From assembly GCA_944324425.1 (NCBI GenBank), contig CALUWE010000003.1, positions 62,001 to 126,000 of the forward strand: a stretch of 64,000 nucleotides of DNA, in the 5' to 3' direction. This DNA is from Candidatus Gastranaerophilales bacterium. Lineage in GTDB: Bacteria; Cyanobacteriota; Vampirovibrionia; Gastranaerophilales; Gastranaerophilaceae. Position numbers and translations under genes: made by a program. This document shows positions 1 to 64,000 of the stretch, in pieces. How positions within the stretch are numbered: position 1 is the first letter of the stretch; the number at the start of each line of letters is the position of its first letter. The notes beneath the pieces were generated by a model. The model worked only from the letters and a program-made list of their open reading frames with translations. It made no database searches and had not been told where the DNA came from.

Positions 1-11
1 CCGTTCTTTTT

Positions 12-39
12 TTGACAAAAAAAATTCACCCCGTAAAAT
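12..39 (+). promoter_or_regulatory. Sigma-70-type promoter of the ArsB/NhaD-like permease
   Basis: A perfect -35 TTGACA (12-17) is followed after 16 nt by a -10-like TAAAAT (34-39). The GTG start of the permease lies at 76, behind a strong AGGGGGAGG Shine-Dalgarno stretch. The -10 region runs into a 22-bp palindrome that could hold a repressor. Confidence 0.6.
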
Positions 40-58
40 TAAACTAATTAGTTTAATT
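37..58. promoter_or_regulatory. 22-bp perfect palindrome, candidate operator
   Basis: Every base from 37 to 47 pairs with its partner from 58 to 48 (left arm AATTAAACTAA, right arm TTAGTTTAATT). It overlaps the -10 box and expected transcription start of the permease promoter, the usual place for a repressor site. Winged-helix metal or arsenic sensors of the ArsR type bind AT-rich palindromes of similar size, but no such regulator is visible in the window, so its identity is inference. Confidence 0.5.
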
Positions 59-75
59 AAATAAAGGGGGAGGCT

Positions 76-1395
76 GTGGAAGCATTACACGAGTTTATTC
101 AACAAAATGCCGTAATGGCAAGCGCAATAATTTTGATAATTGCATATATTTTCATCGCATGGGAAAAAATTTCAAAAGTTACGGTTGCACTTTTAGGTGC
201 TTCGCTAACGTTATTCTTGGGATTACTGTCATCTGATAAAAACCCTGCGGATTTAGCACACTATTTTGCAAATTACATAGATTTTAACGTTATATTTTTG
301 CTGGTTTCAATGATGATTATTGTTCACATTTCAGCCAGCTCGGGAGTGTTCAGATGGCTCGCAAATGAAATTTTAAAGCTAACCAAAGGTAAACCCAAAC
401 TTGTATTATTTGCTCTTGCTGTTTTCACGGCAATAGCAAGCGCATTTTTAGATAACGTTACAACAGTTATTCTTATTATGCCCGTTACTTTTGCAGCCTG
501 CAAAAAATTGGATGTAAACCCGATTCCTTTCTTAATAACAGAAATTCTTTGTTCAAACATAGGCGGCACGGCAACTTTAATTGGCGATCCCCCTAATATC
601 ATTATAGGCTCAGCCGCAGGCCTTTCTTTTATGGACTTTGTAAAAGAATTAACGGGAATTGTTGTAGCAATAATGCTTGTTGCAATCGGCATTATGGTTT
701 TTGTATTCAGAAAACAGCTCAAAAGCACGCCTGAAAAAATGGAAGAAGTTGCAAAAATCGACAATTCAGGCTCAATAACAAGCAAAACATTGGCAATAAG
801 ATCGGTTATTGTTTTAGCACTTGTCATTTTAGGGTTTGTTACACATGATATAACCCATATACCCACCTATCTTGTAGCAATGATTGGAGCCAGCTTTTTA
901 TTAATCTTTGAAAAACCGCACAAAATCTTAATGGATGTTGAATGGAACACAATATTTTTCTTTATAGGTTTATTCATAATAATCGGCGGCCTTGAAGCAT
1001 CAGGCGGAATTGATTTAATGGCAAAATGGTTATTGGATGTTGCAAACGGTTCAAAAGAAGTAATGGCAATGATTATTCTTTGGGCATCAGGAATTTTATC
1101 AGGCATAATTGATAATATTCCGTATACTGCAACAATGGCGCCAATGCTTGCCACAATTCAAACAATTGAAGGAGCTGAATACACTCATCCTCTTTGGTGG
1201 TGCTTATCATTGGGCGCATGCTTGGGCGGCAATATGACAATAATTGGTGCAGCCGCTAACGTCATTGTATGTGAAACAGCCAATAAAGACGGCTTCAAAA
1301 TTTCATTTATGGAATATTTAAAATATGGTGTTACAATAACATTAGTCTCATTATTAATGAGCACTGTATACATCTATTTAAGATTCTTAAAATAA
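76..1395 (+). CDS. ArsB/NhaD-type ion permease (ion transporter superfamily)
   Basis: A polytopic inner-membrane carrier of 439 residues, rich in hydrophobic segments. It carries the two inverted-repeat hallmarks of the ArsB/NhaD/P-protein family: DNVTTV at 126-131 with GGTATLIGDPPNIIIG at 163-178, and DNIPYTATM near 347 with GGNMTIIGAAANVIV at 384-398. Relatives export arsenite or exchange Na+ for H+; the sequence does not decide between these. The GTG start at 76 sits after a very strong ribosome site, with an in-frame N-terminus that matches a membrane protein. The palindrome over the promoter suggests regulated expression. ruvB starts on the next base after the stop codon, so the two genes are probably co-transcribed. 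Confidence 0.85.
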   Translation: MEALHEFIQQNAVMASAIILIIAYIFIAWEKISKVTVALLGASLTLFLGLLSSDKNPADLAHYFANYIDFNVIFLLVSMMIIVHISASSGVFRWLANEILKLTKGKPKLVLFALAVFTAIASAFLDNVTTVILIMPVTFAACKKLDVNPIPFLITEILCSNIGGTATLIGDPPNIIIGSAAGLSFMDFVKELTGIVVAIMLVAIGIMVFVFRKQLKSTPEKMEEVAKIDNSGSITSKTLAIRSVIVLALVILGFVTHDITHIPTYLVAMIGASFLLIFEKPHKILMDVEWNTIFFFIGLFIIIGGLEASGGIDLMAKWLLDVANGSKEVMAMIILWASGILSGIIDNIPYTATMAPMLATIQTIEGAEYTHPLWWCLSLGACLGGNMTIIGAAANVIVCETANKDGFKISFMEYLKYGVTITLVSLLMSTVYIYLRFLK

Positions 1396-2475
1396 ATGAT
1401 TTTAAACGACGACGATAATAAAAAAGTTAAAAACAATTTCAAGCCGCTTCAAAAACCTTTGGAACTTGAGGCGGCTGAAATTGAATTTGACCGCTCATAT
1501 GATAAAAATATTCGCCCTAAAACCTTTGATGATTACATAGGACAAACTTCAATCAAAGAAACTCTCAAAATAACAATCCAAGCGGCAAAGAAAAGAAATG
1601 TTCAGTTAGACCACATTTTACTGTACGGCCCGCCGGGGCTTGGCAAAACAACGCTTGCAAACATTATTGCCAACGAATGCAATACAAACATTAAAATCAC
1701 ATCGGCACCCGCACTTGAAAGACCAAGGGATATAATCGGCATTTTAATGAATTTAAAACAAGGTGAAATTCTTTTTATAGATGAAATTCACAGACTAAAT
1801 AAAGTTGCGGAAGAAATTTTATATCCTGCTATGGAAGATTTTACGCTTGATCTTACAACAGGGAAAAACCAAACAGTAAAAACAATGCGCGTTCCTCTGC
1901 AAAAATTTACCCTAATCGGTGCAACAACAAAAGCAGGGGCCCTGTCAGGCCCGCTAAGAGACAGATTTGGCGTCATTCACAGGCTTGAATTTTACACAAC
2001 GGAAGAACTAAAACAGGTTGTAAAAAGAAGCGCCAATATTTTAAATATAAAAATCGATGAAGAAGGTGCGCTTGAAATTGCAAAAAGAAGCCGCCAAACA
2101 CCAAGAATTGCCAACCGTTTAATTAAACGTGCAGGAGACTGGGCGCTTGTTAAAGGTAACGGCACAATTACGAAACAAGATGCAAATAACGCACTAAATG
2201 CGCTTAATATTGATGATAAAGGCCTTGATACAACAGACAGAGAATTGCTGAAATTAATAATAAACAACTATGGCGGCGGCCCTGTCGGAATTGAAACATT
2301 AAGCGTAGCCTTGGGCGAAGACTTAAGAACAATTGAAGATGTTATTGAACCTTATTTGCTGCAATCAGGATTTATAAAACGCACACAAAGAGGAAGAGTG
2401 GCAACCGACACGGCATATAAACATCTGGGCTTAAAAAATAACGGCTCAAACGGCCAAATTGGACTTTTTAGCTAA
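1396..2475 (+). CDS. ruvB: Holliday junction branch-migration ATPase RuvB
   Basis: RuvB is the hexameric AAA+ motor that drives branch migration with RuvA. The protein has 359 residues, slightly longer than usual because of about 25 extra N-terminal residues. Visible motifs are Walker [10 protein letters not shown] (78-86), Walker B DEIH (129-132), sensor 1 GATTKAG (175-181) and the arginine-finger region LRDRFG (187-192). The C-terminal winged helix ends in the family-typical RTQRGRVAT. The ATG directly abuts the stop codon of the permease, implying translational coupling. The 3' end overlaps the convergent HDOD gene by 8 nt in the palindrome TTAGCTAA, which supplies a stop codon on both strands. 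Confidence 0.97.
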
Positions 2476-3289
2476 TATCCAAAATTTCATAATAAGGTAT
2501 AAGTTTTTTTATACCGCCCATTGAATAAGGTGCAATTTGAGATTTTGAAAGCTGCATATATTGAAAAACTTTTTGGCTTGATTTGGTGATTTTAGTGTTT
2601 TTGTGCGCCAAAAGGTCTGCAAGATAAATTATGGATGAAGCCTGCGGAAGCATTGCATCAAGCGGAAAATGATGATACCTTATAGAATCTGTTACAACAA
2701 TAGGTAAATTCCAGCGTCTGCAGATATATTCGCTCAAATCCGCATGGCAGTAACCAAACTCGCCAATTTCTTCTTCTTGCGGATAAATTTTTATCTCATT
2801 ATCATCTTCCATTGACGTTATAAGGTATTTAGAGCCGAATTTATTCTTCATGGCAATTTTGCCTATATCATGCAAAAAACCAAGCAAAAAGGCATCGTGA
2901 GGGTTAATAAGTTTAAATTGAGCAGCAATGTCTTTGCAGTAATATGCAGTTAAAAGAGAATATTTAAACAAATCAACACAATCAGCTTCCTGAAACACAG
3001 GAAACAAAGAAAACGCCAAAACAACATTTTTAAATTTGTGCAGACCCATAAGGGAAACACCCTTGTTGACGGAAATATAACCCGATTTTGAAGGGTTTAA
3101 AACTTTATTGATATATGAAAAAATTCTTGAGGACAATAAAGGGTCAGCCAAAAGAATATTTGCATACGAATTTTTTGAAATATTCAATTCTCTCGTTAAT
3201 TCAATAAACTTTTCCATTACAGGAGGAAGCTCGGGCAAACACCCCAAAAAATCTTGTTCAATTGAATTATCGACAGTTTCATTTTGCAT
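2468..3289 (-). CDS. HDOD-domain signalling protein
   Basis: The 273-residue protein is almost entirely one HDOD domain (about 10-210), a diverged HD-phosphohydrolase fold that usually acts as a signalling or scaffold module. The [10 protein letters not shown] segment keeps an HD pair at 140-141, and the typical [11 protein letters not shown] helix is near 47-57. No membrane segment or second output domain is seen. It is the last gene of a leftward run wecG-like, ftsE, ftsX, HDOD and starts 3 nt after the ftsX stop codon, so it is probably co-transcribed with cell-division genes. Its biochemical role is unknown. Confidence 0.85.
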
Positions 3290-3292
3290 AAA

Positions 3293-4207
3293 TTAAACTT
3301 TCAAATGTTTCTTAATGCACATCAAGCTTCCGCCTGCAGAAAAAATTATACCGACAGCAAGAACCGAAAGAATAACAATCTGCTGAGCAAAAAGGAATGA
3401 AGGTATCATAAAAAATTCGTGGACTTTATATAAATAACCCTGAACTACATTTATAGGAAAAATCGCTATAATGGCGCCCAAAAAACCGTATATGGCACCT
3501 TGAAGAACAAGAGGAAATTTTATATACCAATTGGAAACGCCCATAAGCCGCATAATTTCAATTTCTTCTTTTCTTGATTGAATAACAAGTTGTATGGTGT
3601 TATTAATAATGGTTATTGTCAAAAGACAAGCAACAATAACAACAAGGAAAGTAACGGTATGTGAAACCTTATTTAAAGTTTGAAACTTTTTAACCCAGTC
3701 TTTTGCATAACCGGTATCGGAAACACCTTCAACATGCTTAACCCTGACAAGAACATCATCAAGATTATCAATCATATCAACCTTAACATGCAATGTATCA
3801 GGCAAGGGGTTTTCAACATCAGGAACATCGATTTCATTTTTTAAATCAGCCCAAGCCTTTTGTTTGGAGATAAATTTTATATCCTTAACATGTTCCAGTT
3901 TTTTGATTTTTGCAATAACAACATCTGAATCGGCATTCGGAGCAAGATAAGCTGAAATTTGAAGTGTGCCGCCAAGTTCATTAACAATACTCTGCAAAGA
4001 CAAAGAAGACCTGAACAGTGCGCCAAATATGGTTAAAATTGCAGCCATAGTAGTAACAATAGCAATGTTAATCAAGCCTGTCTGCTGAATACCTTTAAAA
4101 GTTTCTATTAACATACGGTACATAATTCTGACGTCTGTCAGCCAGTCTTTTGGAATATGAGATTTAACTTTTTGTTTTATTCTGTTTCTTGTTTGTCCGT
4201 TAGCCAT
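3293..4207 (-). CDS. ftsX: Cell division protein FtsX
   Basis: FtsX is the membrane half of the FtsEX complex, which couples ATP hydrolysis to control of peptidoglycan hydrolases at the septum. The 304-residue protein shows the family layout: a cytoplasmic N-terminus, a first membrane helix near 48-70, an extracytoplasmic domain of about 100 residues, then three membrane helices (about 173-195, 225-250, 270-295). The extracytoplasmic part contains the conserved KKLEHVKDIKFISKQKAW stretch typical of FtsX. It overlaps the 3' end of ftsE by 8 nt, the usual ftsE-ftsX coupling. Confidence 0.92.
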   Translation of the reverse strand: MANGQTRNRIKQKVKSHIPKDWLTDVRIMYRMLIETFKGIQQTGLINIAIVTTMAAILTIFGALFRSSLSLQSIVNELGGTLQISAYLAPNADSDVVIAKIKKLEHVKDIKFISKQKAWADLKNEIDVPDVENPLPDTLHVKVDMIDNLDDVLVRVKHVEGVSDTGYAKDWVKKFQTLNKVSHTVTFLVVIVACLLTITIINNTIQLVIQSRKEEIEIMRLMGVSNWYIKFPLVLQGAIYGFLGAIIAIFPINVVQGYLYKVHEFFMIPSFLFAQQIVILSVLAVGIIFSAGGSLMCIKKHLKV

Positions 4208-4874
4208 AAGTACCTGCCTGTACGTCTTTTACAATTTGACCGTCGCACAAGGTAACAACTCTTTTTCTGAAGTAATCCACCATGGTGTGATCATGGGTAG
4301 AAACCAAAATTGTGATTCCTCTTTGATTGACTTGGTCTAAAATTTCCATAACTTCCATTGAGTTTTTAGGGTCAAGGTTCCCTGTCGGTTCATCTGCAAT
4401 TAATAAAGGAGGGCCGTTTACAATTGCACGTGCAATAGAAACTCTTTGCTGTTCTCCGCCTGATAACTCGGAAGGCCTTGATTTTGCTTTATGCTCTAAA
4501 CCGACAACTTTTAGGGCGCCGTAAACCCTTGCTTCAATTTCACGTGATGAGATGCCTAAAGTTCTGATTACATAAGCAATATTGTCATATACCGTGTGAT
4601 TTTGAAGCAGTTTAAAATCTTGAAACACAATTCCCATGCATCTTCTTAAGTTTGGAATTTTATTCGGGTGAAGATTTGCAATGTTAATACCGCCGATTAT
4701 AACCTGACCCCTTGTCGGTTTTTCTTCCATATAAAGTAATTTCATTAAGGTCGATTTGCCTGCACCTGACGCACCTGTTAAAAACACAAATTCGCCCGGT
4801 TTTATATGCAGGTTAACATTGTACAAAGCCGGTTTATTTTTATATTGCTTAATAACGTCTTTTAAAATTATCAT
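4200..4874 (-). CDS. ftsE: Cell division ATP-binding protein FtsE
   Basis: An ABC-type ATPase of 224 residues that powers FtsX. Walker A GASGAGKST lies at 34-42, the Q-loop VFQDFKLL at 83-90, the ABC signature LSGGEQQRV at 137-145 and Walker B LLIADEP at 157-163, followed by the switch histidine in STHD. Length and motif spacing match FtsE. It is 23 nt downstream of the WecG-like gene and overlaps ftsX, so all belong to one leftward operon. Confidence 0.95.
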   Translation of the reverse strand: MIILKDVIKQYKNKPALYNVNLHIKPGEFVFLTGASGAGKSTLMKLLYMEEKPTRGQVIIGGINIANLHPNKIPNLRRCMGIVFQDFKLLQNHTVYDNIAYVIRTLGISSREIEARVYGALKVVGLEHKAKSRPSELSGGEQQRVSIARAIVNGPPLLIADEPTGNLDPKNSMEVMEILDQVNQRGITILVSTHDHTMVDYFRKRVVTLCDGQIVKDVQAGTYG

Positions 4875-4897
4875 ACTTGAAAAGGCAACCTTATTAA

Positions 4898-5629
4898 CTA
4901 ATTCTTATTTATCACACTATCAATTATACTTTGAAAAAAGAATATTGGCAAAGTCGGAAATATCCTTTTAAACCTTTCAGGCTGTTTAACTGTTCTATAA
5001 AGCCATTCAAGCCCCATTTTTCTGTAAATATCAGGTGCTAGTTGAACCTTGCCGGACAAAACATCAAAAGTGCCGCCAACCCCAATCATAACAATTCCGC
5101 TTGCTTGCTTTTTTAATTCGGAAATAAAAATTTCCTGCTTAGGAGAGCCCATAGCACACAAAAGAAATTTTGCGCCCGAATTAACAATATCTTTAATAAT
5201 CGGCTCGAAATCATCAAAATATCCGTCATGGGTATAAGCAATTTCAATGCCTTCGCATTTTTCCTTAATATTTTTAACCGCAAGCTCTAAAATTTCAGGT
5301 TTTGCACCTACAAGCGCAACCTTAAATTTATCTTGCCCCGCAATTTCAAGCATTTTTTTTGACAAATCAACACCCGTTACTTGTTCTTGATTAATACCCT
5401 TCATTTTAAGCGCAATTTTAATCCCGACACCATCCGGTGTAACCATTTCTGCATCGTTAATTATTTGGCGAAGTTCAAAATTCTTTTTGGCATTTTGAAT
5501 AATTTCGGGATTTATTGTAACGACGTGGATATTTTTACCGTCATCTATCGCACAAAGAAGCGACTTAATAACTTCATCAAAAGATAATAAATCTACATTA
5601 AACCCCTGAATATTTGCTTTTCTTTCCAT
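4898..5629 (-). CDS. WecG/TagA/CpsF-family glycosyltransferase (GT26)
   Basis: A 243-residue single-domain glycosyltransferase of family GT26, which adds an N-acetyl-hexosamine or related sugar to a lipid-linked intermediate in wall or surface polysaccharide synthesis. Family marks are FNVDLLSFDEV (10-20), VTINPEIIQNA (37-47), TPDGVGIKIA (64-73) with the conserved Asp, and GSPKQE (161-166). It heads the leftward operon with ftsE, ftsX and the HDOD gene. The start codon has no Shine-Dalgarno site and lies 6 nt after a TATTAT box with a spaced TTGAAT, so the mRNA may be leaderless. The exact sugar donor cannot be read from the sequence. Confidence 0.88.
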   Translation of the reverse strand: MERKANIQGFNVDLLSFDEVIKSLLCAIDDGKNIHVVTINPEIIQNAKKNFELRQIINDAEMVTPDGVGIKIALKMKGINQEQVTGVDLSKKMLEIAGQDKFKVALVGAKPEILELAVKNIKEKCEGIEIAYTHDGYFDDFEPIIKDIVNSGAKFLLCAMGSPKQEIFISELKKQASGIVMIGVGGTFDVLSGKVQLAPDIYRKMGLEWLYRTVKQPERFKRIFPTLPIFFFQSIIDSVINKN

Positions 5630-5635
5630 AAAATG

Positions 5636-5663
5636 ATAATAACAAATAATAGAAGGTATTCAA
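5636..5663 (-). promoter_or_regulatory. Candidate leaderless promoter of the WecG-like operon
   Basis: On the minus strand TTGAAT (5663-5658) is followed after 16 nt by TATTAT (5641-5636). Only 6 nt separate the -10 box from the ATG at 5629, so transcription would begin at or next to the start codon. Confidence 0.45.
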
Positions 5664-5684
5664 GAAAAAATTTTTTTCGATTAA

Positions 5685-5712
5685 TTGACTAATGCCATTT
5701 TTTATATAGAAT
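5685..5712 (+). promoter_or_regulatory. Promoter of the Gfo/Idh/MocA oxidoreductase
   Basis: TTGACT (5685-5690), a 16-nt spacer and TAGAAT (5707-5712) form a good sigma-70-like promoter. The leader is about 43 nt and carries an AAGGAAG ribosome site before the ATG at 5762, in contrast with the leaderless-looking genes nearby. Confidence 0.5.
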
Positions 5713-5761
5713 AAAAGAAGGCAAAGAGCGCCTGGATAATGGAATTCAAGGAAGTTTTAAA

Positions 5762-6769
5762 ATGACAAACGAAAGTAAATATGTTGGAGTTATAGGCTGC
5801 GGAATTTGGGGAAAAAACATTGTAAGAAATTTTTACAGTTTAAACGCCCTAAACACCGTCTGCGACTTGGATGATGAAACTTTAAGAAAAATCAGGGAAG
5901 ATTACCCCGGCACAAACACAACAAAAGATTTTAATGAAATAATCAACAATAAAAGCATAAAAGCTGTTTGTGTAATAACTCCGAGCCACACTCATTTTAA
6001 CCTTGTAAAACTTGCCTTGGAGCATGGGAAACATGTATATGTTGAAAAGCCGATTTCAATTAAAGCGGATGAAGCCCTTAAATTAAAAGAGCTTGCAGAT
6101 GAAAAAGGCTTAATCTTAATGGTAGGACACCTTCTTTTATATCATCCTGCGGTTAATCGCCTAAAAATGCTTATAGAAGAAGGGGTTTTGGGAAACATTA
6201 AATACGTTCAATCAGACAGACTTAATATCAACTATTTTAAAAACGACAGAAGCGTTATGTGGGATTTAGCCCCGCATGATGTTTCTATGACATCATACGT
6301 TATAGGCTCCGAGCCTGAAAAAGTTATTGCGGCAACGGGCGCTTCAACCGAAGGAAACAATATTTTTGATATAACCCACATTACAATTAAATATAAAAAC
6401 GGTGTAATAGCGCAAATTTCAGACAGCTGGATTCACCCTCAAAAATATGTAAAATTAATGGTTAGAGGCGACAAGGCAAGTGCTGTTTTAGATGATACTT
6501 TGCCGGAACACAAATTAATTGTTTTTGATAATTCAAAACCGGGGCAGCAAAATATAGAAATTCCGGATTACATTGAAATTGAACCGTTAAAATTGGAATG
6601 CCAGCATTTCTTGCATTGTATAGAAACCGGCAAAACTCCCCGTTCTGACGGAGAAAACGGTTATATAACCGTTAAAGCTCTTGAAGATGCGGAAAAAATT
6701 ATGTTCGGCGCACAAAGAGACAAACTTGATGATGTCGACTATGCCTTATCAAGAGCAAAAAAGCATTAA
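5762..6769 (+). CDS. Gfo/Idh/MocA-family NAD(P)-dependent sugar oxidoreductase
   Basis: A 335-residue two-domain oxidoreductase. The N-terminal Rossmann fold has GVIGCGIWG (9-17), and the conserved EKP is at 95-97 in HVYVEKPIS, the nicotinamide-site signature of the family. The C-terminal domain contains DLAPHDVSM, close to the catalytic His region seen in nucleotide-sugar dehydrogenases such as WlbA-like enzymes. It probably acts on a sugar or nucleotide sugar, which fits its divergent neighbour, a surface-polysaccharide glycosyltransferase. The substrate is not determined. It is monocistronic and ends at a bidirectional terminator. Confidence 0.88.
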   Translation: MTNESKYVGVIGCGIWGKNIVRNFYSLNALNTVCDLDDETLRKIREDYPGTNTTKDFNEIINNKSIKAVCVITPSHTHFNLVKLALEHGKHVYVEKPISIKADEALKLKELADEKGLILMVGHLLLYHPAVNRLKMLIEEGVLGNIKYVQSDRLNINYFKNDRSVMWDLAPHDVSMTSYVIGSEPEKVIAATGASTEGNNIFDITHITIKYKNGVIAQISDSWIHPQKYVKLMVRGDKASAVLDDTLPEHKLIVFDNSKPGQQNIEIPDYIEIEPLKLECQHFLHCIETGKTPRSDGENGYITVKALEDAEKIMFGAQRDKLDDVDYALSRAKKH

Positions 6770-6780
6770 ATAAACAATAA

Positions 6781-6816
6781 AAAAGCGCCCTTTATAAAAA
6801 AGGCGCTTTTTAATAA
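6781..6816. terminator. Bidirectional intrinsic terminator between the oxidoreductase gene and proC
   Basis: Arms AAAAGCGCC (6781-6789) and GGCGCTTTT (6802-6810) form a stem whose A- and T-rich ends give a U-tract in either direction. It lies between the convergent ends of the oxidoreductase gene and proC. Confidence 0.8.
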
Positions 6817-6820
6817 ATTT

Positions 6821-7627
6821 CTATTTGCTCCTGCCCAATTCCACTGCTCTTTTGCAAGTTTTTTCAACGGTTTCAAAGAGAACTCTTTCAATATCCGATT
6901 CAACCAAAACCTTATTTCCCTCTGCTGTTGTTCCGTTTGGGGTGGTAACCGCAATGATTAAATCCTCCGGTGTTTTATTTGTATCCATAATCATTTTAGC
7001 GGCACCCAAGGCGGTTTGAGCGGAAAGTTCAAGCGCAGTTTTATAATCCAAGCCCAAAACCTCGCCGGCACGGGCAATTTTGTCAATTATATAATAATAA
7101 AAAGCGGGGCCTGAACCTGAAACTGCCGTTACTGCGTTTATTTGGGTTTCATCTAAGCAAATTGCCTTGCCCAATTTTGAAAATAAATTTAAAACAAATT
7201 GAACATCATCATCAGTTGATTTATTTCCCCTGCAAACAACGCTCATACCCTCATTTACCATTGCGGGAGTATTCGGCATAACACGAACAACCCTTGAATT
7301 TGGCAAGTTATCTTCATATTTTTGAATTGTAATGCCTGCTAATATTGAAATAATAAGTTTATCATCCGCCAAACCTTCAAGGTTGGCCAAAACATCATCA
7401 ACAACAAAAGGCTTCGTTGCAACTAAAATGTTTGAAACATTGCTTGCAAGCTTTTTTACATCAGAAACAGGGCTAATTTTAAGTTCATCCGCGCAAGTCT
7501 TCAGATGTTCAAAATTAACATCGTAAGCATAGATGTTATCAGGCTTTATAAAGCCGGAATTAATAACTCCCTTGCATATGGCGCCTGCCATTTTTCCAAA
7601 GCCAATAAAGCCAAGATTATTCGTCAT
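6821..7627 (-). CDS. proC: Pyrroline-5-carboxylate reductase
   Basis: ProC catalyses the last step of proline synthesis, reducing 1-pyrroline-5-carboxylate with NAD(P)H. The 268-residue protein has the N-terminal dinucleotide-binding motif GFIGFGKMAGAI, the family stretch RVMPNTPAMVNEGM, and the C-terminal dimer-domain signature AVSGSGPAFYYYIIDKIARAG. A GGAGAG ribosome site precedes the ATG at 7627. It is transcribed away from rpmH and ends at the shared terminator at 6781-6816. Confidence 0.96.
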   Translation of the reverse strand: MTNNLGFIGFGKMAGAICKGVINSGFIKPDNIYAYDVNFEHLKTCADELKISPVSDVKKLASNVSNILVATKPFVVDDVLANLEGLADDKLIISILAGITIQKYEDNLPNSRVVRVMPNTPAMVNEGMSVVCRGNKSTDDDVQFVLNLFSKLGKAICLDETQINAVTAVSGSGPAFYYYIIDKIARAGEVLGLDYKTALELSAQTALGAAKMIMDTNKTPEDLIIAVTTPNGTTAEGNKVLVESDIERVLFETVEKTCKRAVELGRSK

Positions 7628-7649
7628 AAAATATCTCTCCTCATATAAC

Positions 7650-7678
7650 TTGACAGCAGTTTTTGTCTAAATTATCAT
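7650..7678 (+). promoter_or_regulatory. Promoter of rpmH-rnpA
   Basis: A consensus TTGACA (7650-7655), a 17-nt spacer and TATCAT (7673-7678) precede rpmH. An AAGGAG ribosome site lies at 7707-7712. This is the most canonical promoter in the window, as expected for a ribosomal protein gene. Confidence 0.7.
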
Positions 7679-7720
7679 AATAAATACTGTAGTAAAAATC
7701 AACATCAAGGAGTAAATATA

Positions 7721-7873
7721 ATGCGTCGCACATTAGAAGGCACAAAAAGAAAAAGACAAAAAGTTTCAGGTTTCAGAGCAAGAATGGCTACTCCTGAAGG
7801 ACAAAAAACAATTAACAGACGCCGTGCTAAAGGTCGTCATAAAGTAGCAATTGTTGCAAAAAACCGTGCTTAA
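7721..7873 (+). CDS. rpmH: 50S ribosomal protein L34
   Basis: A 50-residue basic ribosomal protein. The N-terminus MRRTLEGTKRKR followed by GFRARM and RRRAKGRH is a clear L34. The TLEGT start is the form I know from cyanobacteria (TLEGTNRKR) rather than the TFQPS form of most other bacteria, which supports a cyanobacterial relative. ATG at 7721 follows AAGGAG at a good distance. The 3' end overlaps the start of rnpA, the classic rpmH-rnpA pair. Confidence 0.97.
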   Translation: MRRTLEGTKRKRQKVSGFRARMATPEGQKTINRRRAKGRHKVAIVAKNRA

Positions 7874-8234
7874 TAAAAAAAACAGATTAAAAACAAACTC
7901 ATCATTCAAAGCAACATACTGCCAAAACAGAGTTGTTTCTGATGAGTTTTTTGTTTTATACGCAGGAAGAAACAAGCTTGAAACTGAAACAGATACAAAA
8001 ATCGGTTTTGTTGTAAGCAAAAAAATTGATAAAAGGGCAGTTATCAGAAACAAAATCAAAAGAAGAATGAGAGAAAGCTTCAAAATATACCTTAAAGAAA
8101 AAGAAATTCCCTATCTTAGCTTAATTATGTCAGCCAAAGAAAACGCTAAAAATGCCGATTTTCAAATTACATTAAAAAGTGTTTACAAACTGATGGATAA
8201 GATGGCAAACAAATTTATTCAGGAGTATTATTAA
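7866..8234 (+). CDS. rnpA: Ribonuclease P protein component
   Basis: RnpA is the basic protein subunit of RNase P, which trims the 5' leader of tRNA precursors. From the GTG at 7866 it has 122 residues and begins MLNKKNRLKTNSSFK, matching the usual RnpA N-terminus; the in-frame TTG at 7851 would only add five residues. The RNR signature is present as KRAVIRNKIKRRMRE. The start overlaps the end of rpmH by 8 nt with no clear Shine-Dalgarno site, so translation is probably coupled. The usual next genes yidC and mnmE are not here but about 27 kb away. Confidence 0.93.
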   Translation: MLNKKNRLKTNSSFKATYCQNRVVSDEFFVLYAGRNKLETETDTKIGFVVSKKIDKRAVIRNKIKRRMRESFKIYLKEKEIPYLSLIMSAKENAKNADFQITLKSVYKLMDKMANKFIQEYY

Positions 8235-8240
8235 TTCATA

Positions 8241-9110
8241 ATGAACGCTCTTATTGAAACATATAATACGAAAAACAGTAACGAAAAACTTCAAAAGCCG
8301 AATTTTGACACTAAAATCGGCAGAGAATTTTTAGCGTTTTATCTGCAAACAAAATTTAAACAAATTATAAATTTTGACAAAAAAAATGACGAGCATTTAT
8401 TTTTAGAAGTTAAGAATGATTTTATCCCCAATTTTTTAAACCGCTTGGTTAATTACCCCAATATGAAAATTTTAATCGGAATAACAGGGGAATCCGCTTC
8501 GGGCAAATCATCCATTTGCAACGAAATTCAAAAAATTATTGATAAATTCAATATGCCAATCACAATAATCAATGCCGATAATTATTTCAGAGACATATCA
8601 GATTTAATCAAGAAATACGGCACTTTTGACAATTTAAGAGATAATGGCCATGATGTGGACGCACCCGAAAACTTCAGGTTGGATTTACTCGCAGAACATG
8701 CATACGATCTAAAAAACGGTAAAGACATTAAAGCGCCCAAATATTTAACAAACGGTACAGGTGTTTCGGTTTTAAATGCAATAGATTTTAAAACCAATAA
8801 AATTGTAGTTATTGAAGGTATGGCAACAATGTTTGAACCTGTTAAAAGCTTGTTTGACATTAAAATTTATGTTGAAACCACAAGAAAAACAAGAAGAAAA
8901 AGGTTTTTAGACAGAGCCCAAGAAAGAAACCAAGACAAAGAGAATGCTTATAAACATTGGGATTACGTTGAAAAAGCAGGCGAAAAATATATAAAACCCG
9001 CTAAAGGTTTTTCAGATATTGTTGTAAACGGCGAATGCAGCCTTGATTATTTTGTTCAGGTCATTGAATTTATAAACCACATTACAAATTGCTTTAGCGA
9101 AGCTGAATAA
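8241..9110 (+). CDS. Uridine kinase-like P-loop kinase with N-terminal extension
   Basis: Residues about 76-280 form a P-loop kinase of the uridine kinase/phosphoribulokinase family: Walker A GESASGKSS (83-91), the INADNYFRD segment with the substrate Asp, and a lid region rich in Arg (TRKTRRKRFLDRAQERNQ). An N-terminal extension of about 75 residues (MNALIETYNT onward) has no family I recognise. The likely reaction is phosphorylation of a nucleoside, but the substrate is not proven. It follows rnpA closely and overlaps the convergent kinase gene by 17 nt at the 3' end. Confidence 0.75.
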   Translation: MNALIETYNTKNSNEKLQKPNFDTKIGREFLAFYLQTKFKQIINFDKKNDEHLFLEVKNDFIPNFLNRLVNYPNMKILIGITGESASGKSSICNEIQKIIDKFNMPITIINADNYFRDISDLIKKYGTFDNLRDNGHDVDAPENFRLDLLAEHAYDLKNGKDIKAPKYLTNGTGVSVLNAIDFKTNKIVVIEGMATMFEPVKSLFDIKIYVETTRKTRRKRFLDRAQERNQDKENAYKHWDYVEKAGEKYIKPAKGFSDIVVNGECSLDYFVQVIEFINHITNCFSEAE

Positions 9111-9624
9111 TTTTTTCTTTTAAAAATTCAGCTAAAGGAACAATTTTCTTTTTTAATTCTTCATAATCACCATTGTTATCCAAAATGTAATCAAACCCTT
9201 GGTAATTATCAAGTTCAACTTCCGTGGAATCATTCGTATTAGTAATAATTCCCCTTTTGCTTCTTGTTTCAAAACTTGCTTCTACTCTAATTAAAACAGC
9301 ACCTGCAGCCTTGAAAACTTCCGCTTCATGGATTAATCTGACATCAGGTACAATAACATTTTTGTCCTGTTCAATAATTTTATTCAGCCAAAAATCGGGA
9401 TGAATGCTTCTGCCTTCGTTTCCAAGCTCAATCAGGCCGGTTCTATATTTTCCTTTATTGGCTTCAATTTCATCAAATGAAAGATTATTCCTTTTGCCAT
9501 ATTCAATTTTTATGGCATCCGCAATGCCAATACGTATAAAATCGGGGAAATTATCTAAAATAAGCTTAGCTGCCGTATCTTTTCCCGAATATTGTTTACC
9601 TGAAAAGCAAATTATAATTTTCAT
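9094..9624 (-). CDS. Deoxynucleoside monophosphate kinase-like P-loop protein
   Basis: A 176-residue P-loop kinase with Walker A GKQYSGKDT (9-17). The GKD form of the P-loop and the VIVPDVRLIHEAEVF segment resemble phage-type dNMP kinases and, more distantly, dephospho-CoA kinases. It probably phosphorylates a (deoxy)nucleotide; the exact substrate is uncertain. The start lies 6 nt after a TATAAT box on the minus strand with no ribosome site, suggesting a leaderless mRNA. Just upstream is a minus-strand intrinsic terminator that must end a separate transcript. Confidence 0.65.
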   Translation of the reverse strand: MKIIICFSGKQYSGKDTAAKLILDNFPDFIRIGIADAIKIEYGKRNNLSFDEIEANKGKYRTGLIELGNEGRSIHPDFWLNKIIEQDKNVIVPDVRLIHEAEVFKAAGAVLIRVEASFETRSKRGIITNTNDSTEVELDNYQGFDYILDNNGDYEELKKKIVPLAEFLKEKIIQLR

Positions 9625-9649
9625 ATATGAATTATATCAAAATATATAC

Positions 9650-9683
9650 AGAAAAGAAAAATCGCAATTAACAAATTGCGATT
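9650..9683 (-). terminator. Minus-strand intrinsic terminator of an unassigned transcript
   Basis: AATCGCAATT and its complement (9660-9669 and 9674-9683) make a 10-bp stem with a 4-nt loop. Read on the minus strand it runs straight into TTTTCTTTTC. It sits upstream of the kinase gene start, so it cannot end that gene; it points to a small transcript starting further right. Confidence 0.6.
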
Positions 9684-9779
9684 AATGCCTTTTTCTCCAT
9701 AAGTCCCAAAGCCATAGTAGCGGCTTTTATATAATATCTGTTTAACAGTCATAGTAAAGGTTTTAGCACTTTGTGCTTA
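9655..9779 (-). ncRNA. Candidate structured small RNA
   Basis: On the minus strand, three stem-loops occur before a terminator: AGCAC/GTGCT (9777-9765), a short CTG/CAG hairpin near 9750-9740, and AAAGCC/GGCTTT with an 8-nt loop (9727-9708), then the terminator at 9683-9650. A weak -10-like TATTAG lies about 10 nt upstream of the first stem. Only tiny reading frames exist, the longest starting MALGLMEKKALI and running into the terminator. No known RNA family is recognised. It could also be a decayed gene fragment. Confidence 0.3.
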
Positions 9780-9952
9780 CACTAATATAAAAACAATTGA
9801 TATATACAAATTTCATATAATGTATATAATGTTACATTTCTTAATATTAAGTAATTAAAAAAGCAATTTTAAAAAGTATATTTTTTTTATATACATGTAC
9901 GAGAGATTACAAAGTTACAAAAGAGAGAAAAGAAAGACTGGAGTAAAGACCA
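9684..9952. other. Intergenic region between the kinase gene and the coiled-coil pair
   Basis: This forms most of the 328-bp gap 9625-9952, the only gap above 300 bp. Its left part holds the candidate minus-strand RNA. Its right part is very AT-rich and holds two TATAAT-like boxes (9816-9821, 9825-9830), the GTTACATTTCTTAATATTAAG element (9831-9851) and an AAGCAATTTTAAAA stretch (9861-9874) that recurs upstream of the 46.5-kb gene. No protein gene is supported. Confidence 0.6.
9831..9851 (+). promoter_or_regulatory. Shared upstream element, copy 1
   Basis: GTTACATTTCTTAAT (9831-9845) recurs exactly upstream of the autotransporter gene, in the same orientation relative to the gene. Here it runs into the 12-bp palindrome CTTAATATTAAG (9840-9851). 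It lies about 100-120 nt before the first coiled-coil gene. Confidence 0.4.
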
Positions 9953-10441
9953 ATGGGCTGGGTAACACTGTCACTCAGAAAAATGGTCTTGACTCAAAGA
10001 GTATCAGCATTAGAAAACAGATTACTGCATTTGAGTCAAGAGGAACAATCATTAGCCAACAGCTCGGCATATACCGAGAGGGCAATTGGTCTTGAAAAAC
10101 AAGAAGCATACTCCTCTCTGATGAATAACTACTCGGGCAACCTAAACAATATATCAAGTTTCGTATCAAGCGGAAACGCAAGCGATCCTGCAACATTAAT
10201 TCAATATCAGGCAGAATTGCAACAACAGCAACTTGATTATATGTACAACAAAATGGTGATTGACTCGGTATTCACACAAAAAGAACAATCACTGCAAGAT
10301 CAGGTAAACGTCAAACAGACTTACTTGGAATTAGAACAAGAACAAGTTGAAACTCAATTGGAAGCAGCAAGATCAGAGCTTGAACAATTAGATGAGGCAT
10401 GTTCACAGGATATCAAATCAAGTACGATAAGTTTAGTATAA
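9953..10441 (+). CDS. Coiled-coil protein of unknown function, tandem paralogue 1
   Basis: A 162-residue, Gln/Glu/Ser-rich, mostly helical protein with no signal peptide or membrane segment. It starts MGWVTLSLRKMVLTQR and ends with LEQEQVETQLEAARSE and ACSQDIKSS. Residues about 12-40 and 110-150 look like coiled coils, with a polar, glycine/serine-containing middle. The next gene is a clear paralogue with the same N- and C-terminal blocks. A GGAG ribosome site at about 9939 precedes the ATG. I do not recognise the family. The layout recalls small helical secreted or structural proteins, but this is a guess. Confidence 0.8.
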   Translation: MGWVTLSLRKMVLTQRVSALENRLLHLSQEEQSLANSSAYTERAIGLEKQEAYSSLMNNYSGNLNNISSFVSSGNASDPATLIQYQAELQQQQLDYMYNKMVIDSVFTQKEQSLQDQVNVKQTYLELEQEQVETQLEAARSELEQLDEACSQDIKSSTISLV

Positions 10442-10492
10442 CGATAACAAAACGATAAAACACCACAAGAAAAAGGAAAAAGGAGACACACT

Positions 10493-10978
10493 ATGGGCTG
10501 GGCAGCATTATCACTCAGAAAGATGACGCTCAAACAAAGAATCAACAACTTGGAACAAAGGCTTGTAAACATAAGCCAAGAGCTCCAATCGATGTACGAT
10601 TCGTCATCTTACGCACAACAAGCATTAGGCGTAGAAAAATCTAACGCACTTGCAAGTTTACAACAAACTTATTCAAACAACACATCAACAATTGCAGGCA
10701 CATATCAAGGTGCAACAGACACTGCAGCATTGAATGAATACAATCAGGCAATGCAACAAGAACAATTGTCTTTGATGTATAACCAAATGATTCAAAATTC
10801 ATTGTTTACTGCAAAAGAATCAGCAATGCAAAATTCTATAAACCAAGCAGAAACTCAATTACAATTAGAACAAGAACAAGTTGAAACGCAATTGGAAGCA
10901 GCAAGAGCTGAATATGATTCATTAGACCAAGCTTGCTCGCAAGACATTAAATCAGGCGCAATAAAACTTATTTCTTAA
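10493..10978 (+). CDS. Coiled-coil protein of unknown function, tandem paralogue 2
   Basis: A 161-residue paralogue of the preceding protein. Shared blocks are MGW-x2-LSLRKM, then LE-x-RL and SQE-x-QS near 20-35, YS-x-N near 60, and near the C-terminus LEQEQVETQLEAAR with ACSQDIKS. The middle region differs most. Conservation at the DNA level is strongest over the LEQEQVETQLEAAR block, which points to a tandem duplication followed by divergence. AAAGGAGACACACT before the ATG is a good ribosome site; the 51-nt gap to the first copy suggests one transcript. Function unknown. Confidence 0.8.
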   Translation: MGWAALSLRKMTLKQRINNLEQRLVNISQELQSMYDSSSYAQQALGVEKSNALASLQQTYSNNTSTIAGTYQGATDTAALNEYNQAMQQEQLSLMYNQMIQNSLFTAKESAMQNSINQAETQLQLEQEQVETQLEAARAEYDSLDQACSQDIKSGAIKLIS

Positions 10979-10986
10979 ACTCTGAA

Positions 10987-11015
10987 TAGAAATTCCGGTT
11001 TGTTTAAACTATAAT
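10987..11015 (+). promoter_or_regulatory. Candidate leaderless promoter of glcD
   Basis: TAGAAA (10987-10992), a 17-nt spacer and a consensus TATAAT (11010-11015) end 7 nt before the ATG at 11023. The expected transcription start is the A of the start codon, and no ribosome site is present. Confidence 0.5.
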
Positions 11016-11022
11016 CGAGATT

Positions 11023-12387
11023 ATGAAAATAATCGACGAGTTTAAAAAAGCTGAGATAGAGATTCTGTATGAAAAGGCGGATGTATACCCGTATGCCTTT
11101 GATACGGCACCAATGAAAGAGGATGTTATTCTTCCCCTTCTGGTGGCATTGCCAAATTCAACGGAAGATGTTCAGAAAATTGTAAGTATTTGTAAAAAAC
11201 ATAATTTGAAAATTATTTCAAGAGGAGCAGGCACCTGTCATACCTCGGGTTGCAAACCCGTACAAGGCAGCATTGTTGTGCACTTCAGTAAAATGAATAA
11301 AATTCTTGAAATAAATAAAGAAAATTTAACAGCAATAGTGGAATCCGGTGTTATCGTCGGTCAACTTCAAAGTGAGGTTGGCCGTTTTGGTTTGTTTTTT
11401 CCGCCGGACCCTTCTAACCTTAAAGTTTCAACAATAGGGGGTGCAATTGCACTATCTTCAGGCGGCGCCAGAGCTTTTAAATACGGAACAACAAAAGACT
11501 ATATAATCAATTTGGAAGTAGTTTTAGCAGATGGCACTATTATGCAAACCGCAAAAAATGTGGCAAAAAATGTAACGGGATACAATTTAACGCAACTGTT
11601 TGTAGGCTCTGAAGGAACATTGGGCATAATAACAAAAGCAACACTAAAGCTGATTCCAAAGCCGGAATCCACCCTTGTTACAATGGCATATTTTAACAGC
11701 CTGAACGAAGCCGCAAACGGTGTTAATAACGTAATTGATTCACTGCTGCAACCAAGCACAATTGACCTTTTAGACAAAAACACGATTGAAACAATTGAAA
11801 AATTCAATCCTTCAGGCTGGTTGCCGTATGAGGCCATGCTTTTAATTGAATTAGACGGCAATTTAGACGAAATAAAAGCAAAAAACGAAAAATTAAAAGA
11901 AATTCTTTTAAAATCAAATGCCGATAAAATTATACAGGCATCTGACGAAATGGAAAATGAAAAAATCTGGAACGCAAGAAGAAGCGCATTTGCATGCACT
12001 GCAAAATTAAAGCCGAATGTCGTAACAGAAGATGTCGTTGTGCCGAGAGATAAAATTGTCCCTCTAATTAAAGAAATAAAAAAATTGTGCGACGATAACA
12101 AAATTACGGTGTGCATTATGGGCCATGCAGGGGACGGCAACATTCATCCCAATTTTGCACTTGATTTTTCGGATAAAGAAGAGATGAAAAGGTTCAAAAA
12201 AGTTAAAGACAAGCTTTTTGAACTTGCCGTTGAAATGCAGGGAACCTTATCCGGAGAACATGGAATCGGGTCTGAAAAAAAACAATACCTTGATTTGGCG
12301 CTCGACAAAACAAGCTATCTTTATATGAAAAAAATTAAAGAGATATTTGACAAAGACAATATTTTTAATCCGGAGTTAATGTTTTAA
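11023..12387 (+). CDS. glcD: FAD-linked 2-hydroxyacid oxidase/dehydrogenase, GlcD type
   Basis: A 454-residue flavoprotein of the glycolate oxidase GlcD / D-lactate dehydrogenase family, oxidising a 2-hydroxyacid to a 2-oxoacid. The N-terminal FAD-binding domain (about 35-215) has RGAGTCHTSG (67-76) and STIGGAIALSSGG. The C-terminal domain carries GHAGDGNIHPNF (near 367) and GEHGIGSEK (near 412), the family's metal and substrate signatures. The iron-sulfur partner glcF is not adjacent but 44 kb away at 55.8-56.9 kb. The substrate (glycolate or D-lactate) is not resolved. A MATE transporter gene follows after one base. Confidence 0.88.
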   Translation: MKIIDEFKKAEIEILYEKADVYPYAFDTAPMKEDVILPLLVALPNSTEDVQKIVSICKKHNLKIISRGAGTCHTSGCKPVQGSIVVHFSKMNKILEINKENLTAIVESGVIVGQLQSEVGRFGLFFPPDPSNLKVSTIGGAIALSSGGARAFKYGTTKDYIINLEVVLADGTIMQTAKNVAKNVTGYNLTQLFVGSEGTLGIITKATLKLIPKPESTLVTMAYFNSLNEAANGVNNVIDSLLQPSTIDLLDKNTIETIEKFNPSGWLPYEAMLLIELDGNLDEIKAKNEKLKEILLKSNADKIIQASDEMENEKIWNARRSAFACTAKLKPNVVTEDVVVPRDKIVPLIKEIKKLCDDNKITVCIMGHAGDGNIHPNFALDFSDKEEMKRFKKVKDKLFELAVEMQGTLSGEHGIGSEKKQYLDLALDKTSYLYMKKIKEIFDKDNIFNPELMF

Positions 12388-12388
12388 A

Positions 12389-13723
12389 ATGAAATTTTCT
12401 TTGTTTAAAAAATATCTGAAAGAGCTCTTGCTTCTGGCACTGCCTATTTTAGCAGGCAATATAGGTCAAATGCTTATAAATATCGGAGATGTTTATGTTG
12501 CAGGGCACTTCAGCACAACCACACTTGCTGCCATAAGCGTTGCAAGCGCAATATTTATGACTTTTATTATCCCGGGGATTGGGCTTTGTGCAGCCGTAAC
12601 ACCGGTTTTATCAAATTACAGAGGCGAAAGAAAGCCTGTTAAGAAGCTGTTTGGCGTAACAATTCTTTTCTCGCAAGTATTGGCAATATTATTTTTTGTT
12701 CTTCTATGGCTTACAATTCCATTTATATACAAAATAGGCCTGACACCTTCAATTATACAAGACACGGTTGACTACCTAAAAATTTCAACGTTTTCGGTAT
12801 TTGCAATTTTCTTATATTCGGCATTGAAAGAATTTCTGCAATCTCATGAAATAGTATTGTTTCCGAATATTATGATGGGGATATGCGTCTTCATAAACGT
12901 AGCCCTGAATTTTATTTTCACGTTTGGTTATGGTTTTATTCCGTCAATGGGCACAATAGGCCTTGCCATTGCCAGCTTAACCGTCAGAACGCTTCTTGCC
13001 GCGGCAGTTTTCATATATTGCATGGGCTTTCTCAAAAGAAGCAAATTTGACAATATTAAACGCTATGCAAAAGATCTTATAATTATAGGCTTGCCGATTG
13101 CAGGCGCAATGTTTATTGAATTTTTGGGCTTTAATTTTGTTGCGGTTATTGTCGGCAAGTTTGACCCGATTTATGCCGCTTGCCACAACATAATAATTTC
13201 AATAACAAGCTTAACTTATATGATACCTTTTTCAATCTCAAGCGCACTTTCGGTTAAAGTGGGCTATGCAAACGGCAGCAAAAATATTGCCGATATAAAA
13301 AACTACACTTTAACATCTTTTATTTTTATAATGTTTTACGCAATTATTACGGTTGCAATGTATCTTATTTTTAAAGAACCGGTTTTGAGAATATTTTCAA
13401 ACGACCCCGATGTCATAAAAATCGGAGTGTCAATTATGATTATTGTAGCTGGTTTTGTTACCTTTGACGGAATACAGGGAATTTGCGTTGGCGCATTAAG
13501 GGGTTTAAAACAAACTGTGCAAATTCTTATAATAATGTTTTTAAGCTATGCGCTTATAAGCATTCCCACAGGCCTTATTTTAGCTTACAAATTTAACATT
13601 ATTTTAGAAGGGTTTTGGCTTGGTCTAGCATTTGGAATTTTTGTTGCAGCTATAATTTCAGGCGGAATATTGATTAGAAAATATTTTTATTTAAAAAAAG
13701 AATTTATAACCGACAGGCTATAA
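12389..13723 (+). CDS. MATE-family efflux transporter
   Basis: A 444-residue inner-membrane protein with about twelve hydrophobic segments. The N-terminus LLLALPILAGNIGQMLINIGDVYVAG is a typical MATE first helix, and the second half begins near 225-245 (DLIIIGLPIAGAMFIEFLGF), showing the twofold repeat of the family. MATE proteins export cationic drugs or metabolites in exchange for Na+ or H+. It starts one base after glcD and is probably co-transcribed with it. A second, distant MATE is at 53.7 kb. Confidence 0.88.
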   Translation: MKFSLFKKYLKELLLLALPILAGNIGQMLINIGDVYVAGHFSTTTLAAISVASAIFMTFIIPGIGLCAAVTPVLSNYRGERKPVKKLFGVTILFSQVLAILFFVLLWLTIPFIYKIGLTPSIIQDTVDYLKISTFSVFAIFLYSALKEFLQSHEIVLFPNIMMGICVFINVALNFIFTFGYGFIPSMGTIGLAIASLTVRTLLAAAVFIYCMGFLKRSKFDNIKRYAKDLIIIGLPIAGAMFIEFLGFNFVAVIVGKFDPIYAACHNIIISITSLTYMIPFSISSALSVKVGYANGSKNIADIKNYTLTSFIFIMFYAIITVAMYLIFKEPVLRIFSNDPDVIKIGVSIMIIVAGFVTFDGIQGICVGALRGLKQTVQILIIMFLSYALISIPTGLILAYKFNIILEGFWLGLAFGIFVAAIISGGILIRKYFYLKKEFITDRL

Positions 13724-13769
13724 TATTTTGATTAGTTCCGCAAAAGAATATTCAAAATATTCTTTAATT

Positions 13770-14348
13770 ATGAAAAACGAACAGGATGAACTTTCAATTT
13801 TAGTCAAAGAAGCAAAAAACGGAAACAACGAAAGTTTAAAAAAGCTTCTTATTCAAACTGAAAAATTTATATATTTATCCCTTTATTGTCTTGAAAAAAA
13901 TGAATGTGAAATTTCAGACATCATACAAGAAGCGCTGCTCAAAATAACAAAAAACATCAAAAAAATAAACGAAACATCATCTTATAAAAGCTGGGCAAAC
14001 AAAATAGCGCTCAGGTGCTACTATGACCACAAAAGAAAATCTAAAAGAAAAAAACTTTATAAAAAGTGCGAAATCCAAGACGAGCTAATGAATGAAGCAA
14101 TATGCGAAAAACAAAAGGAACCAATTGAAGACTGCATAAATTCAGAGCTGATAAAAGCAATTAAAGATTCTATTTCAAAATTAAATGAACCGTATAAACT
14201 TGCAATTGTAATGAGAGAATTTGAAGGACTGTCTTATGATGAAATTGCAAAACTAACAAAAACAAATGTAGGAACAGTAAAATCAAGAATTGCACGTGCG
14301 AGGTGCCAATTAAAAGAATATATGAGACCTTATATGGAGTCAAAATAA
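13770..14348 (+). CDS. ECF-type RNA polymerase sigma factor
   Basis: A sigma-70-family factor with only regions 2 and 4. Region 2 spans about ISDIIQEALLKITKNI to SYKSWANKIALRCYYDHKRK, and region 4 contains LAIVMREFEGLSYDEIAKLT followed by VGTVKSRIARARCQLKEYM, the helix-turn-helix that reads the -35 box. I chose the ATG at 13770 (192 residues): the upstream TTG at 13728 lies ahead of the start point expected from the TATAAT at 13719-13724. The next gene, a zinc-motif protein, is its likely anti-sigma partner. Its regulon is unknown. Confidence 0.88.
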   Translation: MKNEQDELSILVKEAKNGNNESLKKLLIQTEKFIYLSLYCLEKNECEISDIIQEALLKITKNIKKINETSSYKSWANKIALRCYYDHKRKSKRKKLYKKCEIQDELMNEAICEKQKEPIEDCINSELIKAIKDSISKLNEPYKLAIVMREFEGLSYDEIAKLTKTNVGTVKSRIARARCQLKEYMRPYMESK

Positions 14349-14350
14349 AT

Positions 14351-14845
14351 ATGCTAAAAGGTGAAATTAAATGCAGCGACATAGGAAAATTGATAATAAA
14401 ATATATAAATTTTGATTTAAACAAAAAAGATACTCTAAGGGTTGCAATACATTTAAGAAATTGTCCGAAATGTATGGAAAAATATACTTTAACCCTAAAG
14501 AGAAAAAACGAACTTAAAAAAATTTTTATTGAAATTGAAAAAAAGCTAAAAATGCAAAATGAAATATCTGAATATATGGATAATGAATGCGAAGAAGAAA
14601 GCAGGTTTATTATAGAAGCAATGCTCACATGCGATAATGACTATAAAAAAGAATTTGAAGACAATCTTAAATTAAAAAACTTATTAAGACAAGCTTCAAA
14701 GGGAATTATTGAAAACAAGAAAATGAAAACGGCACAGAAAATTATTGCAAAAAGGCGTTTGGAAAAATATGAAACGGAAAAATTTTTATATAAAACTATT
14801 CCGCTTTTTCAACATTTACGCCGTGCGTTTGCAAAATATGTATAA
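14351..14845 (+). CDS. Putative zinc-binding anti-sigma factor
   Basis: A 164-residue protein starting 2 nt after the sigma-factor stop codon. Residues 34-41 contain H-x3-C-x2-C (HLRNCPKC), the zinc anti-sigma (ZAS) signature, in a helical context. The rest is charged and helical with no convincing membrane segment, so it would be a cytoplasmic sensor. A second Cys pair further on is not clearly conserved. The assignment rests on the motif plus the sigma-factor neighbour. The 3' end overlaps the convergent WYD-repeat gene by 50 nt. Confidence 0.6.
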   Translation: MLKGEIKCSDIGKLIIKYINFDLNKKDTLRVAIHLRNCPKCMEKYTLTLKRKNELKKIFIEIEKKLKMQNEISEYMDNECEEESRFIIEAMLTCDNDYKKEFEDNLKLKNLLRQASKGIIENKKMKTAQKIIAKRRLEKYETEKFLYKTIPLFQHLRRAFAKYV

Positions 14846-15131
14846 AATTATTTGCAGCCTGTCTTTGAATATCTCTCGGTACAACCCTTAAAAGTTCAAT
14901 TGTTAAAGACAAGGTAGGATCATGATCATACCAACGGTTGCCTTTTATCATCGGCTTAACAATGGAATAGAACCTGTCTATTGCATCTTTTGAAACCCTT
15001 TCTTCAACCTTTTTTAAGAATATTTCAGCCTGATTTTTAAGTTCATCGGGATATTCTCTTAAAAGGTCAACAACCTGCAAAAGCAGCGGGTCATAATCAT
15101 ACCATCTTTTATATTTTTTTTCTTCCGTCAT
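14796..15131 (-). CDS. Small protein with two WYD-DP repeats, unknown function
   Basis: A 111-residue acidic helical protein built from two related units of about 35 residues: RWYDYDPLLLQVVDLLREYP (9-28) and RWYDHDPTLSLTIELLRVVP (66-85), each followed by a Gln/Ala/Asn helix. The invariant pieces are RWYD, DP and LLR-x2-P. It begins 1 nt after the murA stop codon and so probably shares the murA transcript. No family is recognised, and no signal peptide or membrane segment is seen. The 50-nt antisense overlap with the anti-sigma gene is the longest gene overlap in the window. Confidence 0.75.
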   Translation of the reverse strand: MTEEKKYKRWYDYDPLLLQVVDLLREYPDELKNQAEIFLKKVEERVSKDAIDRFYSIVKPMIKGNRWYDHDPTLSLTIELLRVVPRDIQRQAANNFIHILQTHGVNVEKAE

Positions 15132-15132
15132 A

Positions 15133-16473
15133 CTAAACCTTTATATTCACAACTTCATTTTGTTCGCTAAAAATATTTTCATCGGGCTGATAATCAATGG
15201 GAACTCTGACAATTTTTGCGCCAAGTCCGCTTAATTTTGCCGTAAACTTTTCATAGCCTCTATCAATATGGTGAAGCGATTTAACGACAGATTCACCTTT
15301 TGCCATCAAAGCTGCAACCACTAAAGCTGCACCAGCTCTTAAATCCGTACAAACAACTTCCGTACCTACCAGATAATCAACACCTTTTATTATTGCATGG
15401 TTATTGCTTTGTCTTATATTAGCGCCCATTCTCCACAATTCGTTTATATGCATAAATCTGTTTTCATATAAGCTTTCAGTTACAACAGAAATTCCGTTTG
15501 CCGTAGATAAAAGCGTCATTGCAAGCGCTTGAAGGTCAGTCGGAAACCCGGGGTATGGCTGAGTAATAAAATTCATGGCATCAAGCCTTCTGTCTGATGA
15601 AACTTCCATAACATGAGGTTCAACAAGTTTAATTTTTGCACCCATTTCTAACAGTTTGCCCGTAAAAATGGTCAAATGGTTAGGATAAACATTTTTTATA
15701 TAAGCATGCCCTTTTGTGGCAATAACGGCAGACATATATGTGCCCGCTTCAATTCTATCGGGAATTGTAGCGTGCTCTACACCATGGAGCTCATTTTGTT
15801 TAACACCCGTTACTACAATTTGGTTTGTGCCTGCCCCTTCAATTTTTGCGCCCATAGCATTTAAGAAGTTCGCCAAATCAACAATTTCCGGCTCTTGTGC
15901 TGCATTTTGAATAACGGTAACACCATCCGCCAAAACAGATGCCATCATAATATTTTCTGTGGCGCCAACAGATGGAATATCAAAACAAATATCCGCACCT
16001 TTTAATTCCTTTGCAACGGCATAAACATAACCGTCTTTTATGTCGCACTGGCAGCCCATAGCCTGCAAACCTTTTATGTGAAAATTAACTCTTCTTTCAC
16101 CTATCTGGCAGCCCCCGGGCATTGCAACACAAGCTTCTCTCATTCTGCCGACCAACGGCCCCAAAACAACAAAAGAGGCTCTCATCTTTGAAACAAAAAT
16201 GTCTGACGCAACACAGCTTGTTATATTTCTTGAATCTATTGTCAAAACACCGTTAATCTTGTCATAATGAACAATTGCGCCAAGTTCGGATAAAACATCG
16301 GTCATAATTTCAACATCGGATAATTCGGGGACATTTTTAATAACAGAAACATCGCACGGCAAAAGTGAAGCTGCCATTAACTTTAAAACAGCATTCTTAG
16401 CACCTGATATGCTGACTTCGCCTGTTAAGGGCACACCGCTTTGTATGATAAGTTTTTCTTGTGAATTTTGCAT
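15133..16473 (-). CDS. murA: UDP-N-acetylglucosamine 1-carboxyvinyltransferase
   Basis: MurA performs the first committed step of peptidoglycan synthesis, transferring enolpyruvate from PEP to UDP-GlcNAc. The 446-residue protein has SGAKNAVLKLMAASLL (23-38) with the substrate Lys-Asn, the active-site Cys at 122 in PGGCQIGERR, and the YPGFPTDLQALAM segment with the catalytic Asp. Because Cys is kept rather than Asp, fosfomycin sensitivity would be expected on family knowledge. A short unknown gene follows 1 nt downstream. Confidence 0.97.
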   Translation of the reverse strand: MQNSQEKLIIQSGVPLTGEVSISGAKNAVLKLMAASLLPCDVSVIKNVPELSDVEIMTDVLSELGAIVHYDKINGVLTIDSRNITSCVASDIFVSKMRASFVVLGPLVGRMREACVAMPGGCQIGERRVNFHIKGLQAMGCQCDIKDGYVYAVAKELKGADICFDIPSVGATENIMMASVLADGVTVIQNAAQEPEIVDLANFLNAMGAKIEGAGTNQIVVTGVKQNELHGVEHATIPDRIEAGTYMSAVIATKGHAYIKNVYPNHLTIFTGKLLEMGAKIKLVEPHVMEVSSDRRLDAMNFITQPYPGFPTDLQALAMTLLSTANGISVVTESLYENRFMHINELWRMGANIRQSNNHAIIKGVDYLVGTEVVCTDLRAGAALVVAALMAKGESVVKSLHHIDRGYEKFTAKLSGLGAKIVRVPIDYQPDENIFSEQNEVVNIKV

Positions 16474-16560
16474 GAAAAAATCCGATTATTGCAAGCTTAC
16501 AAGATTATTCTAATACAATAATCAAAGTTTTAAAAGAGTTTAAAGAAAATTAATAAAAAA

Positions 16561-18018
16561 CTATGAGAAAACTTTTTGTACTTCTTCTCTGTCATCAAAA
16601 TGAATTGTCTTGTCTTTTAAAATTTGATAATCTTCATGGCCCTTGCCTGCAAGAATAATTACATCGTTTTTCGATGAAATTTTCTTTAAAAGTTGAATGG
16701 CTAAATGTCTGTCAGGTTCAACAAAAACTGTTTTTGGGTTAATTAATTTTAAACCTGATAAAATATCCGTTATTATTTGCTGAGGGTCTTCAGACCTTGG
16801 ATTATCCGATGTAACAACAATTTTATCACTCAAAGATTGTGCAATGTTTCCCATTTTAGGCCTTTTGGTTGCATCTCTGTCGCCGCCGCAGCCAAACATG
16901 CAAATAAGTTCCGCATCTTTTGGAGTTAATTCTCTGGCTGCACGAAGGATATTTTCTAAGCCGTCAGGCGTATGGGCATAGTCAACAATAACCATAGGGT
17001 CTGAATGAACAATTTCAAAACGCCCTGCAACGGATTTTGTAGCCTCTAGTGCCTCTTTGCAGCTTTTAAGCGAAATATCGGACATTAACCCGACACCGAT
17101 AGCGCAAAGCGCATTGTAAACGCTAAACATACCGTTTAACATTAATTTTATTTGGACCGTTTCACCGTTGTAGCAACAATCAAAAGAAACGCCTTTAGAT
17201 GTAAATACGATGTTTTTTGCCGTTAATTTTGAATCATTTTTAACACCGTAAGTTAAAATATTTACACCGTCAGGAATTTTTGAAATAAATTTTTTAGCGT
17301 ATTTGTCATCATTATTTATAACAGCATACGCACCTTTTTGAAGCCCTGAAAAAAGCTTGGCTTTTGCATTAAAGTAATTTTCCATTGTAATGTGAAAATC
17401 AAGGTGATCTTGAGTTAAATTAGTAAAAGCGGCACCTTTAAATTCACAGTTTCTTACCCTAAACTGTTCAAGCGCATGGGATGAAACTTCCATAACAACG
17501 TTATTAATATCGGAAGCTAAAATTTTAGATAATGTAGCCTGCAATTCAGGAGCCTGAGGCGTTGTATGTTTTGCTTCCAAGTAATCCGAATTTGATTGAA
17601 GCTTATACCCTAAAGTTCCTATTAGAGCACACTTTTTATTTTCATATTCAAAAATCTTTTGAACTAAGTGAGTAACGGTTGTTTTTCCGTTTGTACCTGT
17701 TATACCAATCAAATTTAAGGATTTGGAAGGGTTATGATAAAAGCAGGCAGCCAAATCTGCAATTTTTTGTTGGGTTGAATCAACAATTAATTGCGGTATT
17801 TCAATATTCAAAGGCTTTTCTGCCATAATTGCAACTGCGCCTTTTTCAAATGCCATTTGTGCAAATTTATGTCCATCCACATGTTCACCTTTCAGGCAAA
17901 CAAAAATTTCATGGCTTTTAATCGTGTTTGAATTATAAGAAAGTCCTTTTATATCGACATTTTTAAAATTTAAAACTTCTTTTGTTTCGACATTTTTAAT
18001 TATATTGGCAAGTTCCAT
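16561..18018 (-). CDS. murE: UDP-MurNAc-L-Ala-D-Glu:meso-diaminopimelate ligase
   Basis: MurE adds the third residue of the peptidoglycan stem peptide. The 485-residue protein has the P-loop GITGTNGKTT (105-114), the MEVSSHALEQ stretch, and DNPR at 405-408, the signature for meso-diaminopimelate rather than lysine. I start it at 18018, where an AGGGGG ribosome site lies 8 nt upstream; an ATG at 18039 would add seven residues but has no ribosome site. The gene is 87 nt downstream of, and on the same strand as, nothing else in the wall pathway except murA beyond it. Confidence 0.96.
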   Translation of the reverse strand: MELANIIKNVETKEVLNFKNVDIKGLSYNSNTIKSHEIFVCLKGEHVDGHKFAQMAFEKGAVAIMAEKPLNIEIPQLIVDSTQQKIADLAACFYHNPSKSLNLIGITGTNGKTTVTHLVQKIFEYENKKCALIGTLGYKLQSNSDYLEAKHTTPQAPELQATLSKILASDINNVVMEVSSHALEQFRVRNCEFKGAAFTNLTQDHLDFHITMENYFNAKAKLFSGLQKGAYAVINNDDKYAKKFISKIPDGVNILTYGVKNDSKLTAKNIVFTSKGVSFDCCYNGETVQIKLMLNGMFSVYNALCAIGVGLMSDISLKSCKEALEATKSVAGRFEIVHSDPMVIVDYAHTPDGLENILRAARELTPKDAELICMFGCGGDRDATKRPKMGNIAQSLSDKIVVTSDNPRSEDPQQIITDILSGLKLINPKTVFVEPDRHLAIQLLKKISSKNDVIILAGKGHEDYQILKDKTIHFDDREEVQKVFS

Positions 18019-18082
18019 AAAATACCCCCTGACATCCAATTGTATTTTACGTCAAGGGAAATTTTTGCACAAGATAATTAAA

Positions 18083-18277
18083 TTATGAATCCCAATCATC
18101 AAAAATTGAGGTTGAATTATCGTTATGATAATTTTTGCCGCCAAATGACGAGGGTTCAAATTTTAAATTAAAAATGGCAGAATCGTCTGATGTTTCACAG
18201 GTTTTAAAGCCATCAAAAGCAAAATCGCTTTTTGGAACATCGTTAACGCCAACCATCATAATTTTATCTATCGACAT
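18083..18277 (-). CDS. Small acidic protein of unknown function
   Basis: A 64-residue acidic protein starting MSIDKIMMVGVNDV, with Phe/Asp/Ser-rich character and the ending STSIFDDWDS. A GGAGAT ribosome site precedes the ATG at 18277; an in-frame start at 18334 lacks one. It lies 62 nt downstream of scpB on the same strand and could be the last gene of the smc-scpA-scpB run. No family recognised. Confidence 0.55.
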   Translation of the reverse strand: MSIDKIMMVGVNDVPKSDFAFDGFKTCETSDDSAIFNLKFEPSSFGGKNYHNDNSTSIFDDWDS

Positions 18278-18339
18278 AATATCTCCATACTTTTGATAGA
18301 TAAATAAAAAAATTTTTTGACGAAAAATTGCCAAAAATA

Positions 18340-18849
18340 TTACATATCTTTAAGTTCTTTCGTTGTATCAAGCAATTTGGCAAGGGTTTTTGCATCACCT
18401 TTTAATTTAAAATATTCCGCAAATTTCGGTGTTGTTTTTAAATTGTAAGAGCGGCCGTTTTTGTCTTTTGTTCTTGAAATAAGGCCTTTTTCAATTAATT
18501 CTTGAATATGTTCGTAAGCATTAGATCTTATTTCTTTAAGTTCAGTTTGCCTGATTGGTTCTTTTAGAGCAATTACGGTTAAGGTTTTCACAACCGCAGG
18601 CTTAAGATCAACAGGGCACAGTTTTTCAACAATATCCAAATGTTCCGCCTTAACTTGTAAAATATAGCCGTCTTCATCGTCAATTTCAAGCGCACCTTCA
18701 CGTGAAGAATAATCGAACATTAAATCCAATAATGCAGATTCAACATCTTCCACGGGAACTTTTAAAATTTCGGATATTTCAGATGGCTGCATGGCTTTTG
18801 CAGTAACAAAAAGGACGGCTTCGATTTTTGATTTTAAATTTTCTATCAT
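18340..18849 (-). CDS. scpB: Segregation and condensation protein B
   Basis: A 169-residue winged-helix protein of the ScpB family, the kleisin-binding subunit of the bacterial SMC condensin. Residues 1-80 and 85-160 form the two winged helices; KIEAVLFVTAKAMQPSEI and the TLTVIALKEPIRQTELKEIR stretch are typical. Its start overlaps the scpA stop by 4 nt. It works with ScpA and Smc, encoded immediately upstream. Confidence 0.93.
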   Translation of the reverse strand: MIENLKSKIEAVLFVTAKAMQPSEISEILKVPVEDVESALLDLMFDYSSREGALEIDDEDGYILQVKAEHLDIVEKLCPVDLKPAVVKTLTVIALKEPIRQTELKEIRSNAYEHIQELIEKGLISRTKDKNGRSYNLKTTPKFAEYFKLKGDAKTLAKLLDTTKELKDM

Positions 18850-19751
18850 AAAGCGGCATCCTCTAAAACGGGTTCTTCAGATTTAGTCGGCAATTTCACA
18901 AATAAATCGCCGTAAAATTCCTTTTGTTCAATGTCATATTTACCTCTTGAACAAAGGTATAAAATTGCAATATAAGCAGCAGGCTTTGAAAAACCGATAA
19001 CTTTTAAATTAGAAAGTTCAATTTTTTCTTCTCTTTCTAAAATTTTAGTTAAATTTTGATCCATTTTATCAACAAGCTCTTCAATATATTCATCCTGAGC
19101 CATATCTAAAATATCTGTTGTGGTTAATTTTGAATAATTTTTGGTTCTGTTATGGTGCCTTTCAATTTGATTTTTAATTGTTTTCTTCTTTTCAAGTTGT
19201 TCATAAAATTCTAAGTGGCGAATCAAATCATTCAAAGTGATTGCACGGGAACGGGTTAACTTAACGCTCGTTCTTCTTTGAAGAACTTCATCAAAAGAAA
19301 TAACATTGTTAGACGGCAGTTTTAGCTGTTCCGTGTCATACTCGCCATCCATTAAATCATCAATATAATCATCCGAAATTTCAGGTTCGGGTTCAAAATC
19401 TGCCAGACTGATACCGTTTAAAACTTTTGATTTTAAATTTAGTAAAATTGAAGCAAATAAAAACGCACGGCCAACAAACTTTAAATTGTTTTGCGCATTT
19501 AATTCGGCCAATTTCTTCATATATTCATCATAAACTTTAACAATATCGATATTCCAAGGGTCAATTTTTCCCGTTTTTGCCATATCAAGAATAATTTCAA
19601 TAGCATCAACAGGGCTTTTTGTGGCATTTGAAAAAGATGTTATCATCTCATATTCAAAGTTGCCGCCAATTGTTGCGTAACCGCCGGATTCTTTCAAAAA
19701 TTGCTTAACGGTGCTTTTATTATCTCCGTAAAAATTGACTGCATTGTTCAT
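18846..19751 (-). CDS. scpA: Segregation and condensation protein A (kleisin)
   Basis: A 301-residue kleisin that bridges the Smc heads. The N-terminal helix region VDAIEIILDMAKTGKIDPWNIDIVKVYDEYM and FLFASILLNLKSKVLNG are ScpA hallmarks, and the C-terminal winged helix contains VIGFSKPAAYIAILYLCSRGK. About 45 residues of N-terminal extension precede the conserved core. It begins 3 nt after the smc stop codon and overlaps scpB by 4 nt, so the whole condensin is made from one transcript. Confidence 0.93.
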   Translation of the reverse strand: MNNAVNFYGDNKSTVKQFLKESGGYATIGGNFEYEMITSFSNATKSPVDAIEIILDMAKTGKIDPWNIDIVKVYDEYMKKLAELNAQNNLKFVGRAFLFASILLNLKSKVLNGISLADFEPEPEISDDYIDDLMDGEYDTEQLKLPSNNVISFDEVLQRRTSVKLTRSRAITLNDLIRHLEFYEQLEKKKTIKNQIERHHNRTKNYSKLTTTDILDMAQDEYIEELVDKMDQNLTKILEREEKIELSNLKVIGFSKPAAYIAILYLCSRGKYDIEQKEFYGDLFVKLPTKSEEPVLEDAAL

Positions 19752-19754
19752 ATA

Positions 19755-22700
19755 CTATCCGGCAAGCGCCGCCTCCTTGGTTTCTTCTTTTTGAAGTTTT
19801 ACGCCGCTTATTTTTGTAACACCTTTATCTTTTTGTGTAACACCAATCATTCTGTCCGCCGATTCAATCATCTGCGACCTTTGGCTGATTACAACAAATT
19901 GTGTGGAATCAGATTGTTTTGAAATCATTTTAGCAATGCGCTCAACATTAAAACCGTCTAATGCGGCGTCGACTTCATCAAGCGCATAAAATGGTGCCGG
20001 CAAATACCTTTGAACCGCAAAAACCAAAGATAGTGCCATTAAAGTTTTTTCTCCGCCGCTCATGCCGGCCAACTTTTGATTTTTCTTATTTTTTTGTTGC
20101 CCTTCAACAGTTAAGCCGCCCAAGAAAGGATTTTCGGGGTTTTCCAAAATAAGCCTGCCCGAGCCATCGGTTAAATCGGCAAAAATTTCCATAAAATGAT
20201 TGTTAACGGCATTAAAGGTATTTAGGAAGGTTTCTTTTTTAAGGTTTTCATAACCTGTCATTCTGTTTTGAATTTCTTGTTTTTCCTTCTCTAAAGTATC
20301 CAGTTTTTCTTTTAATTCGTTCTGCCTTAAAATAACTTCATCGTAAGCATCAATTGCCCTCATGTTAACAAGGCCAAGTTCATCCATTTTCTTTTGAAGC
20401 TTTTGAATTTTAGATGTAATTTCTTCTGTCGACATTTCAGACGGCTCGATTGAATTAACATCAACTCCTTTTTCTTTTAATTCATCAAACGCTTCTTTAA
20501 ATTGAGGCTCAATTTCATTTCTTCTTACCTTGGAAGATTCAATTTGTTCAACTATTCTTTCAATCTCATTTTGAATTAAGTTTTTATCGTTTTGAACTTT
20601 TAAAAGGTCATCTTGAATATTTTGTCTTAAATTTTGAAGTTCAACCAAGTTTTTACCAAGTTCAACAATTTGAGCTTCAAGTTCGGCCAAATTTTCTTCT
20701 AAAGCTTTAATTTCAGCCTCAAATTTTTCTTTATCGGCTTTTAGGTTGATATTATCCTGTTGCAATTTATTAATATCAATCTCTTTTTGCTCAATCATTT
20801 TGTCATAGAAGATAATATTTTGATTGTCTCTTAAAATTTCATTTTCAATGTTTAAAATATTCTTTTCAATAGCTTTTATTTCATCTTCCACGCCTTTTGT
20901 AAGGTCTTTAAGTTTATTTAATTCACCTTCATCAATAAATTTTTCAACTTCTTTAATTTCATCAGTTAAAGTTGAAATTTTATCCAAAAGGTTAACATGC
21001 TTTTCTTCCAATTTATCAAGCTTGTTATTTAAAGTTTTGATTTCAGGCTCAATTTCTTTAATTTTGTTATTCAAATTTTCTAACATTTCATTAGATTTTG
21101 AATTATTTTGAATTAGGGCATTAAGTTCAATTTTTGCACCGTTATATGAATTTGAAGCGTTTGAAAAATCATTTCTGATTTTATCAAGTTTATTTTCAAG
21201 TTCATCTTTTCTCTTTAATAAATCCTGATAAGTTTTTTCAAATTCGACCAATCTTGTCTTGAAGGTTTCAAGCTCTTTATCATCCATTTTACCAAAGGTC
21301 ATTTGATTTTTTCTTTTGGCGCCGCCTGTTATTGCCCCCGATTTTTCAAAAATTTCACCATCAAGAGTAACAATTCTGTATTTGCCCATTAACTTTTTAG
21401 CTGTTTCCATATTATCAACAACCAAGGTTTCACCGAGTGCAAAATAAAATGCATCAATATATTTATCATCAAAATCCATTAAGTTAATGGCAAAATCAAT
21501 AACTCCTTTGTCTTTTGGAAGCGCTAATTTAGATGGCGCCGGCTTTAATTTGTTTAAAGGCAAAAAAGTTGCTCTGTCTCTTCCTTGAGATTTTAAAATT
21601 TCAATCGCTTGAGATGCCGTATGTTCGTTTTCAACAATAACGAATCTTGCTCTGCCGCCTAATGCTTCATTTATGGCATCAGAGTATTCGGCCTCAACGT
21701 CAGCCAGCTGTAAAAGCGGCGCATGTACGCCTTTTAAGTTTGATTGCATAATTGTTTCAACGCCTGCACCAAGGCCAAATGTTTTAAATGCACGCTTATT
21801 TGCTTCCAATTCAGATATTTTCTTATTTGAAAGCTGAATATTATACAAAACATCATTTGTTTCATTTTTTGTTTTATCAAGAGAATCGAAAGTTAATTTT
21901 TGCAAAAGCTTCATATCTTCCATTTCTTTTGATAATTTTTCAATTAAAAGCTCAAGTCGGTCTTTATCATCTTTAAATGTTTTTTGAGCGTTCAATAAGC
22001 CTTCTTTATTTGATTTTGCCGAATTTAATTCGCTATTTAAAAATTCAAGCCTTGATTCATATGAAACCTTATCTTTTACAATGTTTGTTTCTTCATCTTT
22101 AATTAAATCAAGTTCTTTTCTTAAATTTGCACGCTTTTCAATATAAGTATCCGCAGTTTTATTTAAACCCGTTACTTCTTCTAAAATTTTGTTCAATTTT
22201 TGCTTTTGAAGCTCCAATTCATCTTCAAATTTCTTTTTTTGAGCTTCTTTTTCTTTTATAACATCAACCGAAATTTGCTTTTTAGAATTGAAATCCTCAA
22301 TACCGTTTTTGGAATTTTCAATTGTTTTATTATTTTGGAAAATAACTTTGTCTGTATGGATTATGGAATCTTTCTTCCTTTGAATTTCGCCCTTCTTTTC
22401 TTCGGCTTGGCGCTTAACTTCAAGCTGTTTGTCTTCGCCCTGCGCTTTTACTTTAGCGCAAATTTCGTCATATTCTTGTCTTTTAGCCACTAAAACAGAA
22501 TCAAGCTCAGTTGATTCTTTTTCTTTTAATTTCTTATTTTTTTGAGCCTCTAAAATATTTTGATGAACCATATCCAAAATACGTTTAAAATCAAAATATT
22601 TAACAACGGTTATTTGGCTTTCTAATTTATCTTTGTTTTCTTTTAATTCTCTGTATTTTAGGGCAACTTCTCTTTCTTCTTTCAGCTGCTCAACCCTATT

Positions 22701-23285
22701 TGTAATTTCGCCTAAAATAAGGTTTGAATTCTGAACTCTTTCTTCAACCGTATTAAGCTCATTTGTTGCCATTTCAATTTTACGGTCAAAATCGGCAGTG
22801 CCCGCAACTTCATCAATAAATTTTCTTCTTTCGTTTGATGAACAGTTAACAAGGCCTATAACATCGCCTTGCATAATGATATTGTAGCTGTTTGGGGTAA
22901 TTTGATACTTTTCAAGCTCATTGTGCACTTGAGTTAAGGTTTGAGGTTTATCATTTATATAATAAGTGCTCTGATACCCTTGAGAAGTCTTTTTAACCTT
23001 TCTTGCAAAAGAAATTTCGGTGCCTATTTCATCATCAAGATCAAAAACAACCTTAACTGAAGCTTCATTTCTTTTGTTATGGGTTGAAATTAAATCTGCA
23101 ACACCTTTTTCAGACCTTAGGGCACGGGCAGAAGAAAGCCCCAAAGCAAACAAAATGCTATCTATTATATTGCTTTTGCCTGAACCATTAATGCCTGCAA
23201 TAGCGGTAAACCCTGTCAAAAAAGGGATTTCTGTTTTGTTTGCAAAAGATTTAAAGTTGTCTATTTCTAACCTTTTGATGTGCAT
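19755..23285 (-). CDS. smc: Chromosome segregation ATPase Smc
   Basis: A full-length 1176-residue Smc. Walker A GINGSGKSN is at 31-39, long coiled coils run about 165-500 and 680-1020, and the hinge (about 515-670) contains KGVHAPLLQLADVE and the GGRARFVIVEN segment. The C-terminal head has the signature LAGMSGGEKTLMAL (near 1073) and Walker B FYALDEVDAALD (near 1098). Smc with ScpA and ScpB organises and segregates the chromosome. A candidate promoter lies at 23332-23361. No Shine-Dalgarno site is evident before the ATG. Confidence 0.97.
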   Translation of the reverse strand: MHIKRLEIDNFKSFANKTEIPFLTGFTAIAGINGSGKSNIIDSILFALGLSSARALRSEKGVADLISTHNKRNEASVKVVFDLDDEIGTEISFARKVKKTSQGYQSTYYINDKPQTLTQVHNELEKYQITPNSYNIIMQGDVIGLVNCSSNERRKFIDEVAGTADFDRKIEMATNELNTVEERVQNSNLILGEITNRVEQLKEEREVALKYRELKENKDKLESQITVVKYFDFKRILDMVHQNILEAQKNKKLKEKESTELDSVLVAKRQEYDEICAKVKAQGEDKQLEVKRQAEEKKGEIQRKKDSIIHTDKVIFQNNKTIENSKNGIEDFNSKKQISVDVIKEKEAQKKKFEDELELQKQKLNKILEEVTGLNKTADTYIEKRANLRKELDLIKDEETNIVKDKVSYESRLEFLNSELNSAKSNKEGLLNAQKTFKDDKDRLELLIEKLSKEMEDMKLLQKLTFDSLDKTKNETNDVLYNIQLSNKKISELEANKRAFKTFGLGAGVETIMQSNLKGVHAPLLQLADVEAEYSDAINEALGGRARFVIVENEHTASQAIEILKSQGRDRATFLPLNKLKPAPSKLALPKDKGVIDFAINLMDFDDKYIDAFYFALGETLVVDNMETAKKLMGKYRIVTLDGEIFEKSGAITGGAKRKNQMTFGKMDDKELETFKTRLVEFEKTYQDLLKRKDELENKLDKIRNDFSNASNSYNGAKIELNALIQNNSKSNEMLENLNNKIKEIEPEIKTLNNKLDKLEEKHVNLLDKISTLTDEIKEVEKFIDEGELNKLKDLTKGVEDEIKAIEKNILNIENEILRDNQNIIFYDKMIEQKEIDINKLQQDNINLKADKEKFEAEIKALEENLAELEAQIVELGKNLVELQNLRQNIQDDLLKVQNDKNLIQNEIERIVEQIESSKVRRNEIEPQFKEAFDELKEKGVDVNSIEPSEMSTEEITSKIQKLQKKMDELGLVNMRAIDAYDEVILRQNELKEKLDTLEKEKQEIQNRMTGYENLKKETFLNTFNAVNNHFMEIFADLTDGSGRLILENPENPFLGGLTVEGQQKNKKNQKLAGMSGGEKTLMALSLVFAVQRYLPAPFYALDEVDAALDGFNVERIAKMISKQSDSTQFVVISQRSQMIESADRMIGVTQKDKGVTKISGVKLQKEETKEAALAG

Positions 23286-23331
23286 ATATGTTTTTTTATA
23301 AACCTTAACTCAAGGATAGTGTTACTTTCCT

Positions 23332-23361
23332 ATTACACTATATAACGAAAGTGCATGTCAA
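23332..23361 (-). promoter_or_regulatory. Candidate promoter of the smc-scpA-scpB operon
   Basis: On the minus strand TTGACA (23361-23356), an 18-nt spacer and TGTAAT (23337-23332). An inverted repeat with arms ATAGTGT/ACACTAT (23316-23322 and 23335-23341) overlaps the -10 box and could be a binding site. Confidence 0.45.
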
Positions 23362-23412
23362 CTTCCTTAATAAATTGAATAAAATATACTTCTTTTAATG
23401 TAGAATAATTTT

Positions 23413-25782
23413 ATGGAAAACGAATCACCAAACAAAAAATATTTAATCTCGCTTGAACTTGATAAAATACTGTCTGAGCTCTCTGATTGTGCCATAACCC
23501 TGCCCGCAAAAGAAATGTCTCTTAGTTTGGTTCCTTTTTGTGAAGTTAAAAAAATTAAAGAAGAAATAAATTTAACAACGGAAGCAAAAAATATTTTGGA
23601 TAACAACGGAATTAATTCTATTCCTGTTGAATTTGCAATTGACCCCGATAAAATCTTAACAAATGCAATAATTTCAATTAATAACATCATCGATTTAACA
23701 AAAATGCTTGTTTCATCAAGAAAATTAAGAACCTTTTTGTTAAATAACAAAGATGCCATTCTTTTAAATGAAAAGTTTACAGAAAACCTTTTTGTTGATA
23801 AGGAACTTGAAGAAAAAATAGCTTCCGTTTTTGACCAAAACTATAACATCAAAGATGACGCAACAATTGAACTTTTAAATTTAAGAACATCTCTAAAAGC
23901 GCAAATTCAAAACCTTAAAAATACAATCGATAATTTATTAAAAGATTCAACCTTTACATCATATCTTCAAGACACAATTGTAACAGAGAGAATGGGAAGA
24001 ACGTGTTTTCAGGTTAAAGCAAGCGATAAATCAAAAGTAAAAGGAATTGTCCATGATGTTTCAGCAACAAACCAAACATTTTTTATAGAACCTGAAATTT
24101 TAGTTAACATTAATAACAAAATAAGAAGCACGGAATGTAAAATTGAAGCTGAAATTGAAAAAATTATTGCTGAATTATCAGGGGAATTTCACAAAATTAA
24201 AAACGAACTTATAATTTCATTTAATTCAATTAAAGAAGCAGATTTAATTTTTGCAAAAGCAAAATATTCAATTAAAACAAATTCAACCCCCGCAATTATA
24301 ACCGATAAAAAAATAATTAAATTACATTCAATGTTTCACCCCCTTATAAGACATAAAGAAAATTTGGTTAAAAATGATTTTGAACTGGGGGAAAATTTTA
24401 AATCACTTTTAATAACAGGTTCAAACACAGGCGGAAAAACAGTAACACTAAAAACAGTCGGGCTAATTTGCTTAATGGCAAAATTAGGAATGCACTGCCC
24501 CTCATCTTATGCTGAAATTTACCCTTTTAAAAATATTTATTCAGATATTGAAGAAAGGCAAGATATAACGCAATCTCTATCAACATTTTCGGCTCATATT
24601 AAAAATATAGCCCATATTATAGAAAATGTTACAAAAGATGACCTTGTTTTATTTGATGAACTTGGCGCAGGAACTGACCCTGAGGAAGGGGCGGCACTCG
24701 CCAGAAGCATTATTGAATATCTTGATTCAAAAGATGTTTTAACAATATCAACAACGCATTTGGGCGAATTAAAAATTTTAGAATATCAAAATAAAGATTT
24801 TAAAAACGCCTCTGTTGAATTTGATAACGTTACAATGAAACCCACCTATAAATTAATTATAGGTTTAGCCGGAAGCTCTTATGCAATAGACATTGCTAAA
24901 AATTGCAGCTTGAAAGATGAAATAATAATAAATGCAAGGGAAATTTTAAACAAAAATTCAAACCCCGATTCTAAAATTTTTAATAAAATTCAAGAAACAC
25001 ACCAAGAGCTTTTAAACCACACCAAAAAAATTGAAGAAACAAAAAACATTGCAGTTAAAAAACAAGAAGAACTATCTGAAAAATTAAAAGAAATTAAAGA
25101 AAAAAAGAAAAAAACTCTTGATTCTTTTAAGAAAAAATACCAATCAAATTTGGAAGCCGCAAGAGAAGAAATTAAAGAAACCTTAAACGAATTAAGAAAA
25201 GAAAAAACCGAAAAAATTGTAAGAAGAAGCTATGCAAGGCTTGCAAAATTAGAAAATGAAATAAGGGCGGAATTTTCAAAAGATGAAGATGAACTATCGG
25301 GTAAATATCCGCCTCTTGATTGGAACGAAGTTAAAATCGGGCAAAATGTCTTGGTTATAGGAATTAACCAGCCCGCAATTTTGAAATCAATGCCTGATTC
25401 AAAAGAAATGGTTGAAATTCAAATCGGGCTTATAAAATCTAAAATTCATAAATCAAAACTTGCAAAAACAGATAAAAAAGTTTCAAAACAATTAAAAAAA
25501 TTAAATGTATCGTTTGATGATTTCCACGCAAGTGCAAGTTTTTCCCCAAGGCTAGATTTAAGAGGCATGAGGGTAGAAGAAGCACTTGATTCATTAGAAC
25601 AGCATTTGGATAAAGCAATGCAAAAAAATATCCACGAATTTACAATAATCCACGGCCATGGAACAGGTGCACTTAAAAAAGCAATAAGAGATTATCTGAA
25701 TGATTCCCCCTACGTTTTAAAATTCAGAGCGGGAGAAGACGTTGAAGGGGGCGATGGCGTCAGCATTGTGGATGTAAAGTAG
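23413..25782 (+). CDS. mutS2: MutS2 family ATPase with Smr nuclease domain
   Basis: A 789-residue MutS2. The MutS ATPase core has Walker A GSNTGGKTVT (near 336-345) and Walker B LVLFDELGAGTDPEEG (near 411), a long coiled coil spans about 515-625, and the C-terminal Smr domain (713-789) carries LDLRGMRVEEA and HGHGTGALK. MutS2 proteins act against recombination or rescue collided ribosomes, depending on the species; which applies here cannot be read. A TAGAAT box ends 6 nt before the ATG and no ribosome site is seen. Its TAG stop abuts the convergent matrixin-like gene in the palindrome TAGCTA. Confidence 0.95.
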   Translation: MENESPNKKYLISLELDKILSELSDCAITLPAKEMSLSLVPFCEVKKIKEEINLTTEAKNILDNNGINSIPVEFAIDPDKILTNAIISINNIIDLTKMLVSSRKLRTFLLNNKDAILLNEKFTENLFVDKELEEKIASVFDQNYNIKDDATIELLNLRTSLKAQIQNLKNTIDNLLKDSTFTSYLQDTIVTERMGRTCFQVKASDKSKVKGIVHDVSATNQTFFIEPEILVNINNKIRSTECKIEAEIEKIIAELSGEFHKIKNELIISFNSIKEADLIFAKAKYSIKTNSTPAIITDKKIIKLHSMFHPLIRHKENLVKNDFELGENFKSLLITGSNTGGKTVTLKTVGLICLMAKLGMHCPSSYAEIYPFKNIYSDIEERQDITQSLSTFSAHIKNIAHIIENVTKDDLVLFDELGAGTDPEEGAALARSIIEYLDSKDVLTISTTHLGELKILEYQNKDFKNASVEFDNVTMKPTYKLIIGLAGSSYAIDIAKNCSLKDEIIINAREILNKNSNPDSKIFNKIQETHQELLNHTKKIEETKNIAVKKQEELSEKLKEIKEKKKKTLDSFKKKYQSNLEAAREEIKETLNELRKEKTEKIVRRSYARLAKLENEIRAEFSKDEDELSGKYPPLDWNEVKIGQNVLVIGINQPAILKSMPDSKEMVEIQIGLIKSKIHKSKLAKTDKKVSKQLKKLNVSFDDFHASASFSPRLDLRGMRVEEALDSLEQHLDKAMQKNIHEFTIIHGHGTGALKKAIRDYLNDSPYVLKFRAGEDVEGGDGVSIVDVK

Positions 25783-26553
25783 CTAATCTTTTTTATTAAA
25801 ATTGAATTTAATACTGTTTATTTGCATTAAATATTTTTTCAATTCACCGATATTTGCATTCTCTTCTATTAAATCTTTACCGCTAGAATTTCTTAATCCG
25901 TCCATTGTTTTTCCGAATTCCGATTTTTCACCCAATAGAAGGCTGACCAAATGGTCAAGGTTTTTTGCAGGGTATTGAGAATATTGGTTTAAAATTTCAG
26001 TCGGTGTTTTTCCAACTTCAAATTTATACAAAAACCTTGCTGTTAAAATGTCATTTTTTGTAATGTTAATTCTGCCGTATTGATGCGGTGTGTACATTAT
26101 ATCTTCAATATTGGGTGAATGCCCAAGACCTATTGCATGCCCCACTTCATGGATAATTGTATGAAAAACCTCGTTTTCATCCATATATCTTTTATGAATT
26201 ATCCCGTCAGATAAACCAATGTTTACTTCAGCGGAATAATATCTGCCGAATTCATCATAATTAAACTGGCAATGCCCTAAAGATTTCCTCTCAACTCTTC
26301 GCCATTCAACATTTATGTGGGAATCATTCAAATTGGAAACAAAATTAAATACAACCATGCCCCCTAAATGCGATTGCCACATATTAAAAGCCTGCATGAC
26401 CATATTATTATATTTTTCACCCTCAAATTGCCCTAAAGATTTATACCACCTAAAAGGTGCTATATAAACGTTTAAAGGCATAAGAGAAGCCGGCCATCTT
26501 GAAAGTTGACCCCTTTTTGATAAACAATGTTGAAGATAAGTTTTGCTTTGCAT
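25783..26553 (-). CDS. Matrixin-like zinc metalloprotease
   Basis: A 256-residue metzincin. The zinc site HEVGHAIGLGH is at 135-145, followed by the Met-turn DIMY (151-154), and residues 20-160 resemble M10 matrixin catalytic domains with an RWP start known from cyanobacterial relatives. No signal peptide is visible at the chosen ATG (26553), and the region upstream in frame would overlap ybaB. So export, if any, is by an unusual route. TGCTATAAT, an extended -10, ends 10 nt before the ATG, suggesting an almost leaderless mRNA. The target is unknown. The C-terminal 80 residues are unassigned. Confidence 0.8.
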   Translation of the reverse strand: MQSKTYLQHCLSKRGQLSRWPASLMPLNVYIAPFRWYKSLGQFEGEKYNNMVMQAFNMWQSHLGGMVVFNFVSNLNDSHINVEWRRVERKSLGHCQFNYDEFGRYYSAEVNIGLSDGIIHKRYMDENEVFHTIIHEVGHAIGLGHSPNIEDIMYTPHQYGRINITKNDILTARFLYKFEVGKTPTEILNQYSQYPAKNLDHLVSLLLGEKSEFGKTMDGLRNSSGKDLIEENANIGELKKYLMQINSIKFNFNKKD

Positions 26554-26563
26554 TATAATTAGA

Positions 26564-26572
26564 ATTATAGCA
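26564..26572 (-). promoter_or_regulatory. Extended -10 promoter of the matrixin-like gene
   Basis: The minus strand reads TGCTATAAT (26572-26564), an extended -10 element. The ATG at 26553 lies 10 nt downstream, leaving a leader of about 3 nt. Confidence 0.5.
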
Positions 26573-26619
26573 TAATAGATAAACGACTTGAATTTTTTAA
26601 AGAGGGGGAAAATAAAAAT

Positions 26620-26952
26620 ATGAATATGATACAAATGATGCAGCAAGCACAAAAAATGCAGAAAAAATTAAAAGAAGTGCAGGATGAGCTTGCAAATTCC
26701 GAAGTAACCGCAAAATCAAACGGCGGTGCCGTGGAAGTTACAATGAACGGCCAAATTAAATTTAAAAAAATTAAATTAACCAAAGCTGCAATCAACCCCG
26801 AAAACCCTGATAGCGTTGATGATGAAACAGTTGAAATGCTTGAAGATTTAATCACACAAGCAATGATGAACGCAACAAGCGAAGCTTCTGCATTAATGGA
26901 AAATAAAATGAAATCTGTTACAGGCGGAATCAGCATTCCGGGGTTATTTTAA
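26620..26952 (+). CDS. YbaB/EbfC-family nucleoid-associated protein
   Basis: A 110-residue DNA-binding protein of the YbaB/EbfC family. The N-terminal helix MNMIQMMQQAQKMQKKLKEVQDEL and the central VEVTMNGQIKFKKIKL strand region are diagnostic. AGAGGGGG before the ATG is a strong ribosome site. It sits 4 nt upstream of recR, the usual conserved ybaB-recR pair, and is thought to help organise the nucleoid. Confidence 0.95.
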   Translation: MNMIQMMQQAQKMQKKLKEVQDELANSEVTAKSNGGAVEVTMNGQIKFKKIKLTKAAINPENPDSVDDETVEMLEDLITQAMMNATSEASALMENKMKSVTGGISIPGLF

Positions 26953-26956
26953 TTAA

Positions 26957-27553
26957 ATGGAATATACTAAGCCCTTACAAAAATTAATCGAATATTTTCA
27001 GAAATTGCCTTCAATCGGCCCAAAAACTGCGCAAAGGCTTGCTTTGCACATTTTAAAAATGGAAAAATCAGAAGTTGAAAATTTTGCAGGTGCTATGATT
27101 GAAGCAAAAACCACGATTAAATATTGCTCAAATTGTTTCAATATTTCATCATCAGACCCATGTGAAATTTGTTCGTCAATTTCAAGAAATAAAGAGACAA
27201 TTTGTGTGGTAAGTGAAGCAAAAGATTTAATTGCAATTGAAAAAACAAATGAATATAACGGTTTATACCATGTTTTGCAAGGGCTTATTTCCCCAATAGA
27301 TGGCATAGGGCCTGAAGACATTAAAGTTAAAGAACTTTTAAACAGAGTTCATAAAGAAAACATTAAAGAAATTATTTTAGCTCTTAACCCTTCCGTTGAA
27401 GGCGAAGCAACAGCCCTATATTTATCAAAACTTTTAAAACCGTTTGGAATTAAAGTTTCAAGAATAGCATACGGCATTCCTTTGGGTTCTGAATTAGAAT
27501 ACACAGACGAATTAACCCTTATAAGGGCGCTGGAATCAAGATTAGAAATGTAA
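26957..27553 (+). CDS. recR: Recombination mediator RecR
   Basis: RecR works with RecO (and RecF) to load RecA on single-stranded gaps. The 198-residue protein has the helix-hairpin-helix KLPSIGPKTAQRLALHIL (16-33), the four-Cys zinc finger CSNCFNI..CEIC (near 56-72), and the Toprim domain with VVSEAKDLIAIE and LALNPSVEGEATALYL. It is co-transcribed with ybaB. RecO is in this window too, at 42.9-43.7 kb. Confidence 0.97.
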   Translation: MEYTKPLQKLIEYFQKLPSIGPKTAQRLALHILKMEKSEVENFAGAMIEAKTTIKYCSNCFNISSSDPCEICSSISRNKETICVVSEAKDLIAIEKTNEYNGLYHVLQGLISPIDGIGPEDIKVKELLNRVHKENIKEIILALNPSVEGEATALYLSKLLKPFGIKVSRIAYGIPLGSELEYTDELTLIRALESRLEM

Positions 27554-27555
27554 TT

Positions 27556-27810
27556 TTAAGCCATTACATCAAGTTTATTTCTTTTGCTTTTGTCTTTTAA
27601 GGCTTTAGCTTGAGCTCTTGAAACTTTAGCTTGTGTTTCCGCCCTTAACTTTTCAGCTTCAATTTGAGCTTCTTTTCTTGCAATGGAGTTAAAATCGCCG
27701 CCTGAACCGATTAAACTTTGTTGCGCTTGGCTTGCTCTGATTGAAGCCATTTCAGCTTGGTTTGCTCTCATTATTGCAGATTGTGCAGCAAGTGAAGCAG
27801 CGATAGACAT
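27556..27810 (-). CDS. Small Ala/Gln-rich helical protein of unknown function
   Basis: An 84-residue protein, MSIAASLAAQSAIMRANQAEM onward, rich in Ala, Gln, Ser and Lys and predicted to be one or two long helices with a GSGG break near 38. An ideal GGAGG ribosome site lies 7 nt before the ATG at 27810; an in-frame ATG at 27837 lacks one. No signal peptide or known family. It lies tail to tail with recR with a 2-nt gap. An AGCAATTTTA stretch on its upstream side recurs before the coiled-coil gene at 9.9 kb. Confidence 0.7.
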   Translation of the reverse strand: MSIAASLAAQSAIMRANQAEMASIRASQAQQSLIGSGGDFNSIARKEAQIEAEKLRAETQAKVSRAQAKALKDKSKRNKLDVMA

Positions 27811-28000
27811 AAAAAAACCTCCATTTTGTCGACACATATATAAAACAAGTGAAAATATAAAATTGCTATAAATATTTTATAAAACCGTTAAAAAATATGC
27901 AAGAAATTTAATTATAGACTTGTAATCAGACTGTTTTTTAATTACATTATTGTATTATTGATAGTATAGAATAGTGTAATTTGAATGGAGGTCTTTAAAT

Positions 28001-31000
28001 ATGCAAAAAACTATCACTGTTGACGGTAACTATGCCGCAGCGCATGTGGCATATGCCTTAAGTGAAGTGTCCGCCATTTATCCTATTACACCATCTTCAA
28101 CGATGGGCGAATGGGTTGATGAGTGGGCATCACAAGGAAAGAAAAACATTTGGGGCAAAGAGGTAAAAGTTGCCGAAATGCAATCAGAAGCAGGTGCAGC
28201 AGGTGCTGTTCACGGTTCTCTTGCAGCAGGTGCCCTAACTTCTACATATACAGCATCACAAGGCTTATTGTTAATGATTCCTGTTATGCACAAAGCAGCA
28301 GGTGAAATGCTTCCGCACGTTATCCACGTTTCAGCTCGTGCATTGGCTGCTCAATCATTAGCAATTTTTGGCGACCATACAGACGTTATGGGCTGCCGTA
28401 ACACAGGCTATGCAATGTTAGCGGCTAATTCGGTTCAAGAAGAAATGGATATGGCACTTGTTGCACATCTTTCAACTTACAAAGCAAAAGTTCCTTTCCT
28501 TCAATTCTTTGACGGGTTTAGAACATCTCATGAAGTTCATAAAATTGAAGAAATTTCTTATGAAGACATTGCAAGCTTAGTTGAACCTAAATACATTGAA
28601 GAATTCAGACAAAGAGCAATGAGACCTGAAGCCCCCATTTGTAAAGTCGGCGCTCAAAACACAGACGTTTACTTCCAAGGAAGAGAAACAGTTAACAAAT
28701 ATTATGAAATGGTTCCCGATATTGTTCAAGAATATATGGACAAAGTTGCTAAAGTTACAGGCAGACAATATCATCCGTTTGATTACGTTGGTGCTCCCGA
28801 TGCAACAGATATAATAGTTGCAATTGGTTCAGGCTGCGAAACAATTGAAGAAACAATTGAATACTTAAATGAAACAAGAGGCACAAAATACGGTTTAGTT
28901 AAAGTCAGATTGTATAGGCCTTTTGATGTTAAACGCTTCAATGCAGCATTACCGAAATCAACAAAACGTATCGCCGTTTTAGACAGAACAAAAGAACCCG
29001 GTTCAATCGGTGAACCTTTATACTTAGATGTCGTTGCTGCACTTGATAATAAAGATATCAAAGTGATTGGCGGCAGATACGGTTTAAGTTCAAAAGAATT
29101 TACACCTTCAATGGTTCTTGCAATTTATAAACACCTTGAAAATAATGGTTTCCACGGCTTTACGGTTGGTATTGAAGATGACGTTACAAATAAATCCTTA
29201 AAAATTGAAGAACATATTGTAACAGAACCAAAAGGCACAACAAATTGCATGTTCTGGGGCTTAGGTTCAGACGGTACGGTTGGTGCTAACAAAAACTCAA
29301 TCAAAATTATCGGTCAATATACAAACAAAGATGCTCAAGCATACTTTGCTTATGACTCTAAAAAATCATTTGGTGTTACCGTTTCACATTTAAGATTTGG
29401 CGACAAACAAATTAAATCAACATACCTTATTACAGCTCCCGATTTTGTATCTTGCTCAGCTCATGCATACATCGGAAGATATGACTTATTAAAAGGTATT
29501 AAAGAAGGCGGCACATTCTTATTAAATAGCCCCTACTCAAAAGAAGAAGCATTCGCTCACTTAACACGTGATATGCAAAAAACAATTATAGATAAGAAAA
29601 TTAAATTCTATAATGTTGATGCTGAAAAATTAATCGAACAACAACCGGGGTTAAGAGGTAAAGGTGCAAACACTGTTATGATGGTTGCATACTTCAAGGT
29701 TTCAGGTATCATTCCTTTTGAACAAGCACTTGAAGGTATGAGAGAAATGACAAAGAAAACCTTTAAGAAAAAAGGTGATGATGTTGTCAATATGAACTTA
29801 GCCTTAATTGATGCCGCAGTTAACGCAACGGAAGAAGTTATCGTTCCTGCAAGCTTAGATGGTGTTAGCGCAGCGGATGATGTTAAATTAATCCCCGATA
29901 ACGCTGATGAATTTGCTAAGAAAATCATTGAACCATCTATGAGACAAAAAGGTGATGACATTCCTGTTTCTGCTATGAGCGTGGACGGTGTTATCCCGAC
30001 AGGCACAGCTTGTTTAGAAAAAAGAGGTATTGCACCGAGAGTTCCAAAATGGAATCCTGAAAATTGTATTCAATGCGGCATTTGTGCTTCAGCTTGTCCG
30101 CATGCGGCAATCAGAACAAAACTTGCAACACCTGAAAGCTTAAAAGACGCTCCCGAATCATTCAAAACAATTAACGCAAGACCGGGAGACGGCGAACAAT
30201 TCAAAGTTCAAGTTTATTGCAAAGATTGTACAGGTTGCGGCGTTTGCGTAGATCAATGTCCTGCAAACAAAAACCCTGACAAAAAAGCTTTAACTTGGTC
30301 AACAATTGAAAAAGAAGAAGCTGCAATGGAAGTTGTAAACGAAAAATTCTTCGATTCATTGCCTGATAATGTTATGGGTAAAAACACAACCAAAACAATT
30401 AAAGGCGCAATGTTAAGAAAACCGTTGTTTGAATTCTCAGGCGCTTGTGCCGGCTGCGGTGAAACACCATACGTTAAACTTGTTTCACAATTATTCGGTG
30501 AAAATGCAATTGTCGCTAACGCAACAGGTTGTTCATCAATTTATTCCGGTACATTCCCGACAATTCCATACACAAAAACAAAAGAAGGCAGAGGCCCCGC
30601 TTGGGCAAACTCATTGTTTGAAGACAACGCCGAATTTGGTTTTGGTATGAGATTAGCGGTTGATCAAAACAGAGATACATTAAAAACTTATGTTGAAAAA
30701 GTTTTGAGCAACGAAAAAACACCTGCTGACTTAAAAGAAGCACTTGAAGCTGCTATGAGCCACTTTGACAATTCAAAAACAGATGAAGCAATTAAAGCTC
30801 AAGACAATGCTAAAAAAGTCATTGCAAAATACGCAGACTGCGGATGTCCTGATTTAGCAAAAGTCAGAGAACTTCAAGATTACTTCACCGATAAATCAGT
30901 TTGGATAATAGGCGGTGACGGCTGGGCAAACGATATCGGCTACGGCGGTATCGACCACGTTTTGGCACAAAATAAAAACGTTAATATATTGGTTCTTGAT

Positions 31001-31531
31001 ACTGAAGTTTACTCAAATACAGGCGGTCAAGCTTCAAAATCAACACCGACGGGTGCAGTTGCCAAATTTGCAACAGGCGGCAAAAAGACATATAAGAAAA
31101 ATATGGGCTTAATGAGCATGAGCTACGGCTATGTTTATGTTGCATCCGTTGCATTGGGCGCTGACAGAATGCAAACCTTAAAAGCATTCCAAGAAGCAGA
31201 AAGCTATAATGGGCCTTCAATCATCTTTGCTTATGCTCCTTGTATCGCTCATGGTATCGATATGTCAAAAACACAAACAGAACAAAAACGTGCGGTTGAT
31301 GCAGGTTATTACCCATTATACAGATACAATCCTGCAAATGCTGATGCACCGTTTACTTGGGATGCTAAAGACCCCAAAGAAAGCTATATGGACTTCATTA
31401 AATCTGAAGGACGTTATAAATCACTTACAAAAACCAATCCTGAAGCTGCAGAAGAACTCTACAAACAAGCAGAAGCCGATGCAGCAAAAAGAATGGCTGT
31501 ATTTAAAGCAGTCGGCGAATTGGTTAAATAA
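28001..31531 (+). CDS. nifJ: Pyruvate:ferredoxin (flavodoxin) oxidoreductase
   Basis: A single-chain 1176-residue enzyme that converts pyruvate and CoA to acetyl-CoA and CO2 with reduced ferredoxin or flavodoxin. In order it has the N-terminal pyrimidine-binding domain starting at VDGNYAAAHVAYALSEV, the gamma domain, a two-cluster ferredoxin domain (CIQCGICASACP near 689 and CTGCGVCVDQCP near 743), and the TPP domain with CAGCGETPYVKL (near 816) and GGDGWANDIGYGG (near 970). GGAGG lies 9 nt before the ATG. This is a key enzyme of anaerobic fermentation, and its codon use looks biased as for a highly expressed gene. Confidence 0.97.
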   Translation: MQKTITVDGNYAAAHVAYALSEVSAIYPITPSSTMGEWVDEWASQGKKNIWGKEVKVAEMQSEAGAAGAVHGSLAAGALTSTYTASQGLLLMIPVMHKAAGEMLPHVIHVSARALAAQSLAIFGDHTDVMGCRNTGYAMLAANSVQEEMDMALVAHLSTYKAKVPFLQFFDGFRTSHEVHKIEEISYEDIASLVEPKYIEEFRQRAMRPEAPICKVGAQNTDVYFQGRETVNKYYEMVPDIVQEYMDKVAKVTGRQYHPFDYVGAPDATDIIVAIGSGCETIEETIEYLNETRGTKYGLVKVRLYRPFDVKRFNAALPKSTKRIAVLDRTKEPGSIGEPLYLDVVAALDNKDIKVIGGRYGLSSKEFTPSMVLAIYKHLENNGFHGFTVGIEDDVTNKSLKIEEHIVTEPKGTTNCMFWGLGSDGTVGANKNSIKIIGQYTNKDAQAYFAYDSKKSFGVTVSHLRFGDKQIKSTYLITAPDFVSCSAHAYIGRYDLLKGIKEGGTFLLNSPYSKEEAFAHLTRDMQKTIIDKKIKFYNVDAEKLIEQQPGLRGKGANTVMMVAYFKVSGIIPFEQALEGMREMTKKTFKKKGDDVVNMNLALIDAAVNATEEVIVPASLDGVSAADDVKLIPDNADEFAKKIIEPSMRQKGDDIPVSAMSVDGVIPTGTACLEKRGIAPRVPKWNPENCIQCGICASACPHAAIRTKLATPESLKDAPESFKTINARPGDGEQFKVQVYCKDCTGCGVCVDQCPANKNPDKKALTWSTIEKEEAAMEVVNEKFFDSLPDNVMGKNTTKTIKGAMLRKPLFEFSGACAGCGETPYVKLVSQLFGENAIVANATGCSSIYSGTFPTIPYTKTKEGRGPAWANSLFEDNAEFGFGMRLAVDQNRDTLKTYVEKVLSNEKTPADLKEALEAAMSHFDNSKTDEAIKAQDNAKKVIAKYADCGCPDLAKVRELQDYFTDKSVWIIGGDGWANDIGYGGIDHVLAQNKNVNILVLDTEVYSNTGGQASKSTPTGAVAKFATGGKKTYKKNMGLMSMSYGYVYVASVALGADRMQTLKAFQEAESYNGPSIIFAYAPCIAHGIDMSKTQTEQKRAVDAGYYPLYRYNPANADAPFTWDAKDPKESYMDFIKSEGRYKSLTKTNPEAAEELYKQAEADAAKRMAVFKAVGELVK

Positions 31532-31551
31532 GAAACCGGCTTTCAATATAA

Positions 31552-31584
31552 AAAACAGGTGGTGTAAAAGCCGCCTGTTTTTTA
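31552..31584. terminator. Intrinsic terminator after the pyruvate oxidoreductase gene
   Basis: AAAACAGGTGG and CCGCCTGTTTT pair (one G-U) around an 8-nt loop and are followed by a T-run. It also serves the convergent tadA gene, whose stop codon lies at the far edge. Confidence 0.8.
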
Positions 31585-32019
31585 TCTTAATTTTTTAAAA
31601 TAATCATCCAAAATTTTATTGCCAATATCTTCCATAATTCCGCCATAAATTTTAATTTTATGGTTTGAAATATCAGCTAAATTTATTTTAGAACCCATTG
31701 CGCCATATTTGATGTCGTATGATGAAAAATAAAGATTATCTATTCTTGAATTTAAAATTGCCCAAGCGCACATCGGGCATGGTTCAAGCGTTACATACAA
31801 ATTGCACCCTAAAAGCCGCCAAGAATTGAGCTTTTTGGAAGCTTTTTTGATTGCAAGAATTTCAGCGTGCGCAGTCGGGTCATTTTTTAATTCTTTTTCA
31901 TTGTGCGCTCTTGCGATAATCTCGCCGTTTAACTCAATAACACAGCCGACAGGAATATCAGCACCGGATTTTTTAGCTTCAACAAAAGCTTCTTCCATAA
32001 AATTAAACTGCTTCATCAT
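31582..32019 (-). CDS. tadA: tRNA-specific adenosine deaminase-like protein
   Basis: A 145-residue zinc deaminase that in the TadA family converts wobble A34 to inosine in tRNA-Arg. The active site shows HAE at 51-53 and PCPMC with Cys81 and Cys84, and the YGAMGS stretch is the TadA-specific turn. The gene is the last of a four-gene leftward run with a two-component system and overlaps the histidine kinase by 17 nt, an unusual partnership. An alternative is guanine deaminase, but the tRNA form fits better. Confidence 0.85.
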   Translation of the reverse strand: MMKQFNFMEEAFVEAKKSGADIPVGCVIELNGEIIARAHNEKELKNDPTAHAEILAIKKASKKLNSWRLLGCNLYVTLEPCPMCAWAILNSRIDNLYFSSYDIKYGAMGSKINLADISNHKIKIYGGIMEDIGNKILDDYFKKLR

Positions 32020-33667
32020 ATTCCTTATTCATAAAATTCAAAATAACAGAAAAGCTTTCATTAACATTTTCAATATCTACTTTTATATTCATTGCATCAC
32101 ATAGACCCTTAACAATATAAAGCCCTAAACCCGTTCCCCTTGTTGTTCTTGTTAAATCGGAATCAAGACGAATAAATTTATCATACAATTTTTCAAGCAT
32201 TTCGGGCGGAATTATTTCTGATTTATTTGTAATTTTTAATCTTATGCCTGTATCCGTATTTTGAATTGAAATTTTAATCGGTTCATCATCTAGGTTATAT
32301 TTAACCGCATTATCGCAAAGGTTAATTATAATTTGAATTAACCTGTCATAATCGGCATAAACCTGATTTAAATTTTTATCCTGCTCAATTTCAAATTTAA
32401 CATTTTTAGTATTTGAATATTCAACACAAAGCTCAACAACTTTTTGCAAATCAATTAATTGAGGATTAATTGAAAGATGAAAACTTTCAATATCGGGAAT
32501 TGTTAAAAGGTCGTCCACCATTCTTGATAGCCTTTGTGCCTGTTGTTTTATGATATGCAAAGACTTCATTTTCATATCATCGTCAATAACAATGTCTTGC
32601 CTCATAAGGCGGCTAGAATAGCCTATTATACTTGTTAGAGGCGTTCTAAATTCATGGGAAATAGCACTTACTAAAGAATCACGGTACTCATTTAATCTTT
32701 TTAATTCAAGGTTTTTTTCTGAAATTTCTAAATACGTTTGAGAAACCTTTTGTGTCATATAGTTGAATTCTTTTTCCAAAAAAACAATTTCATGGGGCGT
32801 AAAAATGCTTTTTAAAAGACGAATTTTTCTGTCATAGCTTCCTTTTGAAATGGCAATAATTCCTTTAAATAATTGTCTTATATTTATATAAAGGTAATAT
32901 GTATAAAGCCCTACCGCAAAAAATATACAAACAGCCGCAATCAAAAGGCTTAAAACAATTTTTTCTCTGGCCCTATCAATTGTATTTTTTGTAACGGAAG
33001 GGTTAGTCATAACAACAACAACCCAATTCGGATCTTTCATTTGAAAATATGCAAGAGGCTGATTCTTAATTTTTGAAAATAAAACCCCCTCATTTTTTTT
33101 TCGGTTTTTGGGCAGCGCACGCATAACCTCTTCAAGAGCAACTTTATCCTTGCTGTTTGCAGCCACAAGTGCCATTTCATCATCAAAAACAAAAATTGTT
33201 TGAAGCATATTGTTGGCTCTTTCGCCAATTAATTTTTCCAACCCTTGAAAAGAAAGTTCACCGGTTAAATATCTTTTTGAATCAATTTTTGCTGTCAGAT
33301 TAATGCTTTTTGTGTCAGTGTTGAAGGTGTAGTCATCAGTATAATTTTTGGGATGATATGTAACTTCAAGCGAACTATATTTGTCAGATTTTTTTTCAAT
33401 TTCAGTCAGATATTTGTTAATCAAATTTCTTGACGGAATTTCATTAATTGCAGCTGCAATATATCCAAATTCATTATCAGAAGCAGCAATATGGCTTGAA
33501 ATTGTATCAGCTATATAACTTGAAATTTGGGTTACGCCATAATTTAATTCGCGACGCACGGATTGTTGAGAAACATTTGAAATAATAAGCCCAACGGTAA
33601 CAAAAGGAATTATAACCGCAAACAAGAGAACTATTAAAATTTGCTGAACAATTCTAAGGCGCTTCAA
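32003..33667 (-). CDS. Membrane sensor histidine kinase
   Basis: A 554-residue kinase. A first membrane helix (about 7-30), an extracytoplasmic sensor domain of about 200 residues resembling a Cache fold, a second helix (about 238-260), a HAMP linker (about 260-312), the HisKA phosphoacceptor His338 in SAISHEFRTPLTS, and a C-terminal ATPase domain with the G box RGTGLGLYIVKG are all visible. It pairs with the response regulator gene upstream, whose stop it overlaps by 4 nt. The signal is unknown. Confidence 0.92.
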   Translation of the reverse strand: MKRLRIVQQILIVLLFAVIIPFVTVGLIISNVSQQSVRRELNYGVTQISSYIADTISSHIAASDNEFGYIAAAINEIPSRNLINKYLTEIEKKSDKYSSLEVTYHPKNYTDDYTFNTDTKSINLTAKIDSKRYLTGELSFQGLEKLIGERANNMLQTIFVFDDEMALVAANSKDKVALEEVMRALPKNRKKNEGVLFSKIKNQPLAYFQMKDPNWVVVVMTNPSVTKNTIDRAREKIVLSLLIAAVCIFFAVGLYTYYLYINIRQLFKGIIAISKGSYDRKIRLLKSIFTPHEIVFLEKEFNYMTQKVSQTYLEISEKNLELKRLNEYRDSLVSAISHEFRTPLTSIIGYSSRLMRQDIVIDDDMKMKSLHIIKQQAQRLSRMVDDLLTIPDIESFHLSINPQLIDLQKVVELCVEYSNTKNVKFEIEQDKNLNQVYADYDRLIQIIINLCDNAVKYNLDDEPIKISIQNTDTGIRLKITNKSEIIPPEMLEKLYDKFIRLDSDLTRTTRGTGLGLYIVKGLCDAMNIKVDIENVNESFSVILNFMNKEYDEAV

Positions 33668-34383
33668 TTTTCCTCTAATCCTCCAAAAGGTGTTAATTTG
33701 TAACCGACATTTGTTACGGTATGCAAATATTTAGGGTTTCTTGAATCATCTTCAATTTTTTGCCTTAACCCGCCAACATGAACCCTTACCATTCTAACAT
33801 CTTCATCAGACCCATAGCCCCAAACTTCATCCAATAAAACAGCTAAAGAAACAGGCTTATTTAAATGCTGCATTAGACAATATAAAATTTCAAATTCAGT
33901 CGGTGTCAATTTAACTTTTTTGCCCGCAATAATTGCTTCAAGAGAATCGGCTAAAATTTCAATATCGCCTGCTCTTAAAATTTCTTTTTCAGTTGTTTGT
34001 TCAACTTTTGTATCATTTCTTCTTAGCAAAGCTCTTATTCTAAGCAAAACTTCCTGAATTTCAAAAGGCTTTACAAGATAATCATCAGCCCCGACATCAA
34101 AACCTTCGGTTTTATCTTTAATAGAGCCTTTTGCTGTCAACATTAAAATCGGGATGTCGGGTTTTACCAATCTAATATTTTTACAAACTTCATAACCGTT
34201 CATTTTTGGCATCATAACATCAAGCAGAATAAGGTCATAATTGTTTTCCAAAGCTTTTTTAAGCGCCATCTCACCATCTGAAGCAGAATCCACAATGTAG
34301 CCTGATGATTGAATATCAAACACCAATAAATCTCTTATTTGATCGTCATCATCCGCAATTAAAAGTCTTTTATTTGAGTTCAT
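33664..34383 (-). CDS. OmpR/PhoB-family response regulator
   Basis: A 239-residue regulator with an N-terminal receiver domain (acidic pocket DDDD at 11-14, phosphoacceptor Asp55 in LILLDVMMPK, Lys in MLTAKG) and a C-terminal winged-helix DNA-binding domain (about 140-235, ending with VTNVGYKLTPF). It is the cognate partner of the adjacent histidine kinase. OmpR-type regulators bind direct repeats of about 10-11 bp; one such repeat exists at 46447-46466, but a link is only speculative. Confidence 0.93.
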   Translation of the reverse strand: MNSNKRLLIADDDDQIRDLLVFDIQSSGYIVDSASDGEMALKKALENNYDLILLDVMMPKMNGYEVCKNIRLVKPDIPILMLTAKGSIKDKTEGFDVGADDYLVKPFEIQEVLLRIRALLRRNDTKVEQTTEKEILRAGDIEILADSLEAIIAGKKVKLTPTEFEILYCLMQHLNKPVSLAVLLDEVWGYGSDEDVRMVRVHVGGLRQKIEDDSRNPKYLHTVTNVGYKLTPFGGLEEN

Positions 34384-34615
34384 TATCTGCCTCCTTATTT
34401 TTAAAATAGGGTTTCATTGCAAAAAATATAAAAGGTATAAAAAAGAAAAAAGCAACCGTTTGAATAAGAATATTATCAGGGAGTTTAAATGCAACAGCAG
34501 ATGTCATCAACAAAGCACCGGCAAGAACAACAGGCAATGTTCTTTTCCAAAATAAAAGAGTAAAAAGAAAAACAAAGCCTGCAATCGCCCAATATTGATA
34601 TAATTCAAGAGTCAT
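34370..34615 (-). CDS. Small membrane protein of unknown function
   Basis: An 81-residue protein with three hydrophobic stretches (about 8-22, 27-44 and 49-70) and a basic, polar C-terminus. It starts at the ATG at 34615 after GGGGAAG; an upstream in-frame TTG has no ribosome site. It is the first gene of the two-component operon and overlaps the response-regulator gene by 14 nt. It might be a membrane accessory of the sensor, but nothing in the sequence proves this. Confidence 0.65.
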   Translation of the reverse strand: MTLELYQYWAIAGFVFLFTLLFWKRTLPVVLAGALLMTSAVAFKLPDNILIQTVAFFFFIPFIFFAMKPYFKNKEADNELK

Positions 34616-34641
34616 AAAACTTCCCCAAAATATATATGACA

Positions 34642-34650
34642 ATTATAGCA
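34642..34650 (-). promoter_or_regulatory. Extended -10 promoter of the two-component/tadA operon
   Basis: Minus strand TGCTATAAT (34650-34642), an extended -10 element, lies 26 nt before the ATG at 34615 and gives a short leader that contains the GGGGAAG ribosome site. Confidence 0.5.
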
Positions 34651-34670
34651 GATAATATGAATTAAATAAA

Positions 34671-35135
34671 TTATATTTCACTTATAAGGTTGACAACCTC
34701 AATTGCTGATTTAGCAGCATCAAAGCCTTTATTGCCTGCTTTTGTGCCTGCACGTTCAATTGCTTGTTCAATGTTATCTGTTGTAAGAACACCGAATATA
34801 ACAGGAATTTCTTCTGATAATGAAACAGAAGCTATGCCTTTTGAAAGTTCATTTGCAACAAAATCAAAATGAGGTGTTGAACCTTTTATAATGGCACCTA
34901 AGGCAACAATTGCATTATAACCTTTTTTTGCCATTTTTTTGCACATTAAAGGAATTTCAAAAGCCCCCGGCACCCAAACTATATCAATATTTTCTTCTTT
35001 AACGCCATGACGAATAAAAGCATCCATAGCGCCTTGAAGAAGTTTTGAACCTATAAAATCGTTGAATCTTGAAATTACTATACAAAATTTGTCTGTTTCT
35101 TTTGCAGTTAATTTGCCTTCGTAAACTTTTACCAT
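34671..35135 (-). CDS. ribH: 6,7-dimethyl-8-ribityllumazine synthase
   Basis: RibH makes the lumazine precursor of riboflavin. The 154-residue protein has [20 protein letters not shown], the [15 protein letters not shown] stretch, [17 protein letters not shown] with the catalytic His, and [24 protein letters not shown], all classic RibH segments. No other riboflavin gene is near. It follows yidC by 9 nt on the same strand. Confidence 0.97.
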
Positions 35136-35144
35136 AATTTTAAC

Positions 35145-36227
35145 CTATTTACTTTCTATGACTTTAGCGTCAATTACAGCGTCTTTTGCTGAATTTGCCT
35201 TTTTATTTTCATCCTCTTTTTCCAGTTGTTTATTTATTATAACGGTTTGGATAATTTGGAAAATGTTTGATGTTACAAGGTATAAAAGAACCCCTGCAGG
35301 AATCGGAACAAAAAGAAATGTAACCGTTATCATAACAGGCATAACAGTTGTCATTGATTTTTGAATAGCCGCTTGTTGAGGGTCTTGGTTTTGTGTATTT
35401 GTTTGCGCCATCATAACTTTTTGCATTAAAACCATTGTTAAAACAAAAAGTACAAGCAAGAAAATTACATCATAATGAACTGTTTCGACAGCTTTAATGG
35501 TGGGCACTTGTGCGGTTAAAATGTCGCCTGTTCTATTAAAAGTTACATTTTCCGTTTCTCTTGTTTGAGCATTTGAAACTTTAACTTCAACTTTTTGAAT
35601 ATTGTTTAATGTAGCAAAGTTTAAATTTAAGCTGTCAATTTGAAGTTTAAGATCAATCGGTTCCCCCGGGGTAATTTCGCCTTGAACGGTAACTGCTTTT
35701 TGAGGGCTTTGAATTTTAACATCATCTAAAATTTTTCCGTCTTTTAAGAAAACTTTTGCAACTTTACCCGATTGAAGCCTTACATACCTTTCAACTTGGA
35801 ATTTACCGTCATTTGATAAGCCTGCATTACTTCTGATTGTTGCATCCAACCTTTTTACAAAAAGAAAATCGGCGTTTCCTGCTTGTTCAATAAAATATGG
35901 GCTCATTAGGGCAGAATATAAAAGAATGAATATCGGAAGCTGAATCAACATCGGTAAACACCCTGCCATCGGATTTACCTTGTTTTCTTTCCAAAACTCC
36001 ATCATTTTTTGCTGCATCATCTCAGGGTTAGATTTGTATCTTTCCTGAATCATTTTTATTTTTGGCTGCACCAATTGCATTGTTTTCATGGATTTTTGTT
36101 GTGAAACGTTAGCCGGCCACAAAGCAAACCTTATAATCAAGGTCAAAATTATAATTGCAACACCCCAGTTGCCCACTAAATCCGCCAAAAGTTTTAAAAA
36201 TTGTATTGTTAATGCTGTAAAATCCAT
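35145..36227 (-). CDS. yidC: Membrane protein insertase YidC, cyanobacterial-type architecture
   Basis: A 360-residue YidC/Oxa1-family insertase. The core helices begin directly at the N-terminus (WGVAIIILTLIIRFALWP with the conserved Arg), without the large first periplasmic domain of proteobacterial YidC. Instead an extracytoplasmic beta-rich insert of about 110 residues (about 120-235) sits between LPIFILLYSALMS and VIFLLVLFVLTMVLM. The cyanobacterial YidC I know has its insert at this same place, which supports a cyanobacterial relative. ribH follows. The mnmE gene is divergent and 81 nt away. Confidence 0.94.
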   Translation of the reverse strand: MDFTALTIQFLKLLADLVGNWGVAIIILTLIIRFALWPANVSQQKSMKTMQLVQPKIKMIQERYKSNPEMMQQKMMEFWKENKVNPMAGCLPMLIQLPIFILLYSALMSPYFIEQAGNADFLFVKRLDATIRSNAGLSNDGKFQVERYVRLQSGKVAKVFLKDGKILDDVKIQSPQKAVTVQGEITPGEPIDLKLQIDSLNLNFATLNNIQKVEVKVSNAQTRETENVTFNRTGDILTAQVPTIKAVETVHYDVIFLLVLFVLTMVLMQKVMMAQTNTQNQDPQQAAIQKSMTTVMPVMITVTFLFVPIPAGVLLYLVTSNIFQIIQTVIINKQLEKEDENKKANSAKDAVIDAKVIESK

Positions 36228-36308
36228 ATTTTTCTCTATTTCCCCATTTTAAAATAATTTTTAATCGTTACTGTTGATTTTATTATAAACATGATAATAT
36301 TTACAATT

Positions 36309-37637
36309 ATGAGTAACTTTTTTGATACAATTTGTGCCATCGCAACTCCCTTAGCAAAAGGGGGAGTAGGAATTATAAGGGTTTCGGGGGAAACTTCAAA
36401 AGATGTAGTTAAAAAATTTTTTAACAAAGAAATTATCCCGAATAAAATTAACCATGGCTGGATTATCAACGAAAATAAAAAAATAGATGAAGTTATTGTT
36501 TTATATTTTGTTTCCCCAAGAAGCTTTACAGGGGAAGATGTTGTTGAAATTCAAACCCACGGTTCACCCGTTGTTATTAAAGAAATTTTAAACCTTTTAT
36601 TAACAAACGGCGCAAGATTAGCCACAAAAGGCGAATTTACAAAAAGGGCTTTTTTAAACCATAAAATGGATTTATCCGAAGCGGAAGCAGTTTTGGAATT
36701 AATTGAATCAAAAAGCGTAAAATCCGCATCATTAAATGCATCAAATCTTTCAGGAAGCTTAAAAGAAGCTATAACAAAAATGAGAGATGAAATTTTAGAG
36801 CTAACGGCAAAAGTAACAGCTTCAATTGATTTTCCGGAAGATGTACAAGAGGTTCCTTACGAATTAATTGAAGACAAACTAAACAAAATAAAAGAAAAAA
36901 TTGAAAACATTTTAAAAAATGCAAAATCACACAACATTTTAAGAGAAGGTATTAAAATTGCGGTTGTTGGCCGCCCGAATGTGGGTAAGTCATCCCTTTT
37001 TAATGCGCTTTTAAATTTAAAAAGAGCAATTGTAACAGATATTGCAGGCACAACAAGAGATATAATAACAGAAAGCTTTGATATAAAAGGAATTAATGCC
37101 ACTTTAACAGACACCGCAGGAATCAGGGAAGACAACAAAATAGATACGGTTGAAAAAATAGGTATAACAAAAGCAAAAGAAACAATAGAAGATTCAGACA
37201 TTGTTTTATTGTTATTCGACGGAACCGTTGGCATAACAAAAGAAGACAGTGAAATTTTTGATTTAGCCAAAAATAAAAAAACAATTTTAATTTCAACAAA
37301 ACAAGATATTAACGATAAAATTTTTGAAGGAGCATTGCCAATAAGCTCTAAAACAGGCAAAAACATTGAAGAATTAAAAGAATTAATTTATAAAAATGTT
37401 GTTGATATTGATGTTGATAACATTGAATTTACAACAAACCAAAGGCAGCAGGAAAGTCTTCAAAATGCACTTATTGCAGTAAACAATGCACTTATGGGCA
37501 CAAAAAACAAAGAGCTTCAAGATTTAATTTTGATAGATATAAAATCCGCCCTGATTTCACTTGGCGAAATCACGGGCGAAGTTATAAACGATGAAATTTT
37601 AAACAGCATTTTTGATAAATTCTGTATCGGAAAATAA
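36309..37637 (+). CDS. mnmE: tRNA modification GTPase MnmE
   Basis: MnmE with MnmG modifies the wobble uridine of tRNAs. From ATG 36309 the protein has 442 residues: an N-terminal tetrahydrofolate-binding domain, a helical domain, an inserted GTPase domain with GRPNVGKSS (221-229) and DTAG (near 268), and the C-terminal CIGK (439-442) with the catalytic Cys. A further in-frame start at 36291 would add six residues. The stop codon directly abuts the convergent gene. The divergent yidC is a relic of the common rpmH-rnpA-yidC-mnmE order. Confidence 0.96.
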   Translation: MSNFFDTICAIATPLAKGGVGIIRVSGETSKDVVKKFFNKEIIPNKINHGWIINENKKIDEVIVLYFVSPRSFTGEDVVEIQTHGSPVVIKEILNLLLTNGARLATKGEFTKRAFLNHKMDLSEAEAVLELIESKSVKSASLNASNLSGSLKEAITKMRDEILELTAKVTASIDFPEDVQEVPYELIEDKLNKIKEKIENILKNAKSHNILREGIKIAVVGRPNVGKSSLFNALLNLKRAIVTDIAGTTRDIITESFDIKGINATLTDTAGIREDNKIDTVEKIGITKAKETIEDSDIVLLLFDGTVGITKEDSEIFDLAKNKKTILISTKQDINDKIFEGALPISSKTGKNIEELKELIYKNVVDIDVDNIEFTTNQRQQESLQNALIAVNNALMGTKNKELQDLILIDIKSALISLGEITGEVINDEILNSIFDKFCIGK

Positions 37638-38420
37638 CTATTCTTCCTTTTGCAGTTCCCATAAATCGGAAACAGGGTTGAATTTATATGTATCTATGCC
37701 GCCTTTTGGATTCTTTTCTTTATAGTATGATTCATCACAGTTATCAAAAACATAGTTTATTTCAGAGTCCGGATTCAAAATTTCTCCGTTTTCATCAGGA
37801 ATACCGGAAATAAAATAAAAGTCGTCCAATTTCGGAACTAAAGTTCTTTTAACGCCGGTATCTTTATCAACCTCTGACAATGACAGAGCTCTTTCTGAAA
37901 TTGCATTTATAGAGCAATCTGTCTTATCATCCAATTTAAAGTTGACGGTAAATGAAAAACCAAAAAGGCTGTGAACATCATAAGTTTCTTTTACATTCAT
38001 CCCGTCTGCCATATCAACCCTTGTAATTGTTTGCTGTCCCGATGAATCAGGATTTCTGTCGCTAAAAAGAAGTCTTTCTGTTTTTCCCAAACTGACAGAG
38101 CGCCAATTGTTATCGCGCCCGAGTGCCAAATATCCTTTTAATAATTTTGTATAAGTTTTTGCAGCCTTATTGGCATTTTTTTTACTTGCTTGAATAGAGT
38201 ATATCTTAGCATCTATCTCTTCGCTTTTTTGTTCTTCTAAAGTGGGTTCATGGCTGCTGAAAAACATACCTTTTACTTTTTCTAAAAATGATTTTTGGCT
38301 GCTTTCCTGACTTTTTCCCGTGAACGAAACGCTGTCAAAAGCAGAAACCAAACATGGGCTTTTTTCTTGCGCTTTTGTAAAATTAACGTTATTGTATAAA
38401 GAAACTTTTTCTACTCTCAT
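37638..38420 (-). CDS. Protein of unknown function with N-terminal NF/SFTG tag-like motifs
   Basis: A 260-residue soluble protein with no signal peptide or membrane segment. The first 40 residues carry two short motifs, NNVNFTK (10-16) and SVSFTGK (30-36); the same flavour (NNIAFGA) starts the partial protein at 63.6 kb. Residues 60-115 are helical and charged; the rest is mixed, with a cluster of aromatic and Asp residues near the C-terminus. No family recognised. It lies tail to tail with mnmE with no gap and divergent from metG. Confidence 0.75.
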   Translation of the reverse strand: MRVEKVSLYNNVNFTKAQEKSPCLVSAFDSVSFTGKSQESSQKSFLEKVKGMFFSSHEPTLEEQKSEEIDAKIYSIQASKKNANKAAKTYTKLLKGYLALGRDNNWRSVSLGKTERLLFSDRNPDSSGQQTITRVDMADGMNVKETYDVHSLFGFSFTVNFKLDDKTDCSINAISERALSLSEVDKDTGVKRTLVPKLDDFYFISGIPDENGEILNPDSEINYVFDNCDESYYKEKNPKGGIDTYKFNPVSDLWELQKEE

Positions 38421-38479
38421 AAAAAATCCTCTAAAATGTGCTGCACATAAAAACCCGTTAAATATATTTTTTTGCTTTA

Positions 38480-38488
38480 TGCTATAAT
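38480..38488 (+). promoter_or_regulatory. Extended -10 promoter of metG
   Basis: TGCTATAAT (38480-38488) is an extended -10 element. The ATG at 38513 follows a GGAG ribosome site after a leader of about 18 nt. Confidence 0.5.
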
Positions 38489-38512
38489 TTTTTTATTTGG
38501 AGTTATATTATC

Positions 38513-40075
38513 ATGGAAAAATTTTCAATCACAACAGCAATAGACTACGTAAACGGTGAGCCCCACATTGGCCACGCTTATGAAAAAATATTTACTGATG
38601 TCATATTCAGACACTTTAAAAAAAGGAGTGATAAATCTTTCTTTTTAACAGGAACGGATGAGCACGGCATAAAAATTCAAAAAACGGCAAAAACATTAAA
38701 TATTACGCCAAAAGAACTATGCGACAAGAATGCAAATTCATTTATAAAAGCATGGAATCTTTTAGATATTGAATATTCAAAATTTATAAGAACAACGGAC
38801 GATTACCACGAAAAAACCGTTCAGGATATTTTTGAAAAACTTTTAGAAAAAGGCGACATTTATAAACATAAATATACGGGCCTTTATTGCTCGGGCTGCG
38901 AGTGCTTTTTAGCTGAAAAGGACTTGGATGAAAACGGTAATTGCCCAATCCATGGAAAAAAACCTGAAACAGTGAGCGAAGAAAACTACTTCTTTAAACT
39001 TACGAAATATAAAGATAAAATTATAAACCACATTAAAAATAACCCAAATTTTATTCAACCGAATTATAGAGCCCAAGAAGTTTTAAACCAATTGGAAAAC
39101 ATTGAAGATATTTCCGTCTCAAGGGCAAAAACAAACGTTGAATGGGGAATTGAAGTAAAATCTGACCCGACACAAGTTATATATGTTTGGATTGATGCAC
39201 TTTCAAACTATATTACAGGTTTAGGATACAAAGTTAACGATGAGAGCGAAGAAAACTACAAAGAATTTTGGCCCGTCAACTACCACATAATAGGAAAAGA
39301 CATTTTGAAATTCCATTCCATATATTGGATTGCAATTTTAATGGCATTGGGTTTAGAGCTTCCAAAAAGCATATATGCCCATGGCTGGATTATGATTGAT
39401 AAAAGCAAAATGTCAAAATCAACAGGAAATGTTATCTCGCCAAAAACGGTTATGGAGGCTTTTAATTTAGATAAACCGGATGCTCTAAGATATTTTATGG
39501 CAACAGCAGCTGTTAACGGCAAAGACGGAAACTATTCGGACGATGATTTTAAAGAAAAAGTAAATGCAGACCTTGCAAACAATATGGGCAATTTACTAAA
39601 TAGAACCTTGAATATGCTTGTTAAGTATTTTGACGGCGAAATTAAAGAGGAATTTATAAATAATGAACTTGTAAATGAAACAAATGAAACAATTAATTCC
39701 GTCTTAGCATATTTTGATGCAATGGAGCCCGCTTTAGCCGCAAATAAAATTATAGAACTTGTGGATAATGCCAATAAATTTGTAAACGATAAAGCACCTT
39801 GGACATTAGCTAAAAATAATGAAATGGCAGAATGCGGCAAAACTTTATATTCAATTTTAAACTTAATGACAAAAGTTGCAATCTTAATTGAACCATATTG
39901 TCCAAATATTGCATCCGATATGGCAGAACAACTAAAAATTGATGTCAATATGAAATATTCCGATATCAAAGACTTAATGATTAAAGAAGGAAAATTAATT
40001 ACAAAAGAAGAAATTCACCCCGTATTTTTAAGGTTAGATTCAGAAATTGCAGGGGATAAGAAAAAACAAAACTAA
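38513..40075 (+). CDS. metG: Methionyl-tRNA synthetase
   Basis: A class I synthetase of 520 residues charging tRNA-Met. The PHIGH signature is at 17-21, a knuckle with CSGCE (near 126) and CPIHG (near 144) forms the zinc or zinc-like insert, and KMSKS is near 297. The C-terminal domain is helical; the extra tRNA-binding domain of longer MetG proteins is absent, which is normal for the short form. A strong terminator follows. Confidence 0.96.
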   Translation: MEKFSITTAIDYVNGEPHIGHAYEKIFTDVIFRHFKKRSDKSFFLTGTDEHGIKIQKTAKTLNITPKELCDKNANSFIKAWNLLDIEYSKFIRTTDDYHEKTVQDIFEKLLEKGDIYKHKYTGLYCSGCECFLAEKDLDENGNCPIHGKKPETVSEENYFFKLTKYKDKIINHIKNNPNFIQPNYRAQEVLNQLENIEDISVSRAKTNVEWGIEVKSDPTQVIYVWIDALSNYITGLGYKVNDESEENYKEFWPVNYHIIGKDILKFHSIYWIAILMALGLELPKSIYAHGWIMIDKSKMSKSTGNVISPKTVMEAFNLDKPDALRYFMATAAVNGKDGNYSDDDFKEKVNADLANNMGNLLNRTLNMLVKYFDGEIKEEFINNELVNETNETINSVLAYFDAMEPALAANKIIELVDNANKFVNDKAPWTLAKNNEMAECGKTLYSILNLMTKVAILIEPYCPNIASDMAEQLKIDVNMKYSDIKDLMIKEGKLITKEEIHPVFLRLDSEIAGDKKKQN

Positions 40076-40077
40076 AT

Positions 40078-40107
40078 AAAACGGGGGAACTTAAACCCCC
40101 GTTTTTT
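40078..40107. terminator. Bidirectional intrinsic terminator after metG
   Basis: ACGGGGG (40081-40087) and CCCCCGT (40096-40102) form a GC-rich stem with A-tract and T-tract flanks. It lies between metG and the convergent YkgJ-type gene. Confidence 0.85.
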
Positions 40108-40537
40108 ATTTTAAATATTCAATAAATTTTTTATCCGGCTCAAACCTAAACCCGCAGTTATCTAAAGTTGTCCCCCCCATTTGAATAAATTTCTTGTTAA
40201 TTGAAGGGTAATCACGGCAAAATATCGGGCGAATAAAATATATTGAACAGCGATTATTTTTTAAAAACCTGCATTTGAATAAAATTGCCCCTTCCAATTC
40301 TTCACCTTCATTTTGAACAATTCCGTTTTTGGAAAAAAACCTGTAAATTAAATGCTTCTTTTGCATTTCTTTAAATGTTTCATCATCTTTAACATATCCG
40401 CATTCATTAGAAAAAAGAATGTTTTTGCAGCATTCGCCGCACATTTTGCACTTACCTTTAACAACATATTTAGATGAAGTCAAACGATTTTTGAATGTTA
40501 AAAAAATATCTTCAAAAAAATTTTTAATTCGGTTCAA
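40106..40537 (-). CDS. YkgJ-family cysteine cluster protein
   Basis: A 143-residue protein with the YkgJ (CxxCxxCC) cluster: Cys30, 33, 36 and 37 in CKMCGECC, Cys46, then CRFLKNNRC and FCRDYP downstream. These cysteines probably hold a zinc or iron-sulfur site; the family's function is not well known. The start is TTG at 40537 and overlaps the lipoprotein gene by 14 nt. It is the last gene of the pilT-led leftward operon. Confidence 0.82.
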   Translation of the reverse strand: MNRIKNFFEDIFLTFKNRLTSSKYVVKGKCKMCGECCKNILFSNECGYVKDDETFKEMQKKHLIYRFFSKNGIVQNEGEELEGAILFKCRFLKNNRCSIYFIRPIFCRDYPSINKKFIQMGGTTLDNCGFRFEPDKKFIEYLK

Positions 40538-40934
40538 CTCTCACCATTCCAATCACAACCGGCTGTTTAAAATCCGTAAAATCAAATATTTGAAATATAT
40601 AAAAGCCTCTGTTATTTATAACAACGTAATCTGAAAATGTAGTTTTATTTTTCAATTCAAGCGTTCTGTTATACAAATATTCATAACCCCAAAATTCAGA
40701 TTTTTCATCTTCTTTTTTAAATACCTGCAATTTTAAAAGTCGTGTTTTAAACTGTTTTGGGTTATAAACCGCAAAATAAATTCTATCTCCGACCTTAAAT
40801 TCGTTTGTTGTATTATACAATGTTTCTTTTGTAAAGGGAGTTTTTGAAAAAGCAATAACAGGTTTTTCCTTGTCGCAGCCCGTGGCAAAGAATACGGCAA
40901 CAAAAAGAAAAACAAAAACAATAAGCTTTCTCAA
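40524..40934 (-). CDS. Small putative lipoprotein of unknown function
   Basis: A 136-residue exported protein. The signal sequence MRKLIVFVFLFVAVFFATGC ends in a lipobox with Cys20, followed by DKEKP. The mature part is beta-rich with aromatic residues (YLYNRTLELKN, NNRGFYIFQIFDF), suggesting a small sandwich-like fold. The start codon is TTG in the 4-nt overlap TTGA with the TPR gene, indicating translational coupling. Function unknown; the TPR protein is its likely partner. Confidence 0.8.
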   Translation of the reverse strand: MRKLIVFVFLFVAVFFATGCDKEKPVIAFSKTPFTKETLYNTTNEFKVGDRIYFAVYNPKQFKTRLLKLQVFKKEDEKSEFWGYEYLYNRTLELKNKTTFSDYVVINNRGFYIFQIFDFTDFKQPVVIGMVRVEPN

Positions 40935-42952
40935 TTTACAAGTCCTTCATAAAGAGATTTAACCTTTAGTTCAGCCTGTTTTTTAAGTTCGGCATTTTTG
41001 GTAACTTCAACAAATTTTTCATAGTAATAAATTGCCGTATCTTTGTTTTGTTTCTTTTCATAGCACTTGCCTAAACCCCAATAAGCATAGTCGTAGTTAG
41101 GGTTAACGCCTGAAGCTTTTTCGAAATTTTTAATAGCGGCATCAAAATCATTTTTGTCAAAATCGCAAAGCCCCAAATTAAAATATGCATTTTCATTGTT
41201 CGGGTTTAAAGACAAAGCCTTATTGTAGTTTTCAACAGCTTTAGCATCATCTTTTAAATATTTATACATAGAGCCGATTTTTACATATAAATTGTCGTCA
41301 TTTGGGTTTTTTTCAAGGCTTTTTTGATATAATTCAAGCGCACCTTCAAAATTGCCTGTTTTTGTGTAGCTGTCCGCTAAAAGCTCAAGCGAATCATCGT
41401 CATTATTGTCCAATTCGTATGCCTTTTTATAAGCATTTTGAGCACTCGTTTCTTCATTTAAACTGCTTAAAGATTTGCCGTATTCTTTATAAACTTCTTT
41501 ATCGGTTGGTGCAACTTGAATTGCCTTTTCATACGATTCAACAACTTTTGTTTTGGCCCCCAAACCCTCATAGGTTTTTGCTAACCCTAAATATGCCTTT
41601 GAATTTTCGGGGTTTTCAGCAACTGCTGCCGTATAAATTTCTTTTGCTTTTCTGTAATCTTTTTCTTTCACAAGAGAATTAGCCCACTCAACAGAATTAG
41701 AATAAATACTGTTTGAAATATCGGTTTTTTTAATGCCAAACTCAGCCAAATCACTCGGCTCAAAATAAGAAAGTTTTCTGTAAATATTATCTGCATCTTT
41801 AAATTGCTTCATAGCTTCCAAACAAAGGCCTTTATTATATGCAGCCCTTAAGTTTTTGGAATTAGAAGAAAGTTCTTCTTCATAAATATTTAAAGCATTT
41901 TGAAACTCACCGTTTTGAAAATAACTTTTTGCAAGTTCGTTTTTAATGTCAAAATCAGATGAAACTTTAACCCCTTTTTGAAGAACGCTTATTGCATAAT
42001 TTGGGTTATTGTTCTTTTGATACAAAATGCCAAGGTTCATATAAGCATTTTTATCATTCGGATAAGCTTTTATGTAATCCTGATACGCAGCAACAGCTTC
42101 ATTGGTTTTGCCCATTTGCTCCAGCAATTTACCGTAATCAAATTTTAAATTGTTTAATTCAGGGTTTAATTGAAATGCTTTTTGATAATTTTGATAAGCT
42201 TCTTCATTTTGTTTCAGATATGATTGCACAACAGCTAAATTGCCGTATGAAATATAATCTTGGGGATTAATATTAACAGCATTTTCAAAATTTTCTTTAG
42301 CTTTTAAATATTGGTTATCTCTTAAATATGCAAGCCCTAATTCAGCGTATGATTTAAAAGTGTCGGGGTTTTGTTTTTTAACGTTTTCAAACTCTAAAAT
42401 TGCATTTTTATAATCTTTTAAATTCAGATAACTGTTTGCCAAAAGGTTTTGTGCTTCTTTATTATAAGGGTATGCCGACATAAATTTTTGATAAAAACCA
42501 ATGGCATCATTATATTCTTCGCTGTAAAATTTTGAATTAGCCAAATTCAAATAATTATATTTATAATCCGGCATAATTACCTGAGCTTTTTCATATTGTT
42601 CAAACGCTTTTTTATAATCACCCTTTTGCTGATAAATATTACCCAAGCTTATATATAAAAAAGCGTCATTCGGGCTTAATTCAATTGCTTTATTGTAATA
42701 ATTAACTGCATTTTCAATTTCACCGTTTCTGGCATACAGGCCAGCTAACTTTACAATTAAAGTTAATTCATCCTTAGAATTGTTCAAAGCTTTTTGAATA
42801 AGGTCAATTGCATCATCAAAACGGTTATAATTTTCAAATTTTATTGCTTCCTGATACAATTTATTTGCTTCAGGAGACATTTTAGCATAGCTTGGAAGAG
42901 AAACAAACAATGTCAAAAGAAATAATGCGGTTATATTTTTTCTATTCATCAT
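40931..42952 (-). CDS. Exported tetratricopeptide-repeat protein
   Basis: A 673-residue protein with a signal peptide (NITALFLLTLFVSLPSYA, cleavage near 23) followed by more than a dozen TPR units of 34 residues, each with the A-x4-Y pattern (for example AVNYYNKAIELSP and AYFNLGLCDFDKNDFDAAIKNFEKA). It would form a long superhelix in the periplasm and bind protein partners. It is coupled to the lipoprotein gene and lies in the pilT operon, so a role in pilus or envelope assembly is possible but not shown. Confidence 0.88.
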   Translation of the reverse strand: MMNRKNITALFLLTLFVSLPSYAKMSPEANKLYQEAIKFENYNRFDDAIDLIQKALNNSKDELTLIVKLAGLYARNGEIENAVNYYNKAIELSPNDAFLYISLGNIYQQKGDYKKAFEQYEKAQVIMPDYKYNYLNLANSKFYSEEYNDAIGFYQKFMSAYPYNKEAQNLLANSYLNLKDYKNAILEFENVKKQNPDTFKSYAELGLAYLRDNQYLKAKENFENAVNINPQDYISYGNLAVVQSYLKQNEEAYQNYQKAFQLNPELNNLKFDYGKLLEQMGKTNEAVAAYQDYIKAYPNDKNAYMNLGILYQKNNNPNYAISVLQKGVKVSSDFDIKNELAKSYFQNGEFQNALNIYEEELSSNSKNLRAAYNKGLCLEAMKQFKDADNIYRKLSYFEPSDLAEFGIKKTDISNSIYSNSVEWANSLVKEKDYRKAKEIYTAAVAENPENSKAYLGLAKTYEGLGAKTKVVESYEKAIQVAPTDKEVYKEYGKSLSSLNEETSAQNAYKKAYELDNNDDDSLELLADSYTKTGNFEGALELYQKSLEKNPNDDNLYVKIGSMYKYLKDDAKAVENYNKALSLNPNNENAYFNLGLCDFDKNDFDAAIKNFEKASGVNPNYDYAYWGLGKCYEKKQNKDTAIYYYEKFVEVTKNAELKKQAELKVKSLYEGLVN

Positions 42953-42964
42953 AATAAACTCCTT

Positions 42965-43738
42965 TTAGCCGACATGCGTTTCTTCCATAACTTTAAAAGC
43001 TTTGCTTTTTTTATTACTTGTTATTTCAATATACTTCTTTAAAAGATTAAAGCAACTGTTTGTAACTTTTTCATTTACTATATCATCAAATTCAGTTTTT
43101 TCATTAACGGGGGTATCATTCAGAGCAATTAAAAATTCTCTTATTTTTTCATGCAATTTAACATAATGAACGGAATCAATTGCACAATCCAAACAGGAAA
43201 TTCCGCCCGTTTCAACAGAAAATAAAACCGTTCCTGTCGGTTTTTTTGAACATTTTAAACAGCGTTTTAATTCAATTCCAAAACCCGACAAGTTCATAAA
43301 GGCAAGCTGAAATTTAATTTCAGCCAGCAAAATTTGAGCTTTATTTTCAGCATTTTGAATATTATCAAGCGTATTATAAAGCAAATTATATATTGCCTCA
43401 TTTTGGCTGTTATCCATATTTTCTGATACACAAAACGTATTAATTGTTTCTGCCGTATATATGGCCATTGTCAGCTTATCAAGGTCATATCTTAATTTAT
43501 TAAAAGGGTTTATGGCGCTTACTTCTTTTATAATATCAAGATTTCTTCTTTGAGACAAAATCAAACTGTTTGCAACAAGAGCTTGAGAGGTAGCGCCCAA
43601 TTTACTTTTCGGGCGTTTAACCCCCTTTGCAATCCCTCTTATTAAGCCCATATCTTTTGAAAACATAACAACTATATTGTCAAATTCGCTTATCGGATAT
43701 GTTTTAATGTTTATTGCATCAGTTGAATAATTTTGCAT
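42965..43738 (-). CDS. recO: DNA repair protein RecO
   Basis: RecO helps load RecA at gaps together with RecR. The 257-residue protein has an N-terminal OB fold (YPISEFDNIVVMFSKDMGLIRGIAKGVKRPKSK), a helical domain, and the zinc finger CLKCSKKP..GGISCLDC near 160-180. RecR is encoded in the same window. The gene is inside the pilT operon, 12 nt upstream of the TPR gene. Confidence 0.93.
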   Translation of the reverse strand: MQNYSTDAINIKTYPISEFDNIVVMFSKDMGLIRGIAKGVKRPKSKLGATSQALVANSLILSQRRNLDIIKEVSAINPFNKLRYDLDKLTMAIYTAETINTFCVSENMDNSQNEAIYNLLYNTLDNIQNAENKAQILLAEIKFQLAFMNLSGFGIELKRCLKCSKKPTGTVLFSVETGGISCLDCAIDSVHYVKLHEKIREFLIALNDTPVNEKTEFDDIVNEKVTNSCFNLLKKYIEITSNKKSKAFKVMEETHVG

Positions 43739-43741
43739 TTC

Positions 43742-45226
43742 TCAAGCAGTAACCTTAATTGTGGACATTTCGGAATTTATGAATTCTTCACATAATGAAT
43801 CTTCCGTTATAAAATCGGTTTTAACTTCTATTGAAGAATCAATCTCTTTAAACATTTGTTTGTAATATTCTTTTTTGGTCGTTTCTTTAGACAAAATATA
43901 AACTTTTTTCGGTTTTGAAGCTTCAAAAGCCGTTTTTAAGAACATTGAAGTCAAAGCGCGTGAATTTTCAAGCGGAGGATTAATTAAAATCCAAGTTTCC
44001 GCATGAGACATAGCGCTTATTGCCGATATAAAATAATACGGATTGGCATTTGTTTCAAAATTTAAGGCTTCGTACAAATCGGGATACATAACTCCGGAGC
44101 ATTCTTTACATTGAGTTGTAAGAACCTTATTTTCAGGAGTAACAACGGCTTCTTTTCTTCCGCATTTAGGGCAGTAAAAAATATTTGAAAGTCCGAAAAG
44201 CGGAATAACTTCAATTTTTTTGCCTTCCGATTCTTTTGTTTTCACATTCGGAATTTTAAAATTTATGCCGGATTCAACAAAAGTTTTCAGCAAATTTTCG
44301 CTTTTTGATGTTGTTACAAAATAAACATCACCTTTGATTGTATTCAGCATTTTTAATATTTCAGAATATTCATCCGTTTGTATATCAACTGTGTTTTTAA
44401 CAATTGCAGCATCGGCCATCGGGTTTCCGGCCCTATTTAAAGCAATGGAATCCATTTCAAGACGAAAACTTTTATTTTTAACGTAATCGATAAATGGCGC
44501 CTTATCATCATAAAAAACAGCGACATTATTTAATGTAAGCTCTTTTTCAGGTATAATTTTAAAAGCGGGAACAGTTTCATCCTGCGTATTTTGAACTTCG
44601 TTTTGAACACTTAAAACCGGCTCATCATTAATTGTATTTACCATATTAATAACAGCGTCTTTAGGTGTAAAAATTACCGGCTCCTCTTCCTTAACGGGTT
44701 CATGAGCAATATCAGAAGATGAATCTTGAGAAAAGGTATCATTTGAATCATCATATTTATATTCCGCAACTTGTTGTATTGGCGGTATTTCTTGAACAAC
44801 AGGCTGCTTTGGCAAAATTTCCTGCAAATAAGTATCATCGGAAGCTTTATTTACTTCTTCGGAAATTAAACCCGTCTGCAAACTATCATCTTTAAAAGAA
44901 TTTTCTTCCGTATTTTCAACGGCATTTGGAGTTTCTGCCGTGTTATTTTCTTGCATGGAATCATAAAGATATGAATCAGGCTCTTTGTTATCCAAAATGT
45001 CGTTAATTGTCTTAATTAAAAGCTCTTTGATATCATTTGGAATTTGTTGCTCCTCAACATAAGACAAAATTTGCCTTAAATCATCCAAAAGTACAAATTT
45101 ATAACCGGTATGATACTTTTCATGAAGTTTGTGTGCACCCATTTGTAAAAGTTGCATATCATCTCTTTTAAGAGCAACATACAGCCTTTTAATGGTCATA
45201 TCTTCTGCTTCCGGGAATGGCGCCAT
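43742..45226 (-). CDS. Protein with a degenerate sirtuin-like (Sir2) domain
   Basis: A 494-residue protein: an N-terminal helical region (1-80), an acidic Pro/Glu/Asn-rich linker (about 80-225), and a C-terminal globular part (about 230-490). The last part follows the sirtuin order: FVTTSKSENLLKTFVESGI (303-321) where sirtuins have the TQNIDxLH segment, VIPLFGLSNIFYCPKCG (340-356) where they have the catalytic HG followed by the first zinc pair, a second pair C373/C376, then MYPDLYEAL in place of LRPDVVxFGE. The catalytic His position is Phe344 and the NAD-contact NID is lost. So it is probably an inactive, ligand-binding or structural relative. It lies between pilT and recO, 3 nt before recO. 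Confidence 0.5.
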   Translation of the reverse strand: MAPFPEAEDMTIKRLYVALKRDDMQLLQMGAHKLHEKYHTGYKFVLLDDLRQILSYVEEQQIPNDIKELLIKTINDILDNKEPDSYLYDSMQENNTAETPNAVENTEENSFKDDSLQTGLISEEVNKASDDTYLQEILPKQPVVQEIPPIQQVAEYKYDDSNDTFSQDSSSDIAHEPVKEEEPVIFTPKDAVINMVNTINDEPVLSVQNEVQNTQDETVPAFKIIPEKELTLNNVAVFYDDKAPFIDYVKNKSFRLEMDSIALNRAGNPMADAAIVKNTVDIQTDEYSEILKMLNTIKGDVYFVTTSKSENLLKTFVESGINFKIPNVKTKESEGKKIEVIPLFGLSNIFYCPKCGRKEAVVTPENKVLTTQCKECSGVMYPDLYEALNFETNANPYYFISAISAMSHAETWILINPPLENSRALTSMFLKTAFEASKPKKVYILSKETTKKEYYKQMFKEIDSSIEVKTDFITEDSLCEEFINSEMSTIKVTA

Positions 45227-45244
45227 AATTCAATCTCCTTATAG

Positions 45245-46342
45245 TTAAATTAAATTATTTGAAGAAGGGTCATTCAGACCGTGATAAATGCCCCTCATCA
45301 TCTGATACAGTTCAGTAGGATTATCGCTGTATTCAATAGCAGTTTCTTTTTCTATTAAATTCAGCTTGTACAAATTATAAATGGAAGAATTCATTGTACA
45401 TAAAGCAGAGTTATTTGAGCGTGCAATTAACTGGTCAATATCGCTCATTTTATCTTTAGCAATGTAATCCGAAATTGCGGGCGTGGTTGTCATAAGTTCA
45501 AGTGCAGGAACAAGACCGCCGCCAATTTTTGGCAAAAGTTTTTGTGCAATTGTACCTTTAAGAGCAGCAGATAGTCTTTTTCTGATAAAGTCCTTCTGCT
45601 CCGAATCAAAAAGACCTATAATCCTGTTGATTGTCTGTGTTGCGGAATTAGTGTGAATTGTAGATAAAACAAAGTGTCCCGTTTCAGCTGCGGCAATTGC
45701 GGCTTCAACCGTTTCTTTATCTCTGATTTCACCGATAATTATAATATCAGGGTCTTGTCTTAGGGCATATTTAATCCCTGACGGAAAATCAGGAACGTCA
45801 ATCCCCAAGCCCCTTTGCGTTATTAAACAATTTTTATCGGAATATAAAAATTCGACAGGGTCTTCAATTGTAATAATGTGCCTTCTTTGTGTCTTATTAA
45901 TATTTTCAATCATGGAAGCAATAGTTGTGGATTTCCCCGAACCTGTTGCACCCGTGATTAACAGAATACCCGAATTGCACTCCGTAAAATTTTGAATTGA
46001 GGGCGGAAGCATTAATTGTTCAAAAGTTGGAATATCATAGGGTATAAGCCTCATTGTAATTTTCGGCATTCCCAAATCTTTGCAGTAATTAACCCTATAT
46101 CTTGAAACACCTTTTAATTCATAAGTAAAGTCAAGGTCGGTTGCATCTTTCAACTTATACTGAATATCCTTATGTAAAATTGTAGCCAAAATGCCGTCGA
46201 AATCCTCTTCCGTTAAAGCAGGAGTATCAAGTCTTTGAATTTCGCCCGATATTCTTAAAGAAGGTTGTTTTCCAAGCATTAAATGAACATCTGATGCCTT
46301 AATTTTTGATATTTTCACCAAAAAGTTATTAATCTCAAACAT
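45245..46342 (-). CDS. pilT: Type IV pilus retraction ATPase PilT
   Basis: A 365-residue secretion-type ATPase of the PilT class, which depolymerises type IV pili and gives twitching motility. The N-terminal PAS-like domain starts with KIKASDVHLMLGKQPSLRISGEI, Walker A GATGSGKST is near 130, followed by the Asp box, Walker B IIIGEIRDKETVE, and the His box with AETGHFVLSTIHTN. The C-terminal AIRNLI-type motif of classic PilT is replaced by a divergent tail, which leaves room for a PilT-like variant. It heads the leftward operon; no pilB, pilC or pilM lies nearby. Confidence 0.92.
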   Translation of the reverse strand: MFEINNFLVKISKIKASDVHLMLGKQPSLRISGEIQRLDTPALTEEDFDGILATILHKDIQYKLKDATDLDFTYELKGVSRYRVNYCKDLGMPKITMRLIPYDIPTFEQLMLPPSIQNFTECNSGILLITGATGSGKSTTIASMIENINKTQRRHIITIEDPVEFLYSDKNCLITQRGLGIDVPDFPSGIKYALRQDPDIIIIGEIRDKETVEAAIAAAETGHFVLSTIHTNSATQTINRIIGLFDSEQKDFIRKRLSAALKGTIAQKLLPKIGGGLVPALELMTTTPAISDYIAKDKMSDIDQLIARSNNSALCTMNSSIYNLYKLNLIEKETAIEYSDNPTELYQMMRGIYHGLNDPSSNNLI

Positions 46343-46446
46343 AAAATTTAATAATATTTCCTCAAAACAAACTCATATAATACACACATATATAATAGCT
46401 CATTGTAAACGGCTGGGCACTTTTTGTTACAAACTTACCCATATTT

Positions 46447-46466
46447 TATTAAGAAATATTAAGAAA
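46447..46466. promoter_or_regulatory. Tandem 10-bp repeat and shared upstream element, copy 2
   Basis: TATTAAGAAA occurs twice head to tail (46447-46456, 46457-46466). Its complement TTTCTTAATA matches the core of the element at 9831-9845 and 63452-63466. AAGCAATTTAAAAG follows at 46479-46492, as at 9861. It lies about 90 nt before the gene at 46555. Confidence 0.4.
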
Positions 46467-46554
46467 GATTTAATGAAGAAGCAATTTAAAAGAAATAAAA
46501 GTTTTTATTAAATTGTAAGGTTAGTATTATTAAGTATTTCGGAAGGAAGTTTGT

Positions 46555-47310
46555 ATGGGACTAGCAACAATTAACAGCCAATACACCGGTTTGAACGGTT
46601 TATCAGGTTATGGTTCAACTTATTTTACAGGCGGCGGCCTTTACAGTGATTCTCATGTAGAAAACGCAAAATCAAGCATTGCAAACGGATATGAATTAAG
46701 CGCAACTTCAAGCTCATATTCAAATAAAAATTCCGTTTCATCATCAAGCTTTGCACAACAATGCCAAGCAATAGAATATCTGCTTCAACAAGGAAGAACA
46801 GATGATGCAATGGCAAAATACAATGATTTATATGAAGATATGGCTTCAAATTCTTATTATGAAGGCTATACGGAAAACGAAATTAAAACATTGCTGCAAG
46901 AAAAATACATGACAGCAACAGGCACAACAATCGTAAATGACATTACGGCAAATTCAAGCTCTGCATTCACTAGCGGTTTGGAAAGCTCAATTCCTGTTTT
47001 AGGCGTATTGTTTAATCAAAATTCATCAGATGATTTTGTAGCAGAAGCAACAGGTACGGATGTTTCAGGCTGGTCGCAAGTTAAAAAAGGCGCAGGCTTA
47101 TTGACGGGTGTCGGCTTAAGTGCAGCAGCAGGAGCAGGATTAAAAGTAGGCGTAAGCGCATTAAAAAATCTCAAAGCAGGTTCAACAATAACAGATGCAA
47201 TCTCAAAAGCATCAACAGGCAAAGGCAAAATTGTAGCAGCATGTATTGCAGGCGGCGCAGCACTTTTAACATATCTTGGCGGTAAATTATTTAAATCCGA
47301 CAATGAATAA
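46555..47310 (+). CDS. Protein of unknown function with glycine/alanine-rich hydrophobic C-terminus
   Basis: A 251-residue protein. The N-terminus (MGLATINSQYTGLNGLSGYG) is Gly/Ser/Tyr-rich without a signal peptide, residues 60-130 are helical with many Gln, and the C-terminal third has two hydrophobic Gly/Ala stretches (near 178-197 and 225-243). This two-segment layout is seen in some secreted membrane-inserting proteins, but no family is recognised. GGAAGGAAG is a good ribosome site. Its upstream region shares motifs with the coiled-coil pair and autotransporter. A terminator follows. Confidence 0.75.
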   Translation: MGLATINSQYTGLNGLSGYGSTYFTGGGLYSDSHVENAKSSIANGYELSATSSSYSNKNSVSSSSFAQQCQAIEYLLQQGRTDDAMAKYNDLYEDMASNSYYEGYTENEIKTLLQEKYMTATGTTIVNDITANSSSAFTSGLESSIPVLGVLFNQNSSDDFVAEATGTDVSGWSQVKKGAGLLTGVGLSAAAGAGLKVGVSALKNLKAGSTITDAISKASTGKGKIVAACIAGGAALLTYLGGKLFKSDNE

Positions 47311-47350
47311 TAAATATCTCCGATAAAATACTAATACTAATCTTTTTATA

Positions 47351-47378
47351 AAAGGCGCAAATATTTTGCGTCTTTTTT
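47351..47378 (+). terminator. Intrinsic terminator after the 46.5-kb gene
   Basis: AAAGGCGCAAA pairs with TTTGCGTCTTT (one G-U) around an AT-rich loop and ends in a T6 run (47373-47378). Confidence 0.75.
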
Positions 47379-47386
47379 ATTATATG

Positions 47387-47395
47387 TGATAGAAT
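47387..47395 (+). promoter_or_regulatory. Extended -10, candidate leaderless promoter of metX
   Basis: TGATAGAAT (47387-47395) has the TGn extension and a TAGAAT -10 box. The ATG lies at 47404, 8 nt downstream, with no ribosome site. Confidence 0.45.
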
Positions 47396-47403
47396 TCATT
47401 CAT

Positions 47404-48510
47404 ATGGAAACCGTTGGAATTGTAAAAACCGAATATTTTAATCTTGACAAAAAGCTTGGGCTTGAAAGCGGCAAAACCCTTCAAAATGTAACTGTTGCTT
47501 ATGAAACATACGGCAAGTTAAACGAAAAAGGGGATAATGCAATTTTAATCTGCCATGCATTAACAGGCGACGCTCACGCGGCAGGCAAAAACAACGAAGA
47601 TGACAAAAAACCTGGTTGGTGGGATACAATGATAGGGCCAAACAAGGCCTTTGACACAAACAAATTTTTTATAATCTGTTCAAATGTCTTAGGCGGCTGC
47701 AAAGGAACAACCGGCCCTTCTTCAATTAATCCTGAAACAGGCAGGCAATACGGTCATTCATTCCCCGTTATAACTGTTGAGGATATGGTTAAAGTTCAAT
47801 ACGAACTAATAAATTATTTGGGCGTTAAAAAATTGACGGCAGTCGGCGGCTCAATGGGCGGGATGCAGGCTATTGAATGGTCAATTAAGTATCCAAAACT
47901 TGTAAAATCAGTCATTATTATTGCGGCAGCCGCAAGATTATCAGCTCAGGGCATTGCCTTTAACGCTGTCGGCAGAAACGCAATTTTGTCAGATCCCGAT
48001 TTCAATAACGGCGACTATTATGATAAAAAACACCCTGAAACGGGCTTATCAATTGCAAGAATGATTGGGCATATTACGTATTTGTCAGAAAAATCAATGC
48101 ATAAAAAATTCGGCAGAAATTTTAAAGATAAACCGATTTTCGATTTTGGCGTTGATTTTGAAGTTGAATCATACCTTGACCATCAAGGAAGAATTTTTGT
48201 AGACAGATTTGATGCAAACAGCTATCTTTATATTACAAAAGCAGTTGATTACTATGACCCGATTTCAAAATACGGTTCATTAGAAAAAGCTTTTTCAAAC
48301 ACAAACGCAAAATTTTTAGTAATTTCATTTACCACAGACTGGCTGTTTTCAACTGCACAAGCAAAAGAAATAGTAAACGCATTAATCAAAGAGGACAAAA
48401 ATGTGTCATTTATAGAAATTGAAAGCCCATGCGGGCATGATGCGTTTCTATTGGAATTTGACAAACAAACAAGAATCATAAAAGCATTTCTGACTGAAAA
48501 AGAGGACTAA
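47404..48510 (+). CDS. metX: Homoserine O-acetyltransferase
   Basis: MetX activates homoserine for methionine synthesis. The 368-residue alpha/beta-hydrolase has the nucleophile Ser near 150 in GGSMGGMQAIEW, the catalytic Asp in FTTDWLFS (near 311) and the His in CGHDAFL (near 344). Acetyl-CoA specificity (rather than succinyl) is inferred from the overall MetX type and is not certain. metW follows after 2 nt, the usual metXW pair. Confidence 0.93.
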   Translation: METVGIVKTEYFNLDKKLGLESGKTLQNVTVAYETYGKLNEKGDNAILICHALTGDAHAAGKNNEDDKKPGWWDTMIGPNKAFDTNKFFIICSNVLGGCKGTTGPSSINPETGRQYGHSFPVITVEDMVKVQYELINYLGVKKLTAVGGSMGGMQAIEWSIKYPKLVKSVIIIAAAARLSAQGIAFNAVGRNAILSDPDFNNGDYYDKKHPETGLSIARMIGHITYLSEKSMHKKFGRNFKDKPIFDFGVDFEVESYLDHQGRIFVDRFDANSYLYITKAVDYYDPISKYGSLEKAFSNTNAKFLVISFTTDWLFSTAQAKEIVNALIKEDKNVSFIEIESPCGHDAFLLEFDKQTRIIKAFLTEKED

Positions 48511-48512
48511 CG

Positions 48513-49109
48513 GTGGGAAAAACATTAAATTATTCGCAAATAACAAAACTTGTACCCGAAGGTTCCAAAATTCTTGATTTAGGCTGCGGCGACGGTTTTC
48601 TTTTTAAAAAACTTGTAGTTGAAAAAAAGGTAACGGGAGTCGGCATTGAAATTGATGAAGATGAAGCTATAAAAGCAATTGAAAGAGGCTTATCTGTCAT
48701 TCAGGGCGATATAGACAAAGGCTTAAAACAATTCTTTGACAAAAGTTTTGATTATGCAATTTTAAACCAAACGGTTCAATCAACAGACAGGCCTGATTAT
48801 GTAATTGAAGAAATGCTGAGAGTTTCAAAATGCGCCATTGTCTCATTTCCGAATTTTGCATACTGGAGAGTAAGATTTTACCTGTTTTTTAAAGGCAAAA
48901 TGCCAAAATCAAAAGCGCTTCCGTATGAATGGTACAACACACCAAACATTCACTTAAACACGATTAAAGATTTCTTTGAATTTTGCAAAAAAAGAGACAT
49001 TAAAATTTTAGAAGCGGTTTATTTGGCTAAAAATAAGGCAAGAAAAAAGATTTTCACGCCGCTTGCCAATTTTTTCAGCGAAGAGGCAATTTTTGTAATT
49101 TCAAAATAG
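48513..49109 (+). CDS. metW: Methionine biosynthesis protein MetW
   Basis: A 198-residue methyltransferase-fold protein with the SAM-binding motif ILDLGCGDGFLFKKL (20-34) and the YAILNQTVQSTDRPDYVIEEMLRV stretch typical of MetW. MetW is coupled with MetX and needed for or stimulating its activity in several bacteria. The start codon is GTG, 2 nt after the metX stop. Its TAG stop abuts the next, convergent gene in TAGCTA. Confidence 0.93.
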   Translation: MGKTLNYSQITKLVPEGSKILDLGCGDGFLFKKLVVEKKVTGVGIEIDEDEAIKAIERGLSVIQGDIDKGLKQFFDKSFDYAILNQTVQSTDRPDYVIEEMLRVSKCAIVSFPNFAYWRVRFYLFFKGKMPKSKALPYEWYNTPNIHLNTIKDFFEFCKKRDIKILEAVYLAKNKARKKIFTPLANFFSEEAIFVISK

Positions 49110-49298
49110 CTACTTTCGAATATCCTTTGCTTTTTTGATAACACCGCATTTAATACAAGCTAAAACCTTTTTTGTCGAATCAACCGGAACAAAAGTATGT
49201 TCACAATTGGGATATTCATCCGAAAAATCCTCTGCATTTTTCTTTTCAGGGTTCTTAATTTTGTTTATAATGGTATAAATTAATTCAAAGATATACAT
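49110..49298 (-). CDS. Small zinc-ribbon-like protein
   Basis: A 62-residue protein with an N-terminal hydrophobic helix (MYIFELIYTIINKI) and a possible metal site C32-x-H34 and C48-x2-C51 (ACIKCG). Lys-rich ends. I keep it as a gene because it has its own TATAAT box 6 nt before the ATG on the minus strand, interleaved with the -10 box of the divergent isomerase gene, and because it fills the space exactly between two genes. Function unknown. Confidence 0.6.
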   Translation of the reverse strand: MYIFELIYTIINKIKNPEKKNAEDFSDEYPNCEHTFVPVDSTKKVLACIKCGVIKKAKDIRK

Positions 49299-49312
49299 AT
49301 TTTAATTATAAT
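49284..49312 (+). promoter_or_regulatory. Divergent interleaved leaderless promoters
   Basis: For the rightward gene, TTCAAA (49284-49289), 17 nt, TATAAT (49307-49312), then ATG at 49322. On the minus strand another TATAAT (49310-49305) serves the small zinc-ribbon gene whose ATG is at 49298. The two -10 boxes share the palindromic core ATTATAAT. Confidence 0.5.
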
Positions 49313-49321
49313 GAAATTGTT

Positions 49322-50131
49322 ATGAAAAATAAAATCGAAAAATTTATATCTTCTACCGTTGAATTTCACGACATTTTTAAAGCCGTTGAAGTTGCAAACG
49401 AACTTAACATGGGCTTAGAAATAAGCAGATTCGGCAAATTAAAAGATTTGGACGAATATTTTGATGATACATTGAACCGTTATGAAGACGCCATCAAAGA
49501 TTTAGAAGGCCCTTTAACTTTGCACGGGTTCTTTTCAAACCTTTGCCCCACATCAAAAGATAAAGGCATTAAAGAGGTTTCAACTAAAAGATATTATCAA
49601 AGCTTGGAAATTGCCTCCAGATTAGGTGCCAAAACGGTTGTTTTTCACACTTGTTTTAATAACTTACTAAAACAACAGGTATACAGGGAAAATTTCTTTG
49701 TAAGTTCTGTTGAATTTTACAATGAAATAATCCCTTATTTTGAAGAAAGAAAAATAACGGCAACAATTGAAAATGTCCATGAGCCAAATAATGAAATGAT
49801 ACGGAATATAATAGCAGCCGTTAATTCACCATATCTAAAAGCAACAATCGATATAGGCCATCTGAATTTGCACTCAACCATTCCCGCAAAAGAATGGATT
49901 AAAGACTACGGCATTATGCTTCATCACATGCACTTTCACAACAATTTTGGAGACGAAGATGCGCACGGCTCGCTTAAAAAAGGCACAATGGACATAAAAA
50001 AAGTTCTTTTAACATTAAAAGAATTGCAAATCTATCCGCAAATAACTTTTGAAATTTTTAATAAGGACGAATTAATTGAAAGCATTCAATATTTAGAAGA
50101 ACTTCAAAATGAAATTGAGTACGGAATTTAA
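49322..50131 (+). CDS. Sugar phosphate isomerase/epimerase-like TIM-barrel protein
   Basis: A 269-residue single-domain protein of the xylose-isomerase-like / AP endonuclease 2 TIM-barrel superfamily. Metal-ligand regions are visible: TVVFHTCFN, ATIENVHEPN with Glu, ATIDIGHLNLHS with Asp and His, MHFHNNFGDEDAHG, and ITFEIFN with Glu. It most likely isomerises a sugar or polyol, but the substrate is unknown. It lies alone between the zinc-ribbon gene and convergent crcB (4-nt overlap). Confidence 0.8.
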   Translation: MKNKIEKFISSTVEFHDIFKAVEVANELNMGLEISRFGKLKDLDEYFDDTLNRYEDAIKDLEGPLTLHGFFSNLCPTSKDKGIKEVSTKRYYQSLEIASRLGAKTVVFHTCFNNLLKQQVYRENFFVSSVEFYNEIIPYFEERKITATIENVHEPNNEMIRNIIAAVNSPYLKATIDIGHLNLHSTIPAKEWIKDYGIMLHHMHFHNNFGDEDAHGSLKKGTMDIKKVLLTLKELQIYPQITFEIFNKDELIESIQYLEELQNEIEYGI

Positions 50132-50499
50132 TTTTTACAAATAATAAATGCCAAATATTGTCCCAAAATAACGCCTAAAATACAAAAAAGCGCACTTAAA
50201 ACAACATAAAGACCGCCTTCTAAATAATGTTTATTTTGAAACAACAAAACCGCCTCAAGGGAAAAGGTTGAAAATGTTGTAAAACCGCCCAAAAAACCGG
50301 TTTTTAAAAAAAGCAAAAAGTTTGAATTAATACCCTTTTTAAAGGCAAAAGCAGCAACAAAACCAATTAAAATACAGCCTGTCAAATTAACAAAAAATGT
50401 AATTAAAGGGAAATCGCCCTCATAAGAAATTTTTCCCGCCAAATATCTTGCAATTGCGCCAAAAGCGCCCCCGATTCCAACCATCAAAACATTAATCAT
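50128..50499 (-). CDS. crcB: Fluoride channel CrcB
   Basis: A 123-residue four-helix membrane protein, the dual-topology fluoride exporter. It has GIGGAFGAIARYLAGK, NLTGCILIGF and TGFLGGFTTFSTFSLE, the conserved channel motifs. Only a single copy is seen here, so a homodimer is expected. No fluoride riboswitch is present because the gene is inside an operon with the Spy-like gene (8-nt overlap). Confidence 0.93.
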   Translation of the reverse strand: MINVLMVGIGGAFGAIARYLAGKISYEGDFPLITFFVNLTGCILIGFVAAFAFKKGINSNFLLFLKTGFLGGFTTFSTFSLEAVLLFQNKHYLEGGLYVVLSALFCILGVILGQYLAFIICKN

Positions 50500-51016
50500 T
50501 TTTGAATTTTTCCCAAAATTTAAACTTATCTATTCTTTCTTGCTTTTTGGCCCTTTCGGCTCTTTCCATTAAAACTTTATCTTTATGCTCATTTTCTTCT
50601 ATCATTTTTCTTATTTTATAATCTTGTTCTCTTGTTAAAAGGTTCCTGTATCTCAATTTGTAATAGCTTTTCTTTTGATTAATTTTTCTCAATGCCTCCG
50701 CATATTCAACTTGTCTTTGTTCAATATCGAGCTTTAATTTATTTTTGCATTCAAAATCAAAAGTTTTACACTGAAGAGAATTTAACAATTCTAAAGCGCG
50801 CTCTTTAGATTCAATATCCAAAGTCAAAGGCTTTAGAACAAAATTCTCCTCATTTCTTATTCTTAAAACACTTTCTCTCTGTTCCGCAGACAAATCAACC
50901 ATTTCAAGATAATCAGCATATTCATTTCTTTTTATACCGGCCTTAAGGCTATCATCTGCAAAACAAACCGAACAAATTGCAAAAACAAAAAGAAATAATA
51001 AAAATAAGTTTTTCAT
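50492..51016 (-). CDS. Exported Spy/CpxP-like protein with LTxxQ motifs
   Basis: A 174-residue secreted protein with a signal peptide (MKNLFLLFLFVFAICSVCFA) and a highly charged helical body. Two LTxxQ-like motifs, LSAEQ (near 43) and LTREQ (near 132), place it with the Spy/CpxP group of periplasmic chaperone or stress sensors, though with longer helices. Two Cys residues near 83 and 89 could form a disulfide. It overlaps crcB (8 nt) and the upstream membrane-protein gene (4 nt). Confidence 0.6.
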   Translation of the reverse strand: MKNLFLLFLFVFAICSVCFADDSLKAGIKRNEYADYLEMVDLSAEQRESVLRIRNEENFVLKPLTLDIESKERALELLNSLQCKTFDFECKNKLKLDIEQRQVEYAEALRKINQKKSYYKLRYRNLLTREQDYKIRKMIEENEHKDKVLMERAERAKKQERIDKFKFWEKFKND

Positions 51017-52584
51017 TTCTTAAGCCAATCTATTTGAGTGTTCCAAAGAGTTTTCTTATAAAATTCAGGGTCATCTGTCGGAATTCTTGCAGGCTGCTTT
51101 ATTTTTGCATAAACGTCTTTTCTGATAAACAGCGCAAAAGTTCTGGATTCCATTATAAGAAAATAATCGGGATGATTTTTTAGATTATTGTAAAGGTTAT
51201 AGTGCTTATAAGGAATAATAATATCGTGATGAACGGAATTTAGTGCTTCAAGCCAGCCGACACCTCCCAAAGATATAAGTCTTACATGCTCGTCATTCAA
51301 ATAAGGGCTGTAAACTTCTTCGTATCTGCCGTCTTGCAATATAAAATTATTAGGATAAAGCTTATATGAAGCATAGCTGCCGCATTCAAAGGGAACAAAA
51401 ACATTGCCTTTTACATTGTTTTCAATCAAATATTCAATTTCAGACAACGGAAAAATTGAATGAAAATTCCCGTATTTTAAATCCCGAACAGCAATATTCA
51501 ACAAGAACACAAACAAAACAAGGTAGAAGAAAAAAAGTTCCTTCGCTTTGTTAAATTTTGGCTTAAGCCGTTTGTTAAAAATAGAATAAAAATCATCATA
51601 GCAGAAAGGTACCAAAACAAAGATAAAGTATGAAATAAAGCGAATTGATTTCATTGTTAAAAGAAACATAACAAGAACAAGAACAACTTTTGTTTTGTCT
51701 GTATTATTCCAAATTTCTTTTAATTTGTTTAATTTTCCTTCAGTTTTTGACTGAATCCATGTTTTATAAAAACGAAAAACGGTAAGCCCCATAAAGAATA
51801 AAAGAATTATCTTAAATTTGATGAATTTAGCAAAGAAATATTGCCCGAAGGGCGGCTGCCATTCAACAATATTGGGCCTGTTCATAGTAGTGGCTTTAAC
51901 AAGGAAGGTTACATATTCAACGCCGTACGGGTTTATAAACATTACCAAAAACGAAGCTATAAAAAGGTAAATATAAGGCAAAAAGGGCTTCTTTCTCAAA
52001 AATTCGCCTATTATATAAAGACCTGTTATTCCAAGCCCCATAAAACAACCGCCATGGATATTTGACCAAACAATCATAAGAAGGGGTAAAACCCACAAAA
52101 CTCTGTAATTTTTTTCCAGTCTTGCTTTTTCCAGCACATACAGCCAAATTGCAAAAAACATGAAAGTAAAATGATGACATCTTAATGAAAAAACAAGATT
52201 TGAAATAGGCTGCAGCGCAAAAAAGAAAAATAAAAAGTTAAAAATAGGAAACTCTTTATCAGGTGTTAAAACCTTCCTTCTTAATTTGATTATTAAAACA
52301 AAGAAGACAAACGTAACAAAAAGACAAAGTGCCTTCAAAACCTGTAGCCCGACATCATGGAAATGATCTTCAACAAAATAAAAAATTATACTCGCACCCC
52401 ATTCATGGTCCCACCATGGATGAGTTTTTGAGTACGAAAGAAAATCATATTTTAAAATATCACCTGTTTGAAAAAAAGTTTTACCTACGATAAGCCTTGC
52501 AAAAAAGTCGTAGTCAACATAATCCATGCAGCTTCCGACAACAAAGAGATATAAAAAAAGTGTAATTAAAAATACGGCTAACAT
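51013..52584 (-). CDS. Polytopic membrane protein, GT-C glycosyltransferase-like
   Basis: A 523-residue protein with about ten to twelve membrane helices and an extracytoplasmic C-terminal domain (about 390-520). Just after the first helix comes DYVDYDFFARLIVGKTFF, then HPWWDHEWGASIIFYFV; an acidic residue pair in the first loop and the WWDHEW pattern are typical of GT-C fold glycosyltransferases using lipid-linked sugars. The acceptor is unknown. GGGAG is a good ribosome site. It leads the operon with the Spy-like and crcB genes. Confidence 0.65.
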   Translation of the reverse strand: MLAVFLITLFLYLFVVGSCMDYVDYDFFARLIVGKTFFQTGDILKYDFLSYSKTHPWWDHEWGASIIFYFVEDHFHDVGLQVLKALCLFVTFVFFVLIIKLRRKVLTPDKEFPIFNFLFFFFALQPISNLVFSLRCHHFTFMFFAIWLYVLEKARLEKNYRVLWVLPLLMIVWSNIHGGCFMGLGITGLYIIGEFLRKKPFLPYIYLFIASFLVMFINPYGVEYVTFLVKATTMNRPNIVEWQPPFGQYFFAKFIKFKIILLFFMGLTVFRFYKTWIQSKTEGKLNKLKEIWNNTDKTKVVLVLVMFLLTMKSIRFISYFIFVLVPFCYDDFYSIFNKRLKPKFNKAKELFFFYLVLFVFLLNIAVRDLKYGNFHSIFPLSEIEYLIENNVKGNVFVPFECGSYASYKLYPNNFILQDGRYEEVYSPYLNDEHVRLISLGGVGWLEALNSVHHDIIIPYKHYNLYNNLKNHPDYFLIMESRTFALFIRKDVYAKIKQPARIPTDDPEFYKKTLWNTQIDWLKK

Positions 52585-52677
52585 ATAATACTCCCCAATA
52601 AAAGGGATTATAGCAAAAAATTATTCATCTGTGCATTTTTTTGTTATCATAATAAAAGTTAGAAACGGAAGTTAAAA

Positions 52678-53712
52678 ATGGAACAGAAAATTTTAGAAAT
52701 AAAAAAAGAAGCATTGACTGAAATTGAACAAGCAAACAATCAAAAATCTTTAGATGAAGTCAGAAATAAATATTTATCAAGAGCATCGGAATTAAATAAT
52801 CTTAAAAAAAGTTTAAAAGACGTGGCCCCTGAATTAAGGCCGAAAATTGGCGCACTTACAAACGAGGTTTCAAAAGAAATTGAAGAATTGGTAAATAAAA
52901 AAGCGGAAGAATTTTACCAAATCGAATTAAATAAAAAACTTGAAGCGGAAAAAATAGATGTAACTCTGCCTTCAACTTTTGAACCGTTCGGGCATGTACA
53001 TCCTTTAACCAAAACCACAAATGAAATTGTTGAAATTTTCGAACTTTTGGGCTTTTCGCTCATTAAAAATGAATATTCACCGGAAGTTGAAGTTGAAAAA
53101 TACAATTTTGACTTGTTAAATGTTCCAAAAGAACACCCCGCACGTGATGTTCAAGACACATTTTATTCAAAACTTGCTAAAAACGTAATTTTAAGAAGCC
53201 AAACTTCAAACGCACAAGTAAGGCAAATGCAAAATTCAAAACCGCCTATCAAAATCATATCCCCGGGCAGAGTTTATCGTTCGGAATCCGTTTCTGCAAG
53301 AAAAAATAATCTTTTTCACCAAATTGAAGGCTTATATGTTGATAAAAACGTTACGTTTGGCGACCTTAAAGGCGTTTTGAACGAATTTATCAGGCTTTAT
53401 TTCGGCTCAAGCCGCCCTACAAGGTTCAGAAACAGCTTTTTCCCGTTCACGGAGCCCTCTGCCGAAGTTGACGTTCAATGTATCATGTGCCAAGGCAAAG
53501 GCTGCCCGACATGTTCAGGCACCGGCTGGTTGGAAATTTTAGGCTCCGGCATGGTTGATCCGAATGTTTTAAGAGCTGTTGATATTGACCCTGATGTATA
53601 TACAGGCTTTGCATTTGGTATGGGAATTGAAAGATTAACCATGTTAAAATATGCAGTAGATGATATAAGACTGTTTTTCAATAACGACATAAGGTTCTTA
53701 AATCAGTTCTAA
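52678..53712 (+). CDS. pheS: Phenylalanyl-tRNA synthetase alpha subunit
   Basis: A 344-residue class II catalytic subunit. After an N-terminal coiled coil (1-85) come the motif 2 region (ISPGRVYRSESVSARKNNLFHQIEGLYV), the substrate segment PFTEPSAEVDVQC, the CIMCQGKGCPTC cysteine knuckle common in PheS, and motif 3 GFAFGMGIERLTML. The beta subunit pheT, usually next, is absent; a MATE gene follows instead. GGAAG precedes the ATG. Confidence 0.95.
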   Translation: MEQKILEIKKEALTEIEQANNQKSLDEVRNKYLSRASELNNLKKSLKDVAPELRPKIGALTNEVSKEIEELVNKKAEEFYQIELNKKLEAEKIDVTLPSTFEPFGHVHPLTKTTNEIVEIFELLGFSLIKNEYSPEVEVEKYNFDLLNVPKEHPARDVQDTFYSKLAKNVILRSQTSNAQVRQMQNSKPPIKIISPGRVYRSESVSARKNNLFHQIEGLYVDKNVTFGDLKGVLNEFIRLYFGSSRPTRFRNSFFPFTEPSAEVDVQCIMCQGKGCPTCSGTGWLEILGSGMVDPNVLRAVDIDPDVYTGFAFGMGIERLTMLKYAVDDIRLFFNNDIRFLNQF

Positions 53713-53733
53713 CCAAAACCATACAGAGGAGTT

Positions 53734-55083
53734 ATGACAACAAAAGAGCTTACATCAGGCAAACCGATTAAACTGATTTTGCTGTTTATGCTGCCGATGT
53801 TTTTCGGCAATCTTTTTCAACAGGTATACAATTTGGCTGACGCTTTAATTGTAGGAAGAACAATCGGGCTTAAAGCGCTTGCGGCAGTCGGTGCAACTTC
53901 GCCTATGATTTTTCTTGTCATAAGTTTTATTTTTGCATCAACCCAAGGGTTTGCCGTTGTAACCGCACAAAGGTTCGGTGCAAGAGATTACAACAATGTC
54001 AAAAAATCGGTTGCTGCAGGCTTTATTCTGTCATTCATTTTAACAGTAATAATGACCGCAATCTCACTGCCTTTTGTTCAGCAAATGCTTGAAATTTTAA
54101 GAACCCCTGATGATATCATCACACTTGCTCATGATTATCTTTTTATAATGTTTGCAGGTATAATCGCAACAGTGTTTTACAACCTGTCATCAAACATAAT
54201 AAGGGCATTAGGGGACAGCAAAACTCCATTATATTTTTTAATTTTTGCTTCCGTTTTAAATATATTTTTAGATCTTTTGTTAATTTTAAAATTTCATATG
54301 GGAGTATCCGGTGCTGCTTTTGCAACCGTTATATCTCAAGCTGTTTCAACTGTTCTTTGCATATTTTTTATGTTTAAACGCTTTCCGATTTTAAAATTAA
54401 AAAAAGAAGATTGGAATGTTTCAAAAGAATTTTTATATGAACACCTAAGAGTCGGCATTCCAATGGGATTTCAAATGTCTGTTTTAACAATCGGAATTAT
54501 TGCCGTTCAATACGTACTAAACGGGCTTGGTTCAACCGCAGTTGCGGCATTTACAACCGCAATGAGGGTTGACCAATTGGTTTCGCAAAGTTTATTGGCG
54601 CTTGCAGCAGCAGTTGCAACATACACGGCACAAAATTTCGGCGCGGGCAAAATGAGCAGAATAAGAGAAGGTGCAAGGGCAAGCGTTTTGATAGCATTCA
54701 TTATAAGTATATTTTGCGCAATTTTCATTTTAACCTGCGGAGAATTTGTTGTAGGGCTCTTTATGGATGTTAAAAATGAAGAAGTAATAAGGCTTGCAAT
54801 GCAATATCTGCATATAATAATTATTTTCTTCTTCTTTCTTGGTTTGCTGCTCATTTACAGAAACATTTTGCAAGGAATGGGAAGCGTTATGGCACCATTA
54901 TTTTCAGGAATTGCCGAATTAATTATGAGAGCGGTTGCAGCATTTAAACTGGGTGAAATTTTAGGCTACACCGGCATTTGCCTTGCAACCCCAGCAGCTT
55001 GGATTTCAGCGGCAATAGTTTTATATATAGGATACAAAATAAGCCTTATAAAAAATATGAAAAAACTTAAGCAAGCAGGCTAA
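53734..55083 (+). CDS. MATE-family efflux transporter (second, distant copy)
   Basis: A 449-residue inner-membrane protein with about twelve helices. The N-terminus KLILLFMLPMFFGNLFQQVYNLADALIVG and the repeat at LRVGIPMGFQMSVLTIG near 230 are typical of the MATE subgroup related to NorM/DinF. It is only distantly similar to the MATE at 12.4 kb. GAGGAG precedes the ATG. It follows pheS by 21 nt and overlaps the convergent YgjP-type gene by 4 nt. Confidence 0.88.
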   Translation: MTTKELTSGKPIKLILLFMLPMFFGNLFQQVYNLADALIVGRTIGLKALAAVGATSPMIFLVISFIFASTQGFAVVTAQRFGARDYNNVKKSVAAGFILSFILTVIMTAISLPFVQQMLEILRTPDDIITLAHDYLFIMFAGIIATVFYNLSSNIIRALGDSKTPLYFLIFASVLNIFLDLLLILKFHMGVSGAAFATVISQAVSTVLCIFFMFKRFPILKLKKEDWNVSKEFLYEHLRVGIPMGFQMSVLTIGIIAVQYVLNGLGSTAVAAFTTAMRVDQLVSQSLLALAAAVATYTAQNFGAGKMSRIREGARASVLIAFIISIFCAIFILTCGEFVVGLFMDVKNEEVIRLAMQYLHIIIIFFFFLGLLLIYRNILQGMGSVMAPLFSGIAELIMRAVAAFKLGEILGYTGICLATPAAWISAAIVLYIGYKISLIKNMKKLKQAG

Positions 55084-55817
55084 ATTAAAGGACTTTGATT
55101 TTTGAGCTTTCTTTTTAAAATTTGTGCTTCAGGCATGATTTTGTACAAAAGTGCCCAAAAACTTTCTTTATGGTTCTTTTCAACCGTATGAACAAGTTCA
55201 TGCAAAAGAACATAGTCAATGTATTCGGAATCCAAAAGCATTAAATTTATATTTAAGTTAATGTTATTTGAATAAGAACAACTGCCCCATCTGGTTTTGT
55301 GAGTTTTTAAAGCCAGTTTGTTATATTTAAAGCCGTATTTTTCAGCCATCATATCAAGCCTTGACGGAAGGTAGTTTTTAGCTTCGATATAAAGAGCTTT
55401 TTTTAAAGCGTTTCTTGCAAAAGTCTGATTTTCTTTTGAATAAAAATCGGAATTAAAAGGATATAAAAGGTGCACAATGCCTTTTTTAGTAATAATTTCG
55501 GGCTTTGTAACAAGTGCTTTGGTAATTAAAAAATTATTTGATTTTGTTTGAAAGTTTTCATCAATAAAATTTAACTCATATTTTTCAAGCGTTTCTTTAA
55601 TCCAGTTCATTTTTTTAAAAACAAAAACTTCTGCGTCCTTAAAGCTCAATGAAGAAGGCATTGAAACCCTTACATGAAAACAATCTTTTACGGTTATTTT
55701 AAGCTGTTTAGACATTTTGCTTTTTACATATTTAAACTCAACATCATCCATCAAAACAACTTTTGAAGATAACTTTTTAGACGGCTTATTAGTTTTTAAA
55801 AAATCAAAAATACCCAT
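55080..55817 (-). CDS. YgjP/SprT-like zinc metalloprotease
   Basis: A 245-residue cytosolic metallopeptidase of the YgjP-like (DUF45) group. The zinc motif LLHELVHTVEKNHKESFW gives HExxH plus a distal His, and KTRWGSCSYSNNINLNINLMLL is the characteristic preceding segment. No signal peptide. Its targets are unknown. It lies 21 nt downstream of glcF on the same strand. Confidence 0.85.
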   Translation of the reverse strand: MGIFDFLKTNKPSKKLSSKVVLMDDVEFKYVKSKMSKQLKITVKDCFHVRVSMPSSLSFKDAEVFVFKKMNWIKETLEKYELNFIDENFQTKSNNFLITKALVTKPEIITKKGIVHLLYPFNSDFYSKENQTFARNALKKALYIEAKNYLPSRLDMMAEKYGFKYNKLALKTHKTRWGSCSYSNNINLNINLMLLDSEYIDYVLLHELVHTVEKNHKESFWALLYKIMPEAQILKRKLKNQSPLI

Positions 55818-55838
55818 ACAAAGAAGAATTATACCATA

Positions 55839-56891
55839 TTAATCATCAATAATTTCAACAAAATTGTGCAAAAAATCAGCCAAATCAAATGCTTTAATTT
55901 TTGCGCCCTCAAATTTAATTCCGTATTTTAAACTCCAAAGGCAAGTGGGGCAAGTTGTTAAAACAACATCAGAGCCTAAGTTTATAACATTTTTAATTTT
56001 TTGCACAGACAATATTGTTGCGGTTCTTATGTGTCTTGTAAAAAAATCACCGCCAAAGCCGCAGCAATCATCAAATTTATTTAATCTTGAATATTCAACC
56101 CCTTCAATATTAGATAAAATTTCTTCAATCTCTAAAAATTTTTCCGCATTCAAATGGCAAGGCTTATGAAAAGTAACCTTAAACGGTTTTATTGCCCGCA
56201 TTTTCTTGTTTTTATAAAAGTCTGTAAAATAAACAATTTTATCCTTATCAATATTTTCGTAACCCAAAACCGTATCAAAACAGGTTGCGCAATCAAAAAC
56301 AATTTTGTCGAATTTCTTGAATTTTTCCAAATTTCTTTTTTTATACTTTTCATAAATATCAAATCTGCCCTTAATATAAAAAGGCAGTCCGCAGCAATCA
56401 AAATTTTCTTTTGAAAATTTATAAGGGATTTCAAATTTATTATTTATTGATTTTGTTGCACAGCCGTTAAAATGTGCAATTTTTAAACCGGAATCAGATT
56501 TTTTTATTTTTTTATAGTAACTTCTGCCGACAGGATACTTGAATTTATACAATATCTTCAAGCAAAAAATTTTGAATTTGAAAACTAAAGAAGAATTTAA
56601 AAACTTTTCAAAAGGAGATTCAAATTCATTTTTAATTTCGGCAAAAATTTTAACCGCATCAATATTTGAAGGACAAGCTTTTTGACATTTACCGCAGTTC
56701 AAACAAAGGTCAAGATTGTATTTAATTCTTTTGTCATATTTTAAATGTTTTTTAATAAGTCCAAAAAGCTGTAAAAACTTGCCTCTTGAAACGGAGGTTT
56801 CCGTCTTTTTTGCTTTGTACACAGGGCAAACATCCATACAAAGGCCACAGCGAGAGCAATTAACAATATTTTTAACCAGTTCTTTATCCAT
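55839..56891 (-). CDS. glcF: Iron-sulfur subunit of a 2-hydroxyacid oxidase (GlcF type)
   Basis: A 350-residue electron-transfer subunit. Two [4Fe-4S] ferredoxin motifs (Cys12, 15, 18, 22 and Cys63, 66, 69, 73) are followed by two CCG domains (FDCCGLPFY near 163 and FDDCCGFGGDF near 268). In GlcDEF-type enzymes this subunit passes electrons from the flavin subunit to the quinone pool. The likely partner GlcD is 44 kb away and no GlcE is seen. It is divergent from the pilin-like gene with closely spaced promoters. Confidence 0.85.
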   Translation of the reverse strand: MDKELVKNIVNCSRCGLCMDVCPVYKAKKTETSVSRGKFLQLFGLIKKHLKYDKRIKYNLDLCLNCGKCQKACPSNIDAVKIFAEIKNEFESPFEKFLNSSLVFKFKIFCLKILYKFKYPVGRSYYKKIKKSDSGLKIAHFNGCATKSINNKFEIPYKFSKENFDCCGLPFYIKGRFDIYEKYKKRNLEKFKKFDKIVFDCATCFDTVLGYENIDKDKIVYFTDFYKNKKMRAIKPFKVTFHKPCHLNAEKFLEIEEILSNIEGVEYSRLNKFDDCCGFGGDFFTRHIRTATILSVQKIKNVINLGSDVVLTTCPTCLWSLKYGIKFEGAKIKAFDLADFLHNFVEIIDD

Positions 56892-56902
56892 ATATTTTGT
56901 AG

Positions 56903-56908
56903 TATAAT
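56903..56908 (+). promoter_or_regulatory. -10 box of the leaderless pilin-like gene, overlapping a divergent -10
   Basis: TATAAT (56903-56908) ends 6 nt before the ATG at 56915 and there is no ribosome site. On the minus strand TATACT (56906-56901) lies 9 nt before the glcF ATG at 56891, so divergent -10 boxes interleave again. Confidence 0.4.
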
Positions 56909-56914
56909 TTTAGC

Positions 56915-57082
56915 ATGAAAAAAGCGCAGATGATGTTGGAATATTTTTTGTTTTTTCTTATTGTTACCGTTTTGTGCGTACTTATAACAATGCTGTGGAA
57001 CAGAAGCGCAATAATCAGAGGCAGCACATTCGGTGTGGAAGACGCAAATAATACAGTACATGTGCGCCCGTTTACGGAATAA
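56915..57082 (+). CDS. Tiny class III (Flp/TadE-like) pilin-like protein
   Basis: A 55-residue protein, MKKAQMMLEYFLFFLIVTVL onward. A short basic start, then A|QMMLEY with Glu at +5 and Tyr at +6, then a hydrophobic helix of about 20 residues is the class III prepilin pattern of Flp pilins and TadE-like pseudopilins. The C-terminal 25 residues are polar (NRSAIIRGSTFGVEDANN). It would be cut by a prepilin peptidase and inserted in the membrane. The zinc dehydrogenase starts 4 nt after the stop codon. No other pilus gene is near except pilT at 45 kb. It is easily missed because of its size. Confidence 0.6.
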   Translation: MKKAQMMLEYFLFFLIVTVLCVLITMLWNRSAIIRGSTFGVEDANNTVHVRPFTE

Positions 57083-57086
57083 AAAC

Positions 57087-58097
57087 ATGAAAAGCGCAGT
57101 TTTAAAAAACGGCAAAATCACAATAATAAACAAAGAAATACCCACACTTGAAAAAACCGAAGGCGCAATAATCAAAGTTAATGCCTGCGGGCTTTGCGGT
57201 TCCGATATTGTAAAAATCAATCATTCAACACCGTCAAACGAAAACAAAATAAGTCTTGGCCATGAAATTGTGGGCACAATTGTCGATATAAATGTCGACA
57301 TAACAGGCAACGGTGCAAAAACTCCGTTTAAAAAAGGAGACATTGTTGCAATGGGTCATCATTACCCTTGTTTTAAATGCAAATATTGCACCCATGGAAA
57401 CTATTCCATGTGTGAAACGTTTAAAAATTCAAATATTCACCCCGGCGGTTTTAGCGAATACATATATGCAGATGTCAACCACTTGAAAAATACCGTTTTT
57501 AAAAAGCCCGAAAACATCAGCGAAGAAGAATTTTCATTTCTTGAGCCGCTTTCATGCTGTATCAGAGCAATAAAACGTTCGGGGCTGGAATTTAACAACA
57601 AAGAGCTTAATAAAACCTACAATGCACTTGTTTTAGGATTAGGTTCAATCGGCATTTTGATGTCGGAAGCCCTAAAAGCCTTTGGTGCAAAAACAAGCGG
57701 TTTTGATATTAATCCTGAAAGACAAGCGTTTATTAAAAATTTCGGAATAGATTTTGATAAAAACATTAAATATGATTTAATTTTTATGACCTCGGGCGCA
57801 AATAAGGCAATAGATTCCGCTCTGAACTTAATTGATAAAGGCGGCAAAATCATCGTTTTTTCATCAATTCCCGACGATATTAAGGGCTATAATAACAATG
57901 AAATATACTATAAAGAATTAAGCATAATAGGAAGTTACTCGCCGTCTCCCGATGATCTTAAAATGTCATATGAATTTATAAAAACAGGGCTTGTAAACGT
58001 AAAAAATATATCAACGACATACAAACTTGACAATCTCGAAAAAGCAATAAATGACACCAAACTCGGAAAAATTTTAAAAGGGTATATTGAATTATGA
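57087..58097 (+). CDS. Zinc-dependent medium-chain dehydrogenase, tandem copy 1
   Basis: A 336-residue alcohol/polyol dehydrogenase of the MDR superfamily. Catalytic zinc ligands Cys37 (in CGLCGSD), His59 and Glu60 (LGHE), structural-zinc Cys95, 98, 101 and 109, and a Rossmann motif LGLGSIGILM are seen. I start it at the ATG at 57087; an upstream frame to 57033 overlaps the pilin-like gene. It probably oxidises a sugar alcohol or alcohol with NAD(P). The next gene overlaps by 4 nt and is a relative. Confidence 0.88.
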   Translation: MKSAVLKNGKITIINKEIPTLEKTEGAIIKVNACGLCGSDIVKINHSTPSNENKISLGHEIVGTIVDINVDITGNGAKTPFKKGDIVAMGHHYPCFKCKYCTHGNYSMCETFKNSNIHPGGFSEYIYADVNHLKNTVFKKPENISEEEFSFLEPLSCCIRAIKRSGLEFNNKELNKTYNALVLGLGSIGILMSEALKAFGAKTSGFDINPERQAFIKNFGIDFDKNIKYDLIFMTSGANKAIDSALNLIDKGGKIIVFSSIPDDIKGYNNNEIYYKELSIIGSYSPSPDDLKMSYEFIKTGLVNVKNISTTYKLDNLEKAINDTKLGKILKGYIEL

Positions 58098-59131
58098 AAA
58101 TGAAAGCAATAATGTATTATGCCCCAAAGGACATAAGATATGAAGAAGTCAATATCCCCGAACCAAATGAAGGCGAGGTTCTGGTTAAGGTAGAAGCGGC
58201 TCTCACCTGCGGAACGGATGTTAAAACATTTAGACGCGGACACCCCGTTTTAATTAAAAAAACTCCGTCAGGCTTTGGGCATGAATTTTCTGGAATCATT
58301 GCAAAATTAGGGGAAAATGTCGAAGGCTTCAATGTCGGCGACAGAGTTGTTGCTGCAAATTCCGCGCCATGCGGTGAATGCTTTTTCTGCAAAAAAGGTG
58401 AAGAAAACCTGTGTGAAAACTTGGAACTTTTAAACGGTGCATACGCGCAATACATTTTGATACCAAAAAATATAGTTGAAAAAAATCTCATAAAAATTCC
58501 CGATAACCTGCCGTATAAATTGGCGGCCTTTACAGAGCCTTTATCAAATGTAGTTCACGGTATATCAAGAACGCCCATAAATAAAGGCGATACTGTTGGC
58601 GTTATCGGAATCGGCCCGATAGGACTCATGTTTTGTGCACTTGCAAAATTAAAAGGCGCAAAAGTAATCGCAATGGGAAGAAACCCCTTGAAACTGCAAC
58701 TGGCAAAAGATTTTGCCCATGTTGATGAAGTTATAGATTTAAAAAAATACGAAGACCCGACAGAAATTGTTCTTTCCATGACCGAAGAAAAAAGAGGGCT
58801 GGACGTTGCAATAGAATGTGTCGGTTTGCCTGAAATTTGGGAATCTATGTTCAAAATCGTTCGCCGCGGTGGCTGTGTACACCTTTTTGGAGGCTGCGCA
58901 TCAGGCACAAGCGTTAATATAGACACAAAAAGACTTCATTATGATGAAGTGAATATAATAAGCGTATTTCATCACACCCCGAAATATTTCAGAGAAGCGC
59001 TTGAGCTTATTGCATCTGGAAAAATTGAGGTTGAAAAGCTGATTACAAAGACAATGCCTCTAAAATACACAAAACGCGCGCTTGAAATGCAGCAAAACGG
59101 CGAAGCCATAAAAGTTTTGATTGAGCCTTAG
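58094..59131 (+). CDS. Zinc-dependent medium-chain dehydrogenase, tandem copy 2
   Basis: A 345-residue MDR dehydrogenase resembling sorbitol/threonine dehydrogenases. Cys39 (TCGTD), His63 and Glu64 (GHEFSG) bind catalytic zinc, Cys93, 96, 99 and 107 bind the structural zinc, and GVIGIGPIGLM is the NAD site. It overlaps copy 1 by the 4-nt ATGA junction, so both may act in one pathway or as a heteromer. Substrate unknown. Confidence 0.88.
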   Translation: MKMKAIMYYAPKDIRYEEVNIPEPNEGEVLVKVEAALTCGTDVKTFRRGHPVLIKKTPSGFGHEFSGIIAKLGENVEGFNVGDRVVAANSAPCGECFFCKKGEENLCENLELLNGAYAQYILIPKNIVEKNLIKIPDNLPYKLAAFTEPLSNVVHGISRTPINKGDTVGVIGIGPIGLMFCALAKLKGAKVIAMGRNPLKLQLAKDFAHVDEVIDLKKYEDPTEIVLSMTEEKRGLDVAIECVGLPEIWESMFKIVRRGGCVHLFGGCASGTSVNIDTKRLHYDEVNIISVFHHTPKYFREALELIASGKIEVEKLITKTMPLKYTKRALEMQQNGEAIKVLIEP

Positions 59132-59138
59132 TTTTTTC

Positions 59139-59166
59139 TTGACTTCACATCTTGAATTGGTATTAT
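59139..59166 (+). promoter_or_regulatory. Promoter of tRNA-Phe
   Basis: TTGACT (59139-59144), a 16-nt spacer and TATTAT (59161-59166), about 50 nt ahead of the mature tRNA. Confidence 0.55.
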
Positions 59167-59216
59167 AAAGAAAGTTCAGACAAGCAGTTCGGCTTTCTGA
59201 AAAAAGCAAATAATAT

Positions 59217-59289
59217 GCCGCAATAGCTCAGTTGGTAGAGCAAGGGACTGAAAATCCCTGTGTCCTTGGTTCGATTCCGAGTTGCGGCA
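59217..59289 (+). tRNA. tRNA-Phe (anticodon GAA)
   Basis: A 73-nt cloverleaf. The acceptor stem GCCGCAA (59217-59223) pairs with TTGCGGC (59282-59288) with discriminator A. The D arm GCTC/GAGC, anticodon arm AGGGA/TCCCT with GAA at 59250-59252, and T arm CTTGG/CCGAG with TTCGATT loop are all canonical. The 3' CCA is not encoded. T-runs follow and probably end transcription. Confidence 0.97.
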
Positions 59290-59306
59290 TATTTTTTTAT
59301 TATTTT

Positions 59307-62300
59307 TTATTCTTTACCGACGGCAAACCTTAAGCCTGCATTAAGAGTAACGCCGTTACGACCGCCGTTTTGAACAAGCGCCTGACCAAAGAATGTGAGC
59401 CTGTCATTTTTAAACAGCTTCTGAACGCCGACACCGTATTGAACATAAGGATCAATGCTCATTTCGGGAAGTCTTACATCATTTGCCGTAACCTTGGTTT
59501 TATCAAGAATGTTCCAAATCATATCAGCTCTTAAATACGGCTGCCAGCCTGATTCGGTATTCATGATAAACTTAACTCCCGGGGCAATTTGAATGGCATG
59601 CAACGGGTCTGATTTTACTTTATACCCTGCAGCGCTTGTATAATCAAATGTATTAACAAAAGTGTATGTCAAAAGCAAATTAGGCTGGAATATAAATTTG
59701 CCGTCTTTAAATTCAAAGTTGTAACCGAATTTGTTACCTATACCTGATACAAACATGGTATAATCTTCATCACCGTAATATGTTGATGAACTGCCTACTG
59801 AAGCACCGGCAGAAATTGTTGTTGCGTTAAAAAAGTTGTTTTTATATAAAGTTGCAGTAAGGCCTGCCAAACCGCCGTTTTGATATGTATCAATGCCTGA
59901 ATATCTTTGGCTTGCACCGTTATATCCCAAATAACCGGTTAAAACTCTTTCCCAACCGTTTCTTAGGTGTCTTAAATTAGTGTCATAACCAACCAACGTA
60001 CCGTAAGAAATGTTTGATACATCAGGACCGTTATTTAAAGGAATATTTTCAAAAGATGAATAAGGTTTAACCCAAACACCCGACATATCAAGCTTTGTTA
60101 ACAACGGAGAGAAATTACCGACATCAGTTGTGTCAGACGTTGGAGCATAAGCATATCTGTCCGAATTTATAACTGCCATACGTTCAAAAGAAGGAAGTGC
60201 CATAAATGCATCAGAATGTTTGAATGCATATTCAAAAGTTTGAAGCTGTGAGGTGTAGGCGCCTGCCTGAGATGAAATTGAAGGCGAAAGCGCCGAAGGG
60301 TTATAGCTGTCATAAGAAGAAGCATTGCCCCTGTTAAATACAAAATAACCCATATCATCATCTTTAATATTATAAGCAATGTCATACTTATAAATGGGTG
60401 AATAAGCAACATTCTTTTCATTAACGGAAATAGGATTATCACCTTTATATTGAACATTATTAGCAATTTCTTTATCAGCATAAAGAATTGAAACGCTGTC
60501 TTTATCAGTGTCATTCAATAAGTTCAGGAATGTAACATTGATATTGGGGTTGTTTTGATTGTTAACAACATAGTTATTTGCCGTAATTCTGTCCATTGTT
60601 TCTTGTTGCAAGTTAACATCGGCCGTTGTTTGAATAGTGTTATTCAAAGTAAGGGTATTAAAAGCGGTAGAGCCGATTTGGCTGTTAACCATATCAAAAG
60701 TACCGGAATTAAATGTCATGTTATTATTTCTAAGTACATCGTCTCTTGTTCCGAGCTTCAAAGTAACATTGTTTAAAAACATATCGGCTTCACCTTCAAC
60801 ATCATTGTTAAAGACAATTTTGCCTGTACTGTCGCCGGTTACGTATATTTTATAATTTTCGTCATTTTCTTCTTTTATAACATTTTCGGTAATTTCGTCT
60901 GTGGAATTATCATAAATTTCCTGAATTTCAGAACCGCCCTTTTCACCGTTTATTTTATCGTCAATTTGAATTGTGCCGTTTGTTTTAGCTTCCAATATCA
61001 AACTGGAGGGCTGAACTTTATAAGAAGTAATCTCAACAGGGTTATCAATTTCATATATGGTTGTCGCAAGAGTGCTGTTTGCCATATAAATGGCATTGTC
61101 GTCTCTTTCGCCGTCAGAAACGGTGTAGTTGCCGGAAATCAAAGAAGTATAGCCGTCTTTAGCCTGAATTTTAATATTATGTGTCGAATAAATTGCACCG
61201 CCTTTTGCCGTTCCGTCGGATTCAGCGTGGTTATTAATAAATGAAGCGTTAGAAATAACCATGGAAGTAGCAGGCAAGGAAGAAACAGGATAATTTTCAT
61301 CCAAATATTTACCAAAGTCGCCTTCTATTGCACCTTCGGAAGAAACAACGAAATTAATAAAGTCATCTACCGAATCAAAGGACATTCCGGATTCTGACAT
61401 AATATCTTTTACTTCATTTTCAGACATAATCTCGGTAGAAATGTCATATGAACTAATTGTTTTATTATTATCAATAAAAGCTTTAATGATGACAGGACTT
61501 AAATCATGCGAAGTCGAAAAGACCTTTTCGGTTCCGTCATTCATTTTAATTTTTACAACGTTAATTTCAATCGGTTGAAGCGGCATATTTGTATCATAAG
61601 ACAAAGGAAGAGATTCATTATAAATTGCACCGCCGTATGCAACCGCATTTTCTCCGGTTGCTTTTGCATAGTTTTCAACAAAGTTGCCTTCAACTTTACC
61701 TGCCATAAACGAGTTAAGCAATGCACCGCCATAAGCATTTGAATTTTCGCCGGACGATAATGCAGCGTTCTTATAAAAATCACCCTTAATTGAGCCGATT
61801 GTGCCGGCATTATAAATTGCACCGCCGCCTGCAAAGGAATTAAGCGCATCTGATGCAGTTGAAGAGTTATTTGAAAAATTACCCGCGATTTTATCAATAA
61901 CGGAATCCTCCTGCATATTTGAAACGGCGCCGCCAAGACTTTCAGAATAAAAAGAAGCAGAGGATGAAGAACTGTTATTATAAAAATTGCCGTTGATATT
62001 TGAAATGAGTCCGTCATTTACAATTGCGCCGCCGTATGAATAAGCGGAAGTTCCTGCATAAGAAGGGCTTGTAACAAGCGAATCTGATTTATTTGAAATA
62101 AAATCACCTGTAATATTTGCTATCAATGAACTGTTTTGTATTGCGCCGCCATAAGATTCTGCATAGCCTTCATCTGAAATTGCATTTGCATAGTTGGCAA
62201 TAAAATCACCCGAAATATCATAAATAAATGCATTATAAGACGAAATTGCGCCGCCTGAAGCAGAAGCATATCCGTCAACAGTTTCAGCCTTTACATAATT

Positions 62301-63377
62301 TTGTATAAAATTACCGGCAACAGAATTAACATCAACACTATCAATGGCAATTGCACCGCCGTATGAATAAGCATCATATTCAGAGCATGCCTCAGAGGCG
62401 TTTTGAATAAAATCACCTTTAACGGATTCCAAATTGCCTCCGGAATAAAGGGCGCCGCCATAAGAAACAGCGGAATTATCAGCAATGGAAACAGTCTTAT
62501 TACCTATAAAATTGGCATTTATAGTGCCGATATTAGCGCCATGGTTATTGGTGATTGCACCGCCTGCAACTTCACTTTCCCCGTATTGGGTTTCAGCAGA
62601 AGCAATATTATTTACAAAATTGCCGTTTATGGAGTCAATTGAAGAACTTTCGTTAGAAATCGCACCGCCGGCGGAAACAACATTTCCGTTTATTGAAGAA
62701 ACAACGGAAGAGTTTTCGACAAAATCTCCGGTAATATCGCCAATAAGAGAATTGCAGCTGTTAATTATAGCGCCGCCGTATATTGAAACATATCCGTTCG
62801 CATTTGTTATTGCAACTCGGTTTTTAATAAAATTGCCGTTAATATCGCCAATTACACCTTCATAGTTAGTAATGGCGCCGCCAAAAAAGTGGCCTGCGCT
62901 GCCGTCCGCTAAAATCGAATTGCCGTAAAAATCGGCATTAATGTCCGCCAAATCACCGTAATTTGCAATTGCACCGCCTTGAGTAACACCATCCGTTAAA
63001 AGATTAAAAAATGAACCCTCAACAGTCTGGTTGGAAAAATCATGATTTTCTAATCTTGCATTTGAAGTGCCGGTTAAATCAACAGGAACATAGTTAAACA
63101 AAATCGTACCCGTTTTTGAATACGGAGAATCAACCGAAATGGTTTTTGAGCCGGACTTATTGCCGTATTGCGTAACATCCAGATTAACTTTATAGTATTT
63201 CGGAGAATAAGAACCTTGACTTGAATCCGGCTCATATTTAACAATAACATTTTTACTGCTGTCAGAGCTGTCTGTTTCAGTAAGTTCGTATGCCAAAGCA
63301 GGTGATAAATATAAAGTCGGAAAACTAAACAAAAGCAATGCTGCAACTGCGCCTTTCGGGGAATGAAAGCTAGCCAT
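59307..63377 (-). CDS. Pmp-like autotransporter with GGA[ILV]/FxxN repeats
   Basis: A 1356-residue surface protein. The signal peptide (AVAALLLFSFPTLYLSPALA) is followed by a passenger with about fifteen GGA[ILV] motifs and fourteen FxxN motifs spaced 25-40 residues apart, for example GGAITNYEG..INGNFIKN. This pairing is the hallmark of chlamydial polymorphic membrane proteins. The last about 280 residues (from about 1075) form an autotransporter beta-barrel, beginning GVWVKPYSSFEN and ending LNAGLRFAVGKE. The ATG at 63377 has GAGGG upstream; the frame extends eight residues further from TTG. Expected to be an adhesin-like outer-membrane protein. Confidence 0.9.
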   Translation of the reverse strand: MASFHSPKGAVAALLLFSFPTLYLSPALAYELTETDSSDSSKNVIVKYEPDSSQGSYSPKYYKVNLDVTQYGNKSGSKTISVDSPYSKTGTILFNYVPVDLTGTSNARLENHDFSNQTVEGSFFNLLTDGVTQGGAIANYGDLADINADFYGNSILADGSAGHFFGGAITNYEGVIGDINGNFIKNRVAITNANGYVSIYGGAIINSCNSLIGDITGDFVENSSVVSSINGNVVSAGGAISNESSSIDSINGNFVNNIASAETQYGESEVAGGAITNNHGANIGTINANFIGNKTVSIADNSAVSYGGALYSGGNLESVKGDFIQNASEACSEYDAYSYGGAIAIDSVDVNSVAGNFIQNYVKAETVDGYASASGGAISSYNAFIYDISGDFIANYANAISDEGYAESYGGAIQNSSLIANITGDFISNKSDSLVTSPSYAGTSAYSYGGAIVNDGLISNINGNFYNNSSSSSASFYSESLGGAVSNMQEDSVIDKIAGNFSNNSSTASDALNSFAGGGAIYNAGTIGSIKGDFYKNAALSSGENSNAYGGALLNSFMAGKVEGNFVENYAKATGENAVAYGGAIYNESLPLSYDTNMPLQPIEINVVKIKMNDGTEKVFSTSHDLSPVIIKAFIDNNKTISSYDISTEIMSENEVKDIMSESGMSFDSVDDFINFVVSSEGAIEGDFGKYLDENYPVSSLPATSMVISNASFINNHAESDGTAKGGAIYSTHNIKIQAKDGYTSLISGNYTVSDGERDDNAIYMANSTLATTIYEIDNPVEITSYKVQPSSLILEAKTNGTIQIDDKINGEKGGSEIQEIYDNSTDEITENVIKEENDENYKIYVTGDSTGKIVFNNDVEGEADMFLNNVTLKLGTRDDVLRNNNMTFNSGTFDMVNSQIGSTAFNTLTLNNTIQTTADVNLQQETMDRITANNYVVNNQNNPNINVTFLNLLNDTDKDSVSILYADKEIANNVQYKGDNPISVNEKNVAYSPIYKYDIAYNIKDDDMGYFVFNRGNASSYDSYNPSALSPSISSQAGAYTSQLQTFEYAFKHSDAFMALPSFERMAVINSDRYAYAPTSDTTDVGNFSPLLTKLDMSGVWVKPYSSFENIPLNNGPDVSNISYGTLVGYDTNLRHLRNGWERVLTGYLGYNGASQRYSGIDTYQNGGLAGLTATLYKNNFFNATTISAGASVGSSSTYYGDEDYTMFVSGIGNKFGYNFEFKDGKFIFQPNLLLTYTFVNTFDYTSAAGYKVKSDPLHAIQIAPGVKFIMNTESGWQPYLRADMIWNILDKTKVTANDVRLPEMSIDPYVQYGVGVQKLFKNDRLTFFGQALVQNGGRNGVTLNAGLRFAVGKE

Positions 63378-63451
63378 ATAATAATAACCCTCGTACACCA
63401 ATTCTTATAACAGAAAATATCGACAATGTAGCCCAACAACTTTAGCTGAGA

Positions 63452-63466
63452 ATTAAGAAATGTAAC
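63452..63466 (-). promoter_or_regulatory. Shared upstream element, copy 3
   Basis: The minus strand reads GTTACATTTCTTAAT, identical to 9831-9845, about 75-90 nt before the autotransporter start. It lies between two divergent genes and could serve either. Confidence 0.4.
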
Positions 63467-63585
63467 AAGATATTATTAATATATACACATTGTTAACATT
63501 AATAAAAATAAAGCGAATTTGATTAAAATACAGCAAAATTAAAATTTTATACGTTTTATCAAAACAAAACAATTTGGTGTCATAA

Positions 63586-64000
63586 ATGCAAATTACCCCA
63601 TATAACAATATCGCTTTTGGTGCGGATATAGTATACAAAAACAGATACATAAAAGATAAACAAGACCAAACTCTTGATATAATAAGAGCACATTTGGAAG
63701 AACAGTTCGGCCCTGAATTTTTTTATGCCGAACAATTGGAAAAAGAAAATGCAATGAGATATTCACCAAGACATTATTTTTTTCCTAAAGAATCAGAAGC
63801 AATAAAAAAGAGGGAAAACGTTAATATAGATTTAATAAGACAGCAGGGAATATATGCATTTTGTGAAAGACGAAAAAACGAATTATATACAGGCTCGCAG
63901 TTATCGGATCAGCCCGAAAAATTAAAGGCGCTAAAAAAAGCCGGAATAAATTCAATAGTGTCTCTTGTTGTGTATAATGACTATGAAGAAAACGCAAAAG
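63586..64000 (+). CDS. Partial protein with dual-specificity phosphatase-like start, cut by the window end
   Basis: An open frame from ATG 63586 to the window edge (138 residues). It begins MQITPYNNIAFGAD, with the N-terminal NxxFG motif also seen in the 37.6-kb protein, then a charged helical part (about 20-90). From about 100, LYTGSQLSDQPEKLKALKKAG and INSIVSLVVYND resemble the opening of tyrosine/dual-specificity phosphatases (LYRGGQP-type then a buried strand). The catalytic Cys motif would lie beyond the window, so enzyme status is unproven. It is divergent from the autotransporter gene. Confidence 0.55.
   Translation, partial: MQITPYNNIAFGADIVYKNRYIKDKQDQTLDIIRAHLEEQFGPEFFYAEQLEKENAMRYSPRHYFFPKESEAIKKRENVNIDLIRQQGIYAFCERRKNELYTGSQLSDQPEKLKALKKAGINSIVSLVVYNDYEENAK

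Follow-up and report, generated by a model that had tools for sequence, protein, structure and literature searches.

A predicted pseudo-sirtuin encoded beside a pilT paralogue in Gastranaerophilales

Introduction

What role can be filled by a protein that is predicted to fold as a sirtuin, has lost the residues for NAD use, and is encoded directly after a pilus motor gene? The question is raised by gene X, which lies in the window, i.e., the whole 64,000-nucleotide stretch of Gastranaerophilales DNA analyzed here. To our knowledge, the motility of Gastranaerophilales, which are gut bacteria, has barely been studied. The order has been reported to possess pilA, pilB, pilC, pilT, and pilD (PMC5877343). 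The initial annotation of the locus described X as a dead sirtuin fold joined to an acidic linker and a helical N-terminus, and suggested that it might act as a zinc/nucleotide sensor or as a scaffold for pilus or surface regulation.

Results

X is the second gene of an apparent operon (Table 1) composed of pilT (the paralogue referred to here as pilT2), X, recO, and genes that encode a TPR protein, a small protein whose start resembles that of a lipoprotein, and a CxxCxxCC protein. All share one orientation, neighbors overlap or lie no more than 19 bp apart, and a terminator-like hairpin (40078-40105) is found 3' of the last gene. The initial placement of X between pilT and recO agrees with the family matches of both neighbors, and PilT2 of the window scores 399 bits against TIGR01420, for which the cut-off is 319. 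The AAGGAG ribosome-binding site of X is found just 5' of its ATG, after the pilT stop codon, and recO starts 3 bp past the X stop codon. On the other side of pilT2 and on the plus strand (window 46555-47310), there is a divergent gene of 251 aa that is Gly/Ser-rich with a possible hydrophobic tail; it has no Pfam or NCBIfam match, and homologues from several genera (L067, L068, and L069) are likewise located next to pilT2. Farther along the window, a frame of 1355 aa (59310-63374, minus strand) begins with a signal-like segment and matches no Pfam family at E 0.001.

Table 1. Window coordinates of gene X, its domains, and the genes of its apparent operon.
Feature	Coordinates	Strand	Evidence
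Pseudo-sirtuin gene X, 494 aa	43742..45226	-	Open frame, ATG, AAGGAG ribosome-binding site, 45 distinct homologues
N-domain of X, residues 1-82, four-helix bundle, invariant E8/R14/A18	44981..45226	-	AlphaFold2, alignment, dN/dS
Disordered acidic linker of X, residues 89-230	44537..44962	-	pLDDT, charge count, dN/dS, homologue lengths
C-domain of X, residues 228-490, predicted sirtuin fold without NAD motifs	43757..44545	-	Foldseek, VIA-align, profile comparison, motif counts, dN/dS
Zinc-ribbon-like four-Cys module, C352/C355/C373/C376	44099..44173	-	Invariant Cys; zinc-ribbon Pfam matches below cut-off
PilT2 (pilT paralogue) directly upstream of X, intact Walker A GSGKST	45245..46342	-	TIGR01420, motif positions
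recO directly downstream of X	42965..43738	-	PF11967 and PF02565
Rest of apparent operon: TPR protein, small lipoprotein-like protein, CxxCxxCC protein	40106..42952	-	Same strand, 12 bp gaps or overlaps; Pfam

AlphaFold2, supplied with a 20-row alignment, predicted two confident domains in X separated by a disordered stretch (about residues 89-231), with the C-domain (about residues 230-490) folded as a sirtuin. The first 44 Foldseek matches of this model in the PDB are all sirtuins or SIR2 proteins (best E 3.2e-7), and FAM118B chains are among its matches. VIA-align places model residues 232-488 on Escherichia coli CobB with a Z of 14.2 and an rmsd of 3.6 over 205 of 235 residues. According to both comparisons, the predicted structure comprises a Rossmann domain and a small zinc/helical module in the sirtuin order, which bears out the order first proposed for the C-terminal part.

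Profile comparison points in the same direction. The C-domain profile matches four SIR2-like proteins of the SIR2_2 type, a small set from the same phylum chosen by the motif KLHG[SN] among PF13289 matches, with a probability of 97.5%, as against at most 0.2% for reversed profiles and at most 1.2% for 60 column shuffles; one of the four, L152, has four Cys as X does. Two canonical sirtuins tested in the same way matched weakly, up to 10%, so X appears nearest to the SIR2_2-like rather than the CobB-like branch within this limited comparison. When PDB sequences were searched with a profile, ten sirtuin sequences took the top ranks with weak E values (0.0016-0.009); a single-sequence search of the same sequences returned chance matches only, and no match below E 0.0018 came from the viral fold library. 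None of the family libraries searched names X, and its scores for SIR2 (PF02146) and SIR2_2 (PF13289) fall below the Pfam gathering cut-off. Such scores would suit convergence, i.e., a Rossmann domain unrelated to sirtuins into which a zinc ribbon was inserted, but the structural match extends over nearly the whole CobB domain, the profile match far exceeds its shuffles, and deep homologues carry a KLxGSxDWFxC motif, which together make convergence the least probable of the readings considered. On the model and the profiles, the C-domain of X is a member of the SIR2/sirtuin fold superfamily. A canonical sirtuin was looked for elsewhere in the window's genome and was not found. Two other genomes of the order encode short sirtuin-like proteins in frames of 142 and 191 aa (L103:1453-1878 and L104:1462-2034, respectively), having GAGIS, TMNVD, and LHG/IHG motifs without the zinc module.

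The residues first singled out in X are all present: VTTSKSEN (304-311), VIPLFGLSNIFYCPKCG (340-356), Phe344, the pairs C352/C355 and C373/C376, and MYPDLYEAL (380-388). The two pairs, which are the CxxC pairs of canonical zinc sirtuins, are invariant together with G345 in 45 of 45 homologues. Conservation had also been anticipated for Phe344 as the replacement of the catalytic His, and here the alignment disagrees: this position is Phe in the window but varies across the family (F in 24 homologues, L in nine, G in seven, and V, Q, Y, A, and C once each), with His in none, so the conserved trait is the absence of His and not Phe344. The earlier alignment of NID with SEN (309-311) is likewise replaced, because the shared Thr places TQNID best on T305-T306-S307-K308-S309, where N and D are both Ser. 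Throughout the family, the Asn position of TxNxD is S in 36 of the 45 homologues and N in none, while the Asp position is S in 38 and D in one, i.e., the motif has mostly become TxSxS. The GAGxS loop for NAD reads YDDKA in the window and is variable in other homologues, none of which has GAG. The GxS ribose/phosphate loop is now a proline loop, N/H-P-P/S (xPP or xPS); P417 (45/45) and W412 (44/45) lie in or beside the strand that replaces it.

Three deep homologues have KLCGSIDWFYC, KLAGSLDWFYC, and KLGGAIDRFAC at the His block, where the intact relative L152 has FKLHGSLNWGYC. Since these deep homologues lack His too, the loss of catalytic and NAD residues is old and shared, with the fold and the cysteines kept. 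As judged from the aligned residues, X is a pseudo-sirtuin, as the term dead sirtuin had implied. The retained canonical fold and four-Cys module could still belong to an active enzyme, NAD-consuming or deacylase, whose catalytic residues have shifted, an idea that becomes highly improbable given that His is missing in every homologue and that the Asn and Asp of TxNxD, GAG, and the GxS loop were lost together. The same joint loss of every alignable NAD-contact motif makes NAD sensing, one form of the sensor role first suggested, unlikely.

The helical N-terminus and the acidic linker were both confirmed in the model and the composition. The N-domain (about residues 6-82) is predicted as a confident four-helix bundle, with a mean AlphaFold2 pLDDT of 85 when folded alone, and E8, R14, and A18 are invariant in the 45-row alignment. 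Every genome in which its profile finds a match also carries X. Foldseek gave no significant match for the N-domain (best E 0.3), its Pfam matches were scattered, and a plasmid search with it returned no match. VIA-align reached Z values of up to 10.3 with HEAT/ARM-like and TFIIS-N-like bundles; no family is claimed on this basis because such a Z between small helical bundles may reflect nothing more than a common arrangement. The linker (residues 89-230) contains 32 D+E against 8 K+R at a pLDDT below 50, and it reads as a spacer because the interdomain length varies from 19 to 233 aa among homologues, as expected of a spacer.

Selection differs among these parts. In pairwise comparison with three close relatives, where synonymous sites are near saturation and the values are rough, dN/dS is 0.024-0.052 for the N-domain and 0.022-0.052 for PilT2, i.e., equal constraint, 0.09-0.12 for the C-domain, and 0.2-0.5 for the linker; RecO has 0.06-0.10, a range that leaves out G004, whose contig ends before recO. 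A decaying pseudogene is ruled out by these low values, and purifying selection strong enough to produce them indicates that X is a maintained pseudo-sirtuin in use. The nearly invariant W412 and P417 show that the region replacing the GxS loop is conserved and not merely eroded, which, like the constraint on the C-domain (dN/dS about 0.1), would suit a remodeled sensor whose old NAD pocket binds another small molecule and relays the signal to the pilus motor. However, no ligand match was obtained, Pro and Trp can be structural, and the loop in place of GAG is variable; we consider this sensor unlikely.

X was identified in 21 of 98 relatives and in 42 of 286 genomes of the order. The low-scoring matches G445, G448, and G454 contain stops and were left out. 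In most carriers, across two classes of the phylum, X is directly 3' of a pilT paralogue, and in every pilT-linked carrier, no more than about 60 bp separate the pilT2 stop from the start of X. Three carriers of family f3 have X away from pilT2, and at the two of these loci read at length, a gene of 228-237 aa, not pilT, precedes X (L072:4819-5502 and L074:8705-9415). Most genomes with pilT2 have no X, indicating that X is dispensable. Within the window's family, recO comes immediately after pilT2 in genomes that lack X. In the second class, where pilT2-X occurs in three of 18 genomes, four X-less genomes have a lipoprotein-like gene after pilT2, similar to one found after X in the carrier L115.

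The order of genes also bears on the idea that X serves its downstream neighbors (recO, and with it DNA uptake or repair) and that the pilT neighborhood is incidental. The 3 bp spacing to recO in the window and the presence of recO after X in most carriers of the window's family speak for such a role; it becomes improbable, however, as other families of the order, and also the second class, retain pilT2-X without recO. In the PilT2 tree, a single clade (100/99) unites the X carriers of the window's family; the whole presence pattern of X requires 5 gains or losses. About 15 PilT2 positions, many of them in residues 25-96, are conserved in the clade of carriers and absent in non-carriers; these would fit an altered partner surface, a comparison confounded by ancestry.

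Discussion

The leading reading, which is put forward tentatively, is that X is a pseudo-sirtuin nearest to the SIR2_2/antiphage-like branch, tethered to a four-helix bundle and working, without enzymatic activity, as a partner of the PilT2 encoded next to it. Of the two roles suggested initially, the scaffold or adaptor is thus the better reading, and gene neighborhood and constraint are what point to it. The N-domain is the probable docking part because of its invariant E8, R14, and A18, its PilT2-level constraint, and its presence only together with X. It would dock on PilT2 or on another constrained part of the pilus motor, the tethered dead sirtuin domain would bind a second protein or a regulatory ligand, and X may in this way tune where or when PilT2 drives pilus retraction. 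Physical contact between X and PilT2, the choice of the contacting domain, and the regulatory outcome are all putative steps.

The partner role is favored by the linkage to pilT2, the constraint on the N-domain, the clade-specific positions of PilT2, and the direct pilT2-recO and pilT2-lipoprotein-like joins in genomes without X. Against it count the unlinked f3 carriers, the dispensability of X, the adjacency of recO, which leaves a DNA-related role possible, and the result for PilM_2 (PF11104), which had no match in the whole genome of the window although five PilT-family and related ATPase matches were found there. A reduced or divergent pilus machine is possible in this genome.

A broader proposal concerns the origin of the family, namely that, early in the non-photosynthetic branches of the cyanobacterial phylum, a dead SIR2 family with a dedicated four-helix docking domain was recruited from an NAD-consuming, defense-type ancestor to control an ATPase of pilus retraction; we regard this as conceivable but doubtful. 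Pili are phage receptors, and the intact relative L152 matches PADLOC SIR2 models, so X might instead be a pilus-linked anti-phage protein descended from a defense SIR2. X itself, however, matches no PADLOC model, lacks the NADase residues, and remains in a single operon together with housekeeping genes of the chromosome; an anti-phage function is very improbable.

The X family is conserved and linked to the gene for a pilus motor, and it can be tested in vitro. As a PilT2 partner, X would show the reuse of SIR2 domains as binding modules and would be the first candidate regulator of pilus retraction in Gastranaerophilales. No description of a bacterial pseudo-sirtuin family was found in the open-licence papers searched.

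Comparison with known systems

PilU and other PilT accessory factors resemble X in being encoded beside a PilT-family ATPase, but X is not an ATPase, and the family scans revealed no relation to PilU. Canonical zinc sirtuins such as CobB, Sir2Tm, and Sir2Af1 (PF02146) share with X the predicted fold and four Cys in the same place, whereas X lacks their catalytic His and NAD motifs, scores below their Pfam cut-off, and matches the two tested only weakly by profile. The closest likeness is to SIR2_2-type proteins (PF13289; the ThsA/Aga_SIR2/FAM118 branch), which give the best profile match and whose KLHGSxxW motif corresponds, with the region after it, to KLxGSxxW in X. Unlike these proteins, X has no catalytic His, GAG loop, or TxNxD and possesses a four-Cys module, which has been reported as lacking in FAM118B and other SIR2_2 proteins (PMC12700824). 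Human FAM118A and FAM118B are SIR2_2 proteins that have weak activity alone, act together, and keep the active-site His and Asn (PMC12700824); X goes further than this pair, having lost both residues.

What the first reader, a model, noticed from the sequence alone, without database searches (positions are those of the whole stretch)
59307..63377. Chlamydia-type Pmp repeat autotransporter outside Chlamydiae
About fifteen GGA[ILV] and fourteen FxxN motifs followed by a C-terminal beta-barrel match the hallmark of chlamydial polymorphic membrane proteins, an adhesin family. The host here looks like a cyanobacterial relative. It might be a shared ancient surface module or a transfer. The final residue pattern (ending in Lys-Glu rather than a terminal Phe/Trp) may mean a different barrel-assembly signal.
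Basis: partly seen in the sequence, partly recalled or inferred. Interest (0 to 1): 0.6.

Follow-up and report, generated by a model that had tools for sequence, protein, structure and literature searches.

The report
Pmp-like autotransporter in gut cyanobacterial relative
A gut bacterium related to cyanobacteria carries a large self-secreting surface protein whose exposed part is a long coil built from the same kind of repeat as the Chlamydia surface adhesins; it belongs to a widespread, undescribed family in its own lineage rather than looking like a borrowed Chlamydia gene.

Summary
Window 59307-63377 (-) is an intact 1356-aa reading frame with a signal-like N-terminus, 15 GGA[ILV] motifs (shuffle mean 0.16, maximum 3 in 5000), 13 of them paired with FxxN in a 32-39-residue repeat, and a 12-strand C-terminal barrel. 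AlphaFold2 gives a confident beta-helix for the repeats. The barrel model matches solved type Va autotransporters (AaaA Z 22.0, EspP, Hbp); the segment before it resembles the pertactin autochaperone. Only 3 of 13 units fit the published chlamydial core spacing. Pmp-like repeats outside Chlamydiae, including barrel-bearing ones, are already published. The host is a Gastranaerophilales bacterium: the barrel family occurs in 142 of 386 sampled phylum genomes, all in the window's order. The Lys-Glu ending is no new signal: a canonical beta-signal (NAGLRFAV) is followed by GKE, and relatives carry tails of up to 48 residues. New here: a lineage-wide family with conserved, in two genomes partly recombining, barrels and diverse passengers; sister barrels can carry different rung types. 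Adhesion is inferred, not shown.

The parts
59307..63377 (-). complete CDS of the autotransporter, 1356 aa
   Evidence: ATG 63377; GAGGG at 63388-63392 ten bases upstream as a likely ribosome-binding site (read by eye)
63291..63377 (-). signal peptide, aa 1-29 (MASFHS...SPALA)
   Evidence: read from the sequence; no signal-peptide program was available, cleavage site inferred
62979..63290 (-). N-terminal cap region, aa 30-133, similar by eye to the same region of relatives (..SPKYYKVNL..QYG.. / ..PVYYELTLKQTEYG..)
   Evidence: sequences; not modelled
61623..62978 (-). rung array, aa 134-585: fourteen GGA[ILV] and thirteen FxxN, 32-39 aa per rung
   Evidence: AlphaFold2 beta-helix, block pLDDT mostly 85-98; rung table
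61272..61610 (-). low-confidence insert, aa 590-702 (model residues 431-543, pLDDT under 50)
61191..61241 (-). isolated last FxxN...GGA unit, aa 713-729, inside the best whole-protein profile hits to POMP_repeat and Chlam_PMP
60327..60857 (-). autochaperone-like end of the passenger, aa 841-1017
   Evidence: model residues 1-177 align to pertactin 2iou_G Z 15.0, 151 residues, 2.5 A, and 1dab Z 12.1
60219..60284 (-). linker alpha-helix, aa 1032-1053
59319..60080 (-). 12-stranded beta-barrel, aa 1100-1353
   Evidence: 12 strands in the model; Foldseek AIDA-I E 2.8e-13; AaaA Z 22.0; PF03797
59319..59342 (-). last-strand beta-signal NAGLRFAV, aa 1346-1353
   Evidence: sequence, last strand in the model; the consensus is recalled, not from a call
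59310..59318 (-). three-residue tail Gly-Lys-Glu after the last strand
59216..59290 (+). tRNA-Phe, tail to tail with the gene; border of a locus whose content varies among relatives

Best explanation
It is a classical (type Va) autotransporter. [quoted passage not shown] The GGA[ILV] and FxxN motifs are the buried turns of each rung. Between FxxN and GGA each rung sends out a regular 12-19-residue strand-turn-strand excursion, so the array presents a ridge of short variable hairpins to the outside. The most likely role is a cell-surface adhesin or contact protein of a gut bacterium, with binding specificity in the excursions (inferred by analogy with Pmps). It belongs to a Gastranaerophilales-specific barrel family in which the barrel is conserved and the passengers vary.
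For: Intact ORF and periodic motifs far above shuffles. PF03797 51 bits and TIGR01414 56.8 bits. Beta-helix model with block pLDDT mostly 85-98 over the array; its best structural matches are beta-helices (1tsp Z 16.5, 307 residues, 3.8 A; Ag43 7koh_D Z 14.1). 12-strand barrel with preceding helix; AaaA Z 22.0, EspP 21.0, Hbp 20.6. Autochaperone part matches pertactin Z 15.0. All 12 modelled rungs have strand in the excursion, as two strands in 10 and one merged strand in 2. Barrel family in 142 of 386 phylum genomes, all listed hits in the window's order. Of 28 barrel relatives read at full or near-full length, the window included, 22 have at least 4 GGA...FxxN units.
Against: No experiment; adhesion is analogy only. 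The barrel model has moderate confidence (mean pLDDT 67.1, pTM 0.48, 6 sequences). The insert at aa 590-702 is unmodelled. Structural matches to polysaccharide-binding or -cutting beta-helices score as high as or higher than those to adhesins.
Confidence: 0.82

Rival explanations
1. It is a true chlamydial Pmp that moved by horizontal transfer into (or out of) Chlamydiae.
For: Paired GGA[ILV]/FxxN rungs, signal-like N-terminus and barrel in the same order; POMP_repeat over its cut-off at two places: aa 710-738, 18.5 bits in the passenger piece, and about aa 293-316, 21.1 bits in the six-frame search.
Against: Chlam_PMP stays under its cut-off (15.0-16.5 of 20.6). Only 3 of 13 units fit the chlamydial core spacing GGA-x(14,18)-FxxN. 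The barrel is 44-79% identical to its genome-mates and 32-56% to those of other genomes apart from short contig-end fragments, so the family looks old in this lineage. No middle-domain match in 98 genomes (no positive control rang).
Confidence: 0.06
2. The motifs arose by convergence on the same buried-turn geometry; the protein is an ordinary pertactin/Ag43-type beta-helix with no common descent of rungs with Pmps.
For: PMC10715098 (passages read) reports similar motifs with differing rung shapes in an archaeon, Phycisphaerae and Trichomonas. The array alone (aa 1-592) hits no Pfam family. The sister protein on contig C7 uses a shorter form FxxN-xx-G[IV], at places about 21 residues apart, so rung form changes easily.
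Against: A relative with the same barrel type, L109, matches Chlam_PMP at 191.1 bits and POMP_repeat at 164.4 bits and fits the chlamydial core pattern in 32 of 32 units, which bridges the two.
Confidence: 0.35
3. The passenger is a polysaccharide-acting enzyme (lyase or tailspike-like) rather than an adhesin.
For: Top structural matches include phage tailspikes and PL6 alginate lyases at Z about 16.
Against: These are generic beta-helix matches at 5-13% identity; no Pfam or NCBIfam enzyme family over its cut-off.
Confidence: 0.06

Closest known systems
Chlamydial polymorphic membrane proteins (Pmp; PF02415/TIGR01376 repeats, PF07548 middle domain, PF03797 barrel)
   Same: Signal peptide, beta-helical passenger with paired GGA[ILV] and FxxN motifs, C-terminal type Va barrel, several paralogues per genome.
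   Different: Shorter GGA-to-FxxN core (12-15 here against 14-18 in 75% of chlamydial pairs), always a long FxxN-to-GGA excursion in the array (12-19 against 4-5 in 57%; PMC11166332, section 3.1 read), no Pmp middle-domain match (inconclusive), pertactin-like autochaperone, barrel family confined to Gastranaerophilales among the genomes searched.
Pmp-like autotransporter of Akkermansia glycaniphila (A0A1C7PBX1, described in PMC11166332, passage read)
   Same: Pmp-type rungs with a barrel, outside Chlamydiae; gut-associated genus (recalled).
   Different: Reported as the best hit to the authors' chlamydial repeat model; not compared by sequence here.
AaaA, EspP, Hbp, AIDA-I, pertactin (type Va autotransporters)
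   Same: Barrel fold with helix in the pore; autochaperone as in pertactin.
   Different: Passenger repeats differ; sequence identity 8-17% in the structural alignments to autotransporter barrels; no sequence match of the barrel region to any solved structure.

Membership tests
Type Va autotransporter | N-terminal signal peptide | tested here: inconclusive
   Read by eye (charged, hydrophobic, AxA-type end); no predictor run.
Type Va autotransporter | C-terminal 12-strand barrel of the PF03797 type with a helix before it | tested here: met
   51 bits, cut-off 26; TIGR01414 56.8, cut-off 16.
Type Va autotransporter | Beta-helical passenger with autochaperone | tested here: met
   Predicted structure only: beta-helix; pertactin Z 15.0.
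Type Va autotransporter | Bulky hydrophobic last residue ending the last strand (typical, not universal) | tested here: not met
   Ends GKE; last strand ends in Val three residues earlier. PMC3419190 (passage read) reports the beta-motif confined to the last strand, with a bulky final residue, in 68% of autotransporters, so this is typical rather than defining.
Chlamydial Pmp | Paired GGA[ILV] and FxxN in a beta-helix | tested here: met
Chlamydial Pmp | Chlam_PMP (PF02415) over its curated cut-off | tested here: not met
   15.0-16.5 bits against 20.6. Relatives L109, L016, L097 pass: 191.1, 26.3, 22.0.
Chlamydial Pmp | POMP_repeat (TIGR01376) over its curated cut-off | tested here: met
   16.1 and 18.5 bits, 21.1 in the six-frame search, cut-off 15; but it also rings in the E. 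coli control.
Chlamydial Pmp | Core spacing GGA[ILV]-x(14,18)-FxxN | tested here: not met
   3 of 13 units; 13 of 13 fit the loosened x(12,23).
Chlamydial Pmp | Pmp middle domain (PF07548) | tested here: inconclusive
   No match in the window protein or its pieces at E up to 10 or in 98 genomes, but no positive control rang and hmmscan also missed a real PF03797 here.
Chlamydial Pmp | Barrel groups with chlamydial Pmp barrels in a tree | not testable with these tools
   No chlamydial genome was reachable.

The most novel reading that the evidence does not exclude
Gastranaerophilales, a non-photosynthetic gut lineage next to Cyanobacteria, run a diversifying surface system of their own: a large family of autotransporters in which one conserved barrel-and-linker module is kept alike partly by local gene conversion, while passengers made of interchangeable Pmp-type rungs are replaced, so that sister barrels carry different binding ridges. 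It would be an independent counterpart of the chlamydial pmp family and of antigenic or receptor diversification.
Probability: 0.35. Interest if true: 0.62.

Novelty: new variant of a known kind. Interest (0 to 1): 0.42.

Why it matters
Two autotransporter surveys whose passages I read name Proteobacteria, Fusobacteria and Chlamydiales as carriers (PMC9289746, PMC3419190), and no paper in the searched library holds both Gastranaerophilales and autotransporter. If the family works as proposed, it gives a concrete candidate for how these mostly uncultured gut bacteria touch host tissue, mucus or other microbes. It also offers rung arrays with regular excursions as a comparison set for the question whether Pmp motifs bind directly or only hold up loops.

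Tried and rejected
A specific link to photosynthetic cyanobacterial autotransporters was rejected: a profile of 33 Gastranaerophilales barrels scored at best 6.8 bits against 34 open frames of 10 such loci with filters off, while the window scored 554. Plasmid carriage: no match in 72,556 plasmid records. An integrated element at tRNA-Phe was not supported: no second copy of the tRNA 3' end, last 14-20 bases, in the window or L012. Recent DNA-level repeat expansion was not supported: Tandem Repeats Finder finds one short two-copy array, outside the rung array. An in-frame TAA reported in several relatives: in the genome's own C18 copy it is the natural stop read past by the alignment; the others were not read individually. 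Promoter scan: 18 sites against 17.4 expected, uninformative.

Results against my reading: the array itself (aa 1-592) hits no Pfam family; the gene-conversion signal comes from two other genomes (G161, G330), not from the window's genome, where the other three barrels are 44-79% identical to this one; in G161 only one of the two statistics is clear; the 28 proteins counted were picked by barrel similarity to the window, not at random. In the first-300-aa comparison some N-termini had been cut at the first ATG (G161_C5 and G330_C16a most), so those values are approximate. In the tail count, two rows were parsed wrongly (L001, whose tail is GQE, and L029), 4 of 49 rows had no parse, and L018 is a partial sequence.
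Full report
What is there. The gene at 59307-63377 on the minus strand is intact, 1356 aa, with an N-terminal signal-like stretch. It has 15 GGA[ILV] and 20 FxxN motifs; 15 of each lie in the passenger. Shuffling residues 31-760 five thousand times gives a mean of 0.16 and a maximum of 3 GGA[ILV], and a mean of 3.18 and maximum of 12 FxxN. The first 14 GGA motifs are spaced 32-39 residues apart.

Architecture. The last 317 residues match PF03797 at 51 bits and TIGR01414 at 56.8 bits. Whole-protein hmmscan missed PF03797, so absent hits in this protein carry little weight. AlphaFold2 on aa 160-1356 with five relatives models the repeat array as a beta-helix with block pLDDT mostly 85-98; the insert at aa 590-702 and the barrel were not modelled well there. 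The best structural matches of that model are beta-helices: P22 tailspike 1tsp Z 16.5 (307 residues, 3.8 A), PL6 alginate lyases, Ag43 7koh_D Z 14.1. A second model of aa 841-1356 shows autochaperone strands, a helix and exactly 12 barrel strands, the last ending three residues before the C-terminus (mean pLDDT 67.1). It matches AaaA (Z 22.0, 289 residues, 3.5 A), EspP, Hbp and NalP, and its first 177 residues match the end of pertactin (2iou_G Z 15.0, 151 residues, 2.5 A); Foldseek gives AIDA-I at E 2.8e-13.

The rungs. In the window the gap from GGA[ILV] to FxxN is 12-15 residues in 13 units, and the gap from FxxN to the next GGA is 12-19 within the array. PMC11166332 (section 3.1 read) gives 14-18 for 75% of chlamydial pairs and 4-5 for 57% of FxxN-to-GGA gaps. 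Only 3 of 13 window units fit the chlamydial core; all 13 fit the authors' loosened range. In the model, all 12 scored rungs have strand in the FxxN-to-GGA excursion, split in two in 10 and merged in 2. This is the S-shaped excursion of PMC10715098 (section 6, part 1 read) in a longer and regular form. The nearest barrel relative in the same genome (contig C7, 79% identical barrel) has a passenger with FxxN followed at once by a short G[ILVA] turn at 9 places, a tight version without the excursion. Passenger rung form thus differs between sister barrels.

Pmp membership. POMP_repeat passes its cut-off at two places. Chlam_PMP does not pass, and the array alone hits no Pfam family. Relatives do pass: L109 has 32 GGA[ILV], all 32 in the chlamydial core pattern, with Chlam_PMP 191.1 bits and POMP_repeat 164.4 bits. 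POMP_repeat rings in the E. coli control, so it is not Chlamydia-specific. The Pmp middle domain was not found in 98 genomes, but nothing rang in the controls either, so this is inconclusive. PMC10715098 and PMC11166332 (passages read) already describe Pmp-like repeats outside Chlamydiae, including an Akkermansia autotransporter; PMC6701047 (passages read) does so for trichomonads. So it works like a Pmp; membership in the chlamydial family is not shown.

Host and distribution. The 5 loci found in named genomes come from 3 MAGs, all titled Candidatus Gastranaerophilales. The window's genome (1.84 Mb, 30 contigs) has 4 copies. The barrel has relatives in 23 of 38 near genomes, the window's own included. 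The barrel-region profile A2 matches 142 of 386 genomes sampled over the phylum; every listed hit is in the window's family except one in its order. POMP_repeat matches 106 of 289 class genomes. PF03797 itself occurs in 66 of 386, including photosynthetic cyanobacteria as judged from kinship codes and genome size, whose barrels are not specifically close.

C-terminus. The last strand reads NAGLRFAV, which fits the usual beta-signal (polar-x-Gly-x-x-aromatic-x-hydrophobic; recalled), then GKE. Of 49 C-termini examined, 45 were parsed; 39 have residues after the signal (10 with 1-6, 29 with 7 or more, up to 48), 6 end at it. Two of the 45 parses are wrong in tail length (L001, L029). Tails are thus a habit of this barrel family, and the final Lys-Glu needs no new assembly signal.

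Variation. In two genomes of one genus (G161, G330; six copies fetched from each), the last 330 residues are 93.0-99.7% identical within a genome (mean 96.4, 30 pairs), while the first 300 residues average 39.0%. In the pairs profiled, identity falls sharply about 1050 bases from the 3' end in most. A Sawyer-type runs test on silent sites gives a sum of squared fragments above all 1000 column permutations in each genome; the longest-fragment statistic is reached in 62 of 1000 permutations for G161 and 0 of 1000 for G330. This supports local gene conversion, clearly in G330 and less so in G161; it was not tested in the window's genome. On a barrel tree of 28 proteins, 22 have at least 4 GGA...FxxN units; the 6 others need 6 changes, so passenger type is not tied to barrel lineage in this small, similarity-picked set.

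Locus. The gene sits tail to tail with tRNA-Phe. I fetched 11 relatives at this locus. tRNA-Phe follows the same dehydrogenase in 8 of 11. In one of them (G008) the same place, between tRNA-Phe and the same neighbour gene, holds a different 1572-aa autotransporter on the other strand without GGA motifs; in G004 and G001 other genes stand there before ffh (named from memory by its sequence). In the remaining five, no autotransporter was found near the tRNA, one of them (G005) ending at the tRNA and one (G007) on a short contig. No repeat of the tRNA end was found. The gene is thus a variable occupant of this place.

Mechanism, shown and inferred. Shown by computation: intact ORF, repeat periodicity, barrel and autochaperone type, beta-helix model, lineage distribution. 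Inferred: export, BAM-dependent insertion, surface exposure, C-to-N folding, adhesion by the excursions.

Literature searched: Gastranaerophilales with autotransporter, 0 papers; Melainabacteria with autotransporter, 1 paper by listing, a Baltic Sea biodiversity review; Gastranaerophilales with adhesin, 7 papers by listing, whose titles do not concern proteins of this lineage; Vampirovibrionia with outer membrane and surface protein, 1 by listing. The library holds only openly licensed papers.

Noticed in passing
window 59131-64000 and L079-L089: The place between tRNA-Phe and ffh holds different genes in related genomes: this autotransporter, a different 1572-aa autotransporter in G008, or none.
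   Followed up: partly
L109:193-4806: A relative from another family of the order with 32 GGA[ILV], all 32 in the chlamydial core pattern, 60 FxxN, Chlam_PMP 191 bits; closer to Pmp than the window protein.
   Followed up: partly
L090-L101 (G161, G330): Six autotransporter copies fetched per genome with near-identical barrels and diverse passengers; an identity drop about 1050 bases from the 3' end and patchy silent-site identity.
   Followed up: partly
G384, G338, G209, G169: First-look candidates for the barrel profile number 21-29 in single genomes, but only 3 per genome were scored; copy numbers may be very high.
   Followed up: no
G006, G279, G384: Several contigs begin or end inside the barrel sequence, as expected if near-identical barrels break assemblies; copy counts are then too low.
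   Followed up: no
L009:4789-14925 and L010:3281-6268: Two further autotransporters, 3378 and 995 aa, on one contig of the window's genome; the first has a 26-residue basic tail after its last strand.
   Followed up: partly
window 63586-63999; L009:3772-4386; L010:6357-8588; L097 N-terminus: Proteins next to the autotransporters begin with a short stretch containing N..[FY]G (NNIAFGA, NNVSFGS, NNISYGA); L097 itself has NDVQFGG before its hydrophobic stretch. It may be a lineage-specific N-terminal signal; a loose pattern count over window genes was not discriminating.
   Followed up: partly
G399, G393, G383: PF03797 matches in other members of the phylum within open frames of 6571-9433 aa, each barrel match split into two parts.
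   Followed up: no
window 59310-63401: hmmscan misses a real 51-bit PF03797 match when given the whole repetitive protein, but finds it in the last 317 aa; such barrels may be under-annotated.
   Followed up: yes
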